Source: Flavobacteriaceae bacterium
Lineage (GTDB): Bacteria; Bacteroidota; Bacteroidia; Flavobacteriales; Flavobacteriaceae
Direction: 5' to 3'
Assembly (NCBI GenBank): GCA_029243385.1
Contig: JAQWSC010000011.1
Location: 1 to 64,000 of the forward strand
DNA: 64,000 nt
This document shows, in pieces, positions 1 to 64,000 of this stretch. The position numbers and the translations under genes are program-made. The stretch's first letter is position 1, and every line of letters starts with the position of its first letter. A model generated the notes under the pieces. It searched no databases, had not been told where the DNA came from, and was given only the letters and a program-made list of their open reading frames with translations.

Positions 1-78
1 AGAGCAGGATTCGAACCTGCGAAGGTAAAAACCAACAGATTTACAGTCTGTCCTCGTTGGCCGCTTGAGTATCTCCCC
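1..78 (-). tRNA. tRNA-Tyr (GTA), 3' end cut by window edge
   Basis: Read on the minus strand, the gene begins with acceptor strand GGGGAGA at 78-72. The anticodon loop CTGTAAA gives anticodon GTA (Tyr). The variable arm is long, as expected for class II tRNA-Tyr. The T arm GCAGG-TTCGAAT-CCTGC is complete. Only the first three bases of the 3' acceptor strand lie inside the window. It follows tRNA-Thr on the same strand, probably as part of a tRNA cluster that continues beyond the window. Confidence 0.95.
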
Positions 79-114
79 AAAGGTGTAATAGTTTAAAGAA
101 CGTTACTTTTTTTG

Positions 115-188
115 AGCCGATGGAGGGACTCGAACCCACGACCTGCTGATTACAAATCAGCTGCTCTAGCCAGCTGAGCTACATCGGC
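115..188 (-). tRNA. tRNA-Thr (TGT)
   Basis: On the minus strand the acceptor GCCGATG (188-182) pairs with CATCGGC (122-116). The anticodon stem-loop centred on TTTGTAA gives anticodon TGT (Thr). The D arm contains AGCTCAGCTGG and the T arm GTGGG-TTCGAGT-CCC. No CCA is encoded. It lies 36 bp ahead of tRNA-Tyr and is probably co-transcribed with it. Confidence 0.96.
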
Positions 189-196
189 TTTTCTGC

Positions 197-224
197 AAAA
201 AAAGTCCGCTTTTTCAAACGGACT
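197..224 (-). terminator. Rho-independent terminator of hpf
   Basis: On the minus strand, AGTCCG (224-219) and CGGACT (208-203) form a 6-bp stem with a 10-nt loop, followed by a run of seven T. It sits about 50 bp past the hpf stop codon and just before tRNA-Thr. Its upstream arm abuts the -7 box of the tRNA promoter, so the two signals overlap. Confidence 0.7.
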
Positions 225-225
225 G

Positions 226-256
226 CAAATGTATCGATTTATTCTTTTTGTTTCAA
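226..256 (-). promoter_or_regulatory. Promoter of the tRNA-Thr/tRNA-Tyr cluster
   Basis: On the minus strand TTG (256-254), a 20-nt spacer and TACATTTG (233-226) match the Bacteroidota housekeeping consensus TTG-N(19-21)-TAnnTTTG. The predicted start is near 220, about 30 nt ahead of tRNA-Thr. Confidence 0.7.
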
Positions 257-276
257 AAAAAAATCACGCCTTTTTT

Positions 277-576
277 TTAGTAAGCACGGTTTTTTTCTTT
301 ACTCTTAATCAAAAGGCGTTCTATAGCTTTGGCTGAAGCGTCTATTGACTCCTCAAAAGTTTTGCAAACTTTTTTAACTAAAAACTCATCGCCAGGCACA
401 TGAACACGCAATTCAACCATTTTATTTTCTTTCTCGGAAGTATTTTCAACCTTCAAGTACACATCAACTTTAATCAAATGATCGTGGTAGTTTTCTAACT
501 TTTGCAATCGTTTGTTAATAAAGGTTGATACGTTGGACTTGAGTGAAAAATTAACGGCTTGAAATTGTATCATCAT
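277..576 (-). CDS. hpf: Ribosome hibernation-promoting factor, short form (HPF/RaiA family)
   Basis: The 99-residue product matches short HPF/RaiA proteins: N-terminal beta strand (IQFQAVNF), basic helix (FINKRLQKLENYH), and a second helix (EESIDASAKAIERLL) near the C terminus. The family binds the 30S decoding region in stationary phase and blocks or dimerises ribosomes. There is no C-terminal long-HPF dimerisation domain. Two adjacent Met codons at 576 and 573 leave the start uncertain by one residue. It lies downstream of rpsU and the recombinase gene on the same strand, and is followed by a terminator and two tRNAs, so the neighbourhood is translation-related. Confidence 0.92.
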   Translation of the reverse strand: MMIQFQAVNFSLKSNVSTFINKRLQKLENYHDHLIKVDVYLKVENTSEKENKMVELRVHVPGDEFLVKKVCKTFEESIDASAKAIERLLIKSKEKNRAY

Positions 577-604
577 AATTTTAAAATTTTATTAAACGGT
601 TTTT

Positions 605-1540
605 TTAGTACCAATTGTGTTTTGTCTTATTGTTTTTTGGAGAAGAAGAAGTTTCTTTATGCAGTTGCTCCCTAGGATGGGCTTCTTGGTAATCTTTAAC
701 AATTTTAGGAAGTCTTACCTTAGCGTATTCTTGCGTAGATGCCAAGCTTAAATGCCCTAATATTTCTTTGATTGTGTTGATATCAGCTCCTTTGTTAAGC
801 AAATGTGTGGCAAATGTGTGACGAAGAATGTGAGGGCTTTTTCTGACTTTGGTAGATGCTACACTAAAATAGGCTCGAATTCTTCTATAAACCAGGGTTG
901 GGTTCATTCGTTTTCCTTTGGAAGTTACAAACAGTTCGTTTTGAGAAGGGTCTGTAACAACTTTTTTACGATACTCTAGATAGGATTGAATTTTTTTCAT
1001 CAATCCTGGAAGCATGGGAATCAATCGGTCTTTGTTTCTTTTTCCTTGTACTTTAATTAATTTTTTGGAAAAATAAACATCACTTACTTTAAGCTTTATC
1101 AATTCGGCTCTCCTAATTCCTGTTGAATAAAACGTTTCGATCATCAACGAGTCGCGTTGTCCCTCAAAAGTGTCGTCAAAAGCTTCATTGATTACTCTAT
1201 TCACTTCTTCCTCGGTAAAGGGCACAAGGAGTTTTTTCTGAGTTTTTAATTTTTTGTGAGCCTGCATTGGGGAAATTTTTAAATCGCCGATTCGAATTAA
1301 AAATTTATAATATGACTTTAGAGCTGAGGCTTTTCGATTGATACTCAATTCAGACAATCCATCGTTGGAAAGTTTAACAATCCATTTACGAATCATTGAA
1401 TATTCAGCTTCTGCAAGATCATTAATTTCAAACTCGGTTTGACAAAAAGAAAAACAAGTCTCCAAATCATTGCGATAGGCAACAATGGTATTGGAGGAAA
1501 GTTTTTTCTCGAACGTTAAGTAGTCAAAGAATTTTTTCAA
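605..1540 (-). CDS. xerC: Tyrosine recombinase XerC-like
   Basis: This 311-residue protein has an N-terminal SAM-like core-binding domain (about residues 1-85) and a C-terminal catalytic domain. The full catalytic set is visible: R143 (TGIRRAEL), K167, H237-x-x-R240 (HILRHTFATHL), H263 (LGHLSLASTQEY) and nucleophile Y272. The length and the lack of an added DNA-binding domain fit chromosomal Xer recombinases, which resolve chromosome dimers at dif, rather than phage integrases. No attachment-site repeats or phage genes are nearby. XerC versus XerD cannot be told apart by reading. It sits between hpf and rpsU with short gaps. Confidence 0.85.
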   Translation of the reverse strand: MKKFFDYLTFEKKLSSNTIVAYRNDLETCFSFCQTEFEINDLAEAEYSMIRKWIVKLSNDGLSELSINRKASALKSYYKFLIRIGDLKISPMQAHKKLKTQKKLLVPFTEEEVNRVINEAFDDTFEGQRDSLMIETFYSTGIRRAELIKLKVSDVYFSKKLIKVQGKRNKDRLIPMLPGLMKKIQSYLEYRKKVVTDPSQNELFVTSKGKRMNPTLVYRRIRAYFSVASTKVRKSPHILRHTFATHLLNKGADINTIKEILGHLSLASTQEYAKVRLPKIVKDYQEAHPREQLHKETSSSPKNNKTKHNWY

Positions 1541-1567
1541 AGAATTTTGTTTTGGGTTCTGATGTCC

Positions 1568-1614
1568 AAAAAAAACATCGACTCTAAGTTACTAAAACTT
1601 TTTGAATCGATGTT
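1568..1614 (-). terminator. Rho-independent terminator of rpsU
   Basis: On the minus strand AACATCGA (1614-1607) pairs with TCGATGTT (1581-1574). A smaller inner stem (AAGTT/AACTT) sits inside the loop, and a run of T follows. It starts 25 bp past the rpsU stop codon and separates rpsU from the recombinase gene. Confidence 0.75.
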
Positions 1615-1639
1615 AAATGTATCTTGAAAAAAATGACCT

Positions 1640-1834
1640 TTACAGATCTTCTTGGTCTCTCAAATTCTGAATATATTGTGCTTTTTGGATTCGAGCACGT
1701 TGTTTAACAGAGGGTTTGATAAATGCTTGACGAGAACGCAATTGACGCATAGTACCTGTACGATCAAACTTTCGCTTAAATCGCTTTAGTGCTCTATCGA
1801 TGTTTTCTCCTTCTTTAATGGGTATAATTAACAT
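1640..1834 (-). CDS. rpsU: Small ribosomal subunit protein bS21
   Basis: The 64-residue, strongly basic product has the bS21 pattern: N-terminal strand, then ALKRFKRKFDRTG and arginine-rich helices. In Bacteroidota bS21 lies near the 3' end of 16S rRNA and is reported to help hide the anti-Shine-Dalgarno. A perfect AGGAGG is placed 9 nt before this ATG, which is unusual for this lineage and points to autoregulation. The gene has its own -7 box upstream and terminator downstream, so it is probably monocistronic. Confidence 0.97.
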   Translation of the reverse strand: MLIIPIKEGENIDRALKRFKRKFDRTGTMRQLRSRQAFIKPSVKQRARIQKAQYIQNLRDQEDL

Positions 1835-1843
1835 AGTCCTTAA

Positions 1844-1850
1844 CCTCCTC
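1844..1850 (-). promoter_or_regulatory. Strong Shine-Dalgarno of rpsU
   Basis: On the minus strand GAGGAGG (1850-1844) is followed by 9 nt and the rpsU ATG. This is the only strong SD I noticed at a gene start in the window. Work on Flavobacterium johnsoniae describes SD-dependent control of rpsU by bS21 occupancy of the ribosome, and the site here fits that model. Confidence 0.85.
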
Positions 1851-1863
1851 TCATTTAGAAGCG

Positions 1864-1871
1864 CAAATATA
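1864..1871 (-). promoter_or_regulatory. -7 element of rpsU promoter
   Basis: TATATTTG on the minus strand matches TAnnTTTG exactly and sits 29 bp before the rpsU ATG. I see no well-placed TTG at -33, so only the -7 half is supported. Confidence 0.5.
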
Positions 1872-1894
1872 GATGATTTTTTTATTCTAAAAAG

Positions 1895-3058
1895 TTATTT
1901 CAAAATATTTCTTGCAATCACTACTTTTTGAATTTCAGTAGTGCCTTCTCCTATGGTACAGAGTTTGGCGTCTCTATAAAATTTTTCTACTGGAAACTCT
2001 TTTGAATAGCCGTATCCTCCGTGGATTTGAACAGATTCATTGGCTACTCGAACGCACAACTCGGATGCATACATTTTGCACATAGCACTCAATTTGGTCA
2101 TTTTGCGGCCTGCATTTTTTTCAAAACTAGCTTTATGAACGAGTAGTTCTGCGGCTTCGATTTCAGTAGCCATGTCGGCAAGTTTGAATGAAATTCCTTG
2201 AAAATGACTGATGGGTTTTCCAAACTGTACGCGTTCTTTTGAATAAGCTAAAGCCGCTTGATAAGCCCCTTTGGCAATTCCTAATGATAAAGCACCAATG
2301 GAAATCCGACCTCCATCTAATATTTTTAGAGATTGTATAAAACCAGCACCTACTTCCCCCAATCGATTGTCATCCGAAATTATGCATTGATCGAACACCA
2401 ATTCAGCTGTTTCGGAGGCGCGCATTCCTAGTTTGTTTTCTTTTTTGCCTGATGAAAAACCAGGAGTTCCGCGTTCTACAGCAAAGGCAGTCATTCCATG
2501 ATTGTCTCCTTTTTCTCCAGTTCGCATTATCACAACAGCCAAGTCACCGCTTTTGCCGTGCGTAATAAAATTTTTGGTACCATTTAGAATCCAACTATCT
2601 CCATCTCGAACTGCAGTTGAATTCATTCCTCCAGCATCGGAACCTGTATTGTGTTCTGTAAGTCCCCATGCACCAATCCACTCTCCAGTAGCCAACTTAG
2701 GCAACCACCGTTGCTTTTGGTCTTCATCGCCAAATTCTAAGATATGGTTGGTACACAATGAATTGTGAGCTGCAATAGAAAGTCCCATTGAAGGATCTAC
2801 TTTGGAGATTTCTGTGATGATTTCAACATACTCATGATACCCTAAGCCCGAACCTCCGTACATTTCTGGAACTAAAATTCCCATAAAACCAAAGCTTCCT
2901 GCTTTGCGCATAACTTCAATAGGAAACTCTTGTTTTTCGTCCCATTCCATCACATACGGACGAATATATTGTTCAGCAAAATCCTTGGCCGAAGAAGCAA
3001 CCATTTGTTGGGTTTCGCTATAATCAAAACTTAAAGAATTCTGTATGTCAATATTCAT
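1895..3058 (-). CDS. Acyl-CoA dehydrogenase (short/medium-chain type)
   Basis: The 387-residue flavoenzyme oxidises acyl-CoA to trans-2-enoyl-CoA. Visible marks are the FAD-binding signature GAWGLTEHNTGSDAGG, WILNGTKNFITHG, the C-terminal helical domain with QIHGGYGYSKEFPVEKFYRDAK, and the catalytic base E371 within TIGEGTTEIQ. That Glu position is typical of short- and medium-chain enzymes (isovaleryl-CoA and long-chain types place it elsewhere). Length is normal for the family. The exact substrate, for example butyryl-CoA, cannot be told. No other beta-oxidation gene is adjacent. Confidence 0.92.
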   Translation of the reverse strand: MNIDIQNSLSFDYSETQQMVASSAKDFAEQYIRPYVMEWDEKQEFPIEVMRKAGSFGFMGILVPEMYGGSGLGYHEYVEIITEISKVDPSMGLSIAAHNSLCTNHILEFGDEDQKQRWLPKLATGEWIGAWGLTEHNTGSDAGGMNSTAVRDGDSWILNGTKNFITHGKSGDLAVVIMRTGEKGDNHGMTAFAVERGTPGFSSGKKENKLGMRASETAELVFDQCIISDDNRLGEVGAGFIQSLKILDGGRISIGALSLGIAKGAYQAALAYSKERVQFGKPISHFQGISFKLADMATEIEAAELLVHKASFEKNAGRKMTKLSAMCKMYASELCVRVANESVQIHGGYGYSKEFPVEKFYRDAKLCTIGEGTTEIQKVVIARNILK

Positions 3059-3066
3059 CTTTCTGC

Positions 3067-3921
3067 TCAGTTATCTATGTACAAATATAAGGCAATTCTT
3101 TTTGTTTTTTTAATAGAAAATCCTTCCAGTTGTTGAATCTCCTCAAAACTTGTAATATTTCCATGTTGTGATCTATATATCACAACATCTCGAGCCATGG
3201 AATAAGTCATGTAAGGCACTTCGTTGAGCTCATCAATCGAAGCTGTATTGATGTTTATTTTTTGAATAGTTGGTGGATTTTTGATCTCAAACTTTGTCAA
3301 AATATTAATAATTGTAGCATCCTCCAAGCCATATACATCGCCAAGTTAATCTGCCAACACAAAACCGCCTATTACATTTCTAAATTGTATGATTCTATCT
3401 GCTAACACATTGCCTACCCCATATACTTTTTTAAGATCCTCTTCAGTGGCTGTGTTTAGGGGTTTTTTGATTAGCGGTTTGGCTACAAACTTTTTATTGG
3501 ATTTTGAGACCCACTTTGGAAACTTCAGATAGGGAGATACATGCTCTAATAAAGAATCGCTAATTTGAGTTATTCTTTGGAATTCTTTTGCCGTATTTAC
3601 GAACTTTTTTTGCTTTCTAAAATCAATCATTCGCTGAACTTCTTGAGGTGATAATCCCAAAATATATCCTCGATACTGAGTCAGGTAATTGGGATTGAAC
3701 GGGTAAATGGTAATCGATTCCTTTTGCTTTTGTCTGCTTTTCAGCGAATCAATTTGATTTTGGAACCGTTTCCAATCTTGAGCATTTTTATTTGATTGGC
3801 TTGGAAAGTTTTCTGTTTTATAAAGCAAAAGGATTTCTACTGCTAATACAATAAGTATGAGCAGTAGTAATCCCCGTTGTTGTTGTTTTGAAATCCTAAA
3901 AAAGTTGGAGCGTGGTTTCAT
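3067..3921 (-). pseudogene. Helix-hairpin-helix (ComEA-like) protein interrupted by an in-frame TAA
   Basis: One reading frame of 285 codons is broken only by TAA at 3348-3346. The upstream part (191 residues) has a membrane anchor (LLLLILIVLAVEILLLY) and two helix-hairpin-helix units (YILGLSPQEVQRMIDFRKQ; VYGVGNVLADRIIQFRN). After the stop the frame continues as LGDVYGLEDATIINIL and INTASIDELNEVPYM, i.e. the third and fourth helix-hairpin-helix copies of the same family. The expected residue is probably Gln (CAA to TAA). A TTG at 3327 could restart translation but would split the protein. Helix-hairpin-helix repeats bind DNA non-specifically; this family's role is not established. It may be a recent pseudogene, a sequence error or a readthrough site. 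Confidence 0.8.
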
Positions 3922-3928
3922 TCATGTT

Positions 3929-5527
3929 TTAGGCACTTTTGATAGCTTTCAAATAACGGCTTAATTCTTCTTTTACTTTAGGGAATAAGAAAAATAATCC
4001 TATCATATTCGGGAACACCAAAGCGAGAATCATAGCGTCTGAAAAAGTCCAAACGGCAGACATATCTCCTGCTGCTCCAATTACTATAAATAGTAAGAAT
4101 AAGATTTTGTATGTCAAATCAGATATTTTACTTTTTCCAAAAACAAACATCCAGGATTGCAGTCCGTAGTAAGACCAAGAAATCATTGTTGAGATAGCAA
4201 ACAACACTACCGCTAGGGTAAGGAATGGTCCAGAAAAAGAAATGTATTCTGCAAAAGCAGCTGCAGTTATTCCTGCTCCCTCTTGATATACTCCATCAAT
4301 AAGCACTTTTCCGCCTTCTCCTCCGTAAGTAAACACCGATCCGTCACCATTAAAAATAATAATAACCAAGGCTGTCATCGTACAAATAACAACCGTATCA
4401 ATAAACGGTTCGAGCAAAGCAACCAACCCTTCGGATGCAGCATACTTTGTTTTGACTGCTGAGTGAGCAATAGAAGCCGATCCAGCACCTGCCTCATTGG
4501 AAAAAGCAGCCCTTCGAAATCCAGTAATTAACACTCCTAACAGTCCTCCCAATCCTGCTTGAGGATTAAATGCTTGCGTAAAAATTTGTCCAAATGCATC
4601 GTCAACAAAACTAAAATTTGTCAGGATGATGTATAAACAGGCAACAACATACATAAGGGCCATAAAGGGGACTATTTTTTCAGTTACAGAGGCTATACGC
4701 TTGATTCCTCCAATAATAATAATACCTACAAACACCATCATGATAAATCCAATAATGGTTCGCGCACTTCCTCCAGTCATTCCAAAAGACTCTACCAACT
4801 GCATAGCTGCCTGATTGGATTGTGCGGCGTTACCGCCTCCAAATGAAGCACCAATACACAAAATTGCAAAAATCACAGCAAGAGCTTTTCCGAGTTTTGC
4901 AAATCCTTTTTCTTTTAACCCTTTGGAAAGGTAATACATAGGCCCTCCGTAAACAGTACCGTCTTCTCCAACGTCTCTGTATTTTACTCCTAGGGTACAT
5001 TCAACAAATTTGGTGGACATCCCAATAAGTCCGCATAGGATCATCCAAAAGGTGGCCCCAGGTCCTCCTATGGCAATTGCAAGTGCGACTCCTGCTATGT
5101 TCCCATTACCCACGGTACCTGAAACTGCTGTTGCTAATGCCTGAAAATGACTGACTTCTCCTTCTTTACTTTCATCTTTAATGGTATCAGGAATATCTCC
5201 ATCTACAACATTAATCGCTGCATGATCAACCACACCGTGTCCATCCAAATTATCGTATTTTCCTCTAACTACAGAAATAGAGAGCGGAAACTTCACAACG
5301 TTGATAAAACCAAAATATATAGTAAAAAAGAGTGCTCCGCCAACAAGTAAGAAAATAATTGTCGGAATTTCGGTGCCTGGAAAATTATGCAAAACGACTC
5401 CTCCCCACCAATCAGCAATAGGAGTAAAAGCGTCATTAATTTTTTCGTCTAAGCCTTTTTCTTTTTCCTGTGCAAACAAAAAAACAGGTGAAAAAAGGAG
5501 AAATAGGGCATTTAGTATTTGTCTCAT
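3929..5527 (-). CDS. Sodium:alanine/glycine symporter (AGCS family)
   Basis: This 532-residue inner-membrane protein belongs to the AGCS (alanine or glycine:cation symporter) family. It has an N-terminal hydrophobic, signal-like segment (LNALFLLFSPVFLFAQ), about ten further transmembrane segments and the family signature GTVGNGNIAGVALAIAIGGP. A second conserved loop reads GFRRAAFSNEAGAGSASIAH. The family imports small neutral amino acids with Na+, which suits a marine habitat. The gene ends 8 bp before the helix-hairpin-helix gene on the same strand, so the two may be co-transcribed. Confidence 0.93.
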   Translation of the reverse strand: MRQILNALFLLFSPVFLFAQEKEKGLDEKINDAFTPIADWWGGVVLHNFPGTEIPTIIFLLVGGALFFTIYFGFINVVKFPLSISVVRGKYDNLDGHGVVDHAAINVVDGDIPDTIKDESKEGEVSHFQALATAVSGTVGNGNIAGVALAIAIGGPGATFWMILCGLIGMSTKFVECTLGVKYRDVGEDGTVYGGPMYYLSKGLKEKGFAKLGKALAVIFAILCIGASFGGGNAAQSNQAAMQLVESFGMTGGSARTIIGFIMMVFVGIIIIGGIKRIASVTEKIVPFMALMYVVACLYIILTNFSFVDDAFGQIFTQAFNPQAGLGGLLGVLITGFRRAAFSNEAGAGSASIAHSAVKTKYAASEGLVALLEPFIDTVVICTMTALVIIIFNGDGSVFTYGGEGGKVLIDGVYQEGAGITAAAFAEYISFSGPFLTLAVVLFAISTMISWSYYGLQSWMFVFGKSKISDLTYKILFLLFIVIGAAGDMSAVWTFSDAMILALVFPNMIGLFFLFPKVKEELSRYLKAIKSA

Positions 5528-5610
5528 AATGATTGAAAATTGTTAAATAAATCACATTTCGAAGATGCGATTAAATATAGGGAATTCAAATTTTTAGAAT
5601 AATTTTCTTT

Positions 5611-6618
5611 TTAATTGTCTAAAAATAGGTTGTTAAAGTTTTGTATTTGACTCTTTTGCCCTAACAGCATTAGCTTGGTTGAACCTGTCAAAACAGTATC
5701 GGAAGCTGGGTTGATGACGTAGTCACTATCTGCTGTCTTACACCCAATAACAGTACAGCCTGTTTTCTCTCTTATTTGTAAATCTTTGATAGATTTGTTT
5801 ATAAAGTTTTGTGAAAGCTGACTGATAGAAAGTTCTTCCAAATGCGTTTTGGAAACTTCAAAGTTTGAAAGTTGCCCTACAAAATGAATCAAATCTGGAG
5901 AAACCAACAAACTAGCCATATAACCGCCACCTATTTTATCTGGCATTACTATATGATCGGCTCCTGCAAACTCAAGTTTGGAAACGGAACTTTCATTGGA
6001 GGCACGACTTATAATTAACATGTTAGAATTCTTTTGTCGAGCAGACAATACCACAAACAAGTTGTTGGAATCGTCTGGCAAACAACACATCAAACAACGT
6101 GCTTTTTCGACTCCTACGGCTACTAGTGAGGATTCATCCTTAGCATCGCCATGATAAAATAAAATATTGTTTTGATCAAAATCAATCATCTCTGAATTGG
6201 ATTCGATAACAACAAAAGGTTGCTTGTGTTCTTGAAGTTTTTGAACTGCCTGACGGCCGTTTCTTCCATAGCCGCAAACAATTACATGGTCGGATAATTT
6301 ATCAATCTTTTTTTTCACAAATCTTTGATTTAAACGTTCTGAAGTACTTCTTATAAGTAGGTATTCCGAAATAATTTTTATAGAATATGCATAAACAAAA
6401 ACACTTGAAATGATGAGGACAATTGTCCATAATTTCGAGGTGTCGGAAACGGTTCCTATTTCGCCAAAACCTACAGTAGTGACTGTAATAAGGGTCATGT
6501 ATAGCGCGTTGAGCCATGAAAGATCTGAAATGAGTTTGAAACCCAAACTGCCGACTAATAAAAGGAGCAGTAAAAGCAACAACGCAAATAAAAGCTGATT
6601 TTTAAGTAGGTTTTGCAT
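5611..6618 (-). CDS. Potassium channel with RCK/TrkA NAD-binding domain
   Basis: The 335-residue protein has two transmembrane helices (residues about 10-30 and 56-80) around a pore loop with selectivity filter TVGFGE (48-53). An RCK N-terminal Rossmann domain (VIVCGYGRNGRQAV) and a TrkA-C-like domain at the C terminus follow. The layout is that of MthK/Kch-type K+ channels. The filter reads GFG rather than GYG, a common bacterial variant. It starts 3 bp after the PspC stop and is likely in the same transcript as PspC and DUF2851. The gating ligand is unknown. Confidence 0.9.
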   Translation of the reverse strand: MQNLLKNQLLFALLLLLLLLLVGSLGFKLISDLSWLNALYMTLITVTTVGFGEIGTVSDTSKLWTIVLIISSVFVYAYSIKIISEYLLIRSTSERLNQRFVKKKIDKLSDHVIVCGYGRNGRQAVQKLQEHKQPFVVIESNSEMIDFDQNNILFYHGDAKDESSLVAVGVEKARCLMCCLPDDSNNLFVVLSARQKNSNMLIISRASNESSVSKLEFAGADHIVMPDKIGGGYMASLLVSPDLIHFVGQLSNFEVSKTHLEELSISQLSQNFINKSIKDLQIREKTGCTVIGCKTADSDYVINPASDTVLTGSTKLMLLGQKSQIQNFNNLFLDN

Positions 6619-6621
6619 GGG

Positions 6622-6849
6622 TCATAAATCAAAAACAGAACTGCGTTTGGAATAAATAAAATCTTTGAGGCGCAGCCAAAATGCCAAAATTAAATAGATG
6701 GCAAACCAAGCTCCTAAGGAGAAAAAGCTGATATAAATAAAGAACAATCGAACATTTTTAGCTTTCATTCCTAAGCGCTCTGCCAATCGAGAACAAACCT
6801 CAAAACCTCGTCGCTCTGAATAATGGCGAATTTTATAAATCATTGACAT
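6622..6849 (-). CDS. PspC domain protein
   Basis: A 75-residue protein starting at MSMIYKIRHY. It has the PspC fold: a short N-terminal amphipathic part (VCSRLAERLGMKAKNVRLFF) followed by one transmembrane helix (FSLGAWFAIYLILAFWL) and a basic tail. PspC-family proteins are membrane stress factors; in flavobacteria these short forms are uncharacterised. A longer reading from 6897 would overlap the DUF2851 gene by 32 bp and adds non-conserved sequence, so the internal ATG at 6849 (or 6843) is preferred. Confidence 0.75.
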   Translation of the reverse strand: MSMIYKIRHYSERRGFEVCSRLAERLGMKAKNVRLFFIYISFFSLGAWFAIYLILAFWLRLKDFIYSKRSSVFDL

Positions 6850-6865
6850 AGCGCTAATATACAAA

Positions 6866-8137
6866 TTAAGCACGTAACAACGAATTTCCAATTGCACACT
6901 CCAAACATCGTTTGGTTTGACAATAATGCTGTTTTAATTGAATGAGTGATTGCGATTCCAAGGCATCCGATGCAGTCAATCCCAAAGCCTTGAATTTCTG
7001 GATAATACTATTTTTTTCCGCTGCTACGTCCCTAACTATCGAAAAAAGCTGTTCTGTCTTGTCTCTCCCTATGTATTGATCGTAACAAAAACGCAAAGGA
7101 ATAATCACATTAATAATTAATAAATTTATAAACGATTGGGATACAGACTTCACTCGTTTTTTGGATTTTTTTTCAAAAGTGTAGTGTGTTTCCCAGTATT
7201 CACTGGTTTTTGTTTTTAAAAGGGTATAAAAATCTTCTAACGTGTTGGCTTCTGTGATTTTGGCGAATAAAGAAGTCTGATTTTGATACAAATTCGCTAC
7301 TTGTGAAATTCGTATTGTTGGGAAATTACTAGGACGAAGTCTAAAAAAATGCGGCTTAGGAATTCCTATTGCAACCAATGAATAATTCTGTTGATAAGAT
7401 GTATAAATCGTTTTTAGCTTTCGAAAAAAACCTGCATCTTGGTCTTTCTCTAACAAGCCCAATTGTCCCATTAAAATAGCTTCTAGGGCCAATGGTTTTC
7501 CTTGTGTTTTTCTAACCAAAGAAAATGGAATCGATTGTGCTGATGCCAAAAACGAATCTCCATTTAAGTTAAGCCCAAAACCTTTGACTAAAGACTGAAA
7601 CAAAACTGCTTCCCAATTATTGTTGGAGCGCTCCAATAGTTTATAAAACAACTCGGTTTTAAGCTCCAATCGTTCAACATACAAACGCTCCAAGAAATGC
7701 TTTGTCAAAAAAGTACTGTTTTGTGGAAACTGGTTTTCACACGGTATCCAATCTTCATTAGCTTCAACTAATACCTTGTATTGATTCCAAAGATTGGGGT
7801 TAACAAATTTTTTAAGCTCCAAAACGGGAATTTTTGTTCGATCCGATCGAAACACTTCCACATCGTGCTCCCAAACTACATGAAGAATCACACTATCCTA
7901 GGCAGTATCGGTTTCGTGATGATGTGCATACCAGTCCGATGACTTGCAATGCACCTCAAGAGTTCCTGCCCAAAATTGTCCTCCTATTGTAAGTTGTGCG
8001 TTGAAAAAATCAGGTCCCGAATTAAGGTTATGAGTGCCTGTTCGAATAATTTCAATCCCTAAACCATCAGAGGTGGTTAGCAAATCCGATGAAAACTTTT
8101 TGTGTAGCCACAAGTAATGAAGAAACTCTTCTTTCAT
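6866..8137 (-). pseudogene. DUF2851 family protein interrupted by an in-frame TAG
   Basis: The single frame of 424 codons has the usual DUF2851 length. It is broken only by TAG at 7900-7898 (codon 80). The sequence before the stop ends SSDWYAHHHETDTA, and after it runs DSVILHVVWEHD in the same frame. A Tyr is expected there from the family pattern (ETDTAYDN), so one base change of TAT or TAC to TAG explains the break. Without readthrough only 79 residues are made. The C-terminal part keeps a Cys motif (CQTKRCLECAIGN). The family's function is unknown. Neighbours are PspC and rhodanese. Confidence 0.82.
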
Positions 8138-8170
8138 GATATAAGTAGGTTGACTTTGGGGGCAAGTAAA

Positions 8171-8482
8171 TCAGCTCACAACTTCTCCTTCCCAATCCAA
8201 AATTCCTCCTTCTAAATTGTAAACCTTTTCAAAGCCCAACTGTGACATCAATTGACAAGCTTGATTGCTTCGCGCTCCCGACCGACAATACACATAATAC
8301 GGTACCGAAGTATCTAATTCTTTAAGGGCTTCCAAAAAACCTTGACCCATGCGAATGTCTATATTTTGTGCATGAGTAATATAGCCCTCTTCAAATTCTT
8401 CTGGGGTGCGAACATCTATAATTTTGGATTGTGAATCGGTGGCTTTTTGGGCCGCCCATTCTTCTTGCGATAGATTTGACAT
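8171..8482 (-). CDS. Rhodanese-like sulfurtransferase
   Basis: A 103-residue single-domain rhodanese. It has the entry motif IIDVRTPEEFEEGYI, and the active-site loop YCRSGARSNQA carries the catalytic Cys that takes up sulfane sulfur as a persulfide. There is no signal peptide, so it acts in the cytoplasm. I start it at 8482 (MSNLSQEEW), because reading further upstream to 8680 runs through the marR gene and lacks rhodanese features. A -7 box on this strand at 8509-8502 supports the choice. Confidence 0.88.
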   Translation of the reverse strand: MSNLSQEEWAAQKATDSQSKIIDVRTPEEFEEGYITHAQNIDIRMGQGFLEALKELDTSVPYYVYCRSGARSNQACQLMSQLGFEKVYNLEGGILDWEGEVVS

Positions 8483-8501
8483 TGCTTTAATTTTATAAAA
8501 A

Positions 8502-8509
8502 CAAATATA
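8502..8509 (-). promoter_or_regulatory. -7 element of rhodanese promoter
   Basis: TATATTTG on the minus strand, 19 bp before the ATG. It supports the short start. No good TTG at -33 was found. Confidence 0.45.
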
Positions 8510-8517
8510 CTTTTTTT

Positions 8518-8547
8518 TTGGTGGTTGTAAAAATATTATTACATTTG
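8518..8547 (+). promoter_or_regulatory. Promoter of marR-yceI
   Basis: TTG (8518-8520), a 19-nt spacer and TACATTTG (8540-8547) match the Bacteroidota consensus. The predicted start is about 20 nt before the marR ATG at 8574. The following TATATACAATAGTCGTATC stretch is imperfectly symmetric and could be an operator for the MarR protein. Confidence 0.6.
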
Positions 8548-8573
8548 TATATACAATAGTCGTATCTACAATA

Positions 8574-8999
8574 ATGAAAAGTAAAACTCTAAACAAAGAT
8601 GTTGTCGTAAGTGTAATGAAAGCTAATAATTGTATTATGGACAAATTGGCACGTGGTTTGAAACCATTCGGATTATCCATTCAGCAATTCAATGTATTGA
8701 GAATTCTGAGAGGTCAACAAGACAATATTTTGAATCTTAATGAAATCACCAATAGAATGATTCACAAAATGAGTAATACCACTCGCCTAGTGGACAAGTT
8801 AATTGACAAGTTATTAGTCAAAAGGGTGGTTTGTCCAGAAAATAGACGCCGAGTGAATATTTCAATTACTGACAAAGGCTTGAATCTGTTATCGCAAATC
8901 GACTTAGTGATTCAAGAATTCGAAAACGAAATAATTCATTCACTCAGCGAAGAAGAAAAAAATACTTTACTCAATTTATTAATTAAAATTAAATCTTAA
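8574..8999 (+). CDS. MarR family transcriptional regulator
   Basis: A 141-residue winged-helix regulator. The DNA-binding helix-turn-helix (LNLNEITNRMIHKMSNTTRLVDKLI) is followed by the wing (VVCPENRRRVNISITDKG) and a C-terminal dimerisation helix. MarR proteins usually repress nearby genes and respond to small ligands. yceI begins 2 bp downstream, so the regulator probably controls its own yceI operon. The ligand cannot be inferred. Confidence 0.9.
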   Translation: MKSKTLNKDVVVSVMKANNCIMDKLARGLKPFGLSIQQFNVLRILRGQQDNILNLNEITNRMIHKMSNTTRLVDKLIDKLLVKRVVCPENRRRVNISITDKGLNLLSQIDLVIQEFENEIIHSLSEEEKNTLLNLLIKIKS

Positions 9000-9001
9000 A
9001 A

Positions 9002-9571
9002 ATGAAAACAACAATGAAAAATGCAATGCTTTTATTAGTCACTTTTGCAGTGAGCTCTTTAACCGCCCAAACTCAGTCAATTGACGTAGAGACAAGTTCT
9101 ATAAAATGGGTAGGTACCAAGGTCGTGTCGGGATCACACGATGGAACACTAAACTTTTCAAGCGGATCGTTAACTTATGAAAACGATGTTTTAAGCGCAG
9201 GTGAGTTTGTAGTTGACATGAACTCAATGGTATGTACAGATTTGGAGGGAAACTCCAAGAAAAAAATAGAAAAACATCTAAAATCCGATGATTTTTTTGG
9301 TGTAGCATCGCATCCTGAAGCAACACTAACCATTAGTGAAATTAGTGCCGATGCAGACGGAAACTATTCGGCTGTTGGAGACTTTACCATCAAAGGGATT
9401 ACACAAAGTATTCCTTTTACATTAGAAACCACTGACGACGCTTTAGTCGCCGAAGTTACCATAGATCGTAGCAAACACAATATTCGTTATGGATCAGGAA
9501 GTTTCTTTGACAACCTTGGAAACAAAGCCATCAGTGATGATTTTAATTTAACAGTAACATTAAAACTATAA
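9002..9571 (+). CDS. YceI family periplasmic protein
   Basis: A 189-residue protein with an N-terminal signal peptide (MLLLVTFAVSSLTAQ) and a YceI lipocalin-like barrel. Family marks are IKWVGTKVVSGSHDGTLNF, LKSDDFFGVASHPEATLTI, FTIKGITQSIPF and VTIDRSKHNIRYGSGSFF. YceI proteins bind isoprenoid-like lipids in the periplasm; the exact role is unclear. It is in an operon with marR (2-bp gap) and the mini-CDGSH gene (3-bp gap). Confidence 0.92.
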   Translation: MKTTMKNAMLLLVTFAVSSLTAQTQSIDVETSSIKWVGTKVVSGSHDGTLNFSSGSLTYENDVLSAGEFVVDMNSMVCTDLEGNSKKKIEKHLKSDDFFGVASHPEATLTISEISADADGNYSAVGDFTIKGITQSIPFTLETTDDALVAEVTIDRSKHNIRYGSGSFFDNLGNKAISDDFNLTVTLKL

Positions 9572-9574
9572 TCA

Positions 9575-9664
9575 ATGCAAATAACCAGACCAAAATGCGG
9601 CTGTGGTAACACACAAAATGCTGAAGGATACTGCGATGGCTCTCATGCCAATGCAAACAAATAA
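9575..9664 (+). CDS. Miniature CDGSH iron-sulfur protein (29 aa)
   Basis: A 29-residue ORF starting 3 bp after yceI. It carries the ligand set of CDGSH [2Fe-2S] domains: C8-x-C10 and C20-D-G-S-H24. The C10-C20 spacing is one residue longer than in mitoNEET. There is almost no sequence outside the motif, so this would be close to the smallest possible CDGSH unit; it would probably need to dimerise or bind a partner to hold a cluster. Start and frame are fixed by the motif and the close spacing. Its function is unknown. Confidence 0.75.
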   Translation: MQITRPKCGCGNTQNAEGYCDGSHANANK

Positions 9665-9693
9665 GTTTCATTTTATAATTCTCACAAGAAAAA

Positions 9694-9725
9694 TTTGAAA
9701 ATTTCAATTCTCATGTTTATCTTTG
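9694..9725 (+). promoter_or_regulatory. Promoter of the trp operon
   Basis: TTTG (9694-9697), a 20-nt spacer and TATCTTTG (9718-9725) match the Bacteroidota promoter. Transcription should begin near 9729-9732, only a few bases before the leader-peptide ATG at 9736. Confidence 0.75.
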
Positions 9726-9735
9726 GAAATTCAAA

Positions 9736-9795
9736 ATGAAAAATAACAATACACATATAGGTTGGTGGAAATTGCGAAACGCTTTGTCGCAATAA
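9736..9795 (+). CDS. trpL: trp operon leader peptide with tandem Trp codons
   Basis: A 19-codon ORF between the promoter and trpE contains two adjacent TGG codons at 9763-9768 (residues GWWK). Two Trp in 19 residues, directly ahead of a trp operon and overlapping the base-pairing segments of an attenuator, is the hallmark of ribosome-mediated attenuation. The stop codon TAA (9793-9795) overlaps the last base of pairing segment 2, so a ribosome finishing the leader would mask that segment. The product itself is not expected to have a function. Confidence 0.88.
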   Translation: MKNNNTHIGWWKLRNALSQ

Positions 9796-9843
9796 CATCC
9801 CTTTATGTATCTAAAAATATAAAAGGCTTGTCAATTGCGACAA
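9771..9843 (+). promoter_or_regulatory. trp attenuator: pause hairpin and antiterminator
   Basis: Segment 1 ATTGCGA (9771-9777), just after the Trp codons, can pair with TCGCAAT (9787-9793), forming a 7-bp hairpin. The overlapping segment 2 TTGTCGCAAT (9784-9793) is also the exact complement of ATTGCGACAA (9834-9843), which covers the loop and descending arm of the terminator. Pairing of segment 2 with 9834-9843 (10 bp) therefore prevents the terminator. A ribosome stalled at the Trp codons would cover segment 1 and leave segment 2 free (antitermination); a ribosome at the stop codon would cover segment 2 (termination). Confidence 0.85.
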
Positions 9844-9853
9844 GCCTTTTTTT
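9822..9853 (+). terminator. trp attenuator terminator
   Basis: A perfect 11-bp stem AAAGGCTTGTC/GACAAGCCTTT (9822-9832 and 9839-9849) with loop AATTGC, followed by T to 9853. It ends 6 bp before the trpE ATG and no gene lies between, so it only makes sense as a conditional terminator controlled by the leader. Confidence 0.9.
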
Positions 9854-9859
9854 GATTGT

Positions 9860-11263
9860 ATGAAAAATAAATACTCTTTAAAGACTCATTACAAAAGGAT
9901 CTTAGCAGACACTTTGACACCTGTTTCCATCTATCTCAAAATTAGAGATCGATTTTCCAATGCTATTTTTTTAGAAAGCAGTGAATATGGAGCTAGTGAC
10001 AATAGTTTTTCTTATATCTGTTTCAATCCAATTGCTGAAATCAAGGTACAACACGAAAGCATTGTGAAAAGCCTTCCCGATGGAAGTAAGGAGAATATTG
10101 CTATTACTAGCGATGTTGACGTTGCAGATGAAATTCACAATTTTGCGCAGCAATTCGATTCTGAAAAAAGTCCGCATCAATTTATTAATAACGGATTGTT
10201 CGGTTATATTTCTTACGAAGCAGTGCGCTATTTTGAAGATATTGATTTGCACAAAAAAGAAGGTGATTTGGATATTCCTGATATCTATTATGCCGTATAT
10301 CAAAATATCATCGCTATCAATCTCTTTAACAACGTAGCCTATGTGTTTTCTCACAACTATGAGTCTCAAAGCAATTTGGATGAAGTGTTGAAAATCATAA
10401 CTGCGAAAAATTTTGCGACATACGCCTTTGAAAAAGAAGGAGCCCTGAGCTCCAATATGACTGATGAAAACTTTATAGATTTGGTGAAACTTGGCAAAAA
10501 GCACTGTCAGCGCGGAGATGTTTTTCAAATAGTCCTTTCTAGAAGATTTTCACAACAGTTTAAAGGAGACGATTTCAACCTTTACCGTGCGCTGCGGTCA
10601 ATCAATCCATCTCCCTATTTATTTTATTTTGACTACGGTAATTTTAAAATTTTCGGAAGTTCCCCAGAAGCTCAAATTGTAGTTAAAAATGAAATCGCTG
10701 AAATTCATCCCATTGCAGGAACATTCCGGCGAACAGGAGACGATGAGCAAGACAAAGCCCTTGCTCTCAAGCTTTCGGCAGATCAAAAAGAAAACAGCGA
10801 ACACGTTATGTTAGTCGATTTGGCTCGAAACGACTTGAGTCGAAATGGATCCGATGTCAAAGTGGTGAACTACCGCGAAGTTCAGTTTTATTCACACGTC
10901 ATTCATTTGGTCTCCAAAGTAACTGGGAAAAAGAAACCCGAAATTCCAACGACACGAATTGTCGCTGACACTTTTCCTGCAGGAACTCTTAGCGGAGCAC
11001 CCAAACACCGGGCTATGCAATTGATCGAGGAATATGAAAAAACAAGCCGTGCCTTTTACGGAGGTGCCATTGGATATATGGGATTTAATGGAAATTTCAA
11101 TCATGCAATAATTATACGTTCTTTTTTGTCAAAAGACCAACAACTTCATTTACAAGCAGGCGCAGGAATTGTGTCAGAATCTGTTCCAGAAAGTGAATTG
11201 CAAGAAGTATTTAACAAAACCAGTGCGTTGACATCAGCGCTCGAAATTGCTGAAAATATTTAA
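9860..11263 (+). CDS. trpE: Anthranilate synthase component I
   Basis: The 467-residue subunit converts chorismate and ammonia (from TrpG) to anthranilate. It has the N-terminal feedback-site motif (AIFLESSEYG, matching the LLES region that binds Trp) and the C-terminal chorismate-binding domain with FQIVLSRRFSQ, HPIAGTFRRTG, EHVMLVDLARNDL, and DTFPAGTLSGAPK. It is the first gene of trpEGDCFBA. The start at 9860 follows the attenuator by 6 bp, and no Shine-Dalgarno is seen. Confidence 0.97.
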   Translation: MKNKYSLKTHYKRILADTLTPVSIYLKIRDRFSNAIFLESSEYGASDNSFSYICFNPIAEIKVQHESIVKSLPDGSKENIAITSDVDVADEIHNFAQQFDSEKSPHQFINNGLFGYISYEAVRYFEDIDLHKKEGDLDIPDIYYAVYQNIIAINLFNNVAYVFSHNYESQSNLDEVLKIITAKNFATYAFEKEGALSSNMTDENFIDLVKLGKKHCQRGDVFQIVLSRRFSQQFKGDDFNLYRALRSINPSPYLFYFDYGNFKIFGSSPEAQIVVKNEIAEIHPIAGTFRRTGDDEQDKALALKLSADQKENSEHVMLVDLARNDLSRNGSDVKVVNYREVQFYSHVIHLVSKVTGKKKPEIPTTRIVADTFPAGTLSGAPKHRAMQLIEEYEKTSRAFYGGAIGYMGFNGNFNHAIIIRSFLSKDQQLHLQAGAGIVSESVPESELQEVFNKTSALTSALEIAENI

Positions 11264-11265
11264 TT

Positions 11266-11826
11266 ATGAAAGTACTTGTTATAGATAATTACGACTCATT
11301 TACTTACAATTTAGTTCACTATTTGGAAGAACTCGATTGCGATGTGACTGTCAAACGAAACGACCAGCTGACACTCGAAGAAGTCGATGCCTTCGAAAAA
11401 ATTGTACTTTCTCCTGGCCCAGGTATTCCGGAAGAAGCCGGACTGCTAAAGGCTATTATTGAAAAATATGCTCCAACAAAAAGCATCTTAGGCGTGTGCT
11501 TAGGACAACAAGCGATTGGCGAAGTTTTTGGAGGATCGCTTGCCAATCTTGAAAAAGTGTATCATGGGGTAGCTACCCCTGTCAACATTACCGCTGAGGA
11601 TATTCTTTTTGAAGGGCTTTCGAATCCAATGATGGTGGGCAGGTATCACTCTTGGGTAGTCGAAGGTGCACTTCCCGACACCATTGAGGTATTGGCTAAA
11701 GACGACAACGGCCAAGTGATGGCAATTCGGCATAAAACGTATAATGTTAGAGGCGTTCAGTTTCATCCCGAATCGGTACTTACTCCCGAAGGAAAACATT
11801 TATTAAAAAACTGGTTAAAGGCCTAA
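11266..11826 (+). CDS. trpG: Anthranilate synthase component II (glutamine amidotransferase)
   Basis: The 186-residue class I glutamine amidotransferase supplies ammonia to TrpE. It has the start motif VIDNYDSFTYNLVHYL, an oxyanion strand LSPGPGIPEEAG, nucleophile Cys in GVCLGQQAIGE, and His/Glu in VQFHPESVLTPEG. It is a stand-alone subunit, not fused to TrpD. It begins 2 bp after trpE and ends 2 bp before trpD. No pabA-like partner is nearby, so dual use for folate synthesis cannot be judged. Confidence 0.97.
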   Translation: MKVLVIDNYDSFTYNLVHYLEELDCDVTVKRNDQLTLEEVDAFEKIVLSPGPGIPEEAGLLKAIIEKYAPTKSILGVCLGQQAIGEVFGGSLANLEKVYHGVATPVNITAEDILFEGLSNPMMVGRYHSWVVEGALPDTIEVLAKDDNGQVMAIRHKTYNVRGVQFHPESVLTPEGKHLLKNWLKA

Positions 11827-11828
11827 AA

Positions 11829-12824
11829 ATGAAAGATATTCTAAACAGACTCATTCAACACGAAACACTTGAAAAAGAAGAGGCTAAACAAATATTGGTC
11901 AATATTGCCGATGGTTCTTATAATTCTGGGCAAATCGCTTCTTTTTTGACTGTGTTTATGATGCGAAGCATTACCCTCGACGAACTCGAAGGGTTTAGAG
12001 ATGCCTTGTTGGAGCTTTGTATAGCCGTTGATTTGTCTGACTACAACCCTATTGATCTTTGTGGCACAGGAGGTGACGGAAAAGACACCTTTAACATTTC
12101 TACGCTTTCTTCATTTGTAACTGCTGGCGCAGGGATTCACGTAACAAAACACGGCAATTATGGTGTTTCCTCGTCATGTGGCTCAAGCAACGTTATGGAA
12201 TATTTAGGTATTAAATTTTCCAACGAAGCAGATTTTTTAAAACGTTGTATTGAAGAAACAGGTATCTGTGTGCTTCATGCACCCTTGTTTCATCCCGCTA
12301 TGAAAAATGTGGCGCCAATTCGTCGCGATTTGGGTGTAAAAACATTCTTTAATATGTTAGGACCCATGGTAAATCCTGCATTTCCTAACAATCAATTGGT
12401 AGGCGTATTTAGTTTGGAATTGTTGCGATTGTATGGCTTTTTATACCAAAAAACAGGCAAAAACTTTAGTGTTATTCATGCCTTAGATGGTTACGATGAA
12501 ATTTCATTAACAGGAACTACCAAACTTGTTACCAACCGCGGAGAAACAACTCTCGATCCTGAAGATTTTGGTGTTCAAAAACTTACAGCATCTTCCATTG
12601 GAGGAGGTGACAGCGTAGAGGCTTCTGCCAAAATTTTTATGAATGTTATACAAGGGAAAGGAAGCGAGTCACAACATCAAGTAGTTTGTGCAAACGCTGG
12701 AATGGCTATTGCAACAGCTTTGCAAATAACCCCTAAAGAAGGCTTTGAAAAAGCCAACGAATCACTGATCAGCGGAAAAGCCTTTGAGGCTCTTAATAAA
12801 CTTCAAAAACTAAGTGCCCAATGA
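11829..12824 (+). CDS. trpD: Anthranilate phosphoribosyltransferase
   Basis: The 331-residue enzyme joins anthranilate to PRPP. It has the PRPP-binding GTGGDGKDTFNISTLSS loop, the KHGNYGVSSSCGSSNVMEYLG stretch, and FHPAMKNVAPIRRDLGVKTFFNMLGP, all diagnostic of TrpD. Its stop overlaps the trpC start by 4 bp (ATGA), which suggests translational coupling. Confidence 0.97.
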   Translation: MKDILNRLIQHETLEKEEAKQILVNIADGSYNSGQIASFLTVFMMRSITLDELEGFRDALLELCIAVDLSDYNPIDLCGTGGDGKDTFNISTLSSFVTAGAGIHVTKHGNYGVSSSCGSSNVMEYLGIKFSNEADFLKRCIEETGICVLHAPLFHPAMKNVAPIRRDLGVKTFFNMLGPMVNPAFPNNQLVGVFSLELLRLYGFLYQKTGKNFSVIHALDGYDEISLTGTTKLVTNRGETTLDPEDFGVQKLTASSIGGGDSVEASAKIFMNVIQGKGSESQHQVVCANAGMAIATALQITPKEGFEKANESLISGKAFEALNKLQKLSAQ

Positions 12825-13600
12825 CTATTTTAGACCTCATCGTATCGGATTTGTATGCCGAGTTGAAATTCAAAAAACAACTCATTCCCATTTCGCAATT
12901 GGAGCATTCTGTGCTGTTTGAGCGAACTTCTTACTCGCTAAGTGAGCGTATTCGAAACAGTTCTTCGGGAATCATAACAGAGCACAAACGAAGATCCCCT
13001 TCCAAGCCCAACATCAATCTCAACACATCGATACACGAAGTCGCACAAGGCTACGAAAAAGCAGGAGCAAGTGGAATGTCTGTACTAACCAATACGAAAT
13101 ATTTTGGCGGATCATTGGATGACTTAACTCTAGCACGAGCGGCCACTCAATTGCCTTTATTACGAAAAGAATTTATCATCGACGAATATCAAATTCTCGA
13201 GGCCAAAGCTTATGGCGCTGACGCAATTTTGCTCATTGCAGCCTGCTTATCTAGAAATGAAATTAAAAGTTTTTCTGAGACAGCGCAAAAATTGGGACTT
13301 GAGGTATTGCTAGAGGTTCACAACCAAGAAGAATTGGATAAAGCCGTAATGCCTTCATTAAATTTGATAGGGGTTAATAATCGTAATTTAAAAACCTTTC
13401 AGGTAAGTTTAGAAACAAGCAAACACCTAGTTGACCAAATTCCCAATGAGTTTGTGAAAATCTCTGAAAGTGGAATCAGTGATATAAGCGCGGTCAAAGA
13501 ATTAAAAAAAGTCGGTTTTGATGGATTTTTAATGGGAGAGCATTTTATGAAAACAGAAAATCCTGGGCTCAGCGCTCAACAATTTATTCAGCAATTATGA
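12821..13600 (+). CDS. trpC: Indole-3-glycerol phosphate synthase
   Basis: The 259-residue TIM barrel closes the indole ring of carboxyphenylamino-deoxyribulose phosphate. Visible marks are ITEHKRRSPSKPNI (substrate-binding/catalytic Lys), MSVLTNTKYFGGS, LRKEFIIDEYQI, LLEVHNQEEL, GVNNRNLKTF and SESGISD. It overlaps trpD and trpF by 4 bp each. Confidence 0.97.
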   Translation: MTILDLIVSDLYAELKFKKQLIPISQLEHSVLFERTSYSLSERIRNSSSGIITEHKRRSPSKPNINLNTSIHEVAQGYEKAGASGMSVLTNTKYFGGSLDDLTLARAATQLPLLRKEFIIDEYQILEAKAYGADAILLIAACLSRNEIKSFSETAQKLGLEVLLEVHNQEELDKAVMPSLNLIGVNNRNLKTFQVSLETSKHLVDQIPNEFVKISESGISDISAVKELKKVGFDGFLMGEHFMKTENPGLSAQQFIQQL

Positions 13601-14208
13601 AGCTAAAGATCTGTGGGATGAAGGAGCCTAGCAATGTTGAATTGGTAGCGAAATTGCAACCCGATTTTTTGGGATTTATTTTTTGGGAGAGATCACCTCG
13701 ATTCTGTGTTGAAGTGCCTCAAAACCTTCCTAAAAATGTTGATAAAGTAGGCGTATTTGTCAATGCTTCGTTTGATTTTATTTTAGAAAAAATAAAAACA
13801 TTTGATTTGCAAGCAGTGCAGCTTCATGGGCAAGAAACTCCGGAATTTTGCGCGCAACTAAACCCCTTAACAACGGTAATCAAAGTCTTCTCAATTAAAG
13901 ATCGTTTTGACTTTTCAGAACTGTCTCCCTACGAAACAGTCTGTAATTATTACTTATTTGACACAAAAGGAAAGCTACCCGGTGGCAATGGTGAAGAATT
14001 TGATTGGAAAGTACTCCGCTCCTATCCTTCTCAAAAACCCTTTTTTCTAAGTGGAGGTATTGGAATCGATAGTGTCGAAAAGATTCACGAAATTTGCCAA
14101 ACCACATTGCCTGTTTATGCGCTGGATGTAAACAGTAAATTTGAAATAGCCCCCGGAATAAAAGATGAAGAAACGTTAAAAAAGTTCAAACAAAGCATAA
14201 CACTATGA
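13597..14208 (+). CDS. trpF: Phosphoribosylanthranilate isomerase
   Basis: The 203-residue TIM barrel performs the Amadori rearrangement of phosphoribosylanthranilate. The catalytic Cys is in LKICGMKEP at the N terminus and the catalytic Asp in [22 protein letters not shown] and FLSGGIG are the phosphate-binding parts. The gene is separate from trpC (fused in some bacteria). It overlaps trpC and trpB by 4 bp. Confidence 0.96.
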
Positions 14209-15392
14209 AAGTAAATTACAATGTTGATGAAAAAGGATACTACGGTGATTTTGGAGGTGCATACATTCCCGAAATGCTCTTTCCTAACGTTGAGGAACTG
14301 CGTCAGAACTATTTAAAAATTTCCGCTGAGGCTTCCTTTAAAAAAGAATTTGATCAATTGCTTCGGGATTATGTGGGTCGTCCAACGCCTTTGTACTTTG
14401 CAAAGCGATTGTCGAAGAAATACAATACAAAAATTTATCTAAAGCGAGAAGATTTATGCCATACAGGAGCTCATAAGGTCAATAACACGATTGGACAAAT
14501 TTTGGTTGCCAAACGACTTGGCAAAAATCGAATTATTGCTGAAACGGGTGCTGGTCAACACGGTGTAGCAACGGCTACAGTTTGTGCGCTAATGGGCATA
14601 GAATGTGTGGTATATATGGGAGAAGTTGATATCAAACGTCAAGCTCCCAATGTAGCACGCATGAAAATGCTTGGAGCAGAAGTACGCGCAGCAACCTCAG
14701 GAAGCAAAACCTTAAAAGATGCTACCAACGAAGCCATTCGAGATTGGATCAACAATCCCGTTGACACTCATTACATAATTGGATCGGTAGTTGGGCCGCA
14801 TCCGTATCCCGATATGGTAGCCCGTTTTCAATCTGTTATTAGTGAAGAAATTAAATGGCAATTGCTCGAAAAAGAAGGTAGAGAAAACCCAGACCACGTT
14901 ATTGCTTGCGTGGGTGGAGGTAGCAATGCTGCCGGATCCTATTACCATTATTTGAACGAGCCCGATGTCAACATCATTGCTGTTGAAGCCGCAGGAAAAG
15001 GAATTGATAGCGGAGAAAGTGCAGCAACTTCAGTGCTTGGAAAAGAAGGAGTCATTCATGGAAGTCGCACCTTATTAATGCAAACTCCTGACGGACAAAT
15101 TACCGAGCCCTATTCGATTTCAGCAGGACTCGATTATCCAGGAGTTGGACCTATGCACGCACACTTATTTCGAAGCGGGCGCGCAGAATTCATTTCCGTT
15201 ACTGACCAAGAAGCTATGGATTGGGGAATTATTCTTTCTCAACTCGAAGGAATTATTCCAGCCATTGAAACTTCTCATGCCTTTGCGATTTTGGATCACA
15301 GAAAATTTGGCCCTGAAGAAATTGTAGTCTTTAATCTATCGGGACGAGGTGATAAAGATTTGAACACATACATTGATTATTTTAAATTATAA
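14205..15392 (+). CDS. trpB: Tryptophan synthase beta subunit
   Basis: The 395-residue PLP enzyme condenses indole with serine. The PLP lysine is in [19 protein letters not shown], the phosphate-binding loop is [13 protein letters not shown], and the C-terminal region has NLSGRGDKD. The N terminus [15 protein letters not shown] is that of the normal TrpB1 type. It overlaps the trpA start by one base (TAATG). Confidence 0.98.
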
Positions 15393-16153
15393 TGAATCGA
15401 ATTACACAAGCTTTTGAGCAAGACAAAAAATTGCTCTCCATCTATTTTACAGCAGGTTTTCCTCAGTTAAACGACACAGCACCTGTATTGGAACAACTTC
15501 AGGCATCGGGTGTAGATATGATTGAAATTGGATTGCCTTTTAGTGATCCATTAGCAGACGGCCCTACCATACAAGACAGCTCAACCCGTGCCCTAAAAAA
15601 CGGGATGACAACCGATGTTCTTTTTGACCAACTCAAAGACATTCGGAAAACAATTCAGATTCCACTGGTGTTGATGGGTTACTTTAATCCTATGATGCAA
15701 TACGGAATTGAAAAGTTTTGTAAACGATGTCAAGAAGTCGGGATTGATGGACTTATCATTCCTGATTTGCCTGTAAATGTTTATCACGAGCGTTATCAAA
15801 AAACTTTTGAATCTTATGGGTTATTAAATATGTTTTTGATTACGCCGCAAACGCCTGACAGTCGAATTGAATATATTGACAAGGTTTCTAAAGGCTTTAT
15901 CTACATGGTAAGCAGTGCGAGTGTGACCGGAGCAAAGAATACTTTTGGCGATACGCAAACGGAATATTTCAAACGCATTGAGGCGATGCAGCTAACAACT
16001 CCTCAAATTGTTGGATTTGGAATTAGCAATGCGCAAACTTTCCAAGCCGCTACTCAACATACACGTGGTGCTATTATTGGTTCAGCCTTTATCAAGCACT
16101 TGGATCAACACGGAGCGCAAAGCGTTGCCGATTTTGTTAAGACCATTCGATAG
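15392..16153 (+). CDS. trpA: Tryptophan synthase alpha subunit
   Basis: The 253-residue TIM barrel cleaves indole-3-glycerol phosphate and channels indole to TrpB. The catalytic Glu and Asp lie in MIEIGLPFSDPLADGP. LVLMGYFNPMMQYG, GLIIPDLPV and GFGISNAQT are also visible. It is the last gene of the operon. Its stop codon lies in the loop of the terminator hairpin, so the last three sense codons form the ascending stem. Confidence 0.97.
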   Translation: MNRITQAFEQDKKLLSIYFTAGFPQLNDTAPVLEQLQASGVDMIEIGLPFSDPLADGPTIQDSSTRALKNGMTTDVLFDQLKDIRKTIQIPLVLMGYFNPMMQYGIEKFCKRCQEVGIDGLIIPDLPVNVYHERYQKTFESYGLLNMFLITPQTPDSRIEYIDKVSKGFIYMVSSASVTGAKNTFGDTQTEYFKRIEAMQLTTPQIVGFGISNAQTFQAATQHTRGAIIGSAFIKHLDQHGAQSVADFVKTIR

Positions 16154-16170
16154 TTCGAATGGTTTTTTTT
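16142..16170 (+). terminator. Terminator of the trp operon
   Basis: A perfect 9-bp stem ACCATTCGA/TCGAATGGT (16142-16150, 16155-16163) with loop TAGT, followed by eight T. The loop holds the trpA stop codon. Confidence 0.9.
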
Positions 16171-16323
16171 GTAAATTAGTTCTCAGAAAGACCCCAATCG
16201 TTCGATTACCATTCATTTGTTGTAATGACTGTTGGAACTAGCTGTTGGGTTGTTTTCTAAAAACCGATGTAAAACCTGCTACTCTCTAATATAAATATTG
16301 ATGAGTGCACAAAATCGAAAGCC

Positions 16324-16434
16324 ATGGGAAAAGGAGACAAAAAAACCCGTCGAGGTAAAATCGTAAACAAAGCTTTTGGCGTAAGCCGCAGCCGTAAAAA
16401 AATAAAAGCTCGAAAAAAAGCAACGACGCACTAA
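16324..16434 (+). CDS. Small ribosomal subunit protein bTHX
   Basis: A 36-residue, extremely basic peptide (MGKGDKKTRRGKIVNKAFG, then SRSRKKIKARKK) matches the THX family of the 30S head, found in Thermus and Bacteroidota. The start is fixed by the conserved MGKGD N terminus. It is convergent with yaaA and the two stop regions overlap by 4 bp. A stretch of about 150 bp between trpA and this gene shows no clear promoter. Confidence 0.9.
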   Translation: MGKGDKKTRRGKIVNKAFGVSRSRKKIKARKKATTH

Positions 16435-17192
16435 CGAACAAAAACAGGTTGAAGAGGATTGACAGTGTCGGACTGACTGTACGCATATCCGTCCCGATCA
16501 AAACCTAGTAAATCGTCGAGTGTTTTGGAATTGTGATCTAATATATATCGAACCATGAGTCCGCGTGCTTTTTTAGCAAAAAAAGAAATCACTTTCAATT
16601 TTCCGTTTTTGTAATCCTTAAAAATAGGAGTAATTACGGAGGTTTTGAGTGCTTTGGAGTCCACTGCACTAAAATACTCGTTGCTAGCTAAATTGACAAA
16701 AAGCTCATTTTCGCTCAATTCATCATTCAATTGTTTTGTGACCAAAGGCTTCCAAAAAGTGTGTAGATTTTTGATATCTCCAACGGCAAATCGTGTTCCC
16801 ATTTCCAATCGATAGGGCTGCATCAAATCCAACGGTTTTAGCATTCCATACAATCCTGATAAAATACGAAGTTGTTGCTGCATGGATTGCCATTGTTCTT
16901 CATTTAGTGAGTAAGCATCAAGCCCTGAATACACATCACCGTTAAAAGCATAAATGGCTTGACGGGCATTTTTAGGCGAAAATGGCATCGAAAACGATTG
17001 ATTACGAGCCCAATTCAAATCCGCCAATTTTTCAGAAATTCCCATAAGCGATGAAAGTTCTTGTGGAGATTTTTCTTTCAATAATCCATTAATATGAGTA
17101 GCCTGCTCCAAAAAGTAAGGTTGCGTGCATTGGTTTGTTGGAAGAGGTTTTTTATAATCAAGCGATTTGGCTGGAGAAATCACAATTTTCAT
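16431..17192 (-). CDS. yaaA: YaaA family peroxide-stress protein
   Basis: The 253-residue protein matches YaaA (DUF328): N terminus MKIVISPAKSLDYKKPLP, FNGDVYSGLDAYSLN, LRILSGLYGMLKPLDLMQPYRLEMG, NLASNEYFSAVD, and FFAKKARGLMVRY. In E. coli YaaA lowers free iron and DNA damage under H2O2; it binds DNA through a helix-hairpin-helix. It is a single gene, and no OxyR-like site is recognisable. Confidence 0.93.
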   Translation of the reverse strand: MKIVISPAKSLDYKKPLPTNQCTQPYFLEQATHINGLLKEKSPQELSSLMGISEKLADLNWARNQSFSMPFSPKNARQAIYAFNGDVYSGLDAYSLNEEQWQSMQQQLRILSGLYGMLKPLDLMQPYRLEMGTRFAVGDIKNLHTFWKPLVTKQLNDELSENELFVNLASNEYFSAVDSKALKTSVITPIFKDYKNGKLKVISFFAKKARGLMVRYILDHNSKTLDDLLGFDRDGYAYSQSDTVNPLQPVFVR

Positions 17193-17244
17193 AATCCGTT
17201 TTTTTTTATCAAAAATAGCGTTCCGAAACTACTTTTGCAAGGCA

Positions 17245-18306
17245 TTACATCGTTTGATGCTGCGCATATTGTCGCCATTTTTCAATACACGCTTGTATGT
17301 CTGCTGGCAGTTCACTGGTAAAACGCATCATTTTGCCTGAGCGAGGATGAACAAACCCTAAAGTATAGGCATGCAACGCTTGGCGTGGCAATATTTTAAA
17401 ACAATTTTCAACGAATTGTTTGTATTTGGTAAACGTGGTTCCTTTTAAAATTTTATCTCCACCGTATCGCTCATCATTAAATAGGGTGTGTCCTAAAAAC
17501 TTCATGTGCGCCCGAATTTGATGCGTTCGTCCTGTTTCCAGTTGGCAGGAAATCAACGTTATATATCCAAATCGTTCCTCAATCTTGTAATGAGTTACGG
17601 CAGGTCTTCCTACATCACCCTCTGGAAAGACTTTCATTAACAAACGGTTTTTGGGATCACGCGATAAATTACCTTCAATGGTTCCCTCAGATTCTTTGGG
17701 TTCTCCCCACACCAAGGCTACATATTTTCGCTCAGAGGTTTTGTCGTGAAACTGTTTGGCTAAGTGCGTCATTGCCTCTTCTGTTTTGGCAACGACCAAC
17801 AAGCCACTCGTATCTTTATCTATTCTATGTACCAATCCTGGACGGCCATTGCTGTTTTTTGGAAGGTTTTCCAAGTGATAAATCAACCCATTAATAAGTG
17901 TTCCACTATAATTTCCATGTCCGGGATGAACAACAATCCCCGCTGGTTTATCAACCACCAATAAGTCGTCGTCTTCATAAACAATATCGAGAGGCATTTT
18001 TTCACCCACCAACAAATGTTCGTGAGGAGGATGTGCCAACATCACTTTGATAGTGTCACCGCCTTTGACTTTATAATTGGACTTAACGGCAGAATTGTTT
18101 GCAAAAATACATCCCTCCTTTGCCGCTTGTTGAATTTTATTTCGAGTAGCGTTTTCAATTCGATTCATCAAAAATTTATCCACACGAAGCGGTTCTTGAC
18201 CTGCGTCGGCCGAAAAAGCATAATGTTCGTATAAATCGTCTTGATCTTCTTCTGTAAAAGGAGTGGTTTGTTTCAAAAATTTGAATTTAAGGAGTTCGGA
18301 TTCCAT
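17245..18306 (-). CDS. rluD: 23S rRNA pseudouridine synthase, RluD type
   Basis: The 353-residue enzyme has an N-terminal S4 RNA-binding domain (LRVDKFLMNRIENATRNKIQQ) and the RluA/RsuA catalytic domain. Its active-site Asp is in GLVHRIDKDTSGLLVVAKT. LETGRTHQIRAHMKFLGHTLFNDERYGG is the other conserved block. I start at 18306 (MESELLKF). It overlaps the end of the upstream PASTA gene by 20 bp, a pairing common in flavobacteria. Target positions in helix 69 are assumed from family, not seen. Confidence 0.92.
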   Translation of the reverse strand: MESELLKFKFLKQTTPFTEEDQDDLYEHYAFSADAGQEPLRVDKFLMNRIENATRNKIQQAAKEGCIFANNSAVKSNYKVKGGDTIKVMLAHPPHEHLLVGEKMPLDIVYEDDDLLVVDKPAGIVVHPGHGNYSGTLINGLIYHLENLPKNSNGRPGLVHRIDKDTSGLLVVAKTEEAMTHLAKQFHDKTSERKYVALVWGEPKESEGTIEGNLSRDPKNRLLMKVFPEGDVGRPAVTHYKIEERFGYITLISCQLETGRTHQIRAHMKFLGHTLFNDERYGGDKILKGTTFTKYKQFVENCFKILPRQALHAYTLGFVHPRSGKMMRFTSELPADIQACIEKWRQYAQHQTM

Positions 18307-18844
18307 TACCAAGCACAAGGTCAATTGAAGTCATTTTGGGAACCATCGTTCCAGGAACAATGGGTTTGTTATTGAGGCGGAGTTGTAAAACCATGTCTTT
18401 TCCAATATTGTCACGATAGGTTATTTGACCAACTTCCAATCCAACAGCTTTAAGAGTAGCAACTGCACTCCGTTGAGTTATTTGGATTACATTTGGAAGC
18501 GTAACTTTTCGATAGTTAGAGGGGTTTACCGTAAGGTATATTTTTCGATCTTCTTTTACTTGACTTCCAGCAACTGGAGTTTGTTCAATCACAGAAAATG
18601 GACTGTAGTTGGGATTGTAATGGGCAGAGTCAATGACCTCATAACGAAGAGATGCCTCTTTCAAAACCTTAGAAACTTCTTCCAAGCCCAATCGATTGAG
18701 GTTAGGGACATTGATAAATTCGTTGTGATGGGTAGATATTTTTAACAAATACAAGGTGCCATAAATTATTCCGATACTAACTGGAATTGTGAGGGCAATT
18801 TGACGTAAAAAAGTTTTACTGAATAAAAATCGGAGCAGACCCAT
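18287..18844 (-). CDS. PASTA domain membrane protein
   Basis: A 185-residue protein with an N-terminal transmembrane helix (IALTIPVSIGIIYGTLYLL) and two to three PASTA repeats (VPNLNRLGLEEVSKVLKEA; VEQTPVAGSQV; LPNVIQITQRSAVATLKAVG). PASTA modules elsewhere bind peptidoglycan stems or beta-lactams on PBPs and Ser/Thr kinases. Here there is no kinase or transpeptidase domain, so it is a stand-alone PASTA anchor. It is divergent from ddl, a cell-wall gene. Confidence 0.88.
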   Translation of the reverse strand: MGLLRFLFSKTFLRQIALTIPVSIGIIYGTLYLLKISTHHNEFINVPNLNRLGLEEVSKVLKEASLRYEVIDSAHYNPNYSPFSVIEQTPVAGSQVKEDRKIYLTVNPSNYRKVTLPNVIQITQRSAVATLKAVGLEVGQITYRDNIGKDMVLQLRLNNKPIVPGTMVPKMTSIDLVLGNGIRTP

Positions 18845-18910
18845 AATCTAAAAATTGAGGTGTAAAGATATAAAATCTAACCGTGAGAGGGCAGTGCAAA
18901 AAATAAATGA

Positions 18911-18960
18911 TATTTTTGTGTGGCTAGCCAACACGTGTTTCATTGCTAAACACTGCTAAA
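18911..18960 (+). promoter_or_regulatory. ddl upstream region: -7 box, two palindromes, tandem 10-mers
   Basis: TATTTTTG (18911-18918) is a -7 element for ddl. It is followed at once by two perfect 10-bp palindromes sharing one base, TGGCTAGCCA (18921-18930) and AACACGTGTT (18930-18939). Then come two adjacent 10-mers, cattgctaaa and cactgctaaa (18941-18960), differing at one position. The palindromes sit at the expected start of transcription, where a repressor would act. Confidence 0.5.
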
Positions 18961-18989
18961 ACGGGCTTTTTGATTACAAAATCGTGTGC

Positions 18990-19970
18990 ATGAAAAAAAA
19001 CATTGCTATTGTTATGGGAGGATTCTCCTCGGAAAGTGAAATTTCACTAAAAAGCGGAAGTGTCGTTATGGAGCACCTTAATGGAGATCATTTTCAAACA
19101 CATAAAGTAGTCATCGCTCAAAATGAATGGACTTATATTGATAATGATGGAAAACTGTTTGCGATTGATAAAAACGATTTTTCTGTACTGCTTCCTTCGG
19201 GTAAGCTAACATTTGATGCGGTTTTCAATGCCATTCACGGCGCACCAGGAGAAAACGGTCAGCTACAATCTTATTTTGATTTGGTTGGAATGCCTTACAC
19301 AGGATGCAGCTCTTATGCTTCTGCTCTTACTTTCAATAAAAGAGATTGTATCGCTGCCCTGAAACCTTTTGATATTCCCGCAGCCACTTCCTATTATCTT
19401 AATCAAGGGGATACCATTGATGTCACTGCGATTTTAGACACTGTAGGGTTGCCTTGCTTTGTTAAGGCCAACTGTTCGGGAAGTAGTTTTGGTGTTACTA
19501 AAGTTTACAAATCAAGTGATATGACCGCAGCAATTGAAGTTGCTTTCAAAGAAGGTTCTGAGGTACTTATAGAGTCTTTTTTGGATGGAATCGAAGTATC
19601 CGTTGGTGTGATTCGCTATCAAGATGAGGTTTTGGTATTGCCCGCAACAGAAATTGTTTCTGAAAACGATTTTTTTGATTATGAGGCAAAATATTTGGGG
19701 AAATCCGAAGAAATAACCCCTGCTCGTCTGACTCCTCTTCAGCTTACTAATTTGAATACGTTGGCAAAAAAAGTGTATGAATCATTACAAATGGAAGGAT
19801 TCAGCAGAAGTGAATTTATTTTTGTTGGTGATATTCCTCATTTTATTGAAATAAATACTATTCCAGGATTGACAAATGAAAGCCTATTGCCACAACAAGC
19901 CAAAATAGCAGGAATCTCCTTAAAAAAACTGTTTGAAGACATGGCAAAACAAGCAATCATCAAAAAATAA
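18990..19970 (+). CDS. ddl: D-alanine--D-alanine ligase
   Basis: The 326-residue ATP-grasp ligase makes the D-Ala-D-Ala dipeptide for peptidoglycan. Visible are IVMGGFSSESEISLKSG, AIHGAPGENGQLQSYFDL, YTGCSSYASALTFNKRD, CFVKANCSGSSFGVTKV, and FIEINTIPGLTNESLLPQQ. I take the ATG at 18990 rather than a GTG two codons upstream. It is divergent from the PASTA gene and followed by coaD 28 bp downstream. Confidence 0.96.
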   Translation: MKKNIAIVMGGFSSESEISLKSGSVVMEHLNGDHFQTHKVVIAQNEWTYIDNDGKLFAIDKNDFSVLLPSGKLTFDAVFNAIHGAPGENGQLQSYFDLVGMPYTGCSSYASALTFNKRDCIAALKPFDIPAATSYYLNQGDTIDVTAILDTVGLPCFVKANCSGSSFGVTKVYKSSDMTAAIEVAFKEGSEVLIESFLDGIEVSVGVIRYQDEVLVLPATEIVSENDFFDYEAKYLGKSEEITPARLTPLQLTNLNTLAKKVYESLQMEGFSRSEFIFVGDIPHFIEINTIPGLTNESLLPQQAKIAGISLKKLFEDMAKQAIIKK

Positions 19971-19998
19971 GTATCTTTACACTCAACAATTACTAACA

Positions 19999-20451
19999 AT
20001 GAAACGCGCACTTTTTCCCGGTACTTTTGACCCCTTTACTTTGGGGCATTTGGATATTACAGAGCGTAGTCTCAAATTATTTGATGAAATAGTCATTGGA
20101 ATTGGGATCAATGCTTCTAAAAAACAATTGTTTTCTTTGGAAGATCGTATTCGATTTATTGAAAAAACTTTTCAAGGAAATCCCAAAGTCATTGTTAAAA
20201 GTTTCGAAGGACTGACTATGGATTTTTGTAAAAAAATAGAGGCTGAATTCATTGTAAGAGGCATTCGAAATCACGGTGATTTTGAGTTTGAAAAAGCCAT
20301 TGCAAGGACCAATAGAAAGCTTTCTAAAATAGAAACCGTTTTTATGCTAACCTCCGCCGAAACTTCTTTTATCAGTAGCAGTATTGTCCGCGAACTGATC
20401 AATAACAATGGAGATTACAAACAACTCGTTCCCTCATCAGTGCGAATCTAG
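19999..20451 (+). CDS. coaD: Phosphopantetheine adenylyltransferase
   Basis: The 150-residue nucleotidyltransferase makes dephospho-CoA from phosphopantetheine and ATP. It has the nucleotide-binding GTFDPFTLGHLDI (T/HxGH) near the N terminus and FISSSIVREL (ISSxxIR) near the C terminus. FIVRGIRNHGDFEFE is the substrate pocket. Start at 19999 (MKRALFPG) is fixed by the family's N terminus. Its end overlaps the convergent NUDIX gene by 15 bp. Confidence 0.96.
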   Translation: MKRALFPGTFDPFTLGHLDITERSLKLFDEIVIGIGINASKKQLFSLEDRIRFIEKTFQGNPKVIVKSFEGLTMDFCKKIEAEFIVRGIRNHGDFEFEKAIARTNRKLSKIETVFMLTSAETSFISSSIVRELINNNGDYKQLVPSSVRI

Positions 20452-21054
20452 GTTTGGGGTTTTTCTGCTTTTTTTTAACAACAACTTAATGTTAGGATAA
20501 GTGTTTTGAAGCGCTTTTTCTACCTCTAGTGGATTTTTCCAAACCGCTTTTGTGATGTTTTCTTTGGTTTGAGGGACTAATTTTTTTGTAAAATCAGAGT
20601 GCATTTCATACCAAAAAGTTTCTTTAAGTCGGTATTTCAAACCTCGCTTGAAAATATGATATGTGACTTGTTTTAGCTTTCCTAACTTTAGGTTTTGAAC
20701 GCCTGTTTCTTCCTCAACTTCTCGGAGGGCAGCAGCTTCAATGGTTTCTCCTTTATCAACTTTTCCCTTGGGTAAATCCCATTTTCCTTTTCTCAAAATA
20801 AACAGCAAATTACCGTCTTCGTGCCTAACAATTCCACCACCAGCTTGAACTACATCGATTTTTTTCTTAAAATGCTTTTGTAATTTTTTGGGGTTGGAAT
20901 GGTATAAATAAATACGGTTTGTAATTCCTTTGCTGAATAATTTTAAAATGTGTTGAAGTTTGATTTTTTTAATTGGAAAAAAAAACAAATCATCTTCAAA
21001 ACTAGATTGATCTGTAAGAATTATTACATTTTGATTGACAAAAACTTTATACAT
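20437..21054 (-). CDS. NUDIX hydrolase
   Basis: A 205-residue protein with an N-terminal extension of about 70 residues and a NUDIX domain. The full box is visible: G-x5-E-x7-REVEEETGV, starting GKVDKGETIEAAAL. The family hydrolyses nucleoside diphosphates linked to another group; the substrate is unknown. I start at 21054 (MYKVFVNQN). That ATG lies inside the -7 box of the divergent pyrE promoter, leaving only 7 bp between the two coding starts. Confidence 0.87.
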   Translation of the reverse strand: MYKVFVNQNVIILTDQSSFEDDLFFFPIKKIKLQHILKLFSKGITNRIYLYHSNPKKLQKHFKKKIDVVQAGGGIVRHEDGNLLFILRKGKWDLPKGKVDKGETIEAAALREVEEETGVQNLKLGKLKQVTYHIFKRGLKYRLKETFWYEMHSDFTKKLVPQTKENITKAVWKNPLEVEKALQNTYPNIKLLLKKSRKTPNLDSH

Positions 21055-21057
21055 TTG
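21050..21057 (+). promoter_or_regulatory. -7 element of pyrE promoter, overlapping the NUDIX start
   Basis: TACATTTG ends 4 nt before the pyrE ATG (21062), so transcription would begin at or next to the A of the start codon (leaderless). A TTTG at 21030-21033 is a possible -33, with a short 16-nt spacer. The opposite-strand ATG of the NUDIX gene (21054-21052) lies within this box. Confidence 0.55.
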
Positions 21058-21061
21058 CGAT

Positions 21062-21703
21062 ATGATATTGAACAAACACACTGCTAAAAAAACAGCCGAT
21101 CATCTCCTACAAATTAATGCAATTAAATTGAATCCAAAAAATCCCTTTACATGGGCTAGCGGATGGAAGTCTCCAATTTATTGTGACAACCGAATTACCT
21201 TGTCATATCCTGCAATTCGAACGTATTTAAAAAAACAGCTTTCCGAACAAGTCTTGGAACTTTATGGAAAGCCCGACGTGATTGCTGGAGTAGCCACAGG
21301 AGCTATTGGATTGGGAGCTTTGGTCGCGGATTATCTTGACTTGCCTTTTGTGTATGTTCGTCCAGAACCCAAAAAACACGGCAGGCAAAACCAAATTGAA
21401 GGAACTGTTGAATCGGGTCAGAACGTGGTTGTTATTGAAGATTTGATAAGTACTGGTAAAAGCAGTCTCAATGCGGTTAAGGCTTTGAAGGAAGCCGAGG
21501 CAAATGTATTGGGGATGATTGCTATTTTTACTTATGGATTTCCAATAGCTACCCAAAATTTTGAACAAAACCAGCTTGCACTCCATACACTAAGCGATTA
21601 TGACTGTTTGTTGGAACATGCTCTAGAAAGCAATTTCATTTCGCCTACCGAACTTGACATATTATCAACTTGGAGCAAAGCGCCCCAAGAATGGTCCCTT
21701 TAA
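21062..21703 (+). CDS. pyrE: Orotate phosphoribosyltransferase
   Basis: The 213-residue enzyme attaches PRPP-derived ribose phosphate to orotate in pyrimidine synthesis. The PRPP loop is VVVIEDLISTGKSS; FTWASGWKSPIYCDNR, GVATGAIGLGALVAD and VYVRPEPKKHGRQNQIEG are also conserved. Start at 21062 (MILNKHTAKK) is chosen because the upstream TTG option lies in the promoter. Other pyr genes are not nearby. Confidence 0.95.
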   Translation: MILNKHTAKKTADHLLQINAIKLNPKNPFTWASGWKSPIYCDNRITLSYPAIRTYLKKQLSEQVLELYGKPDVIAGVATGAIGLGALVADYLDLPFVYVRPEPKKHGRQNQIEGTVESGQNVVVIEDLISTGKSSLNAVKALKEAEANVLGMIAIFTYGFPIATQNFEQNQLALHTLSDYDCLLEHALESNFISPTELDILSTWSKAPQEWSL

Positions 21704-21713
21704 AGATCAGTCT

Positions 21714-22100
21714 ATGAAAATAAGCAGTTCTCAAAAAAACGTTTCCATCGGAGCGCAACAATTGTTTGAATCTTTGTCAAAAGCCGAAGATTTTAAAAAG
21801 TTAATGCCCAAAAACCTTACAAAATTTGAGGTTATTGACGATGATCAATTTGTGTTTGTTATCCAAGGAATGCCTGAAATTGCTCTTAAAATTGAAGAGC
21901 GAATTCCTCATTCAAAAATTGTCCTCAAAGCTGGAGGTGGAAAAATTCCTTTTCAGCTAACAGGTCATATAAAGGAAGAAGACAGCAATTCATGTTCTGT
22001 TTATCTAGAATTTGAAGGGAGTTTCAACCCCATGATGGCCATGATGGTTAAAAAACCGATTACGGCATTTGTTGAAACTTTGGTCAACAATATTGATTAA
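21714..22100 (+). CDS. SRPBCC (START-like) family protein
   Basis: A 128-residue protein following pyrE by 10 bp on the same strand. The pattern (VSIGAQQLFESLSKAEDFKKLMP, then alternating strands and a long C-terminal helix FVETLVNNID) fits the SRPBCC helix-grip fold. These bind hydrophobic ligands; the role here is unknown. I start at 21714 (MKISSSQKN), since upstream residues overlap pyrE. Confidence 0.75.
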   Translation: MKISSSQKNVSIGAQQLFESLSKAEDFKKLMPKNLTKFEVIDDDQFVFVIQGMPEIALKIEERIPHSKIVLKAGGGKIPFQLTGHIKEEDSNSCSVYLEFEGSFNPMMAMMVKKPITAFVETLVNNID

Positions 22101-22106
22101 CTATGC

Positions 22107-22838
22107 TTACCAAATAAAGGTAATTTCTTTCATTAAAAAACTTTGTATCCCAGCTGCTGTTTTAAGCTGAAGCTTGCCATTTGGGGCGACTCCGACCAAG
22201 GTTGCCTTGAACTCATTTCCTTTTGAATCCATATACTGTGCACTTTTTTGGTATTGAAACAAATAAGACAAATACGCTTGATCCAATTCGGAAGAATCGG
22301 ATAAAAAATGGATAGGAAATTTTGCCTCCAAACGATCTAAAATTTGTTGGCAAATTGTGTCAACTTGAAAATTTTTGCCTGTCACTGACGCCATTGAAGC
22401 TGCTTTAGGAAGACCGTCGAAAACAAGTTGATTAACATTCAATCCAATTCCCACAATAGCGTATTCCAAAGAATTCTTTTTAATAGCTGTTTCGATAAGA
22501 ATTCCCCCTATTTTTTGTTGGCATGACAAAATGTCGTTTGGCCACTTAATTGCTAATTCAGGGATTTTGAGCTCCTCCAACACCTCAATAACGGCCAAAG
22601 AAATCAGTTTAGTTAAAGAAAATTGAGACACTGCTAAAACTCCCGACAAAGGGATATACACTGATAAAGCAAGGTTTTTGGAAGGTTCAGAAACCCATTG
22701 ATTTCCACGTTGACCTTTGCCTTGTTCTTGATAGGCTGCCAAGGCTGCCACAGCAGACTCAGAAGAGTGTTCTTCAACCCAACGTTTTAAAAACTCATTG
22801 GTAGAATCAATGGCATTAAGTTTGATTAATGGTATCAT
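22107..22838 (-). CDS. birA: Biotin--[acetyl-CoA-carboxylase] ligase
   Basis: The 243-residue ligase activates biotin with ATP and attaches it to a carrier lysine. The biotinyl-AMP loop is EQGKGQRGNQWVSEPSKNLALSV; IKWPNDIL and KIGGILIETA are also conserved. There is no N-terminal helix-turn-helix, so it is a pure ligase (group I) and not a biotin repressor. A minus-strand -7 box ends 4 nt before its ATG, suggesting a leaderless mRNA. Confidence 0.94.
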   Translation of the reverse strand: MIPLIKLNAIDSTNEFLKRWVEEHSSESAVAALAAYQEQGKGQRGNQWVSEPSKNLALSVYIPLSGVLAVSQFSLTKLISLAVIEVLEELKIPELAIKWPNDILSCQQKIGGILIETAIKKNSLEYAIVGIGLNVNQLVFDGLPKAASMASVTGKNFQVDTICQQILDRLEAKFPIHFLSDSSELDQAYLSYLFQYQKSAQYMDSKGNEFKATLVGVAPNGKLQLKTAAGIQSFLMKEITFIW

Positions 22839-22842
22839 GCTA

Positions 22843-22875
22843 CAAAACTACAAGAAACCAGAAATGTATGCACAA
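22843..22875 (-). promoter_or_regulatory. Promoter of birA
   Basis: On the minus strand TTG (22875-22873), a 22-nt spacer and TAGTTTTG (22850-22843). The box ends 4 nt before the ATG, the same gap seen at pyrE. Confidence 0.45.
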
Positions 22876-22882
22876 AAAATGA

Positions 22883-22890
22883 TAACTTTG
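22883..22890 (+). promoter_or_regulatory. -7 element of rsfS-ftsH operon
   Basis: TAACTTTG, 18 bp before the rsfS ATG, matches TAnnTTTG. No clear TTG at -33. Confidence 0.5.
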
Positions 22891-22908
22891 CACAAACAAA
22901 AATACTGA

Positions 22909-23277
22909 ATGATAAAAGAAACCAATGTTGATACATTGATTAGTGAAATTATTGATGGAATCGAAGATGTAAAAGGCCTAGATATTAAAATTTTAGATCT
23001 TCGAGAGATTGAAAATACAGTAACTCAGTATTTTGTGATTTGTAACGGAGGATCAAACACTCAAGTGAATGCATTGGTGGGCTCCATTCAAAAGAAAGTC
23101 AGCGAGTCACTTCACGAAAAACCATGGCACATAGAAGGCTTGGATAACAGCGAGTGGGTACTGATGGATTATGTGGACGTAGTGGTGCACATCTTTCAAA
23201 AACACATTCGAGAATATTACGACATAGAATCCTTATGGGGTGATGCAAAGACAACATCCATAGAAACAAAATATTAA
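22909..23277 (+). CDS. rsfS: Ribosome silencing factor
   Basis: The 122-residue RsfS/Iojap protein binds uL14 on the 50S subunit and blocks subunit joining during starvation. Family marks are DIKILDLREIENTVTQYFVICNG, WHIEGLDNSEWVLMDYVDVVVHIF and REYYDIESLWGDA. It is first in a plus-strand operon with ftsH 3 bp downstream, and divergent from birA. Confidence 0.94.
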   Translation: MIKETNVDTLISEIIDGIEDVKGLDIKILDLREIENTVTQYFVICNGGSNTQVNALVGSIQKKVSESLHEKPWHIEGLDNSEWVLMDYVDVVVHIFQKHIREYYDIESLWGDAKTTSIETKY

Positions 23278-23280
23278 AAT

Positions 23281-25269
23281 ATGGCAAAGAAAAACTCAAA
23301 AACTCCTCCGAAACCTAAATTCAATTCATACTGGATTTATGGTGGGATTGCTCTTTTTTTCTTGGGTTTGAATTTTTTATCAAGTGGTGACGATACAGCA
23401 GACGGTCAGCAAATAAATATTTCAACATTTGAACGATACCTTAACAACGGCGACGTAAGCAACGTTACGGTTATTAATAAAAGTTTGGCTCAGGTGACTT
23501 TGACAGAACAAGCATTTAATAACCCTACTCACAAATTAGCTCAAAAGAAAAATTTGTTAGGACAGCTCAATATCAAAGGACCTCACTACCAATTTGAAGT
23601 TGGAAATCTTGAGCTTTTTCAAAAAAAATTAGAGGCCGCAGAACAAAACAACATTCAGTTTGTTTATGATTTCAAAACAATTGAAGATCGCTGGCTTGGC
23701 GTTTTATTAAATTTTCTACCCTTAATTTTAATTATTGGTGTGTGGATTTTTCTAATGCGAAGAATGTCAGGAGGAGGTGCTGGTGGCGCTGGAGGACAAA
23801 TTTTCAATATTGGAAAATCCAAAGCAAAACTTTTTGATGAAAAAACAGATATCAAAGTAACCTTCAAAGATGTTGCAGGTTTGGAAGGGGCAAAAGAAGA
23901 AGTTCAAGAAATTGTTGACTTTCTTAAAAATCCTGAAAAATATACTGTTTTGGGTGGTAAAATTCCCAAAGGTGCTTTGTTAGTTGGTCTTCCTGGGACA
24001 GGAAAAACATTGCTCGCAAAAGCGGTAGCAGGAGAGGCAAAAGTTCCTTTCTTTTCCTTATCAGGTTCCGATTTTGTTGAAATGTTTGTGGGAGTTGGAG
24101 CATCTCGTGTTCGCGATTTGTTCAAACAAGCAAAAGACAAATCTCCAGCAATTATTTTTATTGATGAAATAGATGCCATTGGTCGAGCTCGAGGTAAAAA
24201 CAATATGACAGGCTCCAATGACGAACGAGAAAATACTCTAAACCAATTGCTGACCGAAATGGATGGTTTTGGAACCAACACCAATGTTATTGTTATGGCT
24301 GCCACCAACCGAGCCGATGTATTGGACAAAGCCCTTATGAGAGCAGGTCGTTTTGATCGTCAAATTTATGTGGATCTTCCAGATATTCGCGAACGTAAAG
24401 AAATTTTTGAAGTTCATCTAAAGCCTATCAAAACTCAAAGAGGACTTGATATGGATTTTTTATCCAAACAAACCCCTGGATTTTCGGGAGCTGATATTGC
24501 CAATGTATGTAACGAAGCTGCTTTAATTGCTGCTCGTAATAATAAAAAATCTGTAGGCAAGCAAGACTTTTTAGATGCCGTTGATCGAATTGTTGGAGGG
24601 CTCGAAAAGAAAAACAAAATCATTACCACTGAAGAAAAGAAAACCATTGCCTTTCATGAAGCAGGACATGCTACTGTTAGTTGGATGCTGGAACATGCCG
24701 CACCACTTGTAAAGGTAACCATTGTTCCTAGAGGGAAATCCTTAGGGGCGGCTTGGTATCTTCCTGAGGAGCGTCAAATTGTTCGTCCCGAACAAATGTT
24801 GGACGAAATGTGTGCTGCCCTTGGAGGAAGAGCTGCAGAAAAAGTGATTTTTGATAAAATTTCCACCGGTGCACTTAGTGACTTGGAAAAAGTAACCAAA
24901 CAAGCACGAGCAATGGTTACAATTTATGGTCTAAATGACAAAATCGGAAATTTAACTTACTACGATTCTAGTGGTGAAAACAGTTATGGATTCACAAAGC
25001 CTTATAGCGAATCTACAGCACAAACCATCGATGATGAAATCTCGAATATCATAGAAAAAGAATACAAGCGAGCATTGAATATTCTAAAGAAAAATAGCGA
25101 TAAACTTACTATACTTGCAGAATATTTGCTTGAAAAAGAAGTTATTTTTAACGACGATTTAGAGCGTATTTTTGGGAAAAGACCTTTTGATGAAAAAGAA
25201 AAAACCGATGAAGCTGATAACGCTCCAAACGCAGAAAAAGAAGTTAAAAAAGAAGTAAAGTCAAAATAA
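23281..25269 (+). CDS. ftsH: ATP-dependent zinc metalloprotease FtsH
   Basis: The 662-residue inner-membrane AAA+ protease has two transmembrane helices (about 18-34 and 139-159) around a periplasmic domain. The ATPase has Walker A GLPGTGKT (236-243) and Walker B IIFIDEID (291-298). The zinc protease has HEAGH at 459-463. The C-terminal tail is charged. It degrades membrane and some soluble proteins. It lies between rsfS and the LUD/cdsA/psd genes; in other bacteria FtsH also tunes lipid and LPS synthesis, so its place with phospholipid genes is fitting, although that link is inferred. Confidence 0.97.
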
Positions 25270-25322
25270 CTTCCTAATTTGTGTGAAGATATTTATCTTT
25301 ACACGAAACCAAAAATAAAAAC

Positions 25323-25937
25323 TTGAAACGTTTCTTTTCTAAATTATTTAGTAAGAGTTCTTCCGAAGATGCTCCTGAAGAAACATCTGCAAATAAAAGC
25401 AAATACATGCCAGAGGTAAAAGCACCTGTTGAAGAGCGTTTTACTATTGAATTTAACAACAACGGTGGTAAGTTTTTATATTGTGAAAATCCCCAAGAAA
25501 TTGAGCATTCATTTGATATGATTCTTCATGATAATGAGTGGTTACAGTCTGAAATGTTATGTTTTGATTCAAAGCTTACTGAACGTTTTAAAAAAAAATC
25601 ATTGACCGTAACAAGGACCAATTTAAATGCTACTTTTTTCTTAACACCTTGTGAATATTTAGTAGCTCAAAATGGCGGGTTGCTTATTAGTGCAAATCAA
25701 ATTCAATCGCATAAATTGCAAGATCTTCCTAAAAACTTTGTGGTATTTGCTACCACAAGTCAAATTACCGAAACTTTGAGCGAAGGGCTCAAAGGAATCA
25801 AAGGAAAATATGTAAAAAATATTCCGACCAATATTACCACTATAAAGCATTTCAATCAAGATACAGATCAAGAAGATTTTTTAACTTACGGAAGTACTGC
25901 CAAAAATCTCTATCTACTCCTTTTAGAAGACCTTTAA
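25323..25937 (+). CDS. LUD domain protein (LutC/DUF162-like)
   Basis: A 204-residue protein with a basic N terminus (KRFFSKLFSKSSSE) and a C-terminal LUD-type fold (TPCEYLVAQNGGLLISANQIQ; NFVVFATTSQI; KNLYLLLLEDL). LutC-like proteins take part in lactate oxidation, but no lutA or lutB is present, so that function should not be assumed. The start is TTG at 25323; no in-frame ATG fits the N terminus. The gene stands between ftsH and cdsA, and its stop is 1 bp before the cdsA ATG. Confidence 0.75.
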   Translation: MKRFFSKLFSKSSSEDAPEETSANKSKYMPEVKAPVEERFTIEFNNNGGKFLYCENPQEIEHSFDMILHDNEWLQSEMLCFDSKLTERFKKKSLTVTRTNLNATFFLTPCEYLVAQNGGLLISANQIQSHKLQDLPKNFVVFATTSQITETLSEGLKGIKGKYVKNIPTNITTIKHFNQDTDQEDFLTYGSTAKNLYLLLLEDL

Positions 25938-25938
25938 G

Positions 25939-26742
25939 ATGAAAGAAATTTGGAATCGAACCTTTACTGGTATCATATATGTGAGTATTCTCATTTCATC
26001 TTTATTTATTGATCAATATATATTTTACACATTGGTAAGCATTGCCTGCTACATATTAATATATGAATTTCAAAAATTACAAGAAAGTTTACAGCTGCGG
26101 CTTTTTACATTGTTTCCCATCTTTTTATATTTTGGAGTTGTAAGCCCTCCACATGAAGTCTTTGTTTGGATCTTGGTTATCAGTGCTTTGCTTACCAATT
26201 TGTTGCTTGGAATTGAACTTATAACTAAAAAAGAGCTGTCGTTTCCCAATTTTATGGTTTTTGTCATCTCGGCTTTTTATATTGTTGGCTCATTAAATGT
26301 TTTGGCCGCTTTACCATCAATTTTAGGAGCTTATGAGCCAAAAATAGTGCTCGGGTTTTTATTAATTGTTTGGACATCCGATTCTTTCGCCTATTTTGTT
26401 GGCAAGGGACTTGGAAAAACACCGCTTTTTAAGTCCGTTTCTCCCAAAAAAACTATCGAAGGTTTTGTTGGTGGATTAATCGCCTCCTTAGTCATAGGGT
26501 GGTTTTTATATGATTTTTTAGCTGTATTTTCTCAAATAGAATGGATGCTGATAGCCCTGGTTACCTGTGTTACTGGAACCCTTGGTGATTTGGTCCAATC
26601 AAAATACAAAAGAGCTGCTGGAGTAAAAGACAGTGGAACTTGGATGCCTGGACACGGAGGGCTCTTTGATAGAATGGATAGTATTATATTTGCAGCGCCT
26701 TTTGTTTTTTTCACAATAAAAATTATCAAATATGTTTCATAA
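25939..26742 (+). CDS. cdsA: Phosphatidate cytidylyltransferase
   Basis: The 267-residue, eight-helix membrane enzyme makes CDP-diacylglycerol from phosphatidate and CTP. The CdsA signature is complete near the C terminus: KYKRAAGVKDSGTWMPGHGG followed by LFDRMD. It overlaps psd by 11 bp, so both early steps of phosphatidylethanolamine synthesis sit together; pssA is not in the window. Confidence 0.95.
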   Translation: MKEIWNRTFTGIIYVSILISSLFIDQYIFYTLVSIACYILIYEFQKLQESLQLRLFTLFPIFLYFGVVSPPHEVFVWILVISALLTNLLLGIELITKKELSFPNFMVFVISAFYIVGSLNVLAALPSILGAYEPKIVLGFLLIVWTSDSFAYFVGKGLGKTPLFKSVSPKKTIEGFVGGLIASLVIGWFLYDFLAVFSQIEWMLIALVTCVTGTLGDLVQSKYKRAAGVKDSGTWMPGHGGLFDRMDSIIFAAPFVFFTIKIIKYVS

Positions 26743-27382
26743 AGAGGGTTTTAAAATTATTCTAATCACTTTCATCATCGTTGCGGGAGCTACCATTGCT
26801 ACCGACACATGGATTACCACACCTTGGCTTAGTCTTAGTATAAAACTGATCTTGTTAGGGTTTTTGATTTTAATTCTTCAGTTTTTTAGAAATCCAACGC
26901 GGACTACGGTTGTTAATGACAACCACATCATTGCTCCCGTAGACGGAAAAGTTGTTGTAATTGAAGAGGTGTTTGAAAAAGAATATTTTAAAGACAAGCG
27001 ACTACAAGTTTCAATTTTTATGTCTCCCATAAATGTTCACGTAACCCGATATGCTCTAAGTGGACTGATTAAGTTTAGCAAGTATCATCCGGGTAAGTTT
27101 TTGGTGGCGTGGCACCCTAAATCATCGGAAGAAAACGAAAGAACAACGGTCGTTATTGAAAACAATACCTACGGAGAAATTTTATATCGCCAAATCGCTG
27201 GCGCATTGGCAAAACGAATTGTTAATTATGCCCAAGAAGGAACAACTGTTGAACAAGGTACTGACGCAGGTTTTATAAAATTTGGTTCAAGAGTAGATCT
27301 TTTTTTACCTTTGGACAGTAAAATCAACGTAAAACTCAACCAAAAAGTCAAAGGAGGCGTTGATGTAATCGCTGAGAAATGA
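26732..27382 (+). CDS. psd: Phosphatidylserine decarboxylase proenzyme
   Basis: The 216-residue enzyme is the short, archaeal/Bacteroidota-type PSD. It has N-terminal hydrophobic segments, IIAPVDGKVVVIEEV, IFMSPINVHVTRYALSG, and the self-cleavage region FIKFGSRVDLFLP. The Ser in GSR would become the pyruvoyl group. It overlaps cdsA upstream and the acyl-CoA-binding gene downstream by 4 bp. Confidence 0.94.
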   Translation: MFHKEGFKIILITFIIVAGATIATDTWITTPWLSLSIKLILLGFLILILQFFRNPTRTTVVNDNHIIAPVDGKVVVIEEVFEKEYFKDKRLQVSIFMSPINVHVTRYALSGLIKFSKYHPGKFLVAWHPKSSEENERTTVVIENNTYGEILYRQIAGALAKRIVNYAQEGTTVEQGTDAGFIKFGSRVDLFLPLDSKINVKLNQKVKGGVDVIAEK

Positions 27383-27642
27383 AAGACAAAGCTCTAGAAA
27401 AGTCGTTTACAGAAGCCGTGGCTGTTGTAAACAGCTATAAGAAGCCCATCCAAGCGGATGTTCTACTCAAACTCTATGCTTATTATAAAAAGGCCAACCA
27501 AAATAGTGCCCATCCCGGAAGTAAAAAACCACTCATAAACGGATTCAAAATCAATGCATTGCTTCAAGTGGGGTATATGCCTATTGAAGAGGCAAAAAAA
27601 GCCTATGTTGATTTGGTTAACGAATATTTTGGTAAATCCTAG
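27379..27642 (+). CDS. Acyl-CoA-binding protein
   Basis: The 87-residue four-helix protein has the ACBP pattern: LEKSFTEAVAVVNSYKKP, LLKLYAYYKKANQN and the conserved Lys/Tyr region near KKAYVDLVNEYF. ACBPs bind long-chain acyl-CoA and are common in eukaryotes but patchy in bacteria. Its start overlaps psd by 4 bp, so it is probably translated with the phospholipid genes. It may present acyl-CoA to membrane lipid synthesis (inference). Its stop overlaps the convergent valS stop. Confidence 0.9.
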   Translation: MKDKALEKSFTEAVAVVNSYKKPIQADVLLKLYAYYKKANQNSAHPGSKKPLINGFKINALLQVGYMPIEEAKKAYVDLVNEYFGKS

Positions 27643-30269
27643 CCTTTTAAACTTTCCAAGCTAGCTTCAAGTGTTGCAATTTTAGCCAACGCGTCTGCTT
27701 CTTTTTGTTTTTCAAGAACCACTACTTTTTCTGGGGCCCCCGAAACAAAACGCTCGTTGGATAATTTTTTCTGAACACTTCTAAGAAATCCTCTGGCATA
27801 TTTCAATTCTTCTTGAATTTTTTCCAACTCCCCGGCAACGTCTCCTAGTGTCATAGGAATAAAAAATTCCGAAGCATCTACTCGAAAAGAGACTGCTTTG
27901 GACGGTTTTTCATTGACAAAACTAACTGCATCAATGTTTCCAAGTTTTTGAACAATCTCTATGTTAGGGATGGCATATGAATCACCAAAACACACTAAAG
28001 GCAATGCTTCTTTAAAAGAAATATTTTTTTCTTTTCGAATGGATCGAATATTTGTTACCAACGAAACCGTAGTTTCAAAATTTTTCAAAAGAGTTGTATC
28101 CGGTGTTTTTATTTCAGGCCATTGTGAAACTATCAAAGCTTTGTCGGGAGTTCTTTGATCCAATAGCTGCCAAATTTCTTCGGTTAAAAACGGCATAAAG
28201 GGATGGAGTAATTTTAAATTTTGCTCCAAATAATAAACCGTTTTTTGATAAGAAACCGCATCGATAGGGCTTCCATAAGGAGGTTTGACAATTTCTAACA
28301 ACCAAGAACAAAAATCGTCCCAAACCAACTTATAAATAGCCATCAAAGCATCCGAAATCCTGTACTTGCTAAAATGGTCTTCTATTTCTACCAAAGTCGA
28401 TTGGAATTTGGACTCAAACCAATCCAATCCTTGCTTACTGTACAAAGGTTGTTTGACATCCTCAGAAACTTCCCATCCTTGAATCAACCGTGTTGCATTC
28501 CAAATCTTATTGGAAAAGTTTTTTCCTTGCTGACATAAAGATTCATCAAACAATAAATCATTTCCAGCAGCAGCACTTAATAAAAGTCCTACGCGAACGC
28601 CGTCTGCGCCAAACTCTTTAATAAGCCCCAAAGCATCGGGAGAGTTCCCCAATTGCTTTGACATTTTTCGTCCTTGTTTGTCGCGAACCAAGCCTGTAAG
28701 ATATACATTAGAAAATGGCTTGTCGTCTCTAAATTCATACCCAGAAACAATCATCCGAGCTACCCAAAAGAAAATAATGTCAGGGCCTGTTACCAAGTCG
28801 TTGGTAGGGTAATAATAGTTGATTTCTTCGTTGTCAGGAAATCGGATTCCATCAAAAACACTGATAGGCCATAACCATGAAGAAAACCATGTATCTAAAG
28901 TGTCTGGGTCTTGTCGCAAATCCGATAGTTGCAAAGACGAGTTCTCCGTTTTTACAATTGCTTTTTGCAAGGCTTCTTCCGCAGAAGCTGCTACTACAAA
29001 ATCGTTATTCCCATCGCCATAATAATAGGCTGGAATTTGCTGTCCCCACCACAACTGTCGTGAAATGTTCCAATCACGAATATTTTCCATCCAGTGACGA
29101 TAGGTATTGTTGAATTTTTTTGGAAAAAGCCGAATGTCATTGGAATTAAGAACTGCTTCCAAAGCAGGTTGTGCTAATTCTTTCATTTTTAAAAACCACT
29201 GATCGGATAAGCGCGGCTCAATAACCGCCTTTGTGCGCTCAGAGGTTCCCACCTTATGAAGGTGCGGTTCTTTTTTAACCAAATATCCTTTTTCTGATAA
29301 TTCTTTTGAGATTTCCTTACGAACTAAAAAACGATCCTTTCCTTCGTAATGAAGTCCAAAACTATTTAAGGTTGCATTCGCATTAAATATATCAATGATT
29401 TCTAGGTTGTGTTTTTCACCAATTACTTTGTCATTTTCATCGTGAGCTGGGGTAATTTTCAAGCATCCCGTTCCAAACTCGATATCAACGTATGAGTCAG
29501 TTATTATTGGAATTTCTCTACCAACAACAGGCACTATCACTTTCTTTCCATGTAGGTGCTTAAAGCGTTCGTCTTCTGGATGAACAGCAACAGCGGTATC
29601 TCCAAGAATAGTCTCTGGACGCGTTGTAGCAATGGTGATTTTTTCATCAGAATTTACCACCGCATATTGCAGGTGGTATAAGTTACCTTGACGTTCTTCG
29701 TATATAACTTCCTCATCGGAAAGTGTGGTTTGAGCTTCAGGATCCCAATTGACCATTCGGTGGCCTCGGTATATTTTTCCTTTTTCGTAAAGAGAAATAA
29801 ACACTTGAATAACGGATTCGGAAAGTTCCGGATCCATAGTAAATTTTGTACGTTCCCAATCACAGGAGCATCCCAATTTTTTGAGCTGCTCTAAAATAAT
29901 CCCACCGTGTTCGTGTGTCCAACTCCAAGCATGTTCTAAAAACGCTTCGCGAGTGAGATCTTTTTTATCGATTCCTTGTTCTTTGAGTCGTTGTACCACT
30001 TTTGCTTCAGTTGCAATAGAAGCATGGTCGGTTCCAGGAACCCAACAGGCGTTAAGCCCTTTCATACGAGCTCTTCGAATCAACACATCTTGAATGGTAT
30101 TGTTGAGCATATGTCCCATGTGAAGAATTCCCGTCACATTGGGAGGTGGAATAACAATCGTATAGGGTATGCGATGATCTGGCTCGGAATGAAAAAAATC
30201 GTGTTGCATCCAATAGGAATACCACTTATCTTCTGAGGCCTCGGAATCAAATTTAGAAGGAATGTTCAT
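27639..30269 (-). CDS. valS: Valyl-tRNA synthetase
   Basis: The 876-residue class I synthetase has the HIGH motif in PPPNVTGILHMGHMLNNT, KMSKQLGNSPDAL as the KMSKS loop, an editing domain (IATTRPETILGDTAVAVHPED), and a C-terminal coiled coil. I start at 30269 (MNIPSKFDS); a TTG seven codons earlier lies close to the start of transcription. A minus-strand -7 box TATTTTTG (30305-30298) supports that. Confidence 0.97.
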   Translation of the reverse strand: MNIPSKFDSEASEDKWYSYWMQHDFFHSEPDHRIPYTIVIPPPNVTGILHMGHMLNNTIQDVLIRRARMKGLNACWVPGTDHASIATEAKVVQRLKEQGIDKKDLTREAFLEHAWSWTHEHGGIILEQLKKLGCSCDWERTKFTMDPELSESVIQVFISLYEKGKIYRGHRMVNWDPEAQTTLSDEEVIYEERQGNLYHLQYAVVNSDEKITIATTRPETILGDTAVAVHPEDERFKHLHGKKVIVPVVGREIPIITDSYVDIEFGTGCLKITPAHDENDKVIGEKHNLEIIDIFNANATLNSFGLHYEGKDRFLVRKEISKELSEKGYLVKKEPHLHKVGTSERTKAVIEPRLSDQWFLKMKELAQPALEAVLNSNDIRLFPKKFNNTYRHWMENIRDWNISRQLWWGQQIPAYYYGDGNNDFVVAASAEEALQKAIVKTENSSLQLSDLRQDPDTLDTWFSSWLWPISVFDGIRFPDNEEINYYYPTNDLVTGPDIIFFWVARMIVSGYEFRDDKPFSNVYLTGLVRDKQGRKMSKQLGNSPDALGLIKEFGADGVRVGLLLSAAAGNDLLFDESLCQQGKNFSNKIWNATRLIQGWEVSEDVKQPLYSKQGLDWFESKFQSTLVEIEDHFSKYRISDALMAIYKLVWDDFCSWLLEIVKPPYGSPIDAVSYQKTVYYLEQNLKLLHPFMPFLTEEIWQLLDQRTPDKALIVSQWPEIKTPDTTLLKNFETTVSLVTNIRSIRKEKNISFKEALPLVCFGDSYAIPNIEIVQKLGNIDAVSFVNEKPSKAVSFRVDASEFFIPMTLGDVAGELEKIQEELKYARGFLRSVQKKLSNERFVSGAPEKVVVLEKQKEADALAKIATLEASLESLKG

Positions 30270-30297
30270 AGAATGGTCTCGTTTTTGCAAGACGATA

Positions 30298-30305
30298 CAA
30301 AAATA
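30298..30305 (-). promoter_or_regulatory. -7 element of valS promoter
   Basis: TATTTTTG on the minus strand, 28 bp before the ATG. No matching -33. No T-box or other leader structure is seen in the short upstream stretch. Confidence 0.4.
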
Positions 30306-30397
30306 GGTAACTCTACAGGATTTTAAAAGTTAGTTGTAGGTTTTGTATAAGTTGCTTTATTTGATATATTTACATAACCAATAAAATCTAAATCGTT

Positions 30398-30790
30398 ATG
30401 AATAAAATTATTACAGTATTTTTAGTAGCAATGTTTGTAATACCTACTGCTGCTCAAGAAAAAGTAGCTAAAATCGAATTCAAGTCCGATGTAATAGATT
30501 ATGGGCAAGTTGAAAACGGAAGTGACGGAGTTCGAGTGTTTGAATTTACCAACACAGGCGATGCGCCATTGGTCATTTCCCGTGTGTATTCTTCTTGTGG
30601 ATGTACCATCCCTAAAAAACCCGATGCTCCTATTTTACCTGGAGAAAATGGAGAAATTCAAGTCAAATACGACACCAAACGTACGGGACCCATTCGAAAG
30701 ACTATTACGGTAAACTCAAATGCTACCGAAGCTACAAAAGCACTCAAAATTAAAGGCGAAGTAATGCCTCCCGACGAGGATAAAGGATAG
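30398..30790 (+). CDS. DUF1573 domain protein (secreted)
   Basis: A 130-residue protein with a signal peptide (IITVFLVAMFVIPTAAQ) and one DUF1573 Ig-like domain: IDYGQVENGSDGVRVFEFTN, GDAPLVISRVYSSCGCTIP, and IQVKYDTKRTGPIRKTI. The CGC pair is typical. DUF1573 is abundant in Bacteroidota and its role is not known. It appears monocistronic; about 145 bp after it show no gene. Confidence 0.9.
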   Translation: MNKIITVFLVAMFVIPTAAQEKVAKIEFKSDVIDYGQVENGSDGVRVFEFTNTGDAPLVISRVYSSCGCTIPKKPDAPILPGENGEIQVKYDTKRTGPIRKTITVNSNATEATKALKIKGEVMPPDEDKG

Positions 30791-30935
30791 TTTCAACAAA
30801 TCCAATCTTACGCACGTTCAAGCGACGTTTTTAAATCTCGATTTTTTAACGATTAATTGCAAATCTGTGAGGTCTAAATAAAGCTACCAAATAAACCCAT
30901 ATTTTTTGCATCTTTGTCGCTTAATTTTTTGAACG

Positions 30936-32129
30936 ATGCCATCAGTTTCTGATAAAGGAAAAAAACTACCTTCCTCACCCATAAGAAAGCTCACTGAATA
31001 TGCTGATAAAGCTAAGAAAAGTGGTGTTGAAGTCTTTCATCTCAATATAGGACAGCCCGACATTGCCTCTCCTAAAGTTGCTTTGGAAGCTGTAAAAAAC
31101 AACACTTTAGAAATTCTTTCTTATGGCCCTTCAGAAGGATCTGAGGCCTTTAGAAGCAAAATGTCTGATTACTATGCTGGGCATCAAATTTCTATTACCT
31201 CCGATCAAATTTTAGTAACTACAGGAGCTAGTGAAGCACTTACCATGACCCTAGGCTGTATTGCTAATGAAGGAGATGAAATCATTATTCCTGAACCATT
31301 TTATGCAAATTACGGAGCCTTTGCTGCGGCCAACGGCATCCGTATTTGTCCTGTTACATCGTCACTTGAAAATCAATTCGCATTGCCTCCTATTGCCGAA
31401 ATTGAAGCACTTATTAGCTCCAAAACAAAAGCAATTCTTATATGCAACCCCAACAATCCAACAGGATATCTTTATTCCGAAAAAGAAATTCGTGAGCTTG
31501 GAGAAATTGCCATAAAGCACGACATTTTTTTGATTTCGGATGAGGTATATCGTGAGTTTGTGTACGATGGAGCAGAACATTTCTCCATCTTACAGATACC
31601 CAATATAGCACAACATGGCATTTTAATTGATTCGATGTCAAAACGATACAGTATGTGCGGTGCACGGATCGGATGTATTGTTACAAAAAATGAAGAAGTA
31701 ATTGCAACTGCGCTGAAATACGCACAATCGCGACTTTCTCCACCAAGCTATGCTATGATTGCGAGCGAAGCGGCTCTTGATACTCCCAAAAATTATTTTG
31801 AAGAAATTAATTTGGAATACCAAAACAGACGGAACACACTAATAAATGGATTGCGATCCATTGAAGGAGTAACCGTTGCCAAACCTCAAGGCGCCTTTTA
31901 CTGTTTGGTAAAATTACCCATTGACGATGCAGAACATTTTGCTCAATGGCTACTGGAACAATTCAATGACAACAATCAAACCATCATGGTTGCGCCAGCA
32001 AATGGATTTTACAGTTCGAGCAACGAAGGGAAAAACATGATTCGCATTGCTTATGTCTTAAATGAAAAAGCGCTTAATAGGTCAGTTGATTTATTAAAAA
32101 AGGCTTTGGACCTTTATTCCAATCCATAA
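30936..32129 (+). CDS. Aspartate aminotransferase-like PLP enzyme (class I)
   Basis: The 397-residue fold-type I aminotransferase has ILVTTGASEALTMTLGCI, CNPNNPTGYLYSEKE, LISDEVYREFVYDG and the PLP lysine in DSMSKRYSMCGARIG. The C-terminal MIRIAYVLN holds the Arg that binds the substrate carboxylate. It is likely to interconvert aspartate or another amino acid with its 2-oxoacid; exact specificity cannot be read. murB follows 42 bp later. Confidence 0.9.
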   Translation: MPSVSDKGKKLPSSPIRKLTEYADKAKKSGVEVFHLNIGQPDIASPKVALEAVKNNTLEILSYGPSEGSEAFRSKMSDYYAGHQISITSDQILVTTGASEALTMTLGCIANEGDEIIIPEPFYANYGAFAAANGIRICPVTSSLENQFALPPIAEIEALISSKTKAILICNPNNPTGYLYSEKEIRELGEIAIKHDIFLISDEVYREFVYDGAEHFSILQIPNIAQHGILIDSMSKRYSMCGARIGCIVTKNEEVIATALKYAQSRLSPPSYAMIASEAALDTPKNYFEEINLEYQNRRNTLINGLRSIEGVTVAKPQGAFYCLVKLPIDDAEHFAQWLLEQFNDNNQTIMVAPANGFYSSSNEGKNMIRIAYVLNEKALNRSVDLLKKALDLYSNP

Positions 32130-32171
32130 AAATATGATTATCTTTTCCGAGCGAAAAAAGAGGCCTTAAAA

Positions 32172-33188
32172 ATGACCGTTTTAGAAAACGTTTCGTTAAA
32201 AGAATTCAACACTTTTGGAGTAGATGCCAAGGCATCACTCTTTGCTAGTGTTAAAAATCAACTCGAATTACAAGAAGTATTAAAAGATCCTCGTTTTAAA
32301 AACCCTTTCCTGATTGGAGGTGGAAGCAATTTGTTGTTTGTCAATTCCATTTCCCGACCAGTGATCCATATCAATATTGGAGGCATAAAAATTATTGATG
32401 AAAATGACGACAGTGTTATTGTGTCAGCAGGTGCCGGTATAAAATGGCACGATTTGGTATTGTGGGCATTGAAAAACAATTATGGAGGTATTGAAAATTT
32501 GGCATTAATTCCAGGAAATACAGGAACAGCTCCCATTCAAAATATTGGTGCTTATGGCGTAGAACTAAAAGATGTATTTTACAACTTAATCGCTGTGTCT
32601 ATTGATGATTGCTCAACACATATTTTTGATGAAAACGATTGTGAGTTTGGTTACAGAGATTCGAAATTCAAAAATGAATGGAGCCATCAATATGTTATTA
32701 CATCCGTTCGTTTGATGTTACAAAAAAACAATCATTTTATAAACACTCAATACGGAGCAATCGAAAAAACCTTGATCAAAAAAAATATTTCGAACCCAAG
32801 TATTCAAGACGTAGCCGATGCTGTGATAGAAATTCGAAACAACAAATTACCCAATCCAAAAGAGCTGGGAAATAGCGGTAGTTTCTTAAAAAACCCTATT
32901 GTTTCTAAAGAAAAAACCGACAAGCTTTTACTAGAGCATCCGAACTTACCTCACTACGAATTTACCGGTAATTTTTATAAAATTTCTGCCGGTTGGCTGA
33001 TCGAAAAATCAGGATTGAAAGGTCTTCGAGAAGGGAATGTAGGAATGCATGCTCAGCAAGCATTGGTTTTGGTAAATTATGGAAACGCTACTGGAAAAGA
33101 ATTGTGGAAATTTGCCCAAAAAGTTCAACAAACCGTTGCACAAAAATTTGGTATTACTTTAGATCCCGAAGTAAACATCATAGAGTAG
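32172..33188 (+). CDS. murB: UDP-N-acetylenolpyruvoylglucosamine reductase
   Basis: The 338-residue flavoenzyme makes UDP-MurNAc. It is the long, E. coli-like type I form: FAD-binding LIGGGSNLLFV and IPGNTGTAPIQNIGAYGVEL, the catalytic Ser in GNSGSFLKNPIV, and the C-terminal Glu in DPEVNIIE. Start at 32172 gives the family N terminus. Confidence 0.96.
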   Translation: MTVLENVSLKEFNTFGVDAKASLFASVKNQLELQEVLKDPRFKNPFLIGGGSNLLFVNSISRPVIHINIGGIKIIDENDDSVIVSAGAGIKWHDLVLWALKNNYGGIENLALIPGNTGTAPIQNIGAYGVELKDVFYNLIAVSIDDCSTHIFDENDCEFGYRDSKFKNEWSHQYVITSVRLMLQKNNHFINTQYGAIEKTLIKKNISNPSIQDVADAVIEIRNNKLPNPKELGNSGSFLKNPIVSKEKTDKLLLEHPNLPHYEFTGNFYKISAGWLIEKSGLKGLREGNVGMHAQQALVLVNYGNATGKELWKFAQKVQQTVAQKFGITLDPEVNIIE

Positions 33189-33199
33189 ATAGGTTTTAG

Positions 33200-33207
33200 T
33201 ATCTTTG
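33200..33207 (+). promoter_or_regulatory. -7 element upstream of the small Cys-motif membrane protein
   Basis: TATCTTTG, 19 bp before the ATG at 33227; matches TAnnTTTG. No clear -33 TTG. Confidence 0.45.
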
Positions 33208-33226
33208 CATCAATACTCTTAAATAG

Positions 33227-33433
33227 ATGAAACTTTTTTTTATCACTTTACTTCTTGTTGCACTTGCCTTTGCAGGAATCGCCATCAAAATATGGGCAAA
33301 AAAAGATGGTAAGTTTTCAGGAACCTGTGCAAGTCAAAGTCCTTTTCTAAACAAAGAAGGTGAGGCCTGTGGGATGTGCGGAAAACTTCCTGATGAACAA
33401 GATTGCAAACAGCCCAATCCTATCAGTAACTGA
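33227..33433 (+). CDS. Small membrane or secreted protein with Cys motif
   Basis: A 68-residue protein with one N-terminal transmembrane helix (LFFITLLLVALAFAGIAI) followed by a short tail holding four Cys (GTCASQSPFLNKEGEACGMCG and QDCKQ). The CxxC could bind metal or a cofactor. Similar small genes are common just upstream of sigma-factor or Nramp genes in flavobacteria. Function unknown. Confidence 0.75.
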   Translation: MKLFFITLLLVALAFAGIAIKIWAKKDGKFSGTCASQSPFLNKEGEACGMCGKLPDEQDCKQPNPISN

Positions 33434-33467
33434 TTGGGACGTTTATGGAACTTTAACACCTCTAGTT

Positions 33468-34028
33468 TTGGCATCAAACGAGCTTACTATCCTAGAAAAA
33501 ATTCAACTTGCAAAACAAGGAGACCAGTCTGCGTTTCACTTTATTCTCAATTTTTTTTGGAACGATCTATACGGGTTTTTACTTAAAAGGACACAAAATG
33601 AAAGTGATGCAGAAGACATCACTATCGAAACTTTTGCCAAAGCTTTTAACAAAATTCAAACCTTCGACGATCAATATTCTTTTAAGACGTGGATTACCAC
33701 AATTTCTAAAAACATTCATGTCGATTTGATTAGAAAGAGGGATGCTAAAACATCCCATTTTGAAGAAGTTCAAGAATATTCGCATCAAGTTCCCGATGAA
33801 GCTTTGAGCCCTGAAGACTTATTGATTTCAGAACAAAATTTGGCAACGTTGCTCACTAATATTAAAAAGCTAAAACCTCACTATCAGGAAGTTATTCAGT
33901 TGCGGTTTTTCAACGAACTCACTTACAAAGAAATTGCAAGCAAAACGCTTCAACCCATTGGAAATGTAAAAGTTAAATTACTTCGTGCTAAAAAACTTTT
34001 AGCAGAAATCATACAAAACAATCAATGA
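33468..34028 (+). CDS. RNA polymerase sigma-70 family (ECF-like) factor
   Basis: About 186 residues with sigma region 2 (DAEDITIETFAKAFNKIQTF, then YSFKTWITTISKNIHVDLIRKR) and region 4 (LKPHYQEVIQLRFFNELTYKEIASKT, then NVKVKLLRAKKLL). There is no region 1 or 3, so it is ECF-like. The start is uncertain. A TTG at 33468 gives a family-like N terminus; an in-frame ATG at 33393 would overlap the upstream gene by 41 bp. No anti-sigma gene is adjacent. Its stop overlaps the transporter start by 4 bp. Confidence 0.82.
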   Translation: MASNELTILEKIQLAKQGDQSAFHFILNFFWNDLYGFLLKRTQNESDAEDITIETFAKAFNKIQTFDDQYSFKTWITTISKNIHVDLIRKRDAKTSHFEEVQEYSHQVPDEALSPEDLLISEQNLATLLTNIKKLKPHYQEVIQLRFFNELTYKEIASKTLQPIGNVKVKLLRAKKLLAEIIQNNQ

Positions 34029-35230
34029 GTTTTCTTAAAAAATTAGGTCCAGGATTGCTGTTTGCAGGGGCGGCAATAGGCGTGTCTCACTTGGTTCAAT
34101 CTACACGCGCAGGAGCTGATTTTGGTTTTGGCTTGTTATGGGCTTTGCTATTGGTCAATTTATTTAAATACCCTTTTTTTCAATTTGGTCCCCGCTATGC
34201 GATGGCGACTGGTGAGAGTCTGCTCGAAGGATATCAAAAACTTGGAAAAGGAGTCTTGGTTACTTATTTTGTATTGAACCTAGGAACAATGGTTACCATT
34301 CAGGCTGCAGTAACCATTGTCACTGCTGGATTGGCAGTACAATTGTTTGGCCTTACCACTGATGTCAATTTATGGAGTTTTTTGATTATTGCTATATGTT
34401 TTGGCATTTTACTTATTGGACGCTACAAGGTATTGGATACGGTCATGAAGGTAATTATTAGTATTCTTACCCTTACTACAATTATTGCGGTTACTGCTGC
34501 CATTGGCTTCAACGTTTCTCCAATAGAATGGACACAAGTTCTTCCTGAAAACAGCACTCAATGGGTGTTTTTAATAGCCTTTATGGGGTGGATGCCTGCA
34601 CCGTTGGATGTGTCTGTTTGGCATTCCTTATGGGCTATTGAAAAACAAAAAACCCTTTCGAAACCACCAAACAAAAACATGCTAGATTTTAAGATTGGAT
34701 ACCTTACTACTGTGTTTTTAGGAATTTGCTTTTTATCACTTGGCGCATTAGTTATGTTTGGCTCTGGAGAAACATTTTCTAACCAAGGGGTTACTTTTTC
34801 AAAACAACTCATTGATTTATACACCACGCACCTAGGGGACGGGGCTTTTTATGTAATTGCTTTGGCCGCTTTTACAACCATGTTTAGCACAACACTCACG
34901 TGTTTGGATGCCTCTCCACGCGCTATGGCAAAAACCAGTGAACTTTTAAAGTTTTCTTTTGTGAAAAAATACACTGTTTGGCTCGCTATTTTGGCTATTA
35001 GCACCTTAATTATTCTTGTGTTTTTTCTTTCTGAAATGGGATTGCTTGTAAAGATTGCAACCGTCTTGTCTTTTTTAACAGCTCCTTTTTATGCCATCAT
35101 AAATCTACGCTTGATAACAAGTCATCTCACCCCAAAAGCATGGCAACCCTCTCTTTTTATAAAAATAATTAGTGTTATGGGGATTGTTTTTTTACTTGGA
35201 TTCAGTGTTTGGTATTTGAGTATTTTATAA
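34025..35230 (+). CDS. Nramp-family transporter lacking the usual metal-binding motif
   Basis: A 401-residue protein with about 11 transmembrane helices and Nramp-like order (N-terminal KKLGPGLLFAGAAIGVSH; FGFGLLWALLLVNLFKYPFFQFGPRYA). In MntH/Nramp the first helix carries DPGN and the sixth MPH, which bind Mn or Fe. Here the equivalents read GVSHLVQS and MGWMPAPLDVSV, so the classic ligands are missing. It may carry another ion or substrate. The 4-bp overlap with the sigma-factor gene implies co-expression. Confidence 0.8.
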   Translation: MSFLKKLGPGLLFAGAAIGVSHLVQSTRAGADFGFGLLWALLLVNLFKYPFFQFGPRYAMATGESLLEGYQKLGKGVLVTYFVLNLGTMVTIQAAVTIVTAGLAVQLFGLTTDVNLWSFLIIAICFGILLIGRYKVLDTVMKVIISILTLTTIIAVTAAIGFNVSPIEWTQVLPENSTQWVFLIAFMGWMPAPLDVSVWHSLWAIEKQKTLSKPPNKNMLDFKIGYLTTVFLGICFLSLGALVMFGSGETFSNQGVTFSKQLIDLYTTHLGDGAFYVIALAAFTTMFSTTLTCLDASPRAMAKTSELLKFSFVKKYTVWLAILAISTLIILVFFLSEMGLLVKIATVLSFLTAPFYAIINLRLITSHLTPKAWQPSLFIKIISVMGIVFLLGFSVWYLSIL

Positions 35231-35253
35231 TCGATTGATTCCTCTTTTGTTTG

Positions 35254-35261
35254 TATATTTG
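35254..35261 (+). promoter_or_regulatory. -7 element of lipA promoter
   Basis: TATATTTG, 17 bp before the lipA ATG. A TTG at 35235-35237 gives a 16-nt spacer, somewhat short. Confidence 0.5.
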
Positions 35262-35278
35262 CTGCGAAATTCACGATT

Positions 35279-36154
35279 ATGTCTGAAACAGTTGTTACCG
35301 CCAAAACTACAAAAGCCGCCAAGCCCAAATGGCTTCGTGTAAAGCTCCCTACTGGAAAAAAATATACCGAACTACGCGGATTGGTGGACAAGTACAAGCT
35401 CAACACCATTTGTACCTCAGGAAGCTGCCCAAATATGGGAGAATGCTGGGGAGAAGGAACTGCAACCTTTATGATTTTAGGAAATATTTGTACACGATCA
35501 TGCGGATTTTGTGGTGTACAAACTGGCCGTCCTGAAACTGTAGATTGGGACGAACCCGAAAAAGTAGCTCGCTCTATAAAAATCATGAATATCAAACACG
35601 CGGTTTTGACTTCTGTGGATCGAGACGACCTAAAAGATATGGGAACCTTAATTTGGGCGGAAACCGTGAAAGCAGTTCGAAGAATGAACCCCAACACCAC
35701 GTTAGAAACCCTAATTCCTGACTTTCAAGGAAGCGAAAAACACTTAGATCGTATCGTGGATGTGATGCCAGAAGTGGTTTCACACAACATGGAGACGGTT
35801 CGAAGGCTTACCCGTGAAGTGCGCATCCAAGCTCAATACGATCGAAGCCTTGAAGTATTGCGGTACCTCAAAAAAGCAGGAGTTCGTAGAACAAAGTCCG
35901 GAATTATGTTGGGATTGGGTGAAACCGAAGAAGAAATTCTCCAAACCATGCGTGACCTAAGAGATGCTAACGTAGATATTGTAACTATTGGACAATACCT
36001 TCAACCTTCCAAAACTCACTTACCTGTCAAAGAGTTTATTACACCTGAACAGTTTAAAAAATACGAAGTGTTTGGTAAAGAAATGGGCTTCCGTCATGTA
36101 GAAAGCGGCGCCTTGGTGCGCTCCTCATACAAAGCACACAAACACATCGATTGA
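35279..36154 (+). CDS. lipA: Lipoyl synthase
   Basis: The 291-residue radical SAM enzyme inserts two sulfurs into octanoyl groups on carrier proteins. Both iron-sulfur sites are visible: auxiliary cluster CTSGSCPNMGECW and radical SAM cluster CTRSCGFC. The C-terminal Ser-rich RSSY motif (ALVRSSYKAHKH) also matches. lipB, the octanoyltransferase, is about 19 kb downstream on the other strand, so the endogenous lipoate pathway is complete. Confidence 0.97.
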   Translation: MSETVVTAKTTKAAKPKWLRVKLPTGKKYTELRGLVDKYKLNTICTSGSCPNMGECWGEGTATFMILGNICTRSCGFCGVQTGRPETVDWDEPEKVARSIKIMNIKHAVLTSVDRDDLKDMGTLIWAETVKAVRRMNPNTTLETLIPDFQGSEKHLDRIVDVMPEVVSHNMETVRRLTREVRIQAQYDRSLEVLRYLKKAGVRRTKSGIMLGLGETEEEILQTMRDLRDANVDIVTIGQYLQPSKTHLPVKEFITPEQFKKYEVFGKEMGFRHVESGALVRSSYKAHKHID

Positions 36155-36200
36155 TTTTTTCTGTTTGTTGGTTTTACTAAAAAAGACTTGTTTGTAAAAA

Positions 36201-36350
36201 ATGAGTACCTTTAAGATGAATTTGCACCCAAATCATCTTCAAAAAATGAACACAGCACCTACAAATTATTCCTTTACTCGGTTAATTGTATTACATATTG
36301 GCTTGTTTTATATACTTGTTGAAAGATTTGAATTCATTTTCATTAACTGA
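36201..36350 (+). CDS. Small hypothetical ORF between lipA and aqpZ
   Basis: A 49-codon ORF with a hydrophobic middle ([14 protein letters not shown]) in the 224-bp gap. I recognise no family and no good -7 box directly upstream, so it may be chance or a decayed fragment. The rest of the gap is AT-rich without clear structure. Confidence 0.2.
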
Positions 36351-36378
36351 AAATAATAATCTTAAAACACAAAAAGAC

Positions 36379-37068
36379 ATGAAAAAATTAATTGCGGAGG
36401 GCATTGGCACCTCCTGGTTGGTATTAGGCGGTTGCGGGAGCGGCGTATTAGCAGCCTCATTTCCTGATTTAGGTATTGGATTTGTTGGCGTTGCATTTGC
36501 TTTTGGACTAACAGTTATAACCATGGCATATGCTATTGGGCACATTTCAGGATGTCACCTCAACCCGGCAGTAACTTTAGGACTGTGGATTGGTGGGCGT
36601 TTTTCTGGAAAAGAAGTGCTTCCCTACATCATTGCGCAAGTAATAGGAGGAATTGTGGGAGCAGCCATTTTATATGTAATTGCAACAGGAAAACCCGATG
36701 TATATCTGGGAAGTTTTGCGTCAAACGGCTATGGAGCCCATTCTCCTGGCGGATACAGTATGACAGCAGCATTGGTTACCGAAATAGTAATGACTTTTAT
36801 GTTCTTACTGGTTATTTTAGGAGCTACGCACTCCAAAGCTCCCAAAGGTTTTGCCGGGCTTGCAATTGGACTTGCATTGACCTTAATTCACCTTATCAGT
36901 ATTCCAATAACTAATACATCTGACAATCCAGCAAGAAGTACAAGTCAAGCCGTTTTTGCAGGAGGCTGGACTATCGAACAACTATGGCTCTTTTGGGTCG
37001 CACCGATAGTGGGAGCCTTGTTGGCAGGAATTGTTTACAAATGGCTATCATCCTCCAAAACGGATTGA
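36379..37068 (+). CDS. aqpZ: Aquaporin Z
   Basis: The 229-residue six-helix channel has both NPA motifs ([10 protein letters not shown] and [13 protein letters not shown]). The selectivity filter fits a water channel: His in [11 protein letters not shown], Thr, and Arg after the second NPA. I start at 36379 ([10 protein letters not shown]); the longer frame from 36286 has no family sequence. It is convergent with lpxK, 3 bp apart. Confidence 0.94.
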
Positions 37069-37071
37069 TAG

Positions 37072-38112
37072 TTAGGTAAGATGCTGCTTGATTGTCGCAG
37101 TCAATGCTTTTGGATCATTGAGAAAGACTGTCTCTATGGGCAATTCAAAAAGTGATTCCTCTGGAAGCAACGATTGCAATCGAACAGCATCTTTTTCAGT
37201 AGTCATAATAGGTTTTTGACCCGCAGTTTTTAGAATATGATGGACATCTTTTGAAGAAAAATGATGATGATCTGAAAACGATAGATGCGTATATGTTGCC
37301 CCCAAAGAATCCAAATGTTGAATTAAATCCGAAGGATTGGCAATTCCAGTTACAAGCACAAAATCTTGTTTGACGAAATCACTTACCGAAGGGGTTTCTT
37401 TTCCCTTTAAGCGAGAAGCATATCCAATGGAAGCAAAAAAACACGATTGATTCACCTGAAGCGAAAGTTGATTTTGAAACTCCAATTGAGATTGGTTGGA
37501 AAGCTCTTTGGGACACTTAGTCACTACTATCAAATCAGCACGATGCGCTCCAGATTGTGACTCGCGAAGGTTTCCCGAGGGTAATACGCAATCTTTATGA
37601 TAAGGATTGTCATAGGTAGTTAAAAGAATTTTCAAATCAGATGCCACCCAACGATGTTGAAAAGCATCGTCTAACAATACCACTTCCACATTAGGGCGAA
37701 GCAACAATAACTTTTCAATACCATTGCGCCTATTGGCATCCACTGCTACGGTTATGTTTTTATATTTTTGAGCTAGTTGAAAGGGTTCATCGCCCATTTG
37801 AGCAACCGTCGATTGAGAATCAAACAACTGAAATCCAGAAGAATTTCGTTTGTATCCTCGACTCAGAACAGCGACCTCCATGGTACTTGAAAGTTGACGA
37901 ACCAACCATTCAATCATAGGTGTTTTTCCTGTGCCTCCGACGCTCAAATTTCCAACACAAATTATCGGAACGCTAAACGACTGGCTTTCGAATATCCCCC
38001 AATCAAAAGCTTTGTTTCGAAGGGAAGTAACTCCTTGGTATATCCAAGAAAAAGGAAACAATAATTTTCTCCATGAATAATTCACAAAACGAAAATATAC
38101 ATTTAATATCAA
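37072..38112 (-). CDS. lpxK: Tetraacyldisaccharide 4'-kinase
   Basis: The 346-residue lipid A kinase phosphorylates the 4' position of the lipid A precursor at the inner membrane. An N-terminal membrane-associated helix is followed by Walker A GNLSVGGTGKTPMIEWL. VLSRGYKR, GDEPFQLAQKY, VVLLDDAFQHRWVASDL and TTEKDAVRL are all LpxK marks. It stands alone here. Confidence 0.95.
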   Translation of the reverse strand: MILNVYFRFVNYSWRKLLFPFSWIYQGVTSLRNKAFDWGIFESQSFSVPIICVGNLSVGGTGKTPMIEWLVRQLSSTMEVAVLSRGYKRNSSGFQLFDSQSTVAQMGDEPFQLAQKYKNITVAVDANRRNGIEKLLLLRPNVEVVLLDDAFQHRWVASDLKILLTTYDNPYHKDCVLPSGNLRESQSGAHRADLIVVTKCPKELSNQSQLEFQNQLSLQVNQSCFFASIGYASRLKGKETPSVSDFVKQDFVLVTGIANPSDLIQHLDSLGATYTHLSFSDHHHFSSKDVHHILKTAGQKPIMTTEKDAVRLQSLLPEESLFELPIETVFLNDPKALTATIKQHLT

Positions 38113-38224
38113 AAATCATCTTTTAAGGATTTAAAAACTTACCCAACCCTTGACTAATCAATTAAAGGGAAACTGTTAGCCCATTTTTATTTGAAAAATT
38201 TTACATTTGAAAAAAATAGTGTTT

Positions 38225-39319
38225 ATGAAAATTCAGGATGTAATTGATCAAATGCAAAAATGGGCTCCATTGGCTTATGCTGAAGACTTTGATAACGTCG
38301 GGCTTCTGGTTGGAAATTCTGAAAACAAAGTCAGTAAAACCTTGATTGCATTAGACACTTTAGAAACTGTTGTGGATGAGGCTATCGAAAAAGATTGCAA
38401 TCTTATTATCAGCTTCCACCCTATTGTTTTTGATGGATTGAAAAAAATTACTGGAGCTACTTATGTAGAGCGTGTTGTCCAAAAAGCTATTCAAAATGAT
38501 ATCGCCATATATGCGGTTCACACCGCATTGGACAATCATTTTTATGGAGTGAATTATCAAATTTGTGAGCAATTGGGCTTGAACAATCGCAGTATTCTTA
38601 TACCTCAAAAGGGCACGCTCCAAAAATTATCTACTTATATCCATTTAAACGCCTTGGAAAGAGTTCGTCAATCGCTTTTTGATGTAGGTGCTGGCAATGT
38701 AGGTAACTACGATCAGTGTAGCTTTGTTAATGAGGGAATGGGTAGTTTTCGAGGAAATGATCAGAGCCATCCCACTTTGGGTGAAAAAAATCAATGGCAT
38801 CAAAAGAACGAAGCCAATTTGCATTTGACCTTTCCCAAACACCTACAATCCGTCGTGCTATCAACCCTTTTTGAACATCATCCGTATGAAGAAGTCTCAT
38901 ACGAATTAAGTACGTTAGAGAATAGTTTTCAAAAAATTGGAATGGGTATGATTGGTGAGTTACCCCAACCATTATCTGAAACCGAGTTTTTTAATTTTGT
39001 AAAAAAACACATGAATACTCCTTTAATTAGGCATTCACAGCTACTAGGTAAATCCATTCAAAAAGTAGCGGTTTTGGGAGGTTCTGGAAGTTTTTCTATT
39101 GAAAAAGCATTGCAAAAAGGTGCCGATGCACTGATTACTGCTGACCTTAAATATCACGATTTTTACAAAGCAGAAAACCGAATGGTAGTAATGGATATTG
39201 GCCATTTTGAAAGTGAGCAGTTTACAAAAAAATTAATGATGGACTATCTTACGAAAAAAATGCCTAATTTTGCATTCGTTTTGTCTGAAACAAACACAAA
39301 TCCGGTTAACTATTCTTAA
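38225..39319 (+). CDS. Nif3-like dinuclear metal centre protein
   Basis: A 364-residue Nif3/YbgI family protein. The metal ligands are visible in IISFHPIVFDG, YAVHTALDNHFYG, DLKYHDFYKAE and DIGHFESEQ. It contains the PII/CutA-like insertion between halves (about residues 130-240), as in longer family members. Often labelled GTP cyclohydrolase 1 type 2, but its activity is not firmly established. I start at 38225 because a -7 box TACATTTG (38202-38209) covers an upstream TTG. The coiled-coil gene follows 2 bp later. Confidence 0.88.
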   Translation: MKIQDVIDQMQKWAPLAYAEDFDNVGLLVGNSENKVSKTLIALDTLETVVDEAIEKDCNLIISFHPIVFDGLKKITGATYVERVVQKAIQNDIAIYAVHTALDNHFYGVNYQICEQLGLNNRSILIPQKGTLQKLSTYIHLNALERVRQSLFDVGAGNVGNYDQCSFVNEGMGSFRGNDQSHPTLGEKNQWHQKNEANLHLTFPKHLQSVVLSTLFEHHPYEEVSYELSTLENSFQKIGMGMIGELPQPLSETEFFNFVKKHMNTPLIRHSQLLGKSIQKVAVLGGSGSFSIEKALQKGADALITADLKYHDFYKAENRMVVMDIGHFESEQFTKKLMMDYLTKKMPNFAFVLSETNTNPVNYS

Positions 39320-39321
39320 AT

Positions 39322-40101
39322 ATGAGTAAGAAAAAAGAAGTCACTGTAGAAGAGCGCCTAAGAGCCTTATATGATTTACAACTCATCGATGCGCGCATCG
39401 ATGAAATCCGAAATGTTCGAGGAGAACTTCCCTTGGAGGTCGAAGACTTGGAGGATGAAGTAGCCGGTCTTACCAAACGAATGGAGAAAATCAATACTGA
39501 GTTGGAAGATATCAATACGGATATCAAAACCAAAAAAGAAAATATTGAGCAATCAAAGGCCCTTATTAAAAAATACAACGAACAACAAAAAAACGTTCGA
39601 AACAATCGTGCTTTTGAATCATTAAATAAAGAAATTGAATTCCAAGAATTGGAAATTCAATTGTCTGAAAAGAGAATCAAAGAAACCAAAGCACAAATTG
39701 AGTTGAAAAAAGAAACAATCGTTCAAACACAAGAACGATTGGATCAACGCGCCAATCACTTGAAGCACAAAAAAGAAGAGTTGGACGCTATTATGGCAGA
39801 AACGCAGAAAGAAGAAGAATTGCTTCAATCAAAGTCAGAAGAATTTGAGAAAAAAATTGAAGATCGTTTGGCAACCTCATACCGCAAGATTCGGGCGAGT
39901 GTTCGAAATGGATTGGCAGTCGTTCCCGTAGAAAGAGGAGCTTCGGCAGGATCGTTTTTTACCATACCTCCTCAAATACAATTAGAAATTGCTTCCCGCA
40001 AAAAAATCATTACTGACGAACACAGCGGTCGAATTTTAGTTGACAAAGTTCTTGCAGATGAAGAAAAAGAAAAAATGGAAAAGCTTTTTGGAAGTTTTTA
40101 A
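39322..40101 (+). CDS. Coiled-coil protein of the CT398/zinc-ribbon family, without cysteines
   Basis: A 259-residue protein made mostly of long charged coiled coil (about residues 25-180), ending in the domain that in CT398-like relatives is a C4 zinc ribbon. Here the usual CxxC position reads TDEHSGRILVD, and the whole protein has no Cys, so no zinc can be bound that way. It is in operon with nif3 (2-bp gap), a pairing widespread in bacteria. It ends with a terminator. Function unknown; it may be a nucleic-acid or membrane-associated factor. Confidence 0.85.
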   Translation: MSKKKEVTVEERLRALYDLQLIDARIDEIRNVRGELPLEVEDLEDEVAGLTKRMEKINTELEDINTDIKTKKENIEQSKALIKKYNEQQKNVRNNRAFESLNKEIEFQELEIQLSEKRIKETKAQIELKKETIVQTQERLDQRANHLKHKKEELDAIMAETQKEEELLQSKSEEFEKKIEDRLATSYRKIRASVRNGLAVVPVERGASAGSFFTIPPQIQLEIASRKKIITDEHSGRILVDKVLADEEKEKMEKLFGSF

Positions 40102-40124
40102 ACTTACAGCATATTTTAAAAATT

Positions 40125-40150
40125 AAACCCAGTTTTGCTGGGTTTTTTTT
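40125..40150 (+). terminator. Terminator of nif3/coiled-coil operon
   Basis: Stem AAACCCAG/CTGGGTTT (40125-40132, 40138-40145), loop TTTTG, followed by further T to 40150. About 24 bp past the stop codon. Confidence 0.9.
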
Positions 40151-40293
40151 GTTCTAAAAACTAATAAAATCGAAAAGGTGTAAAGTCGTTTTTTACTTTA
40201 TAAAAATGACTTTTAATTTCAATTGCAGCTTAAAGTAGTTGTGAAGAAGGGAGCGTGTAAGATAACTTTCATAAGTCAATATGCATTGGTTTT

Positions 40294-40767
40294 CTAAAAT
40301 ATTTTTTTTAAATATTCACAGACGATGATCATACTTTCATCAAACTGTTCAGAATGAATTTTCATTTCTCTCTTGTAATATGCTTTATGAACTTTTTTCC
40401 AATAGCCTAAAGACTTGTCCCCTTCACCTTCAATTTCTGCAAATTCTGGCGTAATTTTATTATATAGAACTTGCTCAACTCTAATAGTTTCAATAATTGC
40501 TCTTGCATTTCCATCCCAATCAGTCACAATGTACTTGTCTCCAACTCTTGGAAGTGGAGTGTCGTTTTTTTCATACCACCATAGAGACGTCGCAGTTGCC
40601 TGCTTTATTCCTTTAACAACTAATTCAGCACAGTGGTCAGCATCTTTTTTATTATCACAAAAATAGAATGATAAAGGAGTTTCTTTTATTTTATTCTGTG
40701 GATTATTATTTAAAAAATCATTCCATAATTTTTCCACTGAATTGTGATTTTTACTTATACCTCCCAT
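40294..40767 (-). CDS. ASCH domain protein
   Basis: A 157-residue protein with the ASCH pattern: VVKGIKQATATSLWWYEK, LPRVGDKYIVTDWDGNARAII, and FAEIEGEGDKSLGYWKKVHKAYY. ASCH domains are PUA-like and bind RNA or nucleosides; some relatives hydrolyse N4-acetylcytidine. The gene is very AT-rich and sits alone between a terminator and tRNA-Val, which may suggest a late arrival, though no repeats or integrase support that. The N terminus could be some residues shorter. Confidence 0.85.
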   Translation of the reverse strand: MGGISKNHNSVEKLWNDFLNNNPQNKIKETPLSFYFCDNKKDADHCAELVVKGIKQATATSLWWYEKNDTPLPRVGDKYIVTDWDGNARAIIETIRVEQVLYNKITPEFAEIEGEGDKSLGYWKKVHKAYYKREMKIHSEQFDESMIIVCEYLKKIF

Positions 40768-40810
40768 TAGATAAAAAAATATTTTTTTTAATATAAGTAA
40801 AACTCAAAAA

Positions 40811-40840
40811 AATAAAAAACCCCACTGTGAAAGTGAGGTT
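40811..40840 (-). terminator. Terminator of tRNA-Val
   Basis: On the minus strand AACCTCAC (40840-40833) pairs with GTGGGGTT (40825-40818), 8 bp including one G-T, followed by T-rich sequence. It starts 8 bp past the tRNA. Confidence 0.8.
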
Positions 40841-40847
40841 GAAGTGG

Positions 40848-40922
40848 TGGGCGATGAGGGATTCGAACCCCCGACCCCTTGGGTGTAAACCAAGTGCTCT
40901 AAACCAACTGAGCTAATCGCCC
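40848..40922 (-). tRNA. tRNA-Val (TAC)
   Basis: On the minus strand the acceptor GGGCGAT (40922-40916) pairs with ATCGCCC (40855-40849). The anticodon loop TTTACAC gives TAC (Val). D and T arms (GGGGG-TTCGAAT-CCC) are normal. It has its own promoter and terminator, so it is a single-gene transcript. Confidence 0.96.
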
Positions 40923-40933
40923 CAAAAGGTGTG

Positions 40934-40963
40934 CAAATATAGATTCGTTTTTCTGAATAACAA
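40934..40963 (-). promoter_or_regulatory. Promoter of tRNA-Val
   Basis: On the minus strand TTG (40963-40961), a 19-nt spacer and TATATTTG (40941-40934): an exact consensus match with ideal spacing. Confidence 0.75.
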
Positions 40964-40981
40964 AGAGTTTTTTAATAAAAA

Positions 40982-42193
40982 TCAATCCACTTCAGCAACC
41001 ACAAAAGTACTTCCCCCAACAAATACAAGATCGCTTGGCGAGGCATTTTTAAGAGCAGAGCGATACGCTTCGGTAACGCTGTCAAAAGCTTGATTGGATA
41101 ACTTATATTCTTTTGCTGTTCTTTCCAAAGAAGATACGGACATTGCCCGAGAAATAACAGGAGCACAAAAGTAATACTGAGCCTCTTTAGGCAATATTGA
41201 AAAGATACGATCTAGGCTTTTGTCCGAAACACTTCCAAAAACAATATGAAGCTTCTCAAACGATTCTTCTCCGAGCTGATGCATAACCAAAGATAGGCCT
41301 TCAAAATTATGAGCCACATCCATAATTACTTTGGGAGAATCGCTCACAACCGACCATCTTCCTTTGAGTCCTGTTTGCGAAACCACTTGTTTTAAACCCA
41401 TTTTTATTTGAGATTCCGAAACCGAAAGCTGCTTTATTAACTGAACAGCCTGTACTGCAGTTTTAGTATTTTTTGCCTGATATAATCCACGTAAATCCGA
41501 CACATAGAGTTGCTTAATCTGTTCAGAAGCAAGATGTATTTCTGCATTTTTTTGATTGGCAATTTCTTCAAAAACAGGGTACGTTTCTTTTTGGTACTCG
41601 CCAATCACGACAGGAATGTTTTCTTTGATGATTCCAGCTTTTTCTCGAGCAATTTCCTTCAAAGTACTTCCCAAAAATTGTGTGTGATCCAATCCAATAT
41701 TGGTAATTACACTTACTTCGGGACTCAAAACATTGGTTGCATCCAATCGCCCTCCGAGCCCAACTTCTACTACGGCAATATCAACCGATTGTTTGGAAAA
41801 AAAGTCAAATGCCATCCCTACGGTCATTTCAAAAAACGACATTTTATGGGTCTCAAAATAGTGTTGATGCTGTGCAACAAAATCGATTACATTTTGTGTT
41901 GAAATTTTTTCACCATTCAAACGGATTCGCTCCCTAAAATCATGAAGATGCGGCGAAGTATAAAGACCCACCTTATAACCTGCTGTTTGTAGGATCGAAG
42001 CGATCATATGGCATGTAGATCCCTTTCCGTTGGTTCCAGCCACATGAATGGAAGGAAATTTAGTGTGCGGTTGTCCCAGGTATTCACACAAATTATGAAT
42101 ACGATTCAAATTGGGTTTGTAACTAGCAGCACCTTGCCGTTGATACATCGGCAACTTCTCAAACAACCAATCAATTGTTTGAGCGTAATTCAT
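40982..42193 (-). CDS. folC: Dihydrofolate/folylpolyglutamate synthase
   Basis: The 403-residue Mur-ligase-like enzyme adds glutamate to folates (and may make dihydrofolate). ATP loop: HVAGTNGKGSTCHMIASIL. Others: GLYTSPHLHDFRERI, VVEVGLGGRLDATN, ITNIGLDHTQFLG and the DVAHNFEG ribose site. Its start overlaps the nhaD stop by one base (TAATG on the minus strand), which indicates one transcript. Confidence 0.94.
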   Translation of the reverse strand: MNYAQTIDWLFEKLPMYQRQGAASYKPNLNRIHNLCEYLGQPHTKFPSIHVAGTNGKGSTCHMIASILQTAGYKVGLYTSPHLHDFRERIRLNGEKISTQNVIDFVAQHQHYFETHKMSFFEMTVGMAFDFFSKQSVDIAVVEVGLGGRLDATNVLSPEVSVITNIGLDHTQFLGSTLKEIAREKAGIIKENIPVVIGEYQKETYPVFEEIANQKNAEIHLASEQIKQLYVSDLRGLYQAKNTKTAVQAVQLIKQLSVSESQIKMGLKQVVSQTGLKGRWSVVSDSPKVIMDVAHNFEGLSLVMHQLGEESFEKLHIVFGSVSDKSLDRIFSILPKEAQYYFCAPVISRAMSVSSLERTAKEYKLSNQAFDSVTEAYRSALKNASPSDLVFVGGSTFVVAEVD

Positions 42194-43524
42194 TATCCTG
42201 TAATGAAAGATCTTAGGGCGACAAACACTACTGATCCAGCCAAAAAGCCAATAAAAGCAAGCCAGGTAATTTTTTTAAGATACCAAACAAAATCGATTTT
42301 TTCCATACCCATGGCTACAACTCCAGCAGCTGATCCAATAATGAGCATGCTTCCACCTGTTCCTGCTGAAAAAGCGATAAAGTGCCAAAGTGGGTGATCA
42401 ATAGGCTCCGCAAACATTCCCATACTGGCAGCGACCAAAGGAACATTGTCAATAATTGCCGATCCAACTCCTAACAGAACAACAACGATGTCTGTGTTGG
42501 GTATGGCTGTATTCATATCTTGAGCAAATTCAAATAAAATCCCCAACGACTCCAAAGCTCCTACTGCCATTAAAATTCCCAAGAAAAATAAAATACTGGG
42601 AAGCTCAATTTTAGAAAGTGAGGTATGGACAGGGCTATGGTGTGCAGCAGCATCACTTTCAGAATCAATTTCAGACAGGCTAAATTTCGTTCGACTGTAT
42701 ATTTCTGCAAAAGTGGCTACTACCGCTAAAGAAAGCATCATTCCCACATAAGGAGGTAAATGCGTAACCGTTTTAAAGACAGGAACAAACAATATGGATC
42801 CCAAACCTAAATACAGCATGGTTCCCCCAAACTTGGAAGTTGTTTCGGTGTTTTCTTCTTTTATAGCAGGTAACTGCCCTTTGAAAACTTTCAACCGAGA
42901 AGCAATTATCGTGGGTATGATCATACATACAATAGATGGGATAAGCACAAATTTGATAAGCTCAACAGTACTCACTTTATTACCAATCCAAAGCATAGTG
43001 GTCGTTACGTCTCCAATTGGAGACCAAGCACCTCCGGCATTTGCTGCAACAACTATAAGTCCCGCAAACCACAAACGTGACTCTCTGTCTTTTACAATTT
43101 TTTGAAGTATGGTTATCAGAACTATGGTCGCAGTTAGATTGTCAATGATTGCCGACAAAATAAAAGCCAAAATTGAAAAAATCCACAATAACTTCGTTTT
43201 TTTCCTAGTGTGAATGTAGTTTTTTATAGTGGCAAAACCATTAAAATAATCAATGATTTCGACAATAGTCATTGCGCCCAAAAGGAAGACTAATATTTCT
43301 GCTGTTTTTCCAAGATGGTGCAACAATATCTCCTCCAAGTGCGTCGATTCGAGCTCTAAAAGCGAAGTGTTTACCTCAAAAACATCCATGTGCGCGAGCG
43401 CAATAATAGCCCATAAAATTGCCATCATAGCCAATGCAGGAATGAGTTTGTCTAACTTTAAACTGTGTTCAAGGGTAATGGCCAAATAGCCTAATACAAA
43501 AATGATAATGATAAGAGTTTCCAT
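42193..43524 (-). CDS. nhaD: Na+/H+ antiporter, NhaD type
   Basis: The 443-residue ion transporter superfamily member has about 12 transmembrane helices. NhaD-family marks are LLGAMTIVEIIDYFNGF, IDNLTATIVLITIL, NAGGAWSPIGDVTTTMLW, VGSAIIDNVPLVAASMGM and SAGTGGSMLIIGSAAGV. It exports Na+ (or Li+) for H+, in keeping with a marine life style together with the AGCS symporter. Promoter TTG-N19-TATATTTG lies 32 bp upstream. Confidence 0.94.
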   Translation of the reverse strand: METLIIIIFVLGYLAITLEHSLKLDKLIPALAMMAILWAIIALAHMDVFEVNTSLLELESTHLEEILLHHLGKTAEILVFLLGAMTIVEIIDYFNGFATIKNYIHTRKKTKLLWIFSILAFILSAIIDNLTATIVLITILQKIVKDRESRLWFAGLIVVAANAGGAWSPIGDVTTTMLWIGNKVSTVELIKFVLIPSIVCMIIPTIIASRLKVFKGQLPAIKEENTETTSKFGGTMLYLGLGSILFVPVFKTVTHLPPYVGMMLSLAVVATFAEIYSRTKFSLSEIDSESDAAAHHSPVHTSLSKIELPSILFFLGILMAVGALESLGILFEFAQDMNTAIPNTDIVVVLLGVGSAIIDNVPLVAASMGMFAEPIDHPLWHFIAFSAGTGGSMLIIGSAAGVVAMGMEKIDFVWYLKKITWLAFIGFLAGSVVFVALRSFITG

Positions 43525-43555
43525 AAAAATTGCTTTATTTCATAACAACAAAGAG

Positions 43556-43585
43556 CAAATATAATCAGTGAAAAAGATTTTACAA
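43556..43585 (-). promoter_or_regulatory. Promoter of nhaD-folC
   Basis: On the minus strand TTG (43585-43583), a 19-nt spacer and TATATTTG (43563-43556): an exact consensus match. Predicted start is about 25 nt before the nhaD ATG. Confidence 0.75.
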
Positions 43586-43665
43586 GTGCGATTTTAATTT
43601 TTTAACTCACAGAACGTAAAATTTAACATTTTTGCTGTAATTTTATTTAAATGATTTACAGAATA

Positions 43666-43776
43666 CCCCCCCTATAAAAAAGCAATACAAAAGAAATTTT
43701 ATTTATTTAGATCAATGCCCCCCTAATTAATTTAAATTTGTTTTAAAAAACTTATTAATTCAGTAGCTTTGCCCCC
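43666..43776 (+). repeat. Three spaced C-tracts upstream of gltB
   Basis: In AT-rich sequence three C-tracts occur: seven C at 43666-43672, six C at 43718-43723 and five C at 43772-43776. Contexts are similar (ATACCCCCCCTAT, ATGCCCCCCTAAT, TTTGCCCCCTCC). Start-to-start spacing is 52 and 54 bp, about five helical turns. The third directly follows a -7 box. The rest of the 437-bp gap 43525-43961 holds the nhaD promoter and gltB promoter elements, and I see no gene there. Confidence 0.6.
43764..43771 (+). promoter_or_regulatory. -7 element of gltB promoter (distal)
   Basis: TAGCTTTG matches TAnnTTTG, with a TTTG at 43737-43740 (23-nt spacer). Use of it gives a leader of about 185 nt. A second -7-like box, TATTTTTG at 43938-43945, could give a short-leader transcript. 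Confidence 0.5.
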
Positions 43777-43961
43777 TCCAAATTAGAGTTGTAAATTGTT
43801 ATAATTAAAAAAACGTCGAATTATCAATTTAAAAGGGGAATATTAGCAATCTGTCAAAAACAACACCTGCTAATTGTAGAGTTTGCATTATGGGTAATTT
43901 TGTATGCCCACAAGTATGAAATCCCTAATTGATAGTTTATTTTTGTAAAAAATGAAAAAAG

Positions 43962-46900
43962 ATGCTACCACCAAAACAAGGCTTATATTCTCCTAATTTC
44001 GAACACGACAATTGTGGTGCGGGGTTTATTTGCAGCTTACAAGTATAAAAAACAAACGACATTATCCACAAAGCGCTTGACATTCTTGTCAAGTTAGAGC
44101 ACAGAGGCGCTGTTAGTGCCGACGGAAAAACAGGGGATGGTGCTGGAATATTGATTGAAATTCCTCACGAATTTTTAAAGGCTCATTGTGATTTTGATTT
44201 GCCCGAGCCACAAGAATATGCTGCAGGGATGGTTTTTCTTCCTCAGAAAGTAAATCAACATCAATTTTGCATCGATGTTTTTGAAAAAGAAATAACAAGC
44301 CAAGGTCTATCCATTCTTGGTTGGAGAGATGTTCCCGTGGACAAGAACGTTGTAGGTAAAATCGCCGCTCAAACAGAGCCTGTCATTCGTCAGATTTTTG
44401 TTGGTAAAAACAATTTGGAGCTTACCGAAGCTGAATTCAACATCAAGCTTTTTATTGCTAGAAAAAAAGCTGAGCATGCAATTTACGGAACCAAGTTGTC
44501 TCAAAAAACATATTTTTACTTACCAAGCCTCCATACTAGAACACTTATTTACAAAGGGTTACTAGTCCCTGAGGATATTGAAAAGTATTACTTAGATCTT
44601 GCTGATCCCAAACTGGTAACTCGATTGGCACTGGTTCATCAACGATTTTCTACCAACACCTTTCCAACTTGGGATTTGGCACAACCCTTTAGATATATGT
44701 GCCACAATGGTGAAATAAATACATTCAAAGGGAATTACAGTCGAATGAAAGCCCGTGAAGAATTGTTGGAAAGCGATTTATTTGGTGACGATATCAAAAA
44801 AATACTCCCTACTATTCTCAAAGGGAAGTCCGATTCTTCATCAATGGATATGGTTGTTGAATTGCTCATAGCTACTGGAAGATCACTTCCTGAGGTTATG
44901 ATGATGATGGTTCCCGAAGCATGGGAAAAACACCATTCCATGTCGGATGAGAAAAAAGCTTTTTACGAATACAACGCTTGTATTATGGAACCTTGGGACG
45001 GCCCTGCCTCCATTCCTTTTACGGACGGAAAATTTATTGGAGCCTTATTGGATCGAAACGGATTACGCCCCTCTCGTTATACCGTAACCAAAGATGGTTA
45101 TGTCGTAATGTCTTCCGAAACAGGGGTTACAGAAATTGCCCCTGAAAACGTTGTTCAACACGGTCGATTGGAGCCGGGAAAAATGTTTTTGGTGAACATG
45201 AACGAAGGACGCATCGTAGAAGATGAAGAAATCAAGTCAATGGTAACTTCTGAGAACCCCTACAGAAAATGGCTTGACGAAAATTTATTAAAACTAAAAG
45301 ATATTGCCTACACAGGAAACAACACCCCAATAGAAGCTGAGCCTTTTGAAAAAAGACTCAAAACTTTTGGATATACCGAAGAGGATATAAAAACACTCAT
45401 CAATCCAATGAGTTCTTTAGGTAAAGAAGCTATTGGATCTATGGGAACCGATACTCCGCTAGCGGTTTTATCAAACAAACCTCAATTGCTTTACAATTAT
45501 TTCAAGCAATTGTTTGCTCAAGTTACAAACCCTCCTTTGGATGGAATTCGAGAAGAAATTGTAACCGATACCAGTTTGACATTAGGAAGCGATTTTAATG
45601 TTTTTGATTTGATTCCTGATCAGTGTAAAAAATTAAAAATCCAAAACCCTGTTATTTCTAACGAAGATTTGGATAAAATAAAATTCATTGAACACGAAGA
45701 TTTCAGCACTGTGTCAATAAGCTGTTTGTATCCCGTCAAAAAAGGACTTAATGGCCTTGAAAAAGCATTGGACGACATCGTTTTGGAAATCAAAAAAGCT
45801 GTTGAAAAAGGCGCCAATATTGTGATTCTCTCCGATAGAGGTGTTTCAAAATCCATGGCACCAATCCCTATGGCATTGGCTTGTTCGTATGTTCATCATT
45901 CCAGTATTAGTCAAAAAATTCGTTCCCAGTTTGGAATCATCATCGAATCTGCTGAACCGCGTGAACCGCATCATTTTGCCGTTCTTTTCGGATACGGAGC
46001 TAGTGCAATTAACCCTTACATGGTTAATGAAATTATTACTTTCCAAGTAGAAAACAAAAAACTTCAAGACATCACTGTCGAAAATGCCATAGATAATTTT
46101 AATAAAGCCATTGCCAAAGGAATTATTAAGATTATGAATAAAATTGGTATTTCAACCCTTCTTTCTTACCGGGGAGCTCAAATATTTGAGGCACTAGGGT
46201 TGAATGAAAAATTTATAAATAAATATTTTTCCAATACGCCAACTCGAATTGAAGGGATTGGACTGTATGAAGTAGAGAAAGAAATTTCAAAACGTCATCG
46301 CAGTGCATACAAAGCATTGAGCATAGACGGAACTATGGATTTGGAAATTGGCGGTAGCTACCGATGGAGAAGAAATGGAGAAGCCCACATGTTCAATCCG
46401 GCTACCATTTCCAAACTTCAACAAGCCGTTCGACAAAACAAATACGAGACTTATGAAGTTTACTCTGATTTGATCAACAAACAGAGCGAGCAATTGATGA
46501 CTCTTCGAGGTATGTTTGAATTTTCGGATTTTGATCCAATTCCGTTGGAAGAAGTAGAGCCTTGGACAGAAATCGTAAAACGCTTCAAAACGGGAGCGAT
46601 GTCTTACGGATCTATAAGCGCAGAAGCCCACGAAAATTTAGCGTTAGCTATGAACAAATTGGGTGGAAAAAGCAATTCTGGAGAAGGAGGTGAAGACGAA
46701 GCTCGTTTCATCAAACAACCCAATGGAGATTGGAAAAACAGTGCTATCAAACAAGTTGCTTCGGGGCGCTTCGGTGTTTCCTCGCATTATTTGAGTAGCG
46801 CAAAAGAAATACAAATCAAAATGGCGCAAGGCGCCAAGCCGGGTGAAGGAGGGCAACTTCCTGGTCCAAAAGTGAATCCGCTTATTGCGAAAGTGCGAAA

Positions 46901-48470
46901 TTCAACTCCTTATGTAGGACTTATTTCTCCTCCTCCTCATCACGACATCTATTCGATCGAAGATTTGGCGCAACTGATTTACGATCTAAAAAATGCCAAC
47001 CGCGAAGCACGTATAAATGTTAAGCTAGTTTCTGAAGTAGGTGTTGGTACAATTGCAGCAGGTGTAGCCAAGGCAAAAGCTGATGTCATTTTAATCTCTG
47101 GATTTGATGGAGGTACAGGAGCTTCTCCACTTACCTCCCTAAAACACGCAGGATTGCCATGGGAATTGGGAATTGCTGAAGCGCAACAAACCTTAGTGAT
47201 GAACGATCTACGCGGACGTGTGGTTATGGAATGTGACGGTCAGCTCAAAACGGGACGCGATGTGGCAGTAGCCTGTCTATTAGGTGCAGAAGAATTTGGG
47301 TTTTCAACGGCACCACTTGTTGCTTCTGGATGTATTATGATGCGTGCTTGCCACCTCAATACCTGTCCTGTTGGAATTGCAACGCAAGATCCTGAATTGA
47401 GAAAAAACTTTAAAGGGACTCCTGAAAACGTTATCAATTTTATGCACTTTGTAGCCGAAGAACTACGACAAATCATGGCGCAATTAGGATTTAAAACAAT
47501 TGATGAAATGGTAGGGCAAAGTCAAAAATTGAATATGAATTCTGCCATTGAGCATTACAAAGCACAAGGAGTTGACTTGTCCAATATCCTCTACAAACCC
47601 AATGTAGGAGAAGAAGTTTCTCTACGAAACAAAACCACTCAAGATCATGAGTTGGAAAACGTATTGGATATGACCATTGTCAAAGAAGCCAAGGCTGCAA
47701 TAGAAGAGCTTGAAAAAACTTCACTTTCGTATCCTATCAAAAATACTGATCGGGCTGTAGGTGCTATATTGAGTAACGAAATTTCTAAAATTCACGGTTC
47801 TAAAGGATTGCCTGAAGGTACTTTAGATCTTAGTTTTTCAGGCTCTGCGGGTCAAAGTTTCGGAGCATTTGCAACACGTGGAATAACGATGAAAGTACTC
47901 GGAAACACCAATGACTATTTTGGAAAAGGACTTTCTGGAGCTACTTTGGTTGTAAAAACACCCGAAGAAGCTACTTTCAAAGCTGAAGACAATATCATTA
48001 CTGGAAATGTTTCTTTATACGGAGCCATTAACGGTGAAGCCTATATCAACGGAATCGCTGGAGAGCGTTTTTGTGTTCGTAACTCGGGAGCTACTGCTGT
48101 TGTCGAAGGTGTGGGCGATCACTGCTGTGAATACATGACAGGAGGAGTCGCTGTAGTACTCGGAAAAATAGGACGAAACTTTGCCGCTGGAATGAGTGGT
48201 GGAATTGCCTATCTGTACTCAGAAGATGGAACATTTGACGATCGAAACTTCAATATGGAAATGATTGGGCTGGAAGATCTTTCTAAAGATAACAAAGGAC
48301 AACTCAAACAATTGATTGAAAATCATGTGCACCACACTGAAAGTGAATTGGGAGCCAGGATTTTATCCGATTGGAACACAAGTGTAAAGAAGTTTATAAA
48401 GATTATGCCAACCGATTACAAGCGAGCTTTGGCGCGTTTGGAAGCAGAAAAATTGGCGGAAACAAAATAA
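43962..48470 (+). pseudogene. gltB: Glutamate synthase large subunit, interrupted near the N terminus by an in-frame TAA
   Basis: The frame from ATG 43962 encodes a 1502-residue GltB of normal length, broken only by TAA at 44046-44048 (codon 29). Before the stop are the N-terminal FEHDNCGAGFICSL and the catalytic Cys of the glutaminase domain; after it [23 protein letters not shown] continues in the same frame. Downstream domains are intact: glutaminase (residues about 20-430), central, FMN-binding synthase ([15 protein letters not shown]), iron-sulfur Cys (CHLNTCPVG) and the C-terminal beta-helix. A product from the first downstream ATG (44151) would lack the catalytic Cys. It is either inactivated, read through, or a base error. 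gltD follows 4 bp later and is intact. Confidence 0.85.
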
Positions 48471-48474
48471 GACC

Positions 48475-49932
48475 ATGGGAAAATTAAGAGGATTTTTAGA
48501 ATACAACCGAGAAGACGAAAGCAACCTTCCTGTTAAAGAACGTGTTCAGAATTACAAAGAATTTACGGTAGCTCCTTCTGAAGAAAAGCTCAAAGAGCAA
48601 GGCGGCCGTTGTATGGATTGTGGCGTTCCATTTTGTCACAGCGGATGCCCGTTAGGAAATTTGATTCCTGACTTTAACGATGCTGTGTACAACAACGAAT
48701 GGCAAAAAGCACTTCGTATTTTACACTCTACAAACAATTTTCCGGAGTTTACTGGGCGTTTGTGCCCTGCTCCTTGTGAAGCGGCTTGTGTATTGGGAAT
48801 TATCAATCCACCCGTTTCTATTGAGTTGATTGAAAAATACATTGTAGAGCGTGGCTTTAGCGAAGGATGGATTAAGCCTTCTCCTCCGATATCTCGTACA
48901 GGCAAAAAAGTAGCTGTTGTAGGTTCTGGTCCAGCTGGATTAGCAGCCGCTCAACAACTCAATCGAGCGGGACACACGGTTACCTTGTTCGAAAGAGATG
49001 AAAAAGTTGGCGGATTGTTGCGATATGGAATTCCTGATTTTAAAATGGAAAAAAATGTCATCGATCGTCGTGTAAAGATTTTGGTAAAAGAAGGTATTAT
49101 CATCAAAACAGGAATTGAAGTAGGTAAAAACTACCCTGTCGAAAAACTCGAAGAATTTGATGCTATTTTGCTTTCTGGAGGTGCAACGGTCAGAAGACCG
49201 CTCCCCATTCCTGGTTCCGACCTTAAGGGAGTTGTCCAAGCTATGGACTTCTTGAAATTACAAAATCAAGTGGTTGACAAGCTAGCAAAAACAACCACTG
49301 ATTTGAACGCAAAAGGAAAAGACGTTATTGTTATTGGAGGTGGTGATACTGGATCCGATTGTATTGGAACTTCCAATCGTCATGGAGCGAATTCGGTAAC
49401 CAATTTTGAAATTATGCCGATGCCATCCAAAGAGCGATCCGAAGAGCACCCTTGGCCCTTTTGGCCCTTCAAACTCAAAACCAGTTCTTCGCATGAAGAA
49501 GGAATTCACAGAGAGTGGAGTATTTTAACAAAAGAATTTATTGGGGACAAAGACGGTAACGTTATTGGATTAAAAACAGTGGAAGTTGAGTGGGTTAAAA
49601 CTCCTGGGCAACGTCCCGAGCTAAAAGAAAAACCAGGCTCAGAAAAACAATGGCCCTGTGATATGGCTCTATTGGCACTAGGATTTTTAGGACCAGAAAA
49701 CACACTGGTTGATCAACTGGGAGTCGAAACCGATGCGCGAACCAATGTAAAATCAAACGGATACCAAACCAATGTTCCACATGTTTTTGCTGCAGGCGAT
49801 ATTCGAAGAGGACAATCTTTAATTGTTTGGGCCATTTCAGAAGGACGCGAGGCAGCTCATCAGATTGACACCTTTTTGATGGGGACTTCAACACTTCCTA
49901 CCAAAGAAAATGGAGACCTGCCTTCGGTTTAA
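48475..49932 (+). CDS. gltD: Glutamate synthase small subunit
   Basis: The 485-residue NADPH-dependent subunit passes electrons to GltB. It has N-terminal cysteines for the 4Fe-4S clusters (CMDCGVPFCHSGCPLGN and CPAPCEAAC), an FAD-binding GSGPAGLAAAQQLNRAG, an NADPH-binding VIGGGDTGSDCIG, and the C-terminal FAD site VFAAGDIRRGQSLIVWAI. It starts 4 bp after gltB. It is intact, although its partner gene has a stop codon. Confidence 0.96.
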   Translation: MGKLRGFLEYNREDESNLPVKERVQNYKEFTVAPSEEKLKEQGGRCMDCGVPFCHSGCPLGNLIPDFNDAVYNNEWQKALRILHSTNNFPEFTGRLCPAPCEAACVLGIINPPVSIELIEKYIVERGFSEGWIKPSPPISRTGKKVAVVGSGPAGLAAAQQLNRAGHTVTLFERDEKVGGLLRYGIPDFKMEKNVIDRRVKILVKEGIIIKTGIEVGKNYPVEKLEEFDAILLSGGATVRRPLPIPGSDLKGVVQAMDFLKLQNQVVDKLAKTTTDLNAKGKDVIVIGGGDTGSDCIGTSNRHGANSVTNFEIMPMPSKERSEEHPWPFWPFKLKTSSSHEEGIHREWSILTKEFIGDKDGNVIGLKTVEVEWVKTPGQRPELKEKPGSEKQWPCDMALLALGFLGPENTLVDQLGVETDARTNVKSNGYQTNVPHVFAAGDIRRGQSLIVWAISEGREAAHQIDTFLMGTSTLPTKENGDLPSV

Positions 49933-49937
49933 GAAAT

Positions 49938-51938
49938 TTACATAAAGAAATTCCACACCAAGCCAAAACGGATGATGTAATCGCGGTAAGGGTATCCAGG
50001 AGCACTGTAAAAAGTATTTCCGGTAAAACCCGAATTCAAATGCTCCGCTTTTAGGTACAAGCGCGTTTGTCGGACTTTGGCGTTTACAAAAATATCAATC
50101 AAGGGAAACCCTCCGTATTGCGTATCGTTTTGTGAATAAAATTCTCCAATAACCGGATGGTACCCATTCATGTAGTATTTGGTAAAATAGTTGAGCGTAA
50201 CGCCTGTTTGTAAAAACATTCTGCCTTCAAACAACCTATCTGAATAATAGAATGTATTACGTGTCACTATTTCGGGAACATTCAAAGCAGCTGTGTCTTG
50301 TGCTACATTTTGATACATGACCCTGTTGTCGAGCGCAAATCGCCAAAAACGAAACTCTTGACTCCAAGAAAGTTGTAAGTGTCGAATAGAAGCATCCGCT
50401 TGAGCTGGATTTACTAAAAGAGATTGTACGGTTGGATCGCCTGAGGGTGTTTTTTCAAAATACGAATGGTTTTCGATATTGGATAAGGATCCTGACAATT
50501 TACCGACATAGGGTATATTGGCCCATGCATACAGTTGCGTCGTTCGAATATTTTTCGGGTCGAGTTGCCAATCAAACGATGTATAATCACTTTGGTAACG
50601 CTCAAATAAAAATCCAGGATGTTGGACAGAGCGATTCATCCCAGCTTTCAGGACTATCTTTTGAGAAATTGGCACCTCAGCTGCTACTGAAAATCGATCG
50701 CCACCACGAATTCCTCCCAAACTTTTGGAAAAAGAAGCTTGCAACTGAATATTAGCTATTTTTTTTCGCCAAGAACCGCTCAAAGCAGACTCATTTGCCT
50801 CAATATGTTTATTGAATTGGTTTGCGGTTACTAAGGTGTCAACAATGCTGTACTTGTAATTATACTGTGTCCATTTGGCTTCAAATTGTCCCAACAAATT
50901 TGAATCGAGACGGCCGTAGAAGCTGTTTTCTGTTGTTCGCAGTTCTGTTCGATCAGAAACAGTTGTTGCCTCTGCGACCAAATCTCCATAAGGAGCATAC
51001 GCCGCAGTATGCGAAAAAAAGTTTCTTTTGGATTGGTATTCAAAACGGTGTCCTACTGACAACGGTAAACGCGAGAGCGTGTCGTTTTTGGGCGTCAGTT
51101 TGTAGAAATGATCCAAAAAATACCGTTTGGAATTGAAACCATTATCCGCATCTTCGTATTCGACTGACAGTTTCGAACGCTCATCAAATTCTTTGTTTTC
51201 AGACTCAAAATCGGATACAGATTCGGCAGTAAGGCCTCCGTTCTCTTCTTGGTCACTGCGCTGATTTTCGTAATGAAATCGAAGAAAATAGCGCTCGTTG
51301 GGAGATCGGTAATTGGATGTAAATCGAAACTGCCCTCCACTGGTTAGAACGTGTTGGTATTTCCCCAGAGATCGTATTCCTTTAAAAGAAATTGAAAAAT
51401 TATACCGCGGTGAGGTATTGGTCGTAAATAGAATATCGGTAGTTTGTCCCTGTTCCATCACGGTTTTGTAAAACATCTCCGTAAAAGGGGTGGGAACTTC
51501 ATAGTACATTACCTCATTAGCAGTGGTGTACGGAAACTGTTTGGCAGAAAAACCCATTGACGGGAATATGGAATTTGAAACCGGTGCAAGCGACAATCGG
51601 TTGTATGTTTGGCCGGTATTGGAAAACCGCAACAATTCAAAAGTGTCTTTTCGCAAATAATTAAACCGGTATTCTTTTTTGATAGTTAAAGATGTATCTA
51701 CATAGGTCGTGTCCCGATCTACAGAAATGATTTTGTAATCTGTAACGGGTGGTTTTTCTTTTTTGGAGTTGGCAGCCTTCGGCGATGTAGTGAAGCCGGG
51801 AACAGTATCCTTTTGTGCCACTGCAATTTTCAATTCTGAATTTTTCGAAAGTTCCTTTTCAATGTCGGGACGCTCTTGAGCTGCCATAAAAAACGACGCC
51901 AAAAACAGGATTAAATAAAAGAAGTGTTGGGTACGCAT
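49938..51938 (-). CDS. Putative outer-membrane porin (Porin_10 type)
   Basis: A 666-residue protein with a signal peptide (MRTQHFFYLILFLASFFMAAQ) and a C-terminal beta-barrel that ends in an aromatic residue run (IIRFGLVWNFFM). The N-terminal part is a proline- and lysine-rich linker. Alternating hydrophobic strands throughout and the flavobacterial Porin_10 arrangement (e.g. RLSLAPVSNSIFPSMGFSAKQ) support the call. Specificity is unknown. It is convergent with gltD and divergent from rnhB. Confidence 0.82.
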   Translation of the reverse strand: MRTQHFFYLILFLASFFMAAQERPDIEKELSKNSELKIAVAQKDTVPGFTTSPKAANSKKEKPPVTDYKIISVDRDTTYVDTSLTIKKEYRFNYLRKDTFELLRFSNTGQTYNRLSLAPVSNSIFPSMGFSAKQFPYTTANEVMYYEVPTPFTEMFYKTVMEQGQTTDILFTTNTSPRYNFSISFKGIRSLGKYQHVLTSGGQFRFTSNYRSPNERYFLRFHYENQRSDQEENGGLTAESVSDFESENKEFDERSKLSVEYEDADNGFNSKRYFLDHFYKLTPKNDTLSRLPLSVGHRFEYQSKRNFFSHTAAYAPYGDLVAEATTVSDRTELRTTENSFYGRLDSNLLGQFEAKWTQYNYKYSIVDTLVTANQFNKHIEANESALSGSWRKKIANIQLQASFSKSLGGIRGGDRFSVAAEVPISQKIVLKAGMNRSVQHPGFLFERYQSDYTSFDWQLDPKNIRTTQLYAWANIPYVGKLSGSLSNIENHSYFEKTPSGDPTVQSLLVNPAQADASIRHLQLSWSQEFRFWRFALDNRVMYQNVAQDTAALNVPEIVTRNTFYYSDRLFEGRMFLQTGVTLNYFTKYYMNGYHPVIGEFYSQNDTQYGGFPLIDIFVNAKVRQTRLYLKAEHLNSGFTGNTFYSAPGYPYRDYIIRFGLVWNFFM

Positions 51939-52025
51939 ACAAACAATGAGTTTGCAGCAAAGGTATCAATTTTGCTACTTATCTATAGAATAGACTTTAT
52001 AAAATATGTAACAAGTAAATTTTTA

Positions 52026-52033
52026 TACATTTG
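52026..52033 (+). promoter_or_regulatory. -7 element of rnhB promoter
   Basis: TACATTTG; its last base is the G of an upstream in-frame GTG, so that GTG cannot be the start on this transcript. The next GTG (52048) remains. Confidence 0.5.
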
Positions 52034-52047
52034 TGAAAACTCCAAGC

Positions 52048-52644
52048 GTGTTAAAGCCATATTTTTCTGAGCTTATCGAATGTGGAACGGACGAAGCGGG
52101 ACGCGGATGTTTGGCAGGTCCAGTTACTGCAGCAGCCGTAATTTTACCGAAAGATTTTCGGCATCCGATATTAAATGATTCCAAACAACTTTCCGAAAAA
52201 AAGAGAACACTCCTTCGTCCAATTATAGAAGCGGAAGCTTTGGCCTTTGGAGTAGCACACGTTTATCCTAAAAAAATAGATGAAATCAATATCCTCAATG
52301 CTTCTATTTTGGCTATGCACCAGGCGTTAGATAAACTCCGTTTGCGCCCCGAATTTGTTTTGGTGGACGGCAATCGATTCAAGCCCTATCATGACATCCC
52401 TCACGAATGTATGGTAAAAGGGGACGCTCGTTTTTTAAATATTGCCGCTGCATCGGTTTTGGCAAAAACTTATAGAGACGATTTTATGAAAGTTCTAGCT
52501 CAAAAATACCCGCAGTACCAGTGGGAAAACAACAAAGGATACCCCACAAAAGCGCATCGGTTGGCCATTCAAAAATACGGCGCCACAAACGAACATCGAA
52601 AAAGCTTTCAATTGCTGCCCAATCAATTGGAAATTGAGTTTTGA
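52048..52644 (+). CDS. rnhB: Ribonuclease HII
   Basis: The 198-residue enzyme removes ribonucleotides from DNA-RNA hybrids. Catalytic acids are visible in [16 protein letters not shown] (Asp, Glu) and in [17 protein letters not shown] (Asp). [22 protein letters not shown] and [16 protein letters not shown] complete the family. I choose GTG at 52048 (MLKPYFSEL), since an earlier GTG at 52033 falls in the promoter. Porin is divergent; the unknown lipoprotein gene follows at 52763. Confidence 0.93.
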
Positions 52645-52762
52645 GTTTCTTACTTTTGTACAATACAACATCCATAATTTCGTTTGCATCATATCGCATG
52701 AAGTTTTTATCCTGCGCTGAGCAAAAATGAAATTGGGTCGTTATAAAAATAAACAGTACGCG

Positions 52763-55189
52763 ATGAAAATTAAAATTGGTTTTATTGGAGTTTTACTAAT
52801 TGCTGCTTGCGAGTATGCTCCGAACTCCAAAAAGGAACTGATTGATTTTATTCCTCCCAACCCACTAGTTATCGTAAAAACAACCGATTTGGCGTCGGTG
52901 CAAAGTCAAATGAGCAATACTCATTTTTTGGAAGAGCTTTCTCTTTTTTTTAAAGAATTGATTCCCAAAAAACTCCCTAATTCCCATCATGACCCTGCCG
53001 TAATCAGTTACCATTCGGTAGGAAAAAATCAACTAGAATATGTGCTGATTCGTCAGTTTGAAGTCGATACGGTAACTCCCTTTGAACGGGATTCTGTTTA
53101 TTACAACAAGCAATTGATTGAAAAATTGGCCATCAAAGAGGATGTTGTATATCAAACTCAACTCGAAGGCATTCAACTGCTTTCTCCTTCGCAGCTTTTA
53201 ATTGAAAACAGCATTCGAACACACACCAAAAACAGAGCCCTGTTATCGGAGAATTTTAACAAACTGTACCAAACAAATGACAGTTCTTTTTCGTTACTGA
53301 TTCACGAAGATTTTTCGAGCTATGCAAGCTCAAAGTTTGTAAAAGCACCGCTACTTTTTAACGAACTTTCGGATTGGAGTTTGTTGGAAGTACAATTGTC
53401 TCCAGAGGGGGTTTATGGAAACGGTGCTGCCATTCTTCAGGATTCCCTTCCTCGAAAAATCAATTTGCTCAAAAATATACCCCCAACTGCTTTTGAAACT
53501 GATGCCGTTATTCCTGAGCAAAGCCAATCTTTTCAATCGTATTCGTTTTCGTACGATGCGTATGTTGACAATTTAAACACCTATGAATTTGCCCAGAACC
53601 AAGGCTTGTCAGAGGTGGATTCTTTATGGATTCACACTGCTGAAATAAGCGCCATTCATTCTGCAAACGCTACTGCTTTTGCTGTTCGATTTACAAGCAC
53701 CGAAAGCGCAAAAAAATACTTGCAACAATTTGATTTTAGCAAAGACACTTATCGGGATTACGAGCTGCAATCTTTAACAAACGATTCGATATCCATTCCG
53801 TTCTTTGACAATATGTTCTCAAAGCACATGGCTTTTATTGACAATATTTTGGTGGCAAGCGCCGATAAAAATGCTGTGGAATCCCTCATTACTCATTTTC
53901 AAAATGGGACAACGCTTAACAAATCTGCTTCGTTTGAAGCTATCAAAAAACAATTGCCCGAAGAAAATTCGTTCGTATTGATGGGGCTGCAACCCGAGTT
54001 TCAAAACCGACTGGTTTCTCAACTCAGCGAGGCACTTCAAAAACCCATTAAAGCTGCTGATTTTTCAAAAACACCCTATTTCATAATGCAGGGAACCTTG
54101 GAACAAGGAGTTGCTCATCTTTATTTTTCTTTACGGAAAGCGCTTCCCAAATCAAAAGAAAACCAAAAAGTTTCACAACGATTTAGCTACACACTGGAAG
54201 CTCCAATTGCTATGCAACCCCAATCGGTAGTAAATCACCGAACCAAAGAAAAAGAATGGGTAGTTCAGGATCAAAATCATGCTTTGTACCTGATTTCGCA
54301 TCAAGGCAAATTGATATGGAAAAAGCAGCTTTCTGGTGCCATTCAAGGGCCGATTTATCAAGTAGATTTGTACAAAAACGGACGACTGCAACTGGCCTTT
54401 ACCACCGAAAAAGAGTTTTTGGTATTGGATCGAAACGGAAAAGAAGTACGCGGTTTTGGTAAATCGTTTAAAAAAGGAACTCCGCCGCTTCCGTTGGCTG
54501 TATTTGATTATGACCAAAGCAGGAATTATCGCTTGCTACTGACACAGGACAACCGCATTCAAATGTTTGATCGAAAAATGAAAGCCGTCCGTGGATTTTC
54601 CAAAACAAAAACAAAAAAACCCGTGTTGTTTGCGCCCAAGCATTTTCGAATTGGGTCGAGGGATTATATTGTGTTGGGAAGCCGAAATGCACCGCTTGAA
54701 ATTTTGAACCGAAAAGGAGCCGTTCGCATTGCAAACAAAAAAAACATTCAGTTGTTTGAAAACGATATCTATGTTCACAAAAACCGATTTACTACCATTG
54801 ATGCCAAACAACAGTTGATTCAGATGAGTACACAGGGCAAGGTGTACAAAACCACGCTTCCTCTGGAAACGCCCTATATGATGGATGCCAACAACCAAAC
54901 ATTGGCGATGCTTTCTGAAAATTTATTAACCATCAACGGCCAAACCGTAGAACTCGAATTTGGCGCCTATACGGCTCCTAAAATTTTTGTGATTCACAAC
55001 AAAACCTACGTGGCAGTGACCGATCGACAGGCAAAAAAAGTGTATCTGTACGACGCCAATGCGCAGTTGCTTCCCAACTTTCCGGTGTATGGATCCCATG
55101 CCGTTAGTATGACCGCTGCAAGCTCAAAAGGCGGTGTTCGTTTTGCCGTTCAAGGCGATTCTGACAACATGTTGGTGTATGCGTTTTAG
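52763..55189 (+). CDS. Large lipoprotein of unknown function with propeller-like C terminus
   Basis: An 808-residue protein. The start at 52763 gives a lipoprotein signal (IKIGFIGVLLIAACEYA, Cys in AAC). Residues about 20-460 are alpha/beta with DUF3352-like character (LVIVKTTDLASVQSQ; FVLMGLQPEFQ). From about 480 on there are repeated hydrophobic/turn units such as HALYLISHQGKLIWKKQL and EFLVLDRNGKEV, recalling PQQ/beta-propeller blades. I do not recognise a named family. It is likely anchored to the periplasmic or outer membrane face. It follows rnhB and is convergent with lipB, stops overlapping by 4 bp. Confidence 0.7.
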   Translation: MKIKIGFIGVLLIAACEYAPNSKKELIDFIPPNPLVIVKTTDLASVQSQMSNTHFLEELSLFFKELIPKKLPNSHHDPAVISYHSVGKNQLEYVLIRQFEVDTVTPFERDSVYYNKQLIEKLAIKEDVVYQTQLEGIQLLSPSQLLIENSIRTHTKNRALLSENFNKLYQTNDSSFSLLIHEDFSSYASSKFVKAPLLFNELSDWSLLEVQLSPEGVYGNGAAILQDSLPRKINLLKNIPPTAFETDAVIPEQSQSFQSYSFSYDAYVDNLNTYEFAQNQGLSEVDSLWIHTAEISAIHSANATAFAVRFTSTESAKKYLQQFDFSKDTYRDYELQSLTNDSISIPFFDNMFSKHMAFIDNILVASADKNAVESLITHFQNGTTLNKSASFEAIKKQLPEENSFVLMGLQPEFQNRLVSQLSEALQKPIKAADFSKTPYFIMQGTLEQGVAHLYFSLRKALPKSKENQKVSQRFSYTLEAPIAMQPQSVVNHRTKEKEWVVQDQNHALYLISHQGKLIWKKQLSGAIQGPIYQVDLYKNGRLQLAFTTEKEFLVLDRNGKEVRGFGKSFKKGTPPLPLAVFDYDQSRNYRLLLTQDNRIQMFDRKMKAVRGFSKTKTKKPVLFAPKHFRIGSRDYIVLGSRNAPLEILNRKGAVRIANKKNIQLFENDIYVHKNRFTTIDAKQQLIQMSTQGKVYKTTLPLETPYMMDANNQTLAMLSENLLTINGQTVELEFGAYTAPKIFVIHNKTYVAVTDRQAKKVYLYDANAQLLPNFPVYGSHAVSMTAASSKGGVRFAVQGDSDNMLVYAF

Positions 55190-55917
55190 GAACTTGTTTG
55201 CAATTGCGCCCCAAACAAGTCTTGGAAATGGTTTAAAAAATGGGTTTTAACCTTTTGTATATCCATTGAAGGCGTGTTGCATTCCACCGCCATTGAAGTA
55301 ACGGCTTTTCCTTGAATACCGCAAGGTACAATATGATCAAAGTACCCCAAATCGGGTTGAATATTGAGCGCCAATCCGTGCATGGTCACCCAGCGACTGG
55401 CCTTAACCCCCAATGCGCAAATTTTTCGAGCAAAGGGTGTTCCAACATCCAGCCAAACACCTGTTTCACCAACGCTTCGGGTGGCGGAAATACCAAAGTC
55501 AGCCAACGTCAAAATGGCCGCTTCTTCGAGCAAGCGTAAATATTTGTGAATGTCCGTAAAAAAATTATCCAAATCCAAAATAGGATACACCACCATTTGT
55601 CCGGGTCCGTGATAGGTAATGTCTCCTCCCCGATTGATTTTATAAAACGCAGCCTTTTTGTCGGCCAACTGTTTGTTGTTGATCAACAATTGATCGATAT
55701 CACCGCTTTTTCCCAGTGTATATACATGCGGATGTTCGACAAGCAACAAATGGTTTTGAGTCGGTTGTTGGATCTCCGAGCGGCGGTTGCTCATTTTGGT
55801 ATTGACAACTTCTTGAAACAAAGATTCCTGAAAATCCCACGCCTCTTTATAATCCATCAATCCCAGATCTTGCAACAAAACTGTTTTGTTTTTTTTTGGA
55901 GAAACTGAAGCAGTCAT
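55186..55917 (-). CDS. lipB: Octanoyltransferase
   Basis: The 243-residue enzyme moves octanoate from ACP to lipoyl domains. Family marks are EHPHVYTLGKSG, INRGGDITYHGPGQMVVYPIL (with catalytic Lys/His neighbourhood), GVWLDVG, MHGLALNIQPDLGYFDHIVPCGI (catalytic Cys in PCGI) and AVTSM. lipA in the same window completes the pathway. yqaE lies immediately upstream on the same strand (5-bp gap). Confidence 0.95.
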   Translation of the reverse strand: MTASVSPKKNKTVLLQDLGLMDYKEAWDFQESLFQEVVNTKMSNRRSEIQQPTQNHLLLVEHPHVYTLGKSGDIDQLLINNKQLADKKAAFYKINRGGDITYHGPGQMVVYPILDLDNFFTDIHKYLRLLEEAAILTLADFGISATRSVGETGVWLDVGTPFARKICALGVKASRWVTMHGLALNIQPDLGYFDHIVPCGIQGKAVTSMAVECNTPSMDIQKVKTHFLNHFQDLFGAQLQTSS

Positions 55918-55922
55918 ACTAG

Positions 55923-56084
55923 CTATTGGTTATCGGGATTGTTCAATATGACCAAGGCGGCAATTACTCCCGGAACCCAGGCACAGAGCGTCAACAAAAA
56001 CACAATCAATACCGAACCGCATCCTTTGTCCAAAACCGCTAAAGGAGGAAATACAATTGCCAATAGTACACGAAAAAAACTCAA
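55923..56084 (-). CDS. YqaE/Pmp3 family membrane proteolipid
   Basis: A 53-residue, two-helix protein: MSFFRVLLAIVFPPLAVLDK then GCGSVLIVFLLTLCAWVPG and VIAALVIL. The FPPLAV motif is diagnostic of Pmp3/UPF0057, small stress-linked membrane proteins. The start is TTG at 56084; a TGA stop lies three codons upstream, so no ATG is possible. Promoter TTG-N18-TATCTTTG lies just upstream, and lipB follows 5 bp later. Confidence 0.88.
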   Translation of the reverse strand: MSFFRVLLAIVFPPLAVLDKGCGSVLIVFLLTLCAWVPGVIAALVILNNPDNQ

Positions 56085-56102
56085 TAGATGTCAGATTTTT
56101 AA

Positions 56103-56131
56103 CAAAGATACACAATCACAGGGTTTCGCAA
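56103..56131 (-). promoter_or_regulatory. Promoter of yqaE-lipB
   Basis: On the minus strand TTG (56131-56129), an 18-nt spacer and TATCTTTG (56110-56103). It gives a leader of about 14 nt before the TTG start codon at 56084. Confidence 0.65.
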
Positions 56132-56162
56132 ATTGAGAAGCCAAACCTTGCTTTCTATTCCG

Positions 56163-56170
56163 TATATTTG
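56163..56170 (+). promoter_or_regulatory. -7 element of lysS promoter
   Basis: TATATTTG, 19 bp before the lysS ATG (56190). It is back to back with the yqaE promoter. No well-spaced -33 TTG. Confidence 0.5.
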
Positions 56171-56189
56171 GGGCATTAAAATTACACCT

Positions 56190-57890
56190 ATGTCAATTTT
56201 GTCAGAACAGGAACAAATTCGAAGAGAAAAACTAGTGCAGCTCAAGGCAATGGGGATCAATCCCTACCCTGCTGCGCTGTATCCCGTCACACATACTAGC
56301 AAACAAATTCTTGCTGATTTTGCAGAAGAAGCAACGGTTGTTATTGCAGGCCGATTGATGTCGCGAAGAATTCAAGGAAAAGCTAGTTTTGCGGAACTTC
56401 AAGACAAAGACGGACGGATTCAGGTGTATTTTAACCGCGATGAAATTTGTGAAAGCGACGACAAAAGCTTGTACAACGATGTTTATAAAAAACTGCTCGA
56501 TATCGGGGATATTATTGGCGTAGAAGGAACCTTGTTTACGACCCAAGTGGGTGTAAAAACCGTTTTGGTTAAAAAGTTTACACTACTGAGCAAAGCCTTG
56601 CGACCCCTACCGTTGCCCAAACAAGATGCCGAAGGAAATACTTACGACGAATTCAACAATGCCGAACAACGGTACCGTCAACGTTATGTCGATTTGATTG
56701 TCAATCCAAAGGTGAAAAACACCTTTGTCAAACGAACTAAAATTACCAATAGCATACGCAACTTTTTCAATGCCAAGGATTATTTGGAAGTAGAAACGCC
56801 TATTTTGCAACCCATCCCTGGAGGCGCTGCCGCTCGTCCTTTTTTGACACACCACAATGCGCTAAACATTCCATTGTACTTGCGAATTGCCAACGAATTG
56901 TACCTCAAGCGACTCATTGTTGGTGGGTTTGACGGAGTGTATGAGTTTGCGAAAGATTTTCGAAACGAAGGAATGGATCGTACCCACAATCCTGAGTTTA
57001 CCGTAATGGAACTGTACGTAGCTTACAAGGATTACCACTGGATGATGGAAACCACAGAGACTTTGCTCGAAAAAGTAGCTATTGACAGTAACGGAAGTTC
57101 GCAAGTAACGGTGGGAGATCATACCATTGATTTCAAGGCTCCGTATCCTAGAGTGCCTATTTTATCGGCTATTGAACAACATACCGGAGTAGATGTTTCG
57201 GAAATGGATGAAAACGAGTTGAGAACTACAGCAAAAAACATGGGACTAGAAGTAGATGACACCATGGGCGTTGGAAAATTGATTGATGAGATTTTTGGTG
57301 AAAAATGCGAACATCACTACATTCAGCCTACTTTCATTACTGATCATCCCAAAGAAATGAGCCCGCTTACCAAAGAACATCGAGACAATCCAGCACTGAC
57401 CGAACGCTTTGAGTTGATGGTTAACGGAAAAGAACTCGCCAATGCGTATTCGGAGCTAAACGACCCCATTGATCAACGCAAACGGTTTGAGGATCAGTTG
57501 GCACTTTCAGAAAAAGGAGACGATGAGGCCATGTTTATCGACCAAGACTTTTTACGCGCACTCGAATACGGAATGCCACCTACCTCAGGAATTGGTATTG
57601 GAATCGATCGATTGGTCATGCTATTGACCAACAACAGCTCGATTCAAGAGGTGTTGTTTTTTCCTCAAATGAAACCCGAAGCCCCAACCGGGCAAACAAT
57701 CGATTTAAATGATGACGAAAAAGCAATCCTTATTATTCTTAAAAAAGAAAATAGAATGCTCCTCAATGATTTAAAATCGCAGTCTGATCTTTCCAATAAA
57801 AAATGGGATAAATCGATAAAATCATTGAACAAAAACAACCTTACTAAGGTTGAAAAAACGGAAGAAGGGCTTTTTGTCATTCTTCAATAA
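56190..57890 (+). CDS. lysS: Lysyl-tRNA synthetase (class II)
   Basis: The 566-residue enzyme has an N-terminal OB-fold anticodon domain (VVIAGRLMSRRIQGKASFAELQD) and a class II core: motif 2 in FRNEGMDRTHNPEFTVMELYVAY and motif 3 in GIGIGIDRLVMLLT. It carries a C-terminal extension of about 60 residues (KAILIILKKENRMLLNDL) also seen in other Bacteroidota LysS. I start at 56190 (MSILSEQEQ), since upstream codons overlap the -7 box. Confidence 0.97.
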   Translation: MSILSEQEQIRREKLVQLKAMGINPYPAALYPVTHTSKQILADFAEEATVVIAGRLMSRRIQGKASFAELQDKDGRIQVYFNRDEICESDDKSLYNDVYKKLLDIGDIIGVEGTLFTTQVGVKTVLVKKFTLLSKALRPLPLPKQDAEGNTYDEFNNAEQRYRQRYVDLIVNPKVKNTFVKRTKITNSIRNFFNAKDYLEVETPILQPIPGGAAARPFLTHHNALNIPLYLRIANELYLKRLIVGGFDGVYEFAKDFRNEGMDRTHNPEFTVMELYVAYKDYHWMMETTETLLEKVAIDSNGSSQVTVGDHTIDFKAPYPRVPILSAIEQHTGVDVSEMDENELRTTAKNMGLEVDDTMGVGKLIDEIFGEKCEHHYIQPTFITDHPKEMSPLTKEHRDNPALTERFELMVNGKELANAYSELNDPIDQRKRFEDQLALSEKGDDEAMFIDQDFLRALEYGMPPTSGIGIGIDRLVMLLTNNSSIQEVLFFPQMKPEAPTGQTIDLNDDEKAILIILKKENRMLLNDLKSQSDLSNKKWDKSIKSLNKNNLTKVEKTEEGLFVILQ

Positions 57891-58054
57891 TCCTGATTTT
57901 TTACTATCCATTTCTAGAAGATTTATTTTTGATAAGTGTTCATAGGGTTCGAATTAGCCTCTATGAAAACGACTCGTGTAGGATACTTGTATAATTTTTT
58001 CCTGTTAAACCTTTTGACAGCAGACACGTCTTAAAGGTATAAAAACACACAACA
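57891..58054 (+). promoter_or_regulatory. Upstream region of the Spy-like gene
   Basis: The 164-bp gap has a TATTTTTG (57931-57938), an imperfect hairpin (CATAGGG/CCTCTATG), and, unusually, TTGACA (58014-58019)-N18-TATAAA (58038-58043), resembling the E. coli sigma-70 promoter. The last would start about 10 nt before the ATG at 58055. No gene is seen. Confidence 0.35.
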
Positions 58055-58474
58055 ATGAAAACAGTAATTTCTTTTATCCTACTATGCTTTTTGGGGTTAC
58101 AAGTGCAAGCGCAAGCCCAAAAAAGTGACTTATCGCCAGAACAACAGGCGCGTATTCAATCAAAAAAAATGACATTGGCACTGGATCTTTCCGAAGCCCA
58201 ACGACTTCAAGTGGAAAAAATTCAATTGAACAAAATTGTTTTTCGTCAAAAAATGAAGCAGCAACGCAAAGCTTCAAAAGACAATGGGGATACGTTGAAT
58301 AAGCAACGTCGAGTTGATGCCATGGAGTTGATGCTTGATCGCAAAATTGCCTTGCAAAATCAAATGAGAAGTACGCTTTCGGAAGATCAATTTCAAAAAT
58401 GGAAAAAACTTCAAAAGCGGAGACACGAAAAGATGAAAAAAAAGATTCGTAAAAAAAGAAAAAAGCACTCTTAG
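58055..58474 (+). CDS. Secreted Spy/CpxP-like basic protein
   Basis: A 139-residue protein with a signal peptide (ISFILLCFLGLQVQAQA). The mature part is nearly all helix and rich in Lys, Gln and Arg, with LTxxQ-like motifs (LDLSEAQRLQVEKIQL; STLSEDQFQKWKKLQ) typical of Spy/CpxP chaperones and stress sensors. A very basic C-terminal tail follows. Whether it is a chaperone is inferred. It ends with a bidirectional terminator shared with hemL. Confidence 0.72.
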   Translation: MKTVISFILLCFLGLQVQAQAQKSDLSPEQQARIQSKKMTLALDLSEAQRLQVEKIQLNKIVFRQKMKQQRKASKDNGDTLNKQRRVDAMELMLDRKIALQNQMRSTLSEDQFQKWKKLQKRRHEKMKKKIRKKRKKHS

Positions 58475-58487
58475 GAGTGTTTTTTTA
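58461..58487 (+). terminator. Bidirectional terminator between the Spy-like gene and hemL
   Basis: Stem AAAAGCACTC/GAGTGTTTTT (10 bp with one G-T), loop TTAG. T-runs follow on both strands, so it can end both convergent genes. The loop contains the TAG stop codon of the Spy-like gene. Confidence 0.8.
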
Positions 58488-59774
58488 TCCCCTGTTTTTA
58501 AGTACTTTTTTTAGGGCTTCAATGGTTGTATCCAAATCCGCATAACTGATCGCATCGTTTAAGAAATAACTTTCAAATGCGCTGGGAGGCAAATAAATTC
58601 CCTGATCGAGCATTCCATGAAAATACGATTTGAATTGATCGTTATTGCCCAATACGGCACTGTCGAAATCGGTTACGGGAGTTTCTGAAAAATGGAGTGA
58701 AATCATCGATCCAACACGGTTGATTTGATAAGGAATTCCTTCTTTTTTAAGAACGGACTCCATTCCTTGATGTAAGTATGCTGTTTTTTGATTCAGGCTA
58801 TCAAAAATTTCAGGGCGGTTGTTTAATTCGGTCAGCATAGCCAATCCTGCTGCCATTGCAAGCGGGTTTCCGCTCAATGTTCCTGCTTGATATACTTTTC
58901 CGGTCGGAGCCAAATGATCCATGATTTCGGTGCGGGCAGCAAAAGCTCCCACAGGCAATCCCCCACCAATGACTTTTCCGAAAGTAACAATATCTGCTCC
59001 TACTCCTAACAATTCTTGAGCGCCTCCACGTGCGAGTCGAAATCCTGTCATGACCTCATCAAAAACCAACATTGCACCGTGTTGATCACAAAGGTCTCTC
59101 AATCCTTGTAAAAACCCTTCTTGTGGAGGAATGCATCCCATATTCCCCGCAACAGGTTCAATGATTACAGATGCAATTTCATGGGTATTGGCTTCAAACA
59201 ACTGTGCTACTTGTTGGAGATTATTGTACGAAGCCAGCAGTGTATCTTTAGCTGTTCCTTGGGTAACGCCGGGACTGTTTGGACTTCCAAAAGTAACCGC
59301 TCCACTCCCTGCTTGAATCAAAAACGCGTCGGAATGACCGTGGTAACAACCTGCGAATTTTATAATTTTTTCTCTACCTGTAAAGCCACGCGCTAATCGA
59401 ATGGCGCTCATACAGGCTTCTGTTCCAGAATTAACAAAACGGATTTTATCAATATTTGGAACCATAGAAACGACCAACTCAGCAATCGTAGTTTCGATTT
59501 CGGTGGGCATCCCAAAAGAGGTTCCTTTCTGTGCTTTACCAATAATCGCTTCGATTACTGGTGGGTGGGCATGTCCCAAAATCATGGGACCCCATGAGGC
59601 AATATAATCAATGTACCGATTTCCATCTTCATCAAACAAATAAGCTCCTTTGGCCTGGTTAACAAAAATAGGGGTTCCTCCAACAGCCTGAAACGCCCGT
59701 ACGGGAGAATTGACTCCTCCTGGTAAAACTTGTTGCGCTTTTGAAAAAAGAGCACTGCTTCTTTGGTATCGCAT
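58485..59774 (-). CDS. hemL: Glutamate-1-semialdehyde 2,1-aminomutase
   Basis: The 429-residue PLP enzyme makes 5-aminolevulinate, the haem precursor, by the C5 pathway. Visible are [67 protein letters not shown] and the PLP Lys in [15 protein letters not shown]. hemA and other haem genes are not in the window. The LysM gene precedes it on the same strand, 1 bp apart. Confidence 0.97.
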
Positions 59775-59775
59775 A

Positions 59776-60603
59776 TTATTGAATTATAATGAGTTCTTGT
59801 CCTATTTGTAAACTTGTATCGGACATATTATTGGTTTGTTGTAATGATTCCACAGTAACATTATATCGCTTTGATATTGAGTACAAAGTGTCTCCTGATT
59901 GCACCTTATAACGTAATGTGGTTGTTTTCTTTTGGGAAGTAACTTGTGGTGGATCTTCGTAAAACTTCACGCGATCCCATCGGGATAAATTATAGCGTTC
60001 GATAATAGAAATGAGCTTGTTAGCATACTTAGGGTCGGTAGCATAGCCTGCTTTTTTTAGGCCTTTGGCCCATCCTTTATAGTCTCTTATTTTAAGCCTA
60101 AACAATAAGGCATAGCGTTCGCGATTGACTAAAAATAAGGAATGATCCCGAAACGAAGTTCGTGGATCTTTGTATTTACGAAAACATTCGCCTCGGGCAT
60201 CGTCGTCGTGGTACACTTTGGGACCTCTCCATGTTTTATGGCATTTTATTCCAAAGTGATTGTTGGATTTCAGTGCCAATTCGCCCACACCGGATTGCGA
60301 TTCTAAAATTCCTTGCGCCAAGGTAATACTGGCTGGAATTTTATACCGTTTCATTTCTTCTTGGGCCACAGGAGCATAGGTCTTAATATACCACTGACGG
60401 CGTTCCTCGTTGCTCATTGCAAGGAGTTTTTTTGAATTTTTTAAAGCAACGAAGGGTTTGTTGTCTTGGGTTGATTGGGTGGTTTTGGGAGTGTTTTTTA
60501 CTACTTTTTTTGAAGAACTACAGCCCGTAAGTACCGACAAGCTAATCGCAAGAATCATCAAACAACTTGATGAATGGAAGGCAATCCTTTTTGGTAAAGC
60601 CAT
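59776..60603 (-). CDS. Glucosaminidase-LysM lipoprotein
   Basis: About 275 residues. It has a lipoprotein signal with LSVLTGC lipobox, a glucosaminidase domain of the FlgJ-like family ([21 protein letters not shown], catalytic Glu likely in LES, then NNHFGIKCH) and a C-terminal LysM repeat ([25 protein letters not shown]). It probably cuts peptidoglycan glycan chains. The start is 60603 (basic n-region) or 60558, where TGATG couples it to the upstream ACC-deaminase-like gene. Confidence 0.87.
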
Positions 60604-61484
60604 TGATTCATTCCAGAAATGCTTTGAAGTCCTCCTGTATGAATTAGCAATATTTTTTTTTCCTGTTTCCATTGGTTTGCTTTTATTTTTTCAATCAATC
60701 CAAATACCATTTTAGCGGTATAAATAGGATCCCACAATATTGTTGACTGATCGTAAAATTGGTTGATAAATGTAACCAAATTTGCGTTTATCTTGGCGTA
60801 TCCGCCAAAGCGATCTTCCGATTCAATTGACCAACGATTGTTAGATGCAAATTTACGAATCTCTTCTTGGATGTCAGTACCTTTTAGTGCCGAAAATCCA
60901 ATCACATGTTGATGAGGTTTGGAACTATTAATCAAGCCTGCTAGTGTTCCGCCTGTTCCTACGGGACAACAAATCACATCAAAAAAAGCATCTTCCGAAG
61001 TCAAAATTTCTTCACACCCCTTTACTGCCAAGGCATTGGTTCCTCCTTCGGGTAGCATATATACGCTTCCAAATTGGTTCTGTATTTTTTTTAACATCTG
61101 GGACGTATGTTTGAAACGATACGATTCTCGAGAAATAAACTCCAGCTGCATATTTTGCGAAGCACAATACGCCAGCGTAGGGTTTTGCTGGAATTTTGTA
61201 GCCAACTCTTCACCGCGCACTAGTCCGATGGTTTTAAAACCCATTATTTTTCCTGCGGCAGCCGTAGCTACCAAATGATTGGAATACGCTCCTCCAAAAG
61301 TTAAAAGTGTGTGATGGTTTTGAGATTGGGCTTCCAATAAATTGTATTTGAGTTTTCTGTATTTGTTTCCAGAAATCTGAGGATGAATCAAATCCTCGCG
61401 TTTCACATATACTTCAAGCCCATACTCATCAAATACAGGATGAAAAAGCTTTTGGTTGATGGTTTGTAGTGGTTGAGAAAACAT
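60558..61484 (-). CDS. ACC deaminase/D-cysteine desulfhydrase-like PLP enzyme
   Basis: A 308-residue fold-type II PLP enzyme. The PLP Lys is in ISGNKYRKLKYNLLEA, with FGGAYSNHLVATAAAG and CPVGTGGTLAGLI as phosphate-binding parts. Relatives act as ACC deaminase or D-cysteine desulfhydrase. The few residues that tell the two apart cannot be settled by reading. It is divergent from the DUF5522 gene and overlaps the LysM gene. Confidence 0.85.
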   Translation of the reverse strand: MFSQPLQTINQKLFHPVFDEYGLEVYVKREDLIHPQISGNKYRKLKYNLLEAQSQNHHTLLTFGGAYSNHLVATAAAGKIMGFKTIGLVRGEELATKFQQNPTLAYCASQNMQLEFISRESYRFKHTSQMLKKIQNQFGSVYMLPEGGTNALAVKGCEEILTSEDAFFDVICCPVGTGGTLAGLINSSKPHQHVIGFSALKGTDIQEEIRKFASNNRWSIESEDRFGGYAKINANLVTFINQFYDQSTILWDPIYTAKMVFGLIEKIKANQWKQEKKILLIHTGGLQSISGMNQWLYQKGLPSIHQVV

Positions 61485-61578
61485 TGAACGTTTAAAGAAT
61501 GTTCTTTTAAGACGTTAGCAAGGTACTTATTTCTTGGCTCATAAATTCCCCTGATTTGCTATCTTTACAAAAAAAGCT

Positions 61579-61731
61579 ATGACTTTATTTAAAAAGATTC
61601 TTCCTTTAGAGGAAGGAGATTTTTATTTATCTCCCGAGGGATACAAAGTGTTTACTAAGCAATATCATTTGAAAAGAGGATACTGCTGTGAAAGCAATTG
61701 TAAGCATTGTCCATATGGGTATAAGCCTTAA
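61579..61731 (+). CDS. DUF5522 small Cys-rich protein
   Basis: A 50-residue protein. The C-terminal RGYCCESNCKHCPYGYKP motif has four Cys plus a fifth before the final turn and fits DUF5522, a Bacteroidota family that may hold a metal. It is too short for most gene finders, yet the motif is convincing. It lies between the ACC-deaminase-like gene and DUF4136. Confidence 0.82.
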   Translation: MTLFKKILPLEEGDFYLSPEGYKVFTKQYHLKRGYCCESNCKHCPYGYKP

Positions 61732-61857
61732 GGTGGCATGATTGTTGTAAAAATGTGATGTGTATAAAAACATCCAAAATCAATCTCAAGTCACATACTG
61801 ATGTGATCATTCAAAGATGTTGCATTTGACCATTAAAAAATTCATAAATACTAACCG

Positions 61858-62400
61858 ATGAAAACAACCTTTTTTGTTCCCGTATTGATGTTGCTTGTTT
61901 TGAGCTCTTGTCAATCAATTCGTGTAGCTTCAGATTATGATAAAGAAGCCAATTTTACATCCTACAAAACGTATGCATTCTTAAAAAAAGGAATTGGTCA
62001 AGTTGAAATCAATGACTTGGATAAAAAACGGATTCTTAGATCAATTGAGAATGCGTTGATTACCAAAGGATTTTCTGCTTCCGAAAATCCAGACGTGCTC
62101 ATTAATATTGCTACGGATTCACGTAAAAATATTTCCGTTGATCAGTACCCGCATGGATATTATGGTTTTGGGTATGGTTGGAGCCCTTTTTATGGAGCTT
62201 ACTACAATAATAGCGTTCGAAGCAGCACAGAAGGGATTTTGTATATTGATGTTATTGATGCTAGCACCAAAAGTCTTGTTTGGCAAGGAAAAGGGATTGG
62301 TTATTTGAGTCAATCTTCCAAAGAACGCGACGCTCGTATTCAAGAATTTGTAACCCAAATTATGGAAGCTTATCCTCCACAAGTGAAAGCTAACAACTAA
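61858..62400 (+). CDS. DUF4136 lipoprotein
   Basis: A 180-residue lipoprotein with signal peptide ([15 protein letters not shown], Cys in SSC). The DUF4136 pattern is visible: [37 protein letters not shown], and [21 protein letters not shown]. It probably sits on the periplasmic face; function unknown. It is convergent with alaS, stops overlapping by 4 bp. Confidence 0.9.
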
Positions 62401-64000
62401 TTTTCAATATATTTTTTGGCCATCGAAAGGGCCTCTTTAAGTCCGGCAACGTTTTTTCCTCCTGCGGTTGCAAAAAATGGCTGGCCACCACCGCCTCCTT
62501 GTATATATTTCCCCAACTCACGCACTACATTTCCAGCATTTAAATCGGAAGAAGCAACCAAATCCTTTGAGATGTAACAAGCCAACATTGGTTTGTCGTT
62601 TTGAACGGTTCCTAAAACCAAAAATAGGTTATTGTGTTCTTTACCCAAACCAAATGCTAAATCTTTCATTCCGTTAACATCCAAAGGCACTTGCGTTGCT
62701 AAAAACTGGATGTTGTTATACACTTCGAGTTTTGGAGTCAATTGAGCTTGCAACGCTTTGGCTAAGGTTTTTGTAACCGAATCCAATTGTTTTTTCAGAG
62801 CGCTATTTTCGCTTTGCAAATCTCCTACGGCTTTTTCAGGATTTTTTGCATTTTGTAGCAACACTTGCACTTTGTCGAGTACTTTGGATTGTGAATGAAA
62901 ATGTTTTTTGGCGGCCTCACCAGTGATGGCTTCAATTCGGCGAACTCCAGAAGCAATCGCACTTTCAGAAGTAATGATACAATGCCAAAGTTCGGAAGTA
63001 TTGGAAGCGTGTGTACCTCCACACAATTCCATAGATTCTCCAAACCGAATGGTACGAACAGTGTCTCCGTATTTTTCTCCAAACAAGGCAACAGCTCCCT
63101 CTTCAATCGCTTTTGCATAGGGAGTATTTCTTTTTTCTTCCAAAGGCAATTGCTCGCGAATTCGAGCATTGACAAATTGTTCTACTTGCAACAATTCATC
63201 GCTGCTTAATTTTGAAAAGTGAGAAAAGTCGAATCGGAAATAACCGCTGTGAACCATGGATCCTTTTTGTTCAACATGGTCACCCAATACAGCTCGCAAA
63301 GCTTGATGAATCAAATGTGTTGCAGAATGGTTACTAGCTGTAGCAGCACGTTGTTTTTTATCGACAACTGCTTGAAAAACGTTTTGTGGATTTTTAGGTA
63401 AATTTTTGGTTTGGTGAACAATCAAATTGTTTTCCTTTTTGGTATCAATGATATAAATCACATCGCCATTGGGAGCTTCCAAATATCCTTTATCGCCTAC
63501 CTGACCTCCGCCTTCTGGGTAAAAAGGAGTTAAATTGAACACCAGTTGAAAAAGAACTCCGTTTTTTTTGGAATTTACTTTTCGATATCGGGTTATTTTT
63601 ACGGGAGTCGATAACATATCATAGCCCACGAATTCCTCTTCGTTGTCTTCGCTTAGCACTACCCAGTCGTCAGTGGTTGTTTCGGTTGCTGCACGGGAAC
63701 GTTCTTTTTGTTTTTTCATAGCAGCTTCAAAGCCAGCATGGTCTAGTTCAATTCCTCGTTCGCGTAATATCAAGGCTGTCAAATCAATAGGAAATCCGAA
63801 AGTATCATACAATTCAAAGGCTTTTTCACCCGACATCGTATTTCCTTGAATGGAGGTAATTACATTTTCCAAAAGCACCAATCCTTGATCCAAAGTTTTC
63901 AAAAACGATTGTTCTTCTTCTTTTATCACATTGGTTATTAAATTTCCTTGGGATTGAAGCTCAGCAAATGTTTCTTTGAGTTGCTGCGTGAGTGTGGGAA
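62397..64000 (-). CDS. alaS: Alanyl-tRNA synthetase, C-terminal portion (cut by window edge)
   Basis: The minus-strand frame is open from the window edge to 62397, about 534 residues. It holds the end of the class II core ([23 protein letters not shown]), the editing domain with [15 protein letters not shown] (HxxxH) and [13 protein letters not shown] (Cys/His of the editing zinc site), and the C-terminal C-Ala domain with [13 protein letters not shown]. The N-terminal aminoacylation part lies outside. No break is seen in the visible part. Confidence 0.96.

Follow-up and report, generated by a model that had tools for sequence, protein, structure and literature searches.

How is transcription of the tryptophan operon controlled in a flavobacterium that carries, between the operon's promoter and its first gene, a short open reading frame with adjacent Trp codons followed by an intrinsic terminator? 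The question is raised by a contig of a Flavobacteriaceae bacterium (JAQWSC010000011.1), of which the first 64,000 nucleotides, analysed as a whole, are here called the window. A complete trp operon was recognized there from open reading frames and NCBIfam matches, with TIGR01245 (trpD), TIGR00263 (trpB) and TIGR00262 (trpA) above cut-off, and its first gene, trpE, starts at 9860, 10 nt downstream of the terminator. On the upstream side of the trp leader, at 9002-9664, lie a YceI-family gene and a small open reading frame of apparent CDGSH iron-sulphur type (MQITRPKCGCGNTQNAEGYCDGSHANANK); similar sequence is also found upstream of trpE in several relatives (L124, L127 and L134). The features of the locus are as follows.

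9694-9725, + strand: Bacteroidota-type promoter, read from the sequence (TTTG at 9694-9697, a 20-nt spacer and TATCTTTG at 9718-9725)
9736-9795, + strand: trp leader open reading frame of 19 codons, from ATG at 9736 to the stop TAA at 9793-9795 (MKNNNTHIGWWKLRNALSQ)
9753-9808, + strand: outer stem of the Rfam model, approximately 9753-9767 with 9796-9808, from the RF01692 alignment and the minimum free energy (MFE) fold
9763-9768, + strand: regulatory codons TGG TGG, from the sequence and comparison with relatives
9771-9793, + strand: 1:2 (pause) hairpin of 7 bp, ATTGCGA (9771-9777) pairing with TCGCAAT (9787-9793), from MFE folds
9784-9793, + strand: segment 2, the 5' strand of the antiterminator (TTGTCGCAAT), from folds, covariation and spacing
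9796-9831, + strand: predicted inner extension of the antiterminator, for example CCTTT (9800-9804) with AAAGG (9822-9826), from folding with the Trp codons occupied by a ribosome
9821-9853, + strand: intrinsic terminator, stem AAAAGGCTTGTC-AATTGC-GACAAGCCTTTT, 12 perfect base pairs (9821-9832 with 9839-9850) and a U tract
9834-9843, + strand: antiterminator 3' strand (ATTGCGACAA), comprising the terminator loop and the start of the descending arm and covarying with segment 2
9860-16153, + strand: trpE-trpG-trpD-trpC-trpF-trpB-trpA, the predicted target of control

Much of this layout had been proposed in a sequence-only reading of the stretch, and the promoter, the 19-residue leader with its TGG TGG, the pause hairpin and the 10-bp antiterminator (9784-9793 with 9834-9843) are all found where that reading placed them. 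The 3' site of the antiterminator does overlap the loop and descending arm of the terminator, so the two helices exclude each other. The terminator itself is perfect and ends 10 nt before trpE as described, its stem being 12 bp rather than 11. The leader stop codon had been placed on segment 2; it touches only the last base, although a ribosome standing at the stop would still cover the whole segment. Absent from that account was the outer stem, the helix described by the Rfam model, which surrounds the Trp codons and segment 2. The fold of 9725-9862 lies 4.75 SD below dinucleotide shuffles, none of 200 equalling it, and a scan of the whole window returned this as the sole terminator just upstream of an open reading frame with a short open reading frame before it; other amino-acid leaders were not found within the window.

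We are confident that the element is a ribosome-mediated transcription attenuator of the trp operon, of the Bacteroid-trp type (RF01692). The parts, their exclusive pairings, their spacing and their covariation are evident from the sequence and its comparison with relatives, whereas we infer ribosome stalling, the coupling of transcription to translation and the response to tryptophan. When charged tRNA-Trp is scarce, the leader ribosome would stall on the two Trp codons, its footprint hiding segment 1 and freeing segment 2, which could then pair with 9834-9843 once these bases emerge from RNA polymerase; this pairing would block the terminator and transcription would enter trpE. With ample tryptophan the ribosome would reach the stop at 9793 and cover segment 2, and the terminator would form. 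It would form also where there is no translation, the 1:2 hairpin and outer helix then sequestering segment 2 from the terminator strand. The textbook logic had been expected to work here, and the anatomy, spacing and covariation of the element favour that expectation.

An Rfam scan of the window matches RF01692 Bacteroid-trp at 9714-9832, over the full model, with 51.2 bits against a gathering threshold of 49. This score above the cut-off, the adjoining Bacteroidota trp genes and the leader open reading frame with tandem Trp codons are all features of membership, and the element is a Bacteroid-trp leader RNA. Matches to RsaE, Phe_leader, BTnc231 and other Rfam families at the locus score well short of their cut-offs and are due to terminator-like sequence. 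Whether the mechanism had been described in this lineage was left as a query by the sequence-only reading; an element of this kind, with the mechanism proposed for it, is in fact already on record there. Weinberg et al. described Bacteroid-trp in 2010 as an RNA of Bacteroidetes with a probable cis-regulatory role (PMC2864571). In Flavobacterium psychrophilum a Bacteroid-trp RNA was noted upstream of trp (PMC6414381) and, in 2021, transcript maps gave strong clues to leader-peptide attenuation before amino-acid operons (PMC9723704).

The promoter belongs to the TTTG / TAnnTTTG class, as in Bacteroidota, and TAnnTTTG is present upstream of most of 91 related leaders; the -7 consensus at the leader promoter agrees with that in the corresponding section of PMC9723704. 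Transcription is predicted to start at about 9729-9732. The -7 box lies so near the leader ATG that a leaderless or almost leaderless transcript is probable, with a 5' UTR that would be only a few nucleotides long, set by the position of the Bacteroidota promoter, and no Shine-Dalgarno sequence is apparent before the leader open reading frame. The distance from -7 box to leader ATG is 13 nt in many relatives (among them L004, L005, L006, L022, L035, L046 and L048) and 18 nt in the window (9718-9738).

Across the family the element is widespread. Of 200 genomes sampled from the same family, 142 have an RF01692 match and 184 carry trpD. The regions upstream of trpD were taken from 20 genomes with trpD but no RNA match, 16 of which were readable upstream of trpE. 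By eye, a leader with tandem TGG codons and a terminator (GGCTTGTC or similar) behind it are present in all 16, and a TCGTGA-like segment 2 is retained in 14. Because these RF01692-negative genomes carry both leader and terminator, the attenuator appears to be near universal among the trp operons of the family, and the RF01692 model misses divergent true members in genomes with trp operons. A first estimate that some 30% of the family is without the element was overturned by the same readable, trpE-bearing genomes, all of which have it. Elsewhere in the phylum the Rfam model picks up few members, two in our sample; in one of these (L096) Trp codons are present, together with a terminator of different sequence. 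At a locus from another family (L115) the pairing partner of the leader segment, judged by eye, seems to be the ascending arm of the terminator and not the loop and descending arm.

Alignment of the regions upstream of trpE, which had been suggested as a check, reveals conserved Trp codons and covarying pairs in both antiterminator and terminator. Tandem Trp codons are present in the leaders of 91 of 91 related loci, with a run of three in all but three. The covariation analysis used a structure-blind alignment of 41 divergent members. In the seven-pair core of the antiterminator 92% of cells are paired, and three pairs are doubly changed, giving 8 doubly changed cells where shuffling leads to an expectation of 1.3; none of 500 shuffles reaches the covariation score, and all slid registers are worse, none coming near. 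GUCGUGA/UCACGAC of most members becomes GUCGCAA/UUGCGAC in the window, which thus supplies some of the double changes. The terminator has 96% of cells paired and four pairs with double changes in these 41 relatives; some 3' bases serve both helices, and the antiterminator covariation is partly common with that of the terminator. Support for the 1:2 hairpin is moderate and comes from folds against shuffles, segment 2 being paired upstream in the MFE fold of 82 of 90 relatives compared with 50% when the upstream sequence is shuffled. Per-pair counts for this hairpin were not used, as MAFFT had set segment 1 out of register.

The spacing of the leader is conserved as well. In 88 of 91 members the distance from the first base of the last Trp codon to the start of segment 2 is 20-22 nt, and in all 91 the leader stop lies between -11 and +8 nt from that start, where a terminating ribosome would cover the segment. 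With an assumed footprint reaching approximately 14 nt beyond the first A-site base, a ribosome stalled at the last Trp codon is predicted to leave segment 2 free; in 90/90 loci the leader then pairs with the terminator loop and early descending arm, against 6.6% for shuffled leaders. Moving the ribosome to the stop codon gives the terminator in 90/90.

These observations also allow other explanations to be weighed. Trp operons in other bacteria are controlled by the tryptophan-binding proteins TRAP or TrpR, or by a T-box reading uncharged tRNA, and the terminator could in principle answer to one of these. No TrpR or TRAP homologue was found in the 99%-complete window genome in a search that detected its controls, the Rfam scan of the window gave no T-box match, and none of the three would explain conserved tandem Trp codons at a fixed distance from segment 2; we regard such control as extremely unlikely. 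That the structure is an ordinary terminator plus a hairpin with no regulatory role has a practically negligible probability, common as intrinsic terminators are, since it sits between promoter and trpE, recurs before trpE across the family, and consists of conserved and covarying parts.

A TnaC-like system, in which the ribosome is halted by free tryptophan acting via the nascent leader peptide and not by uncharged tRNA at the Trp codons, draws on the core TWWWxxLR, which looks conserved as a peptide. The C-terminal part of the leader, however, varies in length, reading frame and stop codon, with 13 to 22 residues in most members, while the RNA segment is kept, and the Arg after the Trp run is encoded by CGN in 82 of 87 cases, even though the early part of trpE in these genomes uses AGA most often for Arg. 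Because the leader tail is unconserved and its Arg codons are nearly all CGN, it is RNA pairing and not the peptide that appears to be under selection there; segment 1 RNA accounts for the conservation, and a TnaC-like mechanism is very unlikely.

Within this attenuator scheme, the window and its closest relative have features of their own. TGG TGG TGG is found in most relatives, including the sole other genome of the genus, whereas the window genome has two codons. Two-codon loci include the window (9763-9768) and L001, L091, L122, L124, L126, L127, L128, L135 and L136. In a sample deliberately enriched for genomes without an Rfam match, and as raw counts that ignore kinship, the two-codon form was seen in 9 of the 14 genomes smaller than 2.3 Mb and in 2 of the 93 above that size. 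When a ribosome is placed on the Trp codons, the window is predicted to form a composite antiterminator (9781-9810 with 9816-9845) of -24.0 kcal/mol, against about -17 for the terminator. This unusually long helix beats the terminator at full length in the window and its genus mate, and the inner extension is folded in both genomes of the genus (n = 2 sequences). Folding at full length with a stalled ribosome still gives the terminator in 87 of 90 loci, the window and its genus mate being among the three exceptions. Because the full-length minimum in those 87 is the terminator, antitermination there must, on the folding model, be kinetic and win by forming first. This result for the 87 loci, the window's having one Trp codon fewer than its genus mate, and the 3' bases common to both helices count to some degree against the attenuator reading. 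A joint proposal, which we consider rather unlikely, is that in this small-genome genus of the Flavobacteriaceae type equilibrium control may have replaced kinetic control, in parallel with a lower number of Trp codons in reduced genomes, and that the near-universal attenuator might imply tight transcription-translation coupling on nearly leaderless, Shine-Dalgarno-free Bacteroidota transcripts.

As a discovery the element is modest, its RNA family having been catalogued since 2010. What the analysis adds is an antiterminator supported by covariation and left out of the Rfam model, and a rebuilt RF01692 model would be useful, as the present one lacks this helix and loses divergent members. Textbook attenuation would seem to be the standing trp control in this Bacteroidota family, the window genome having neither TrpR nor TRAP, and this bears on how closely ribosomes trail RNA polymerase in Bacteroidota.

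Of the known systems, the amino-acid attenuators of F. psychrophilum have the phylum and the proposed mechanism in common with the window, those reports resting on transcript maps and sequence, with no pairings given in the sections concerned (PMC9723704, PMC6414381). The window agrees with RF01692 in its site before trpE, Trp-codon leader, outer stem and terminator start; the model, however, ends within the ascending arm of the terminator and is without the antiterminator. A typical RF01692 member has three Trp codons and segments 1/2/3 of CTTACG (or TTTCGA) / TCGTGA / TCACGA, whereas the window has two and TTGCGA / TCGCAA / TTGCGA. The trpL leader of Escherichia coli has tandem Trp codons, 1:2, 2:3 and 3:4 helices and a stop codon at segment 2. 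The Rfam scan of the window gave no match to the enterobacterial trp leader, leaving homology unsupported, and the window differs in its predicted few-nucleotide 5' UTR and lack of an apparent Shine-Dalgarno sequence; the logic of the two attenuators is nevertheless the same.
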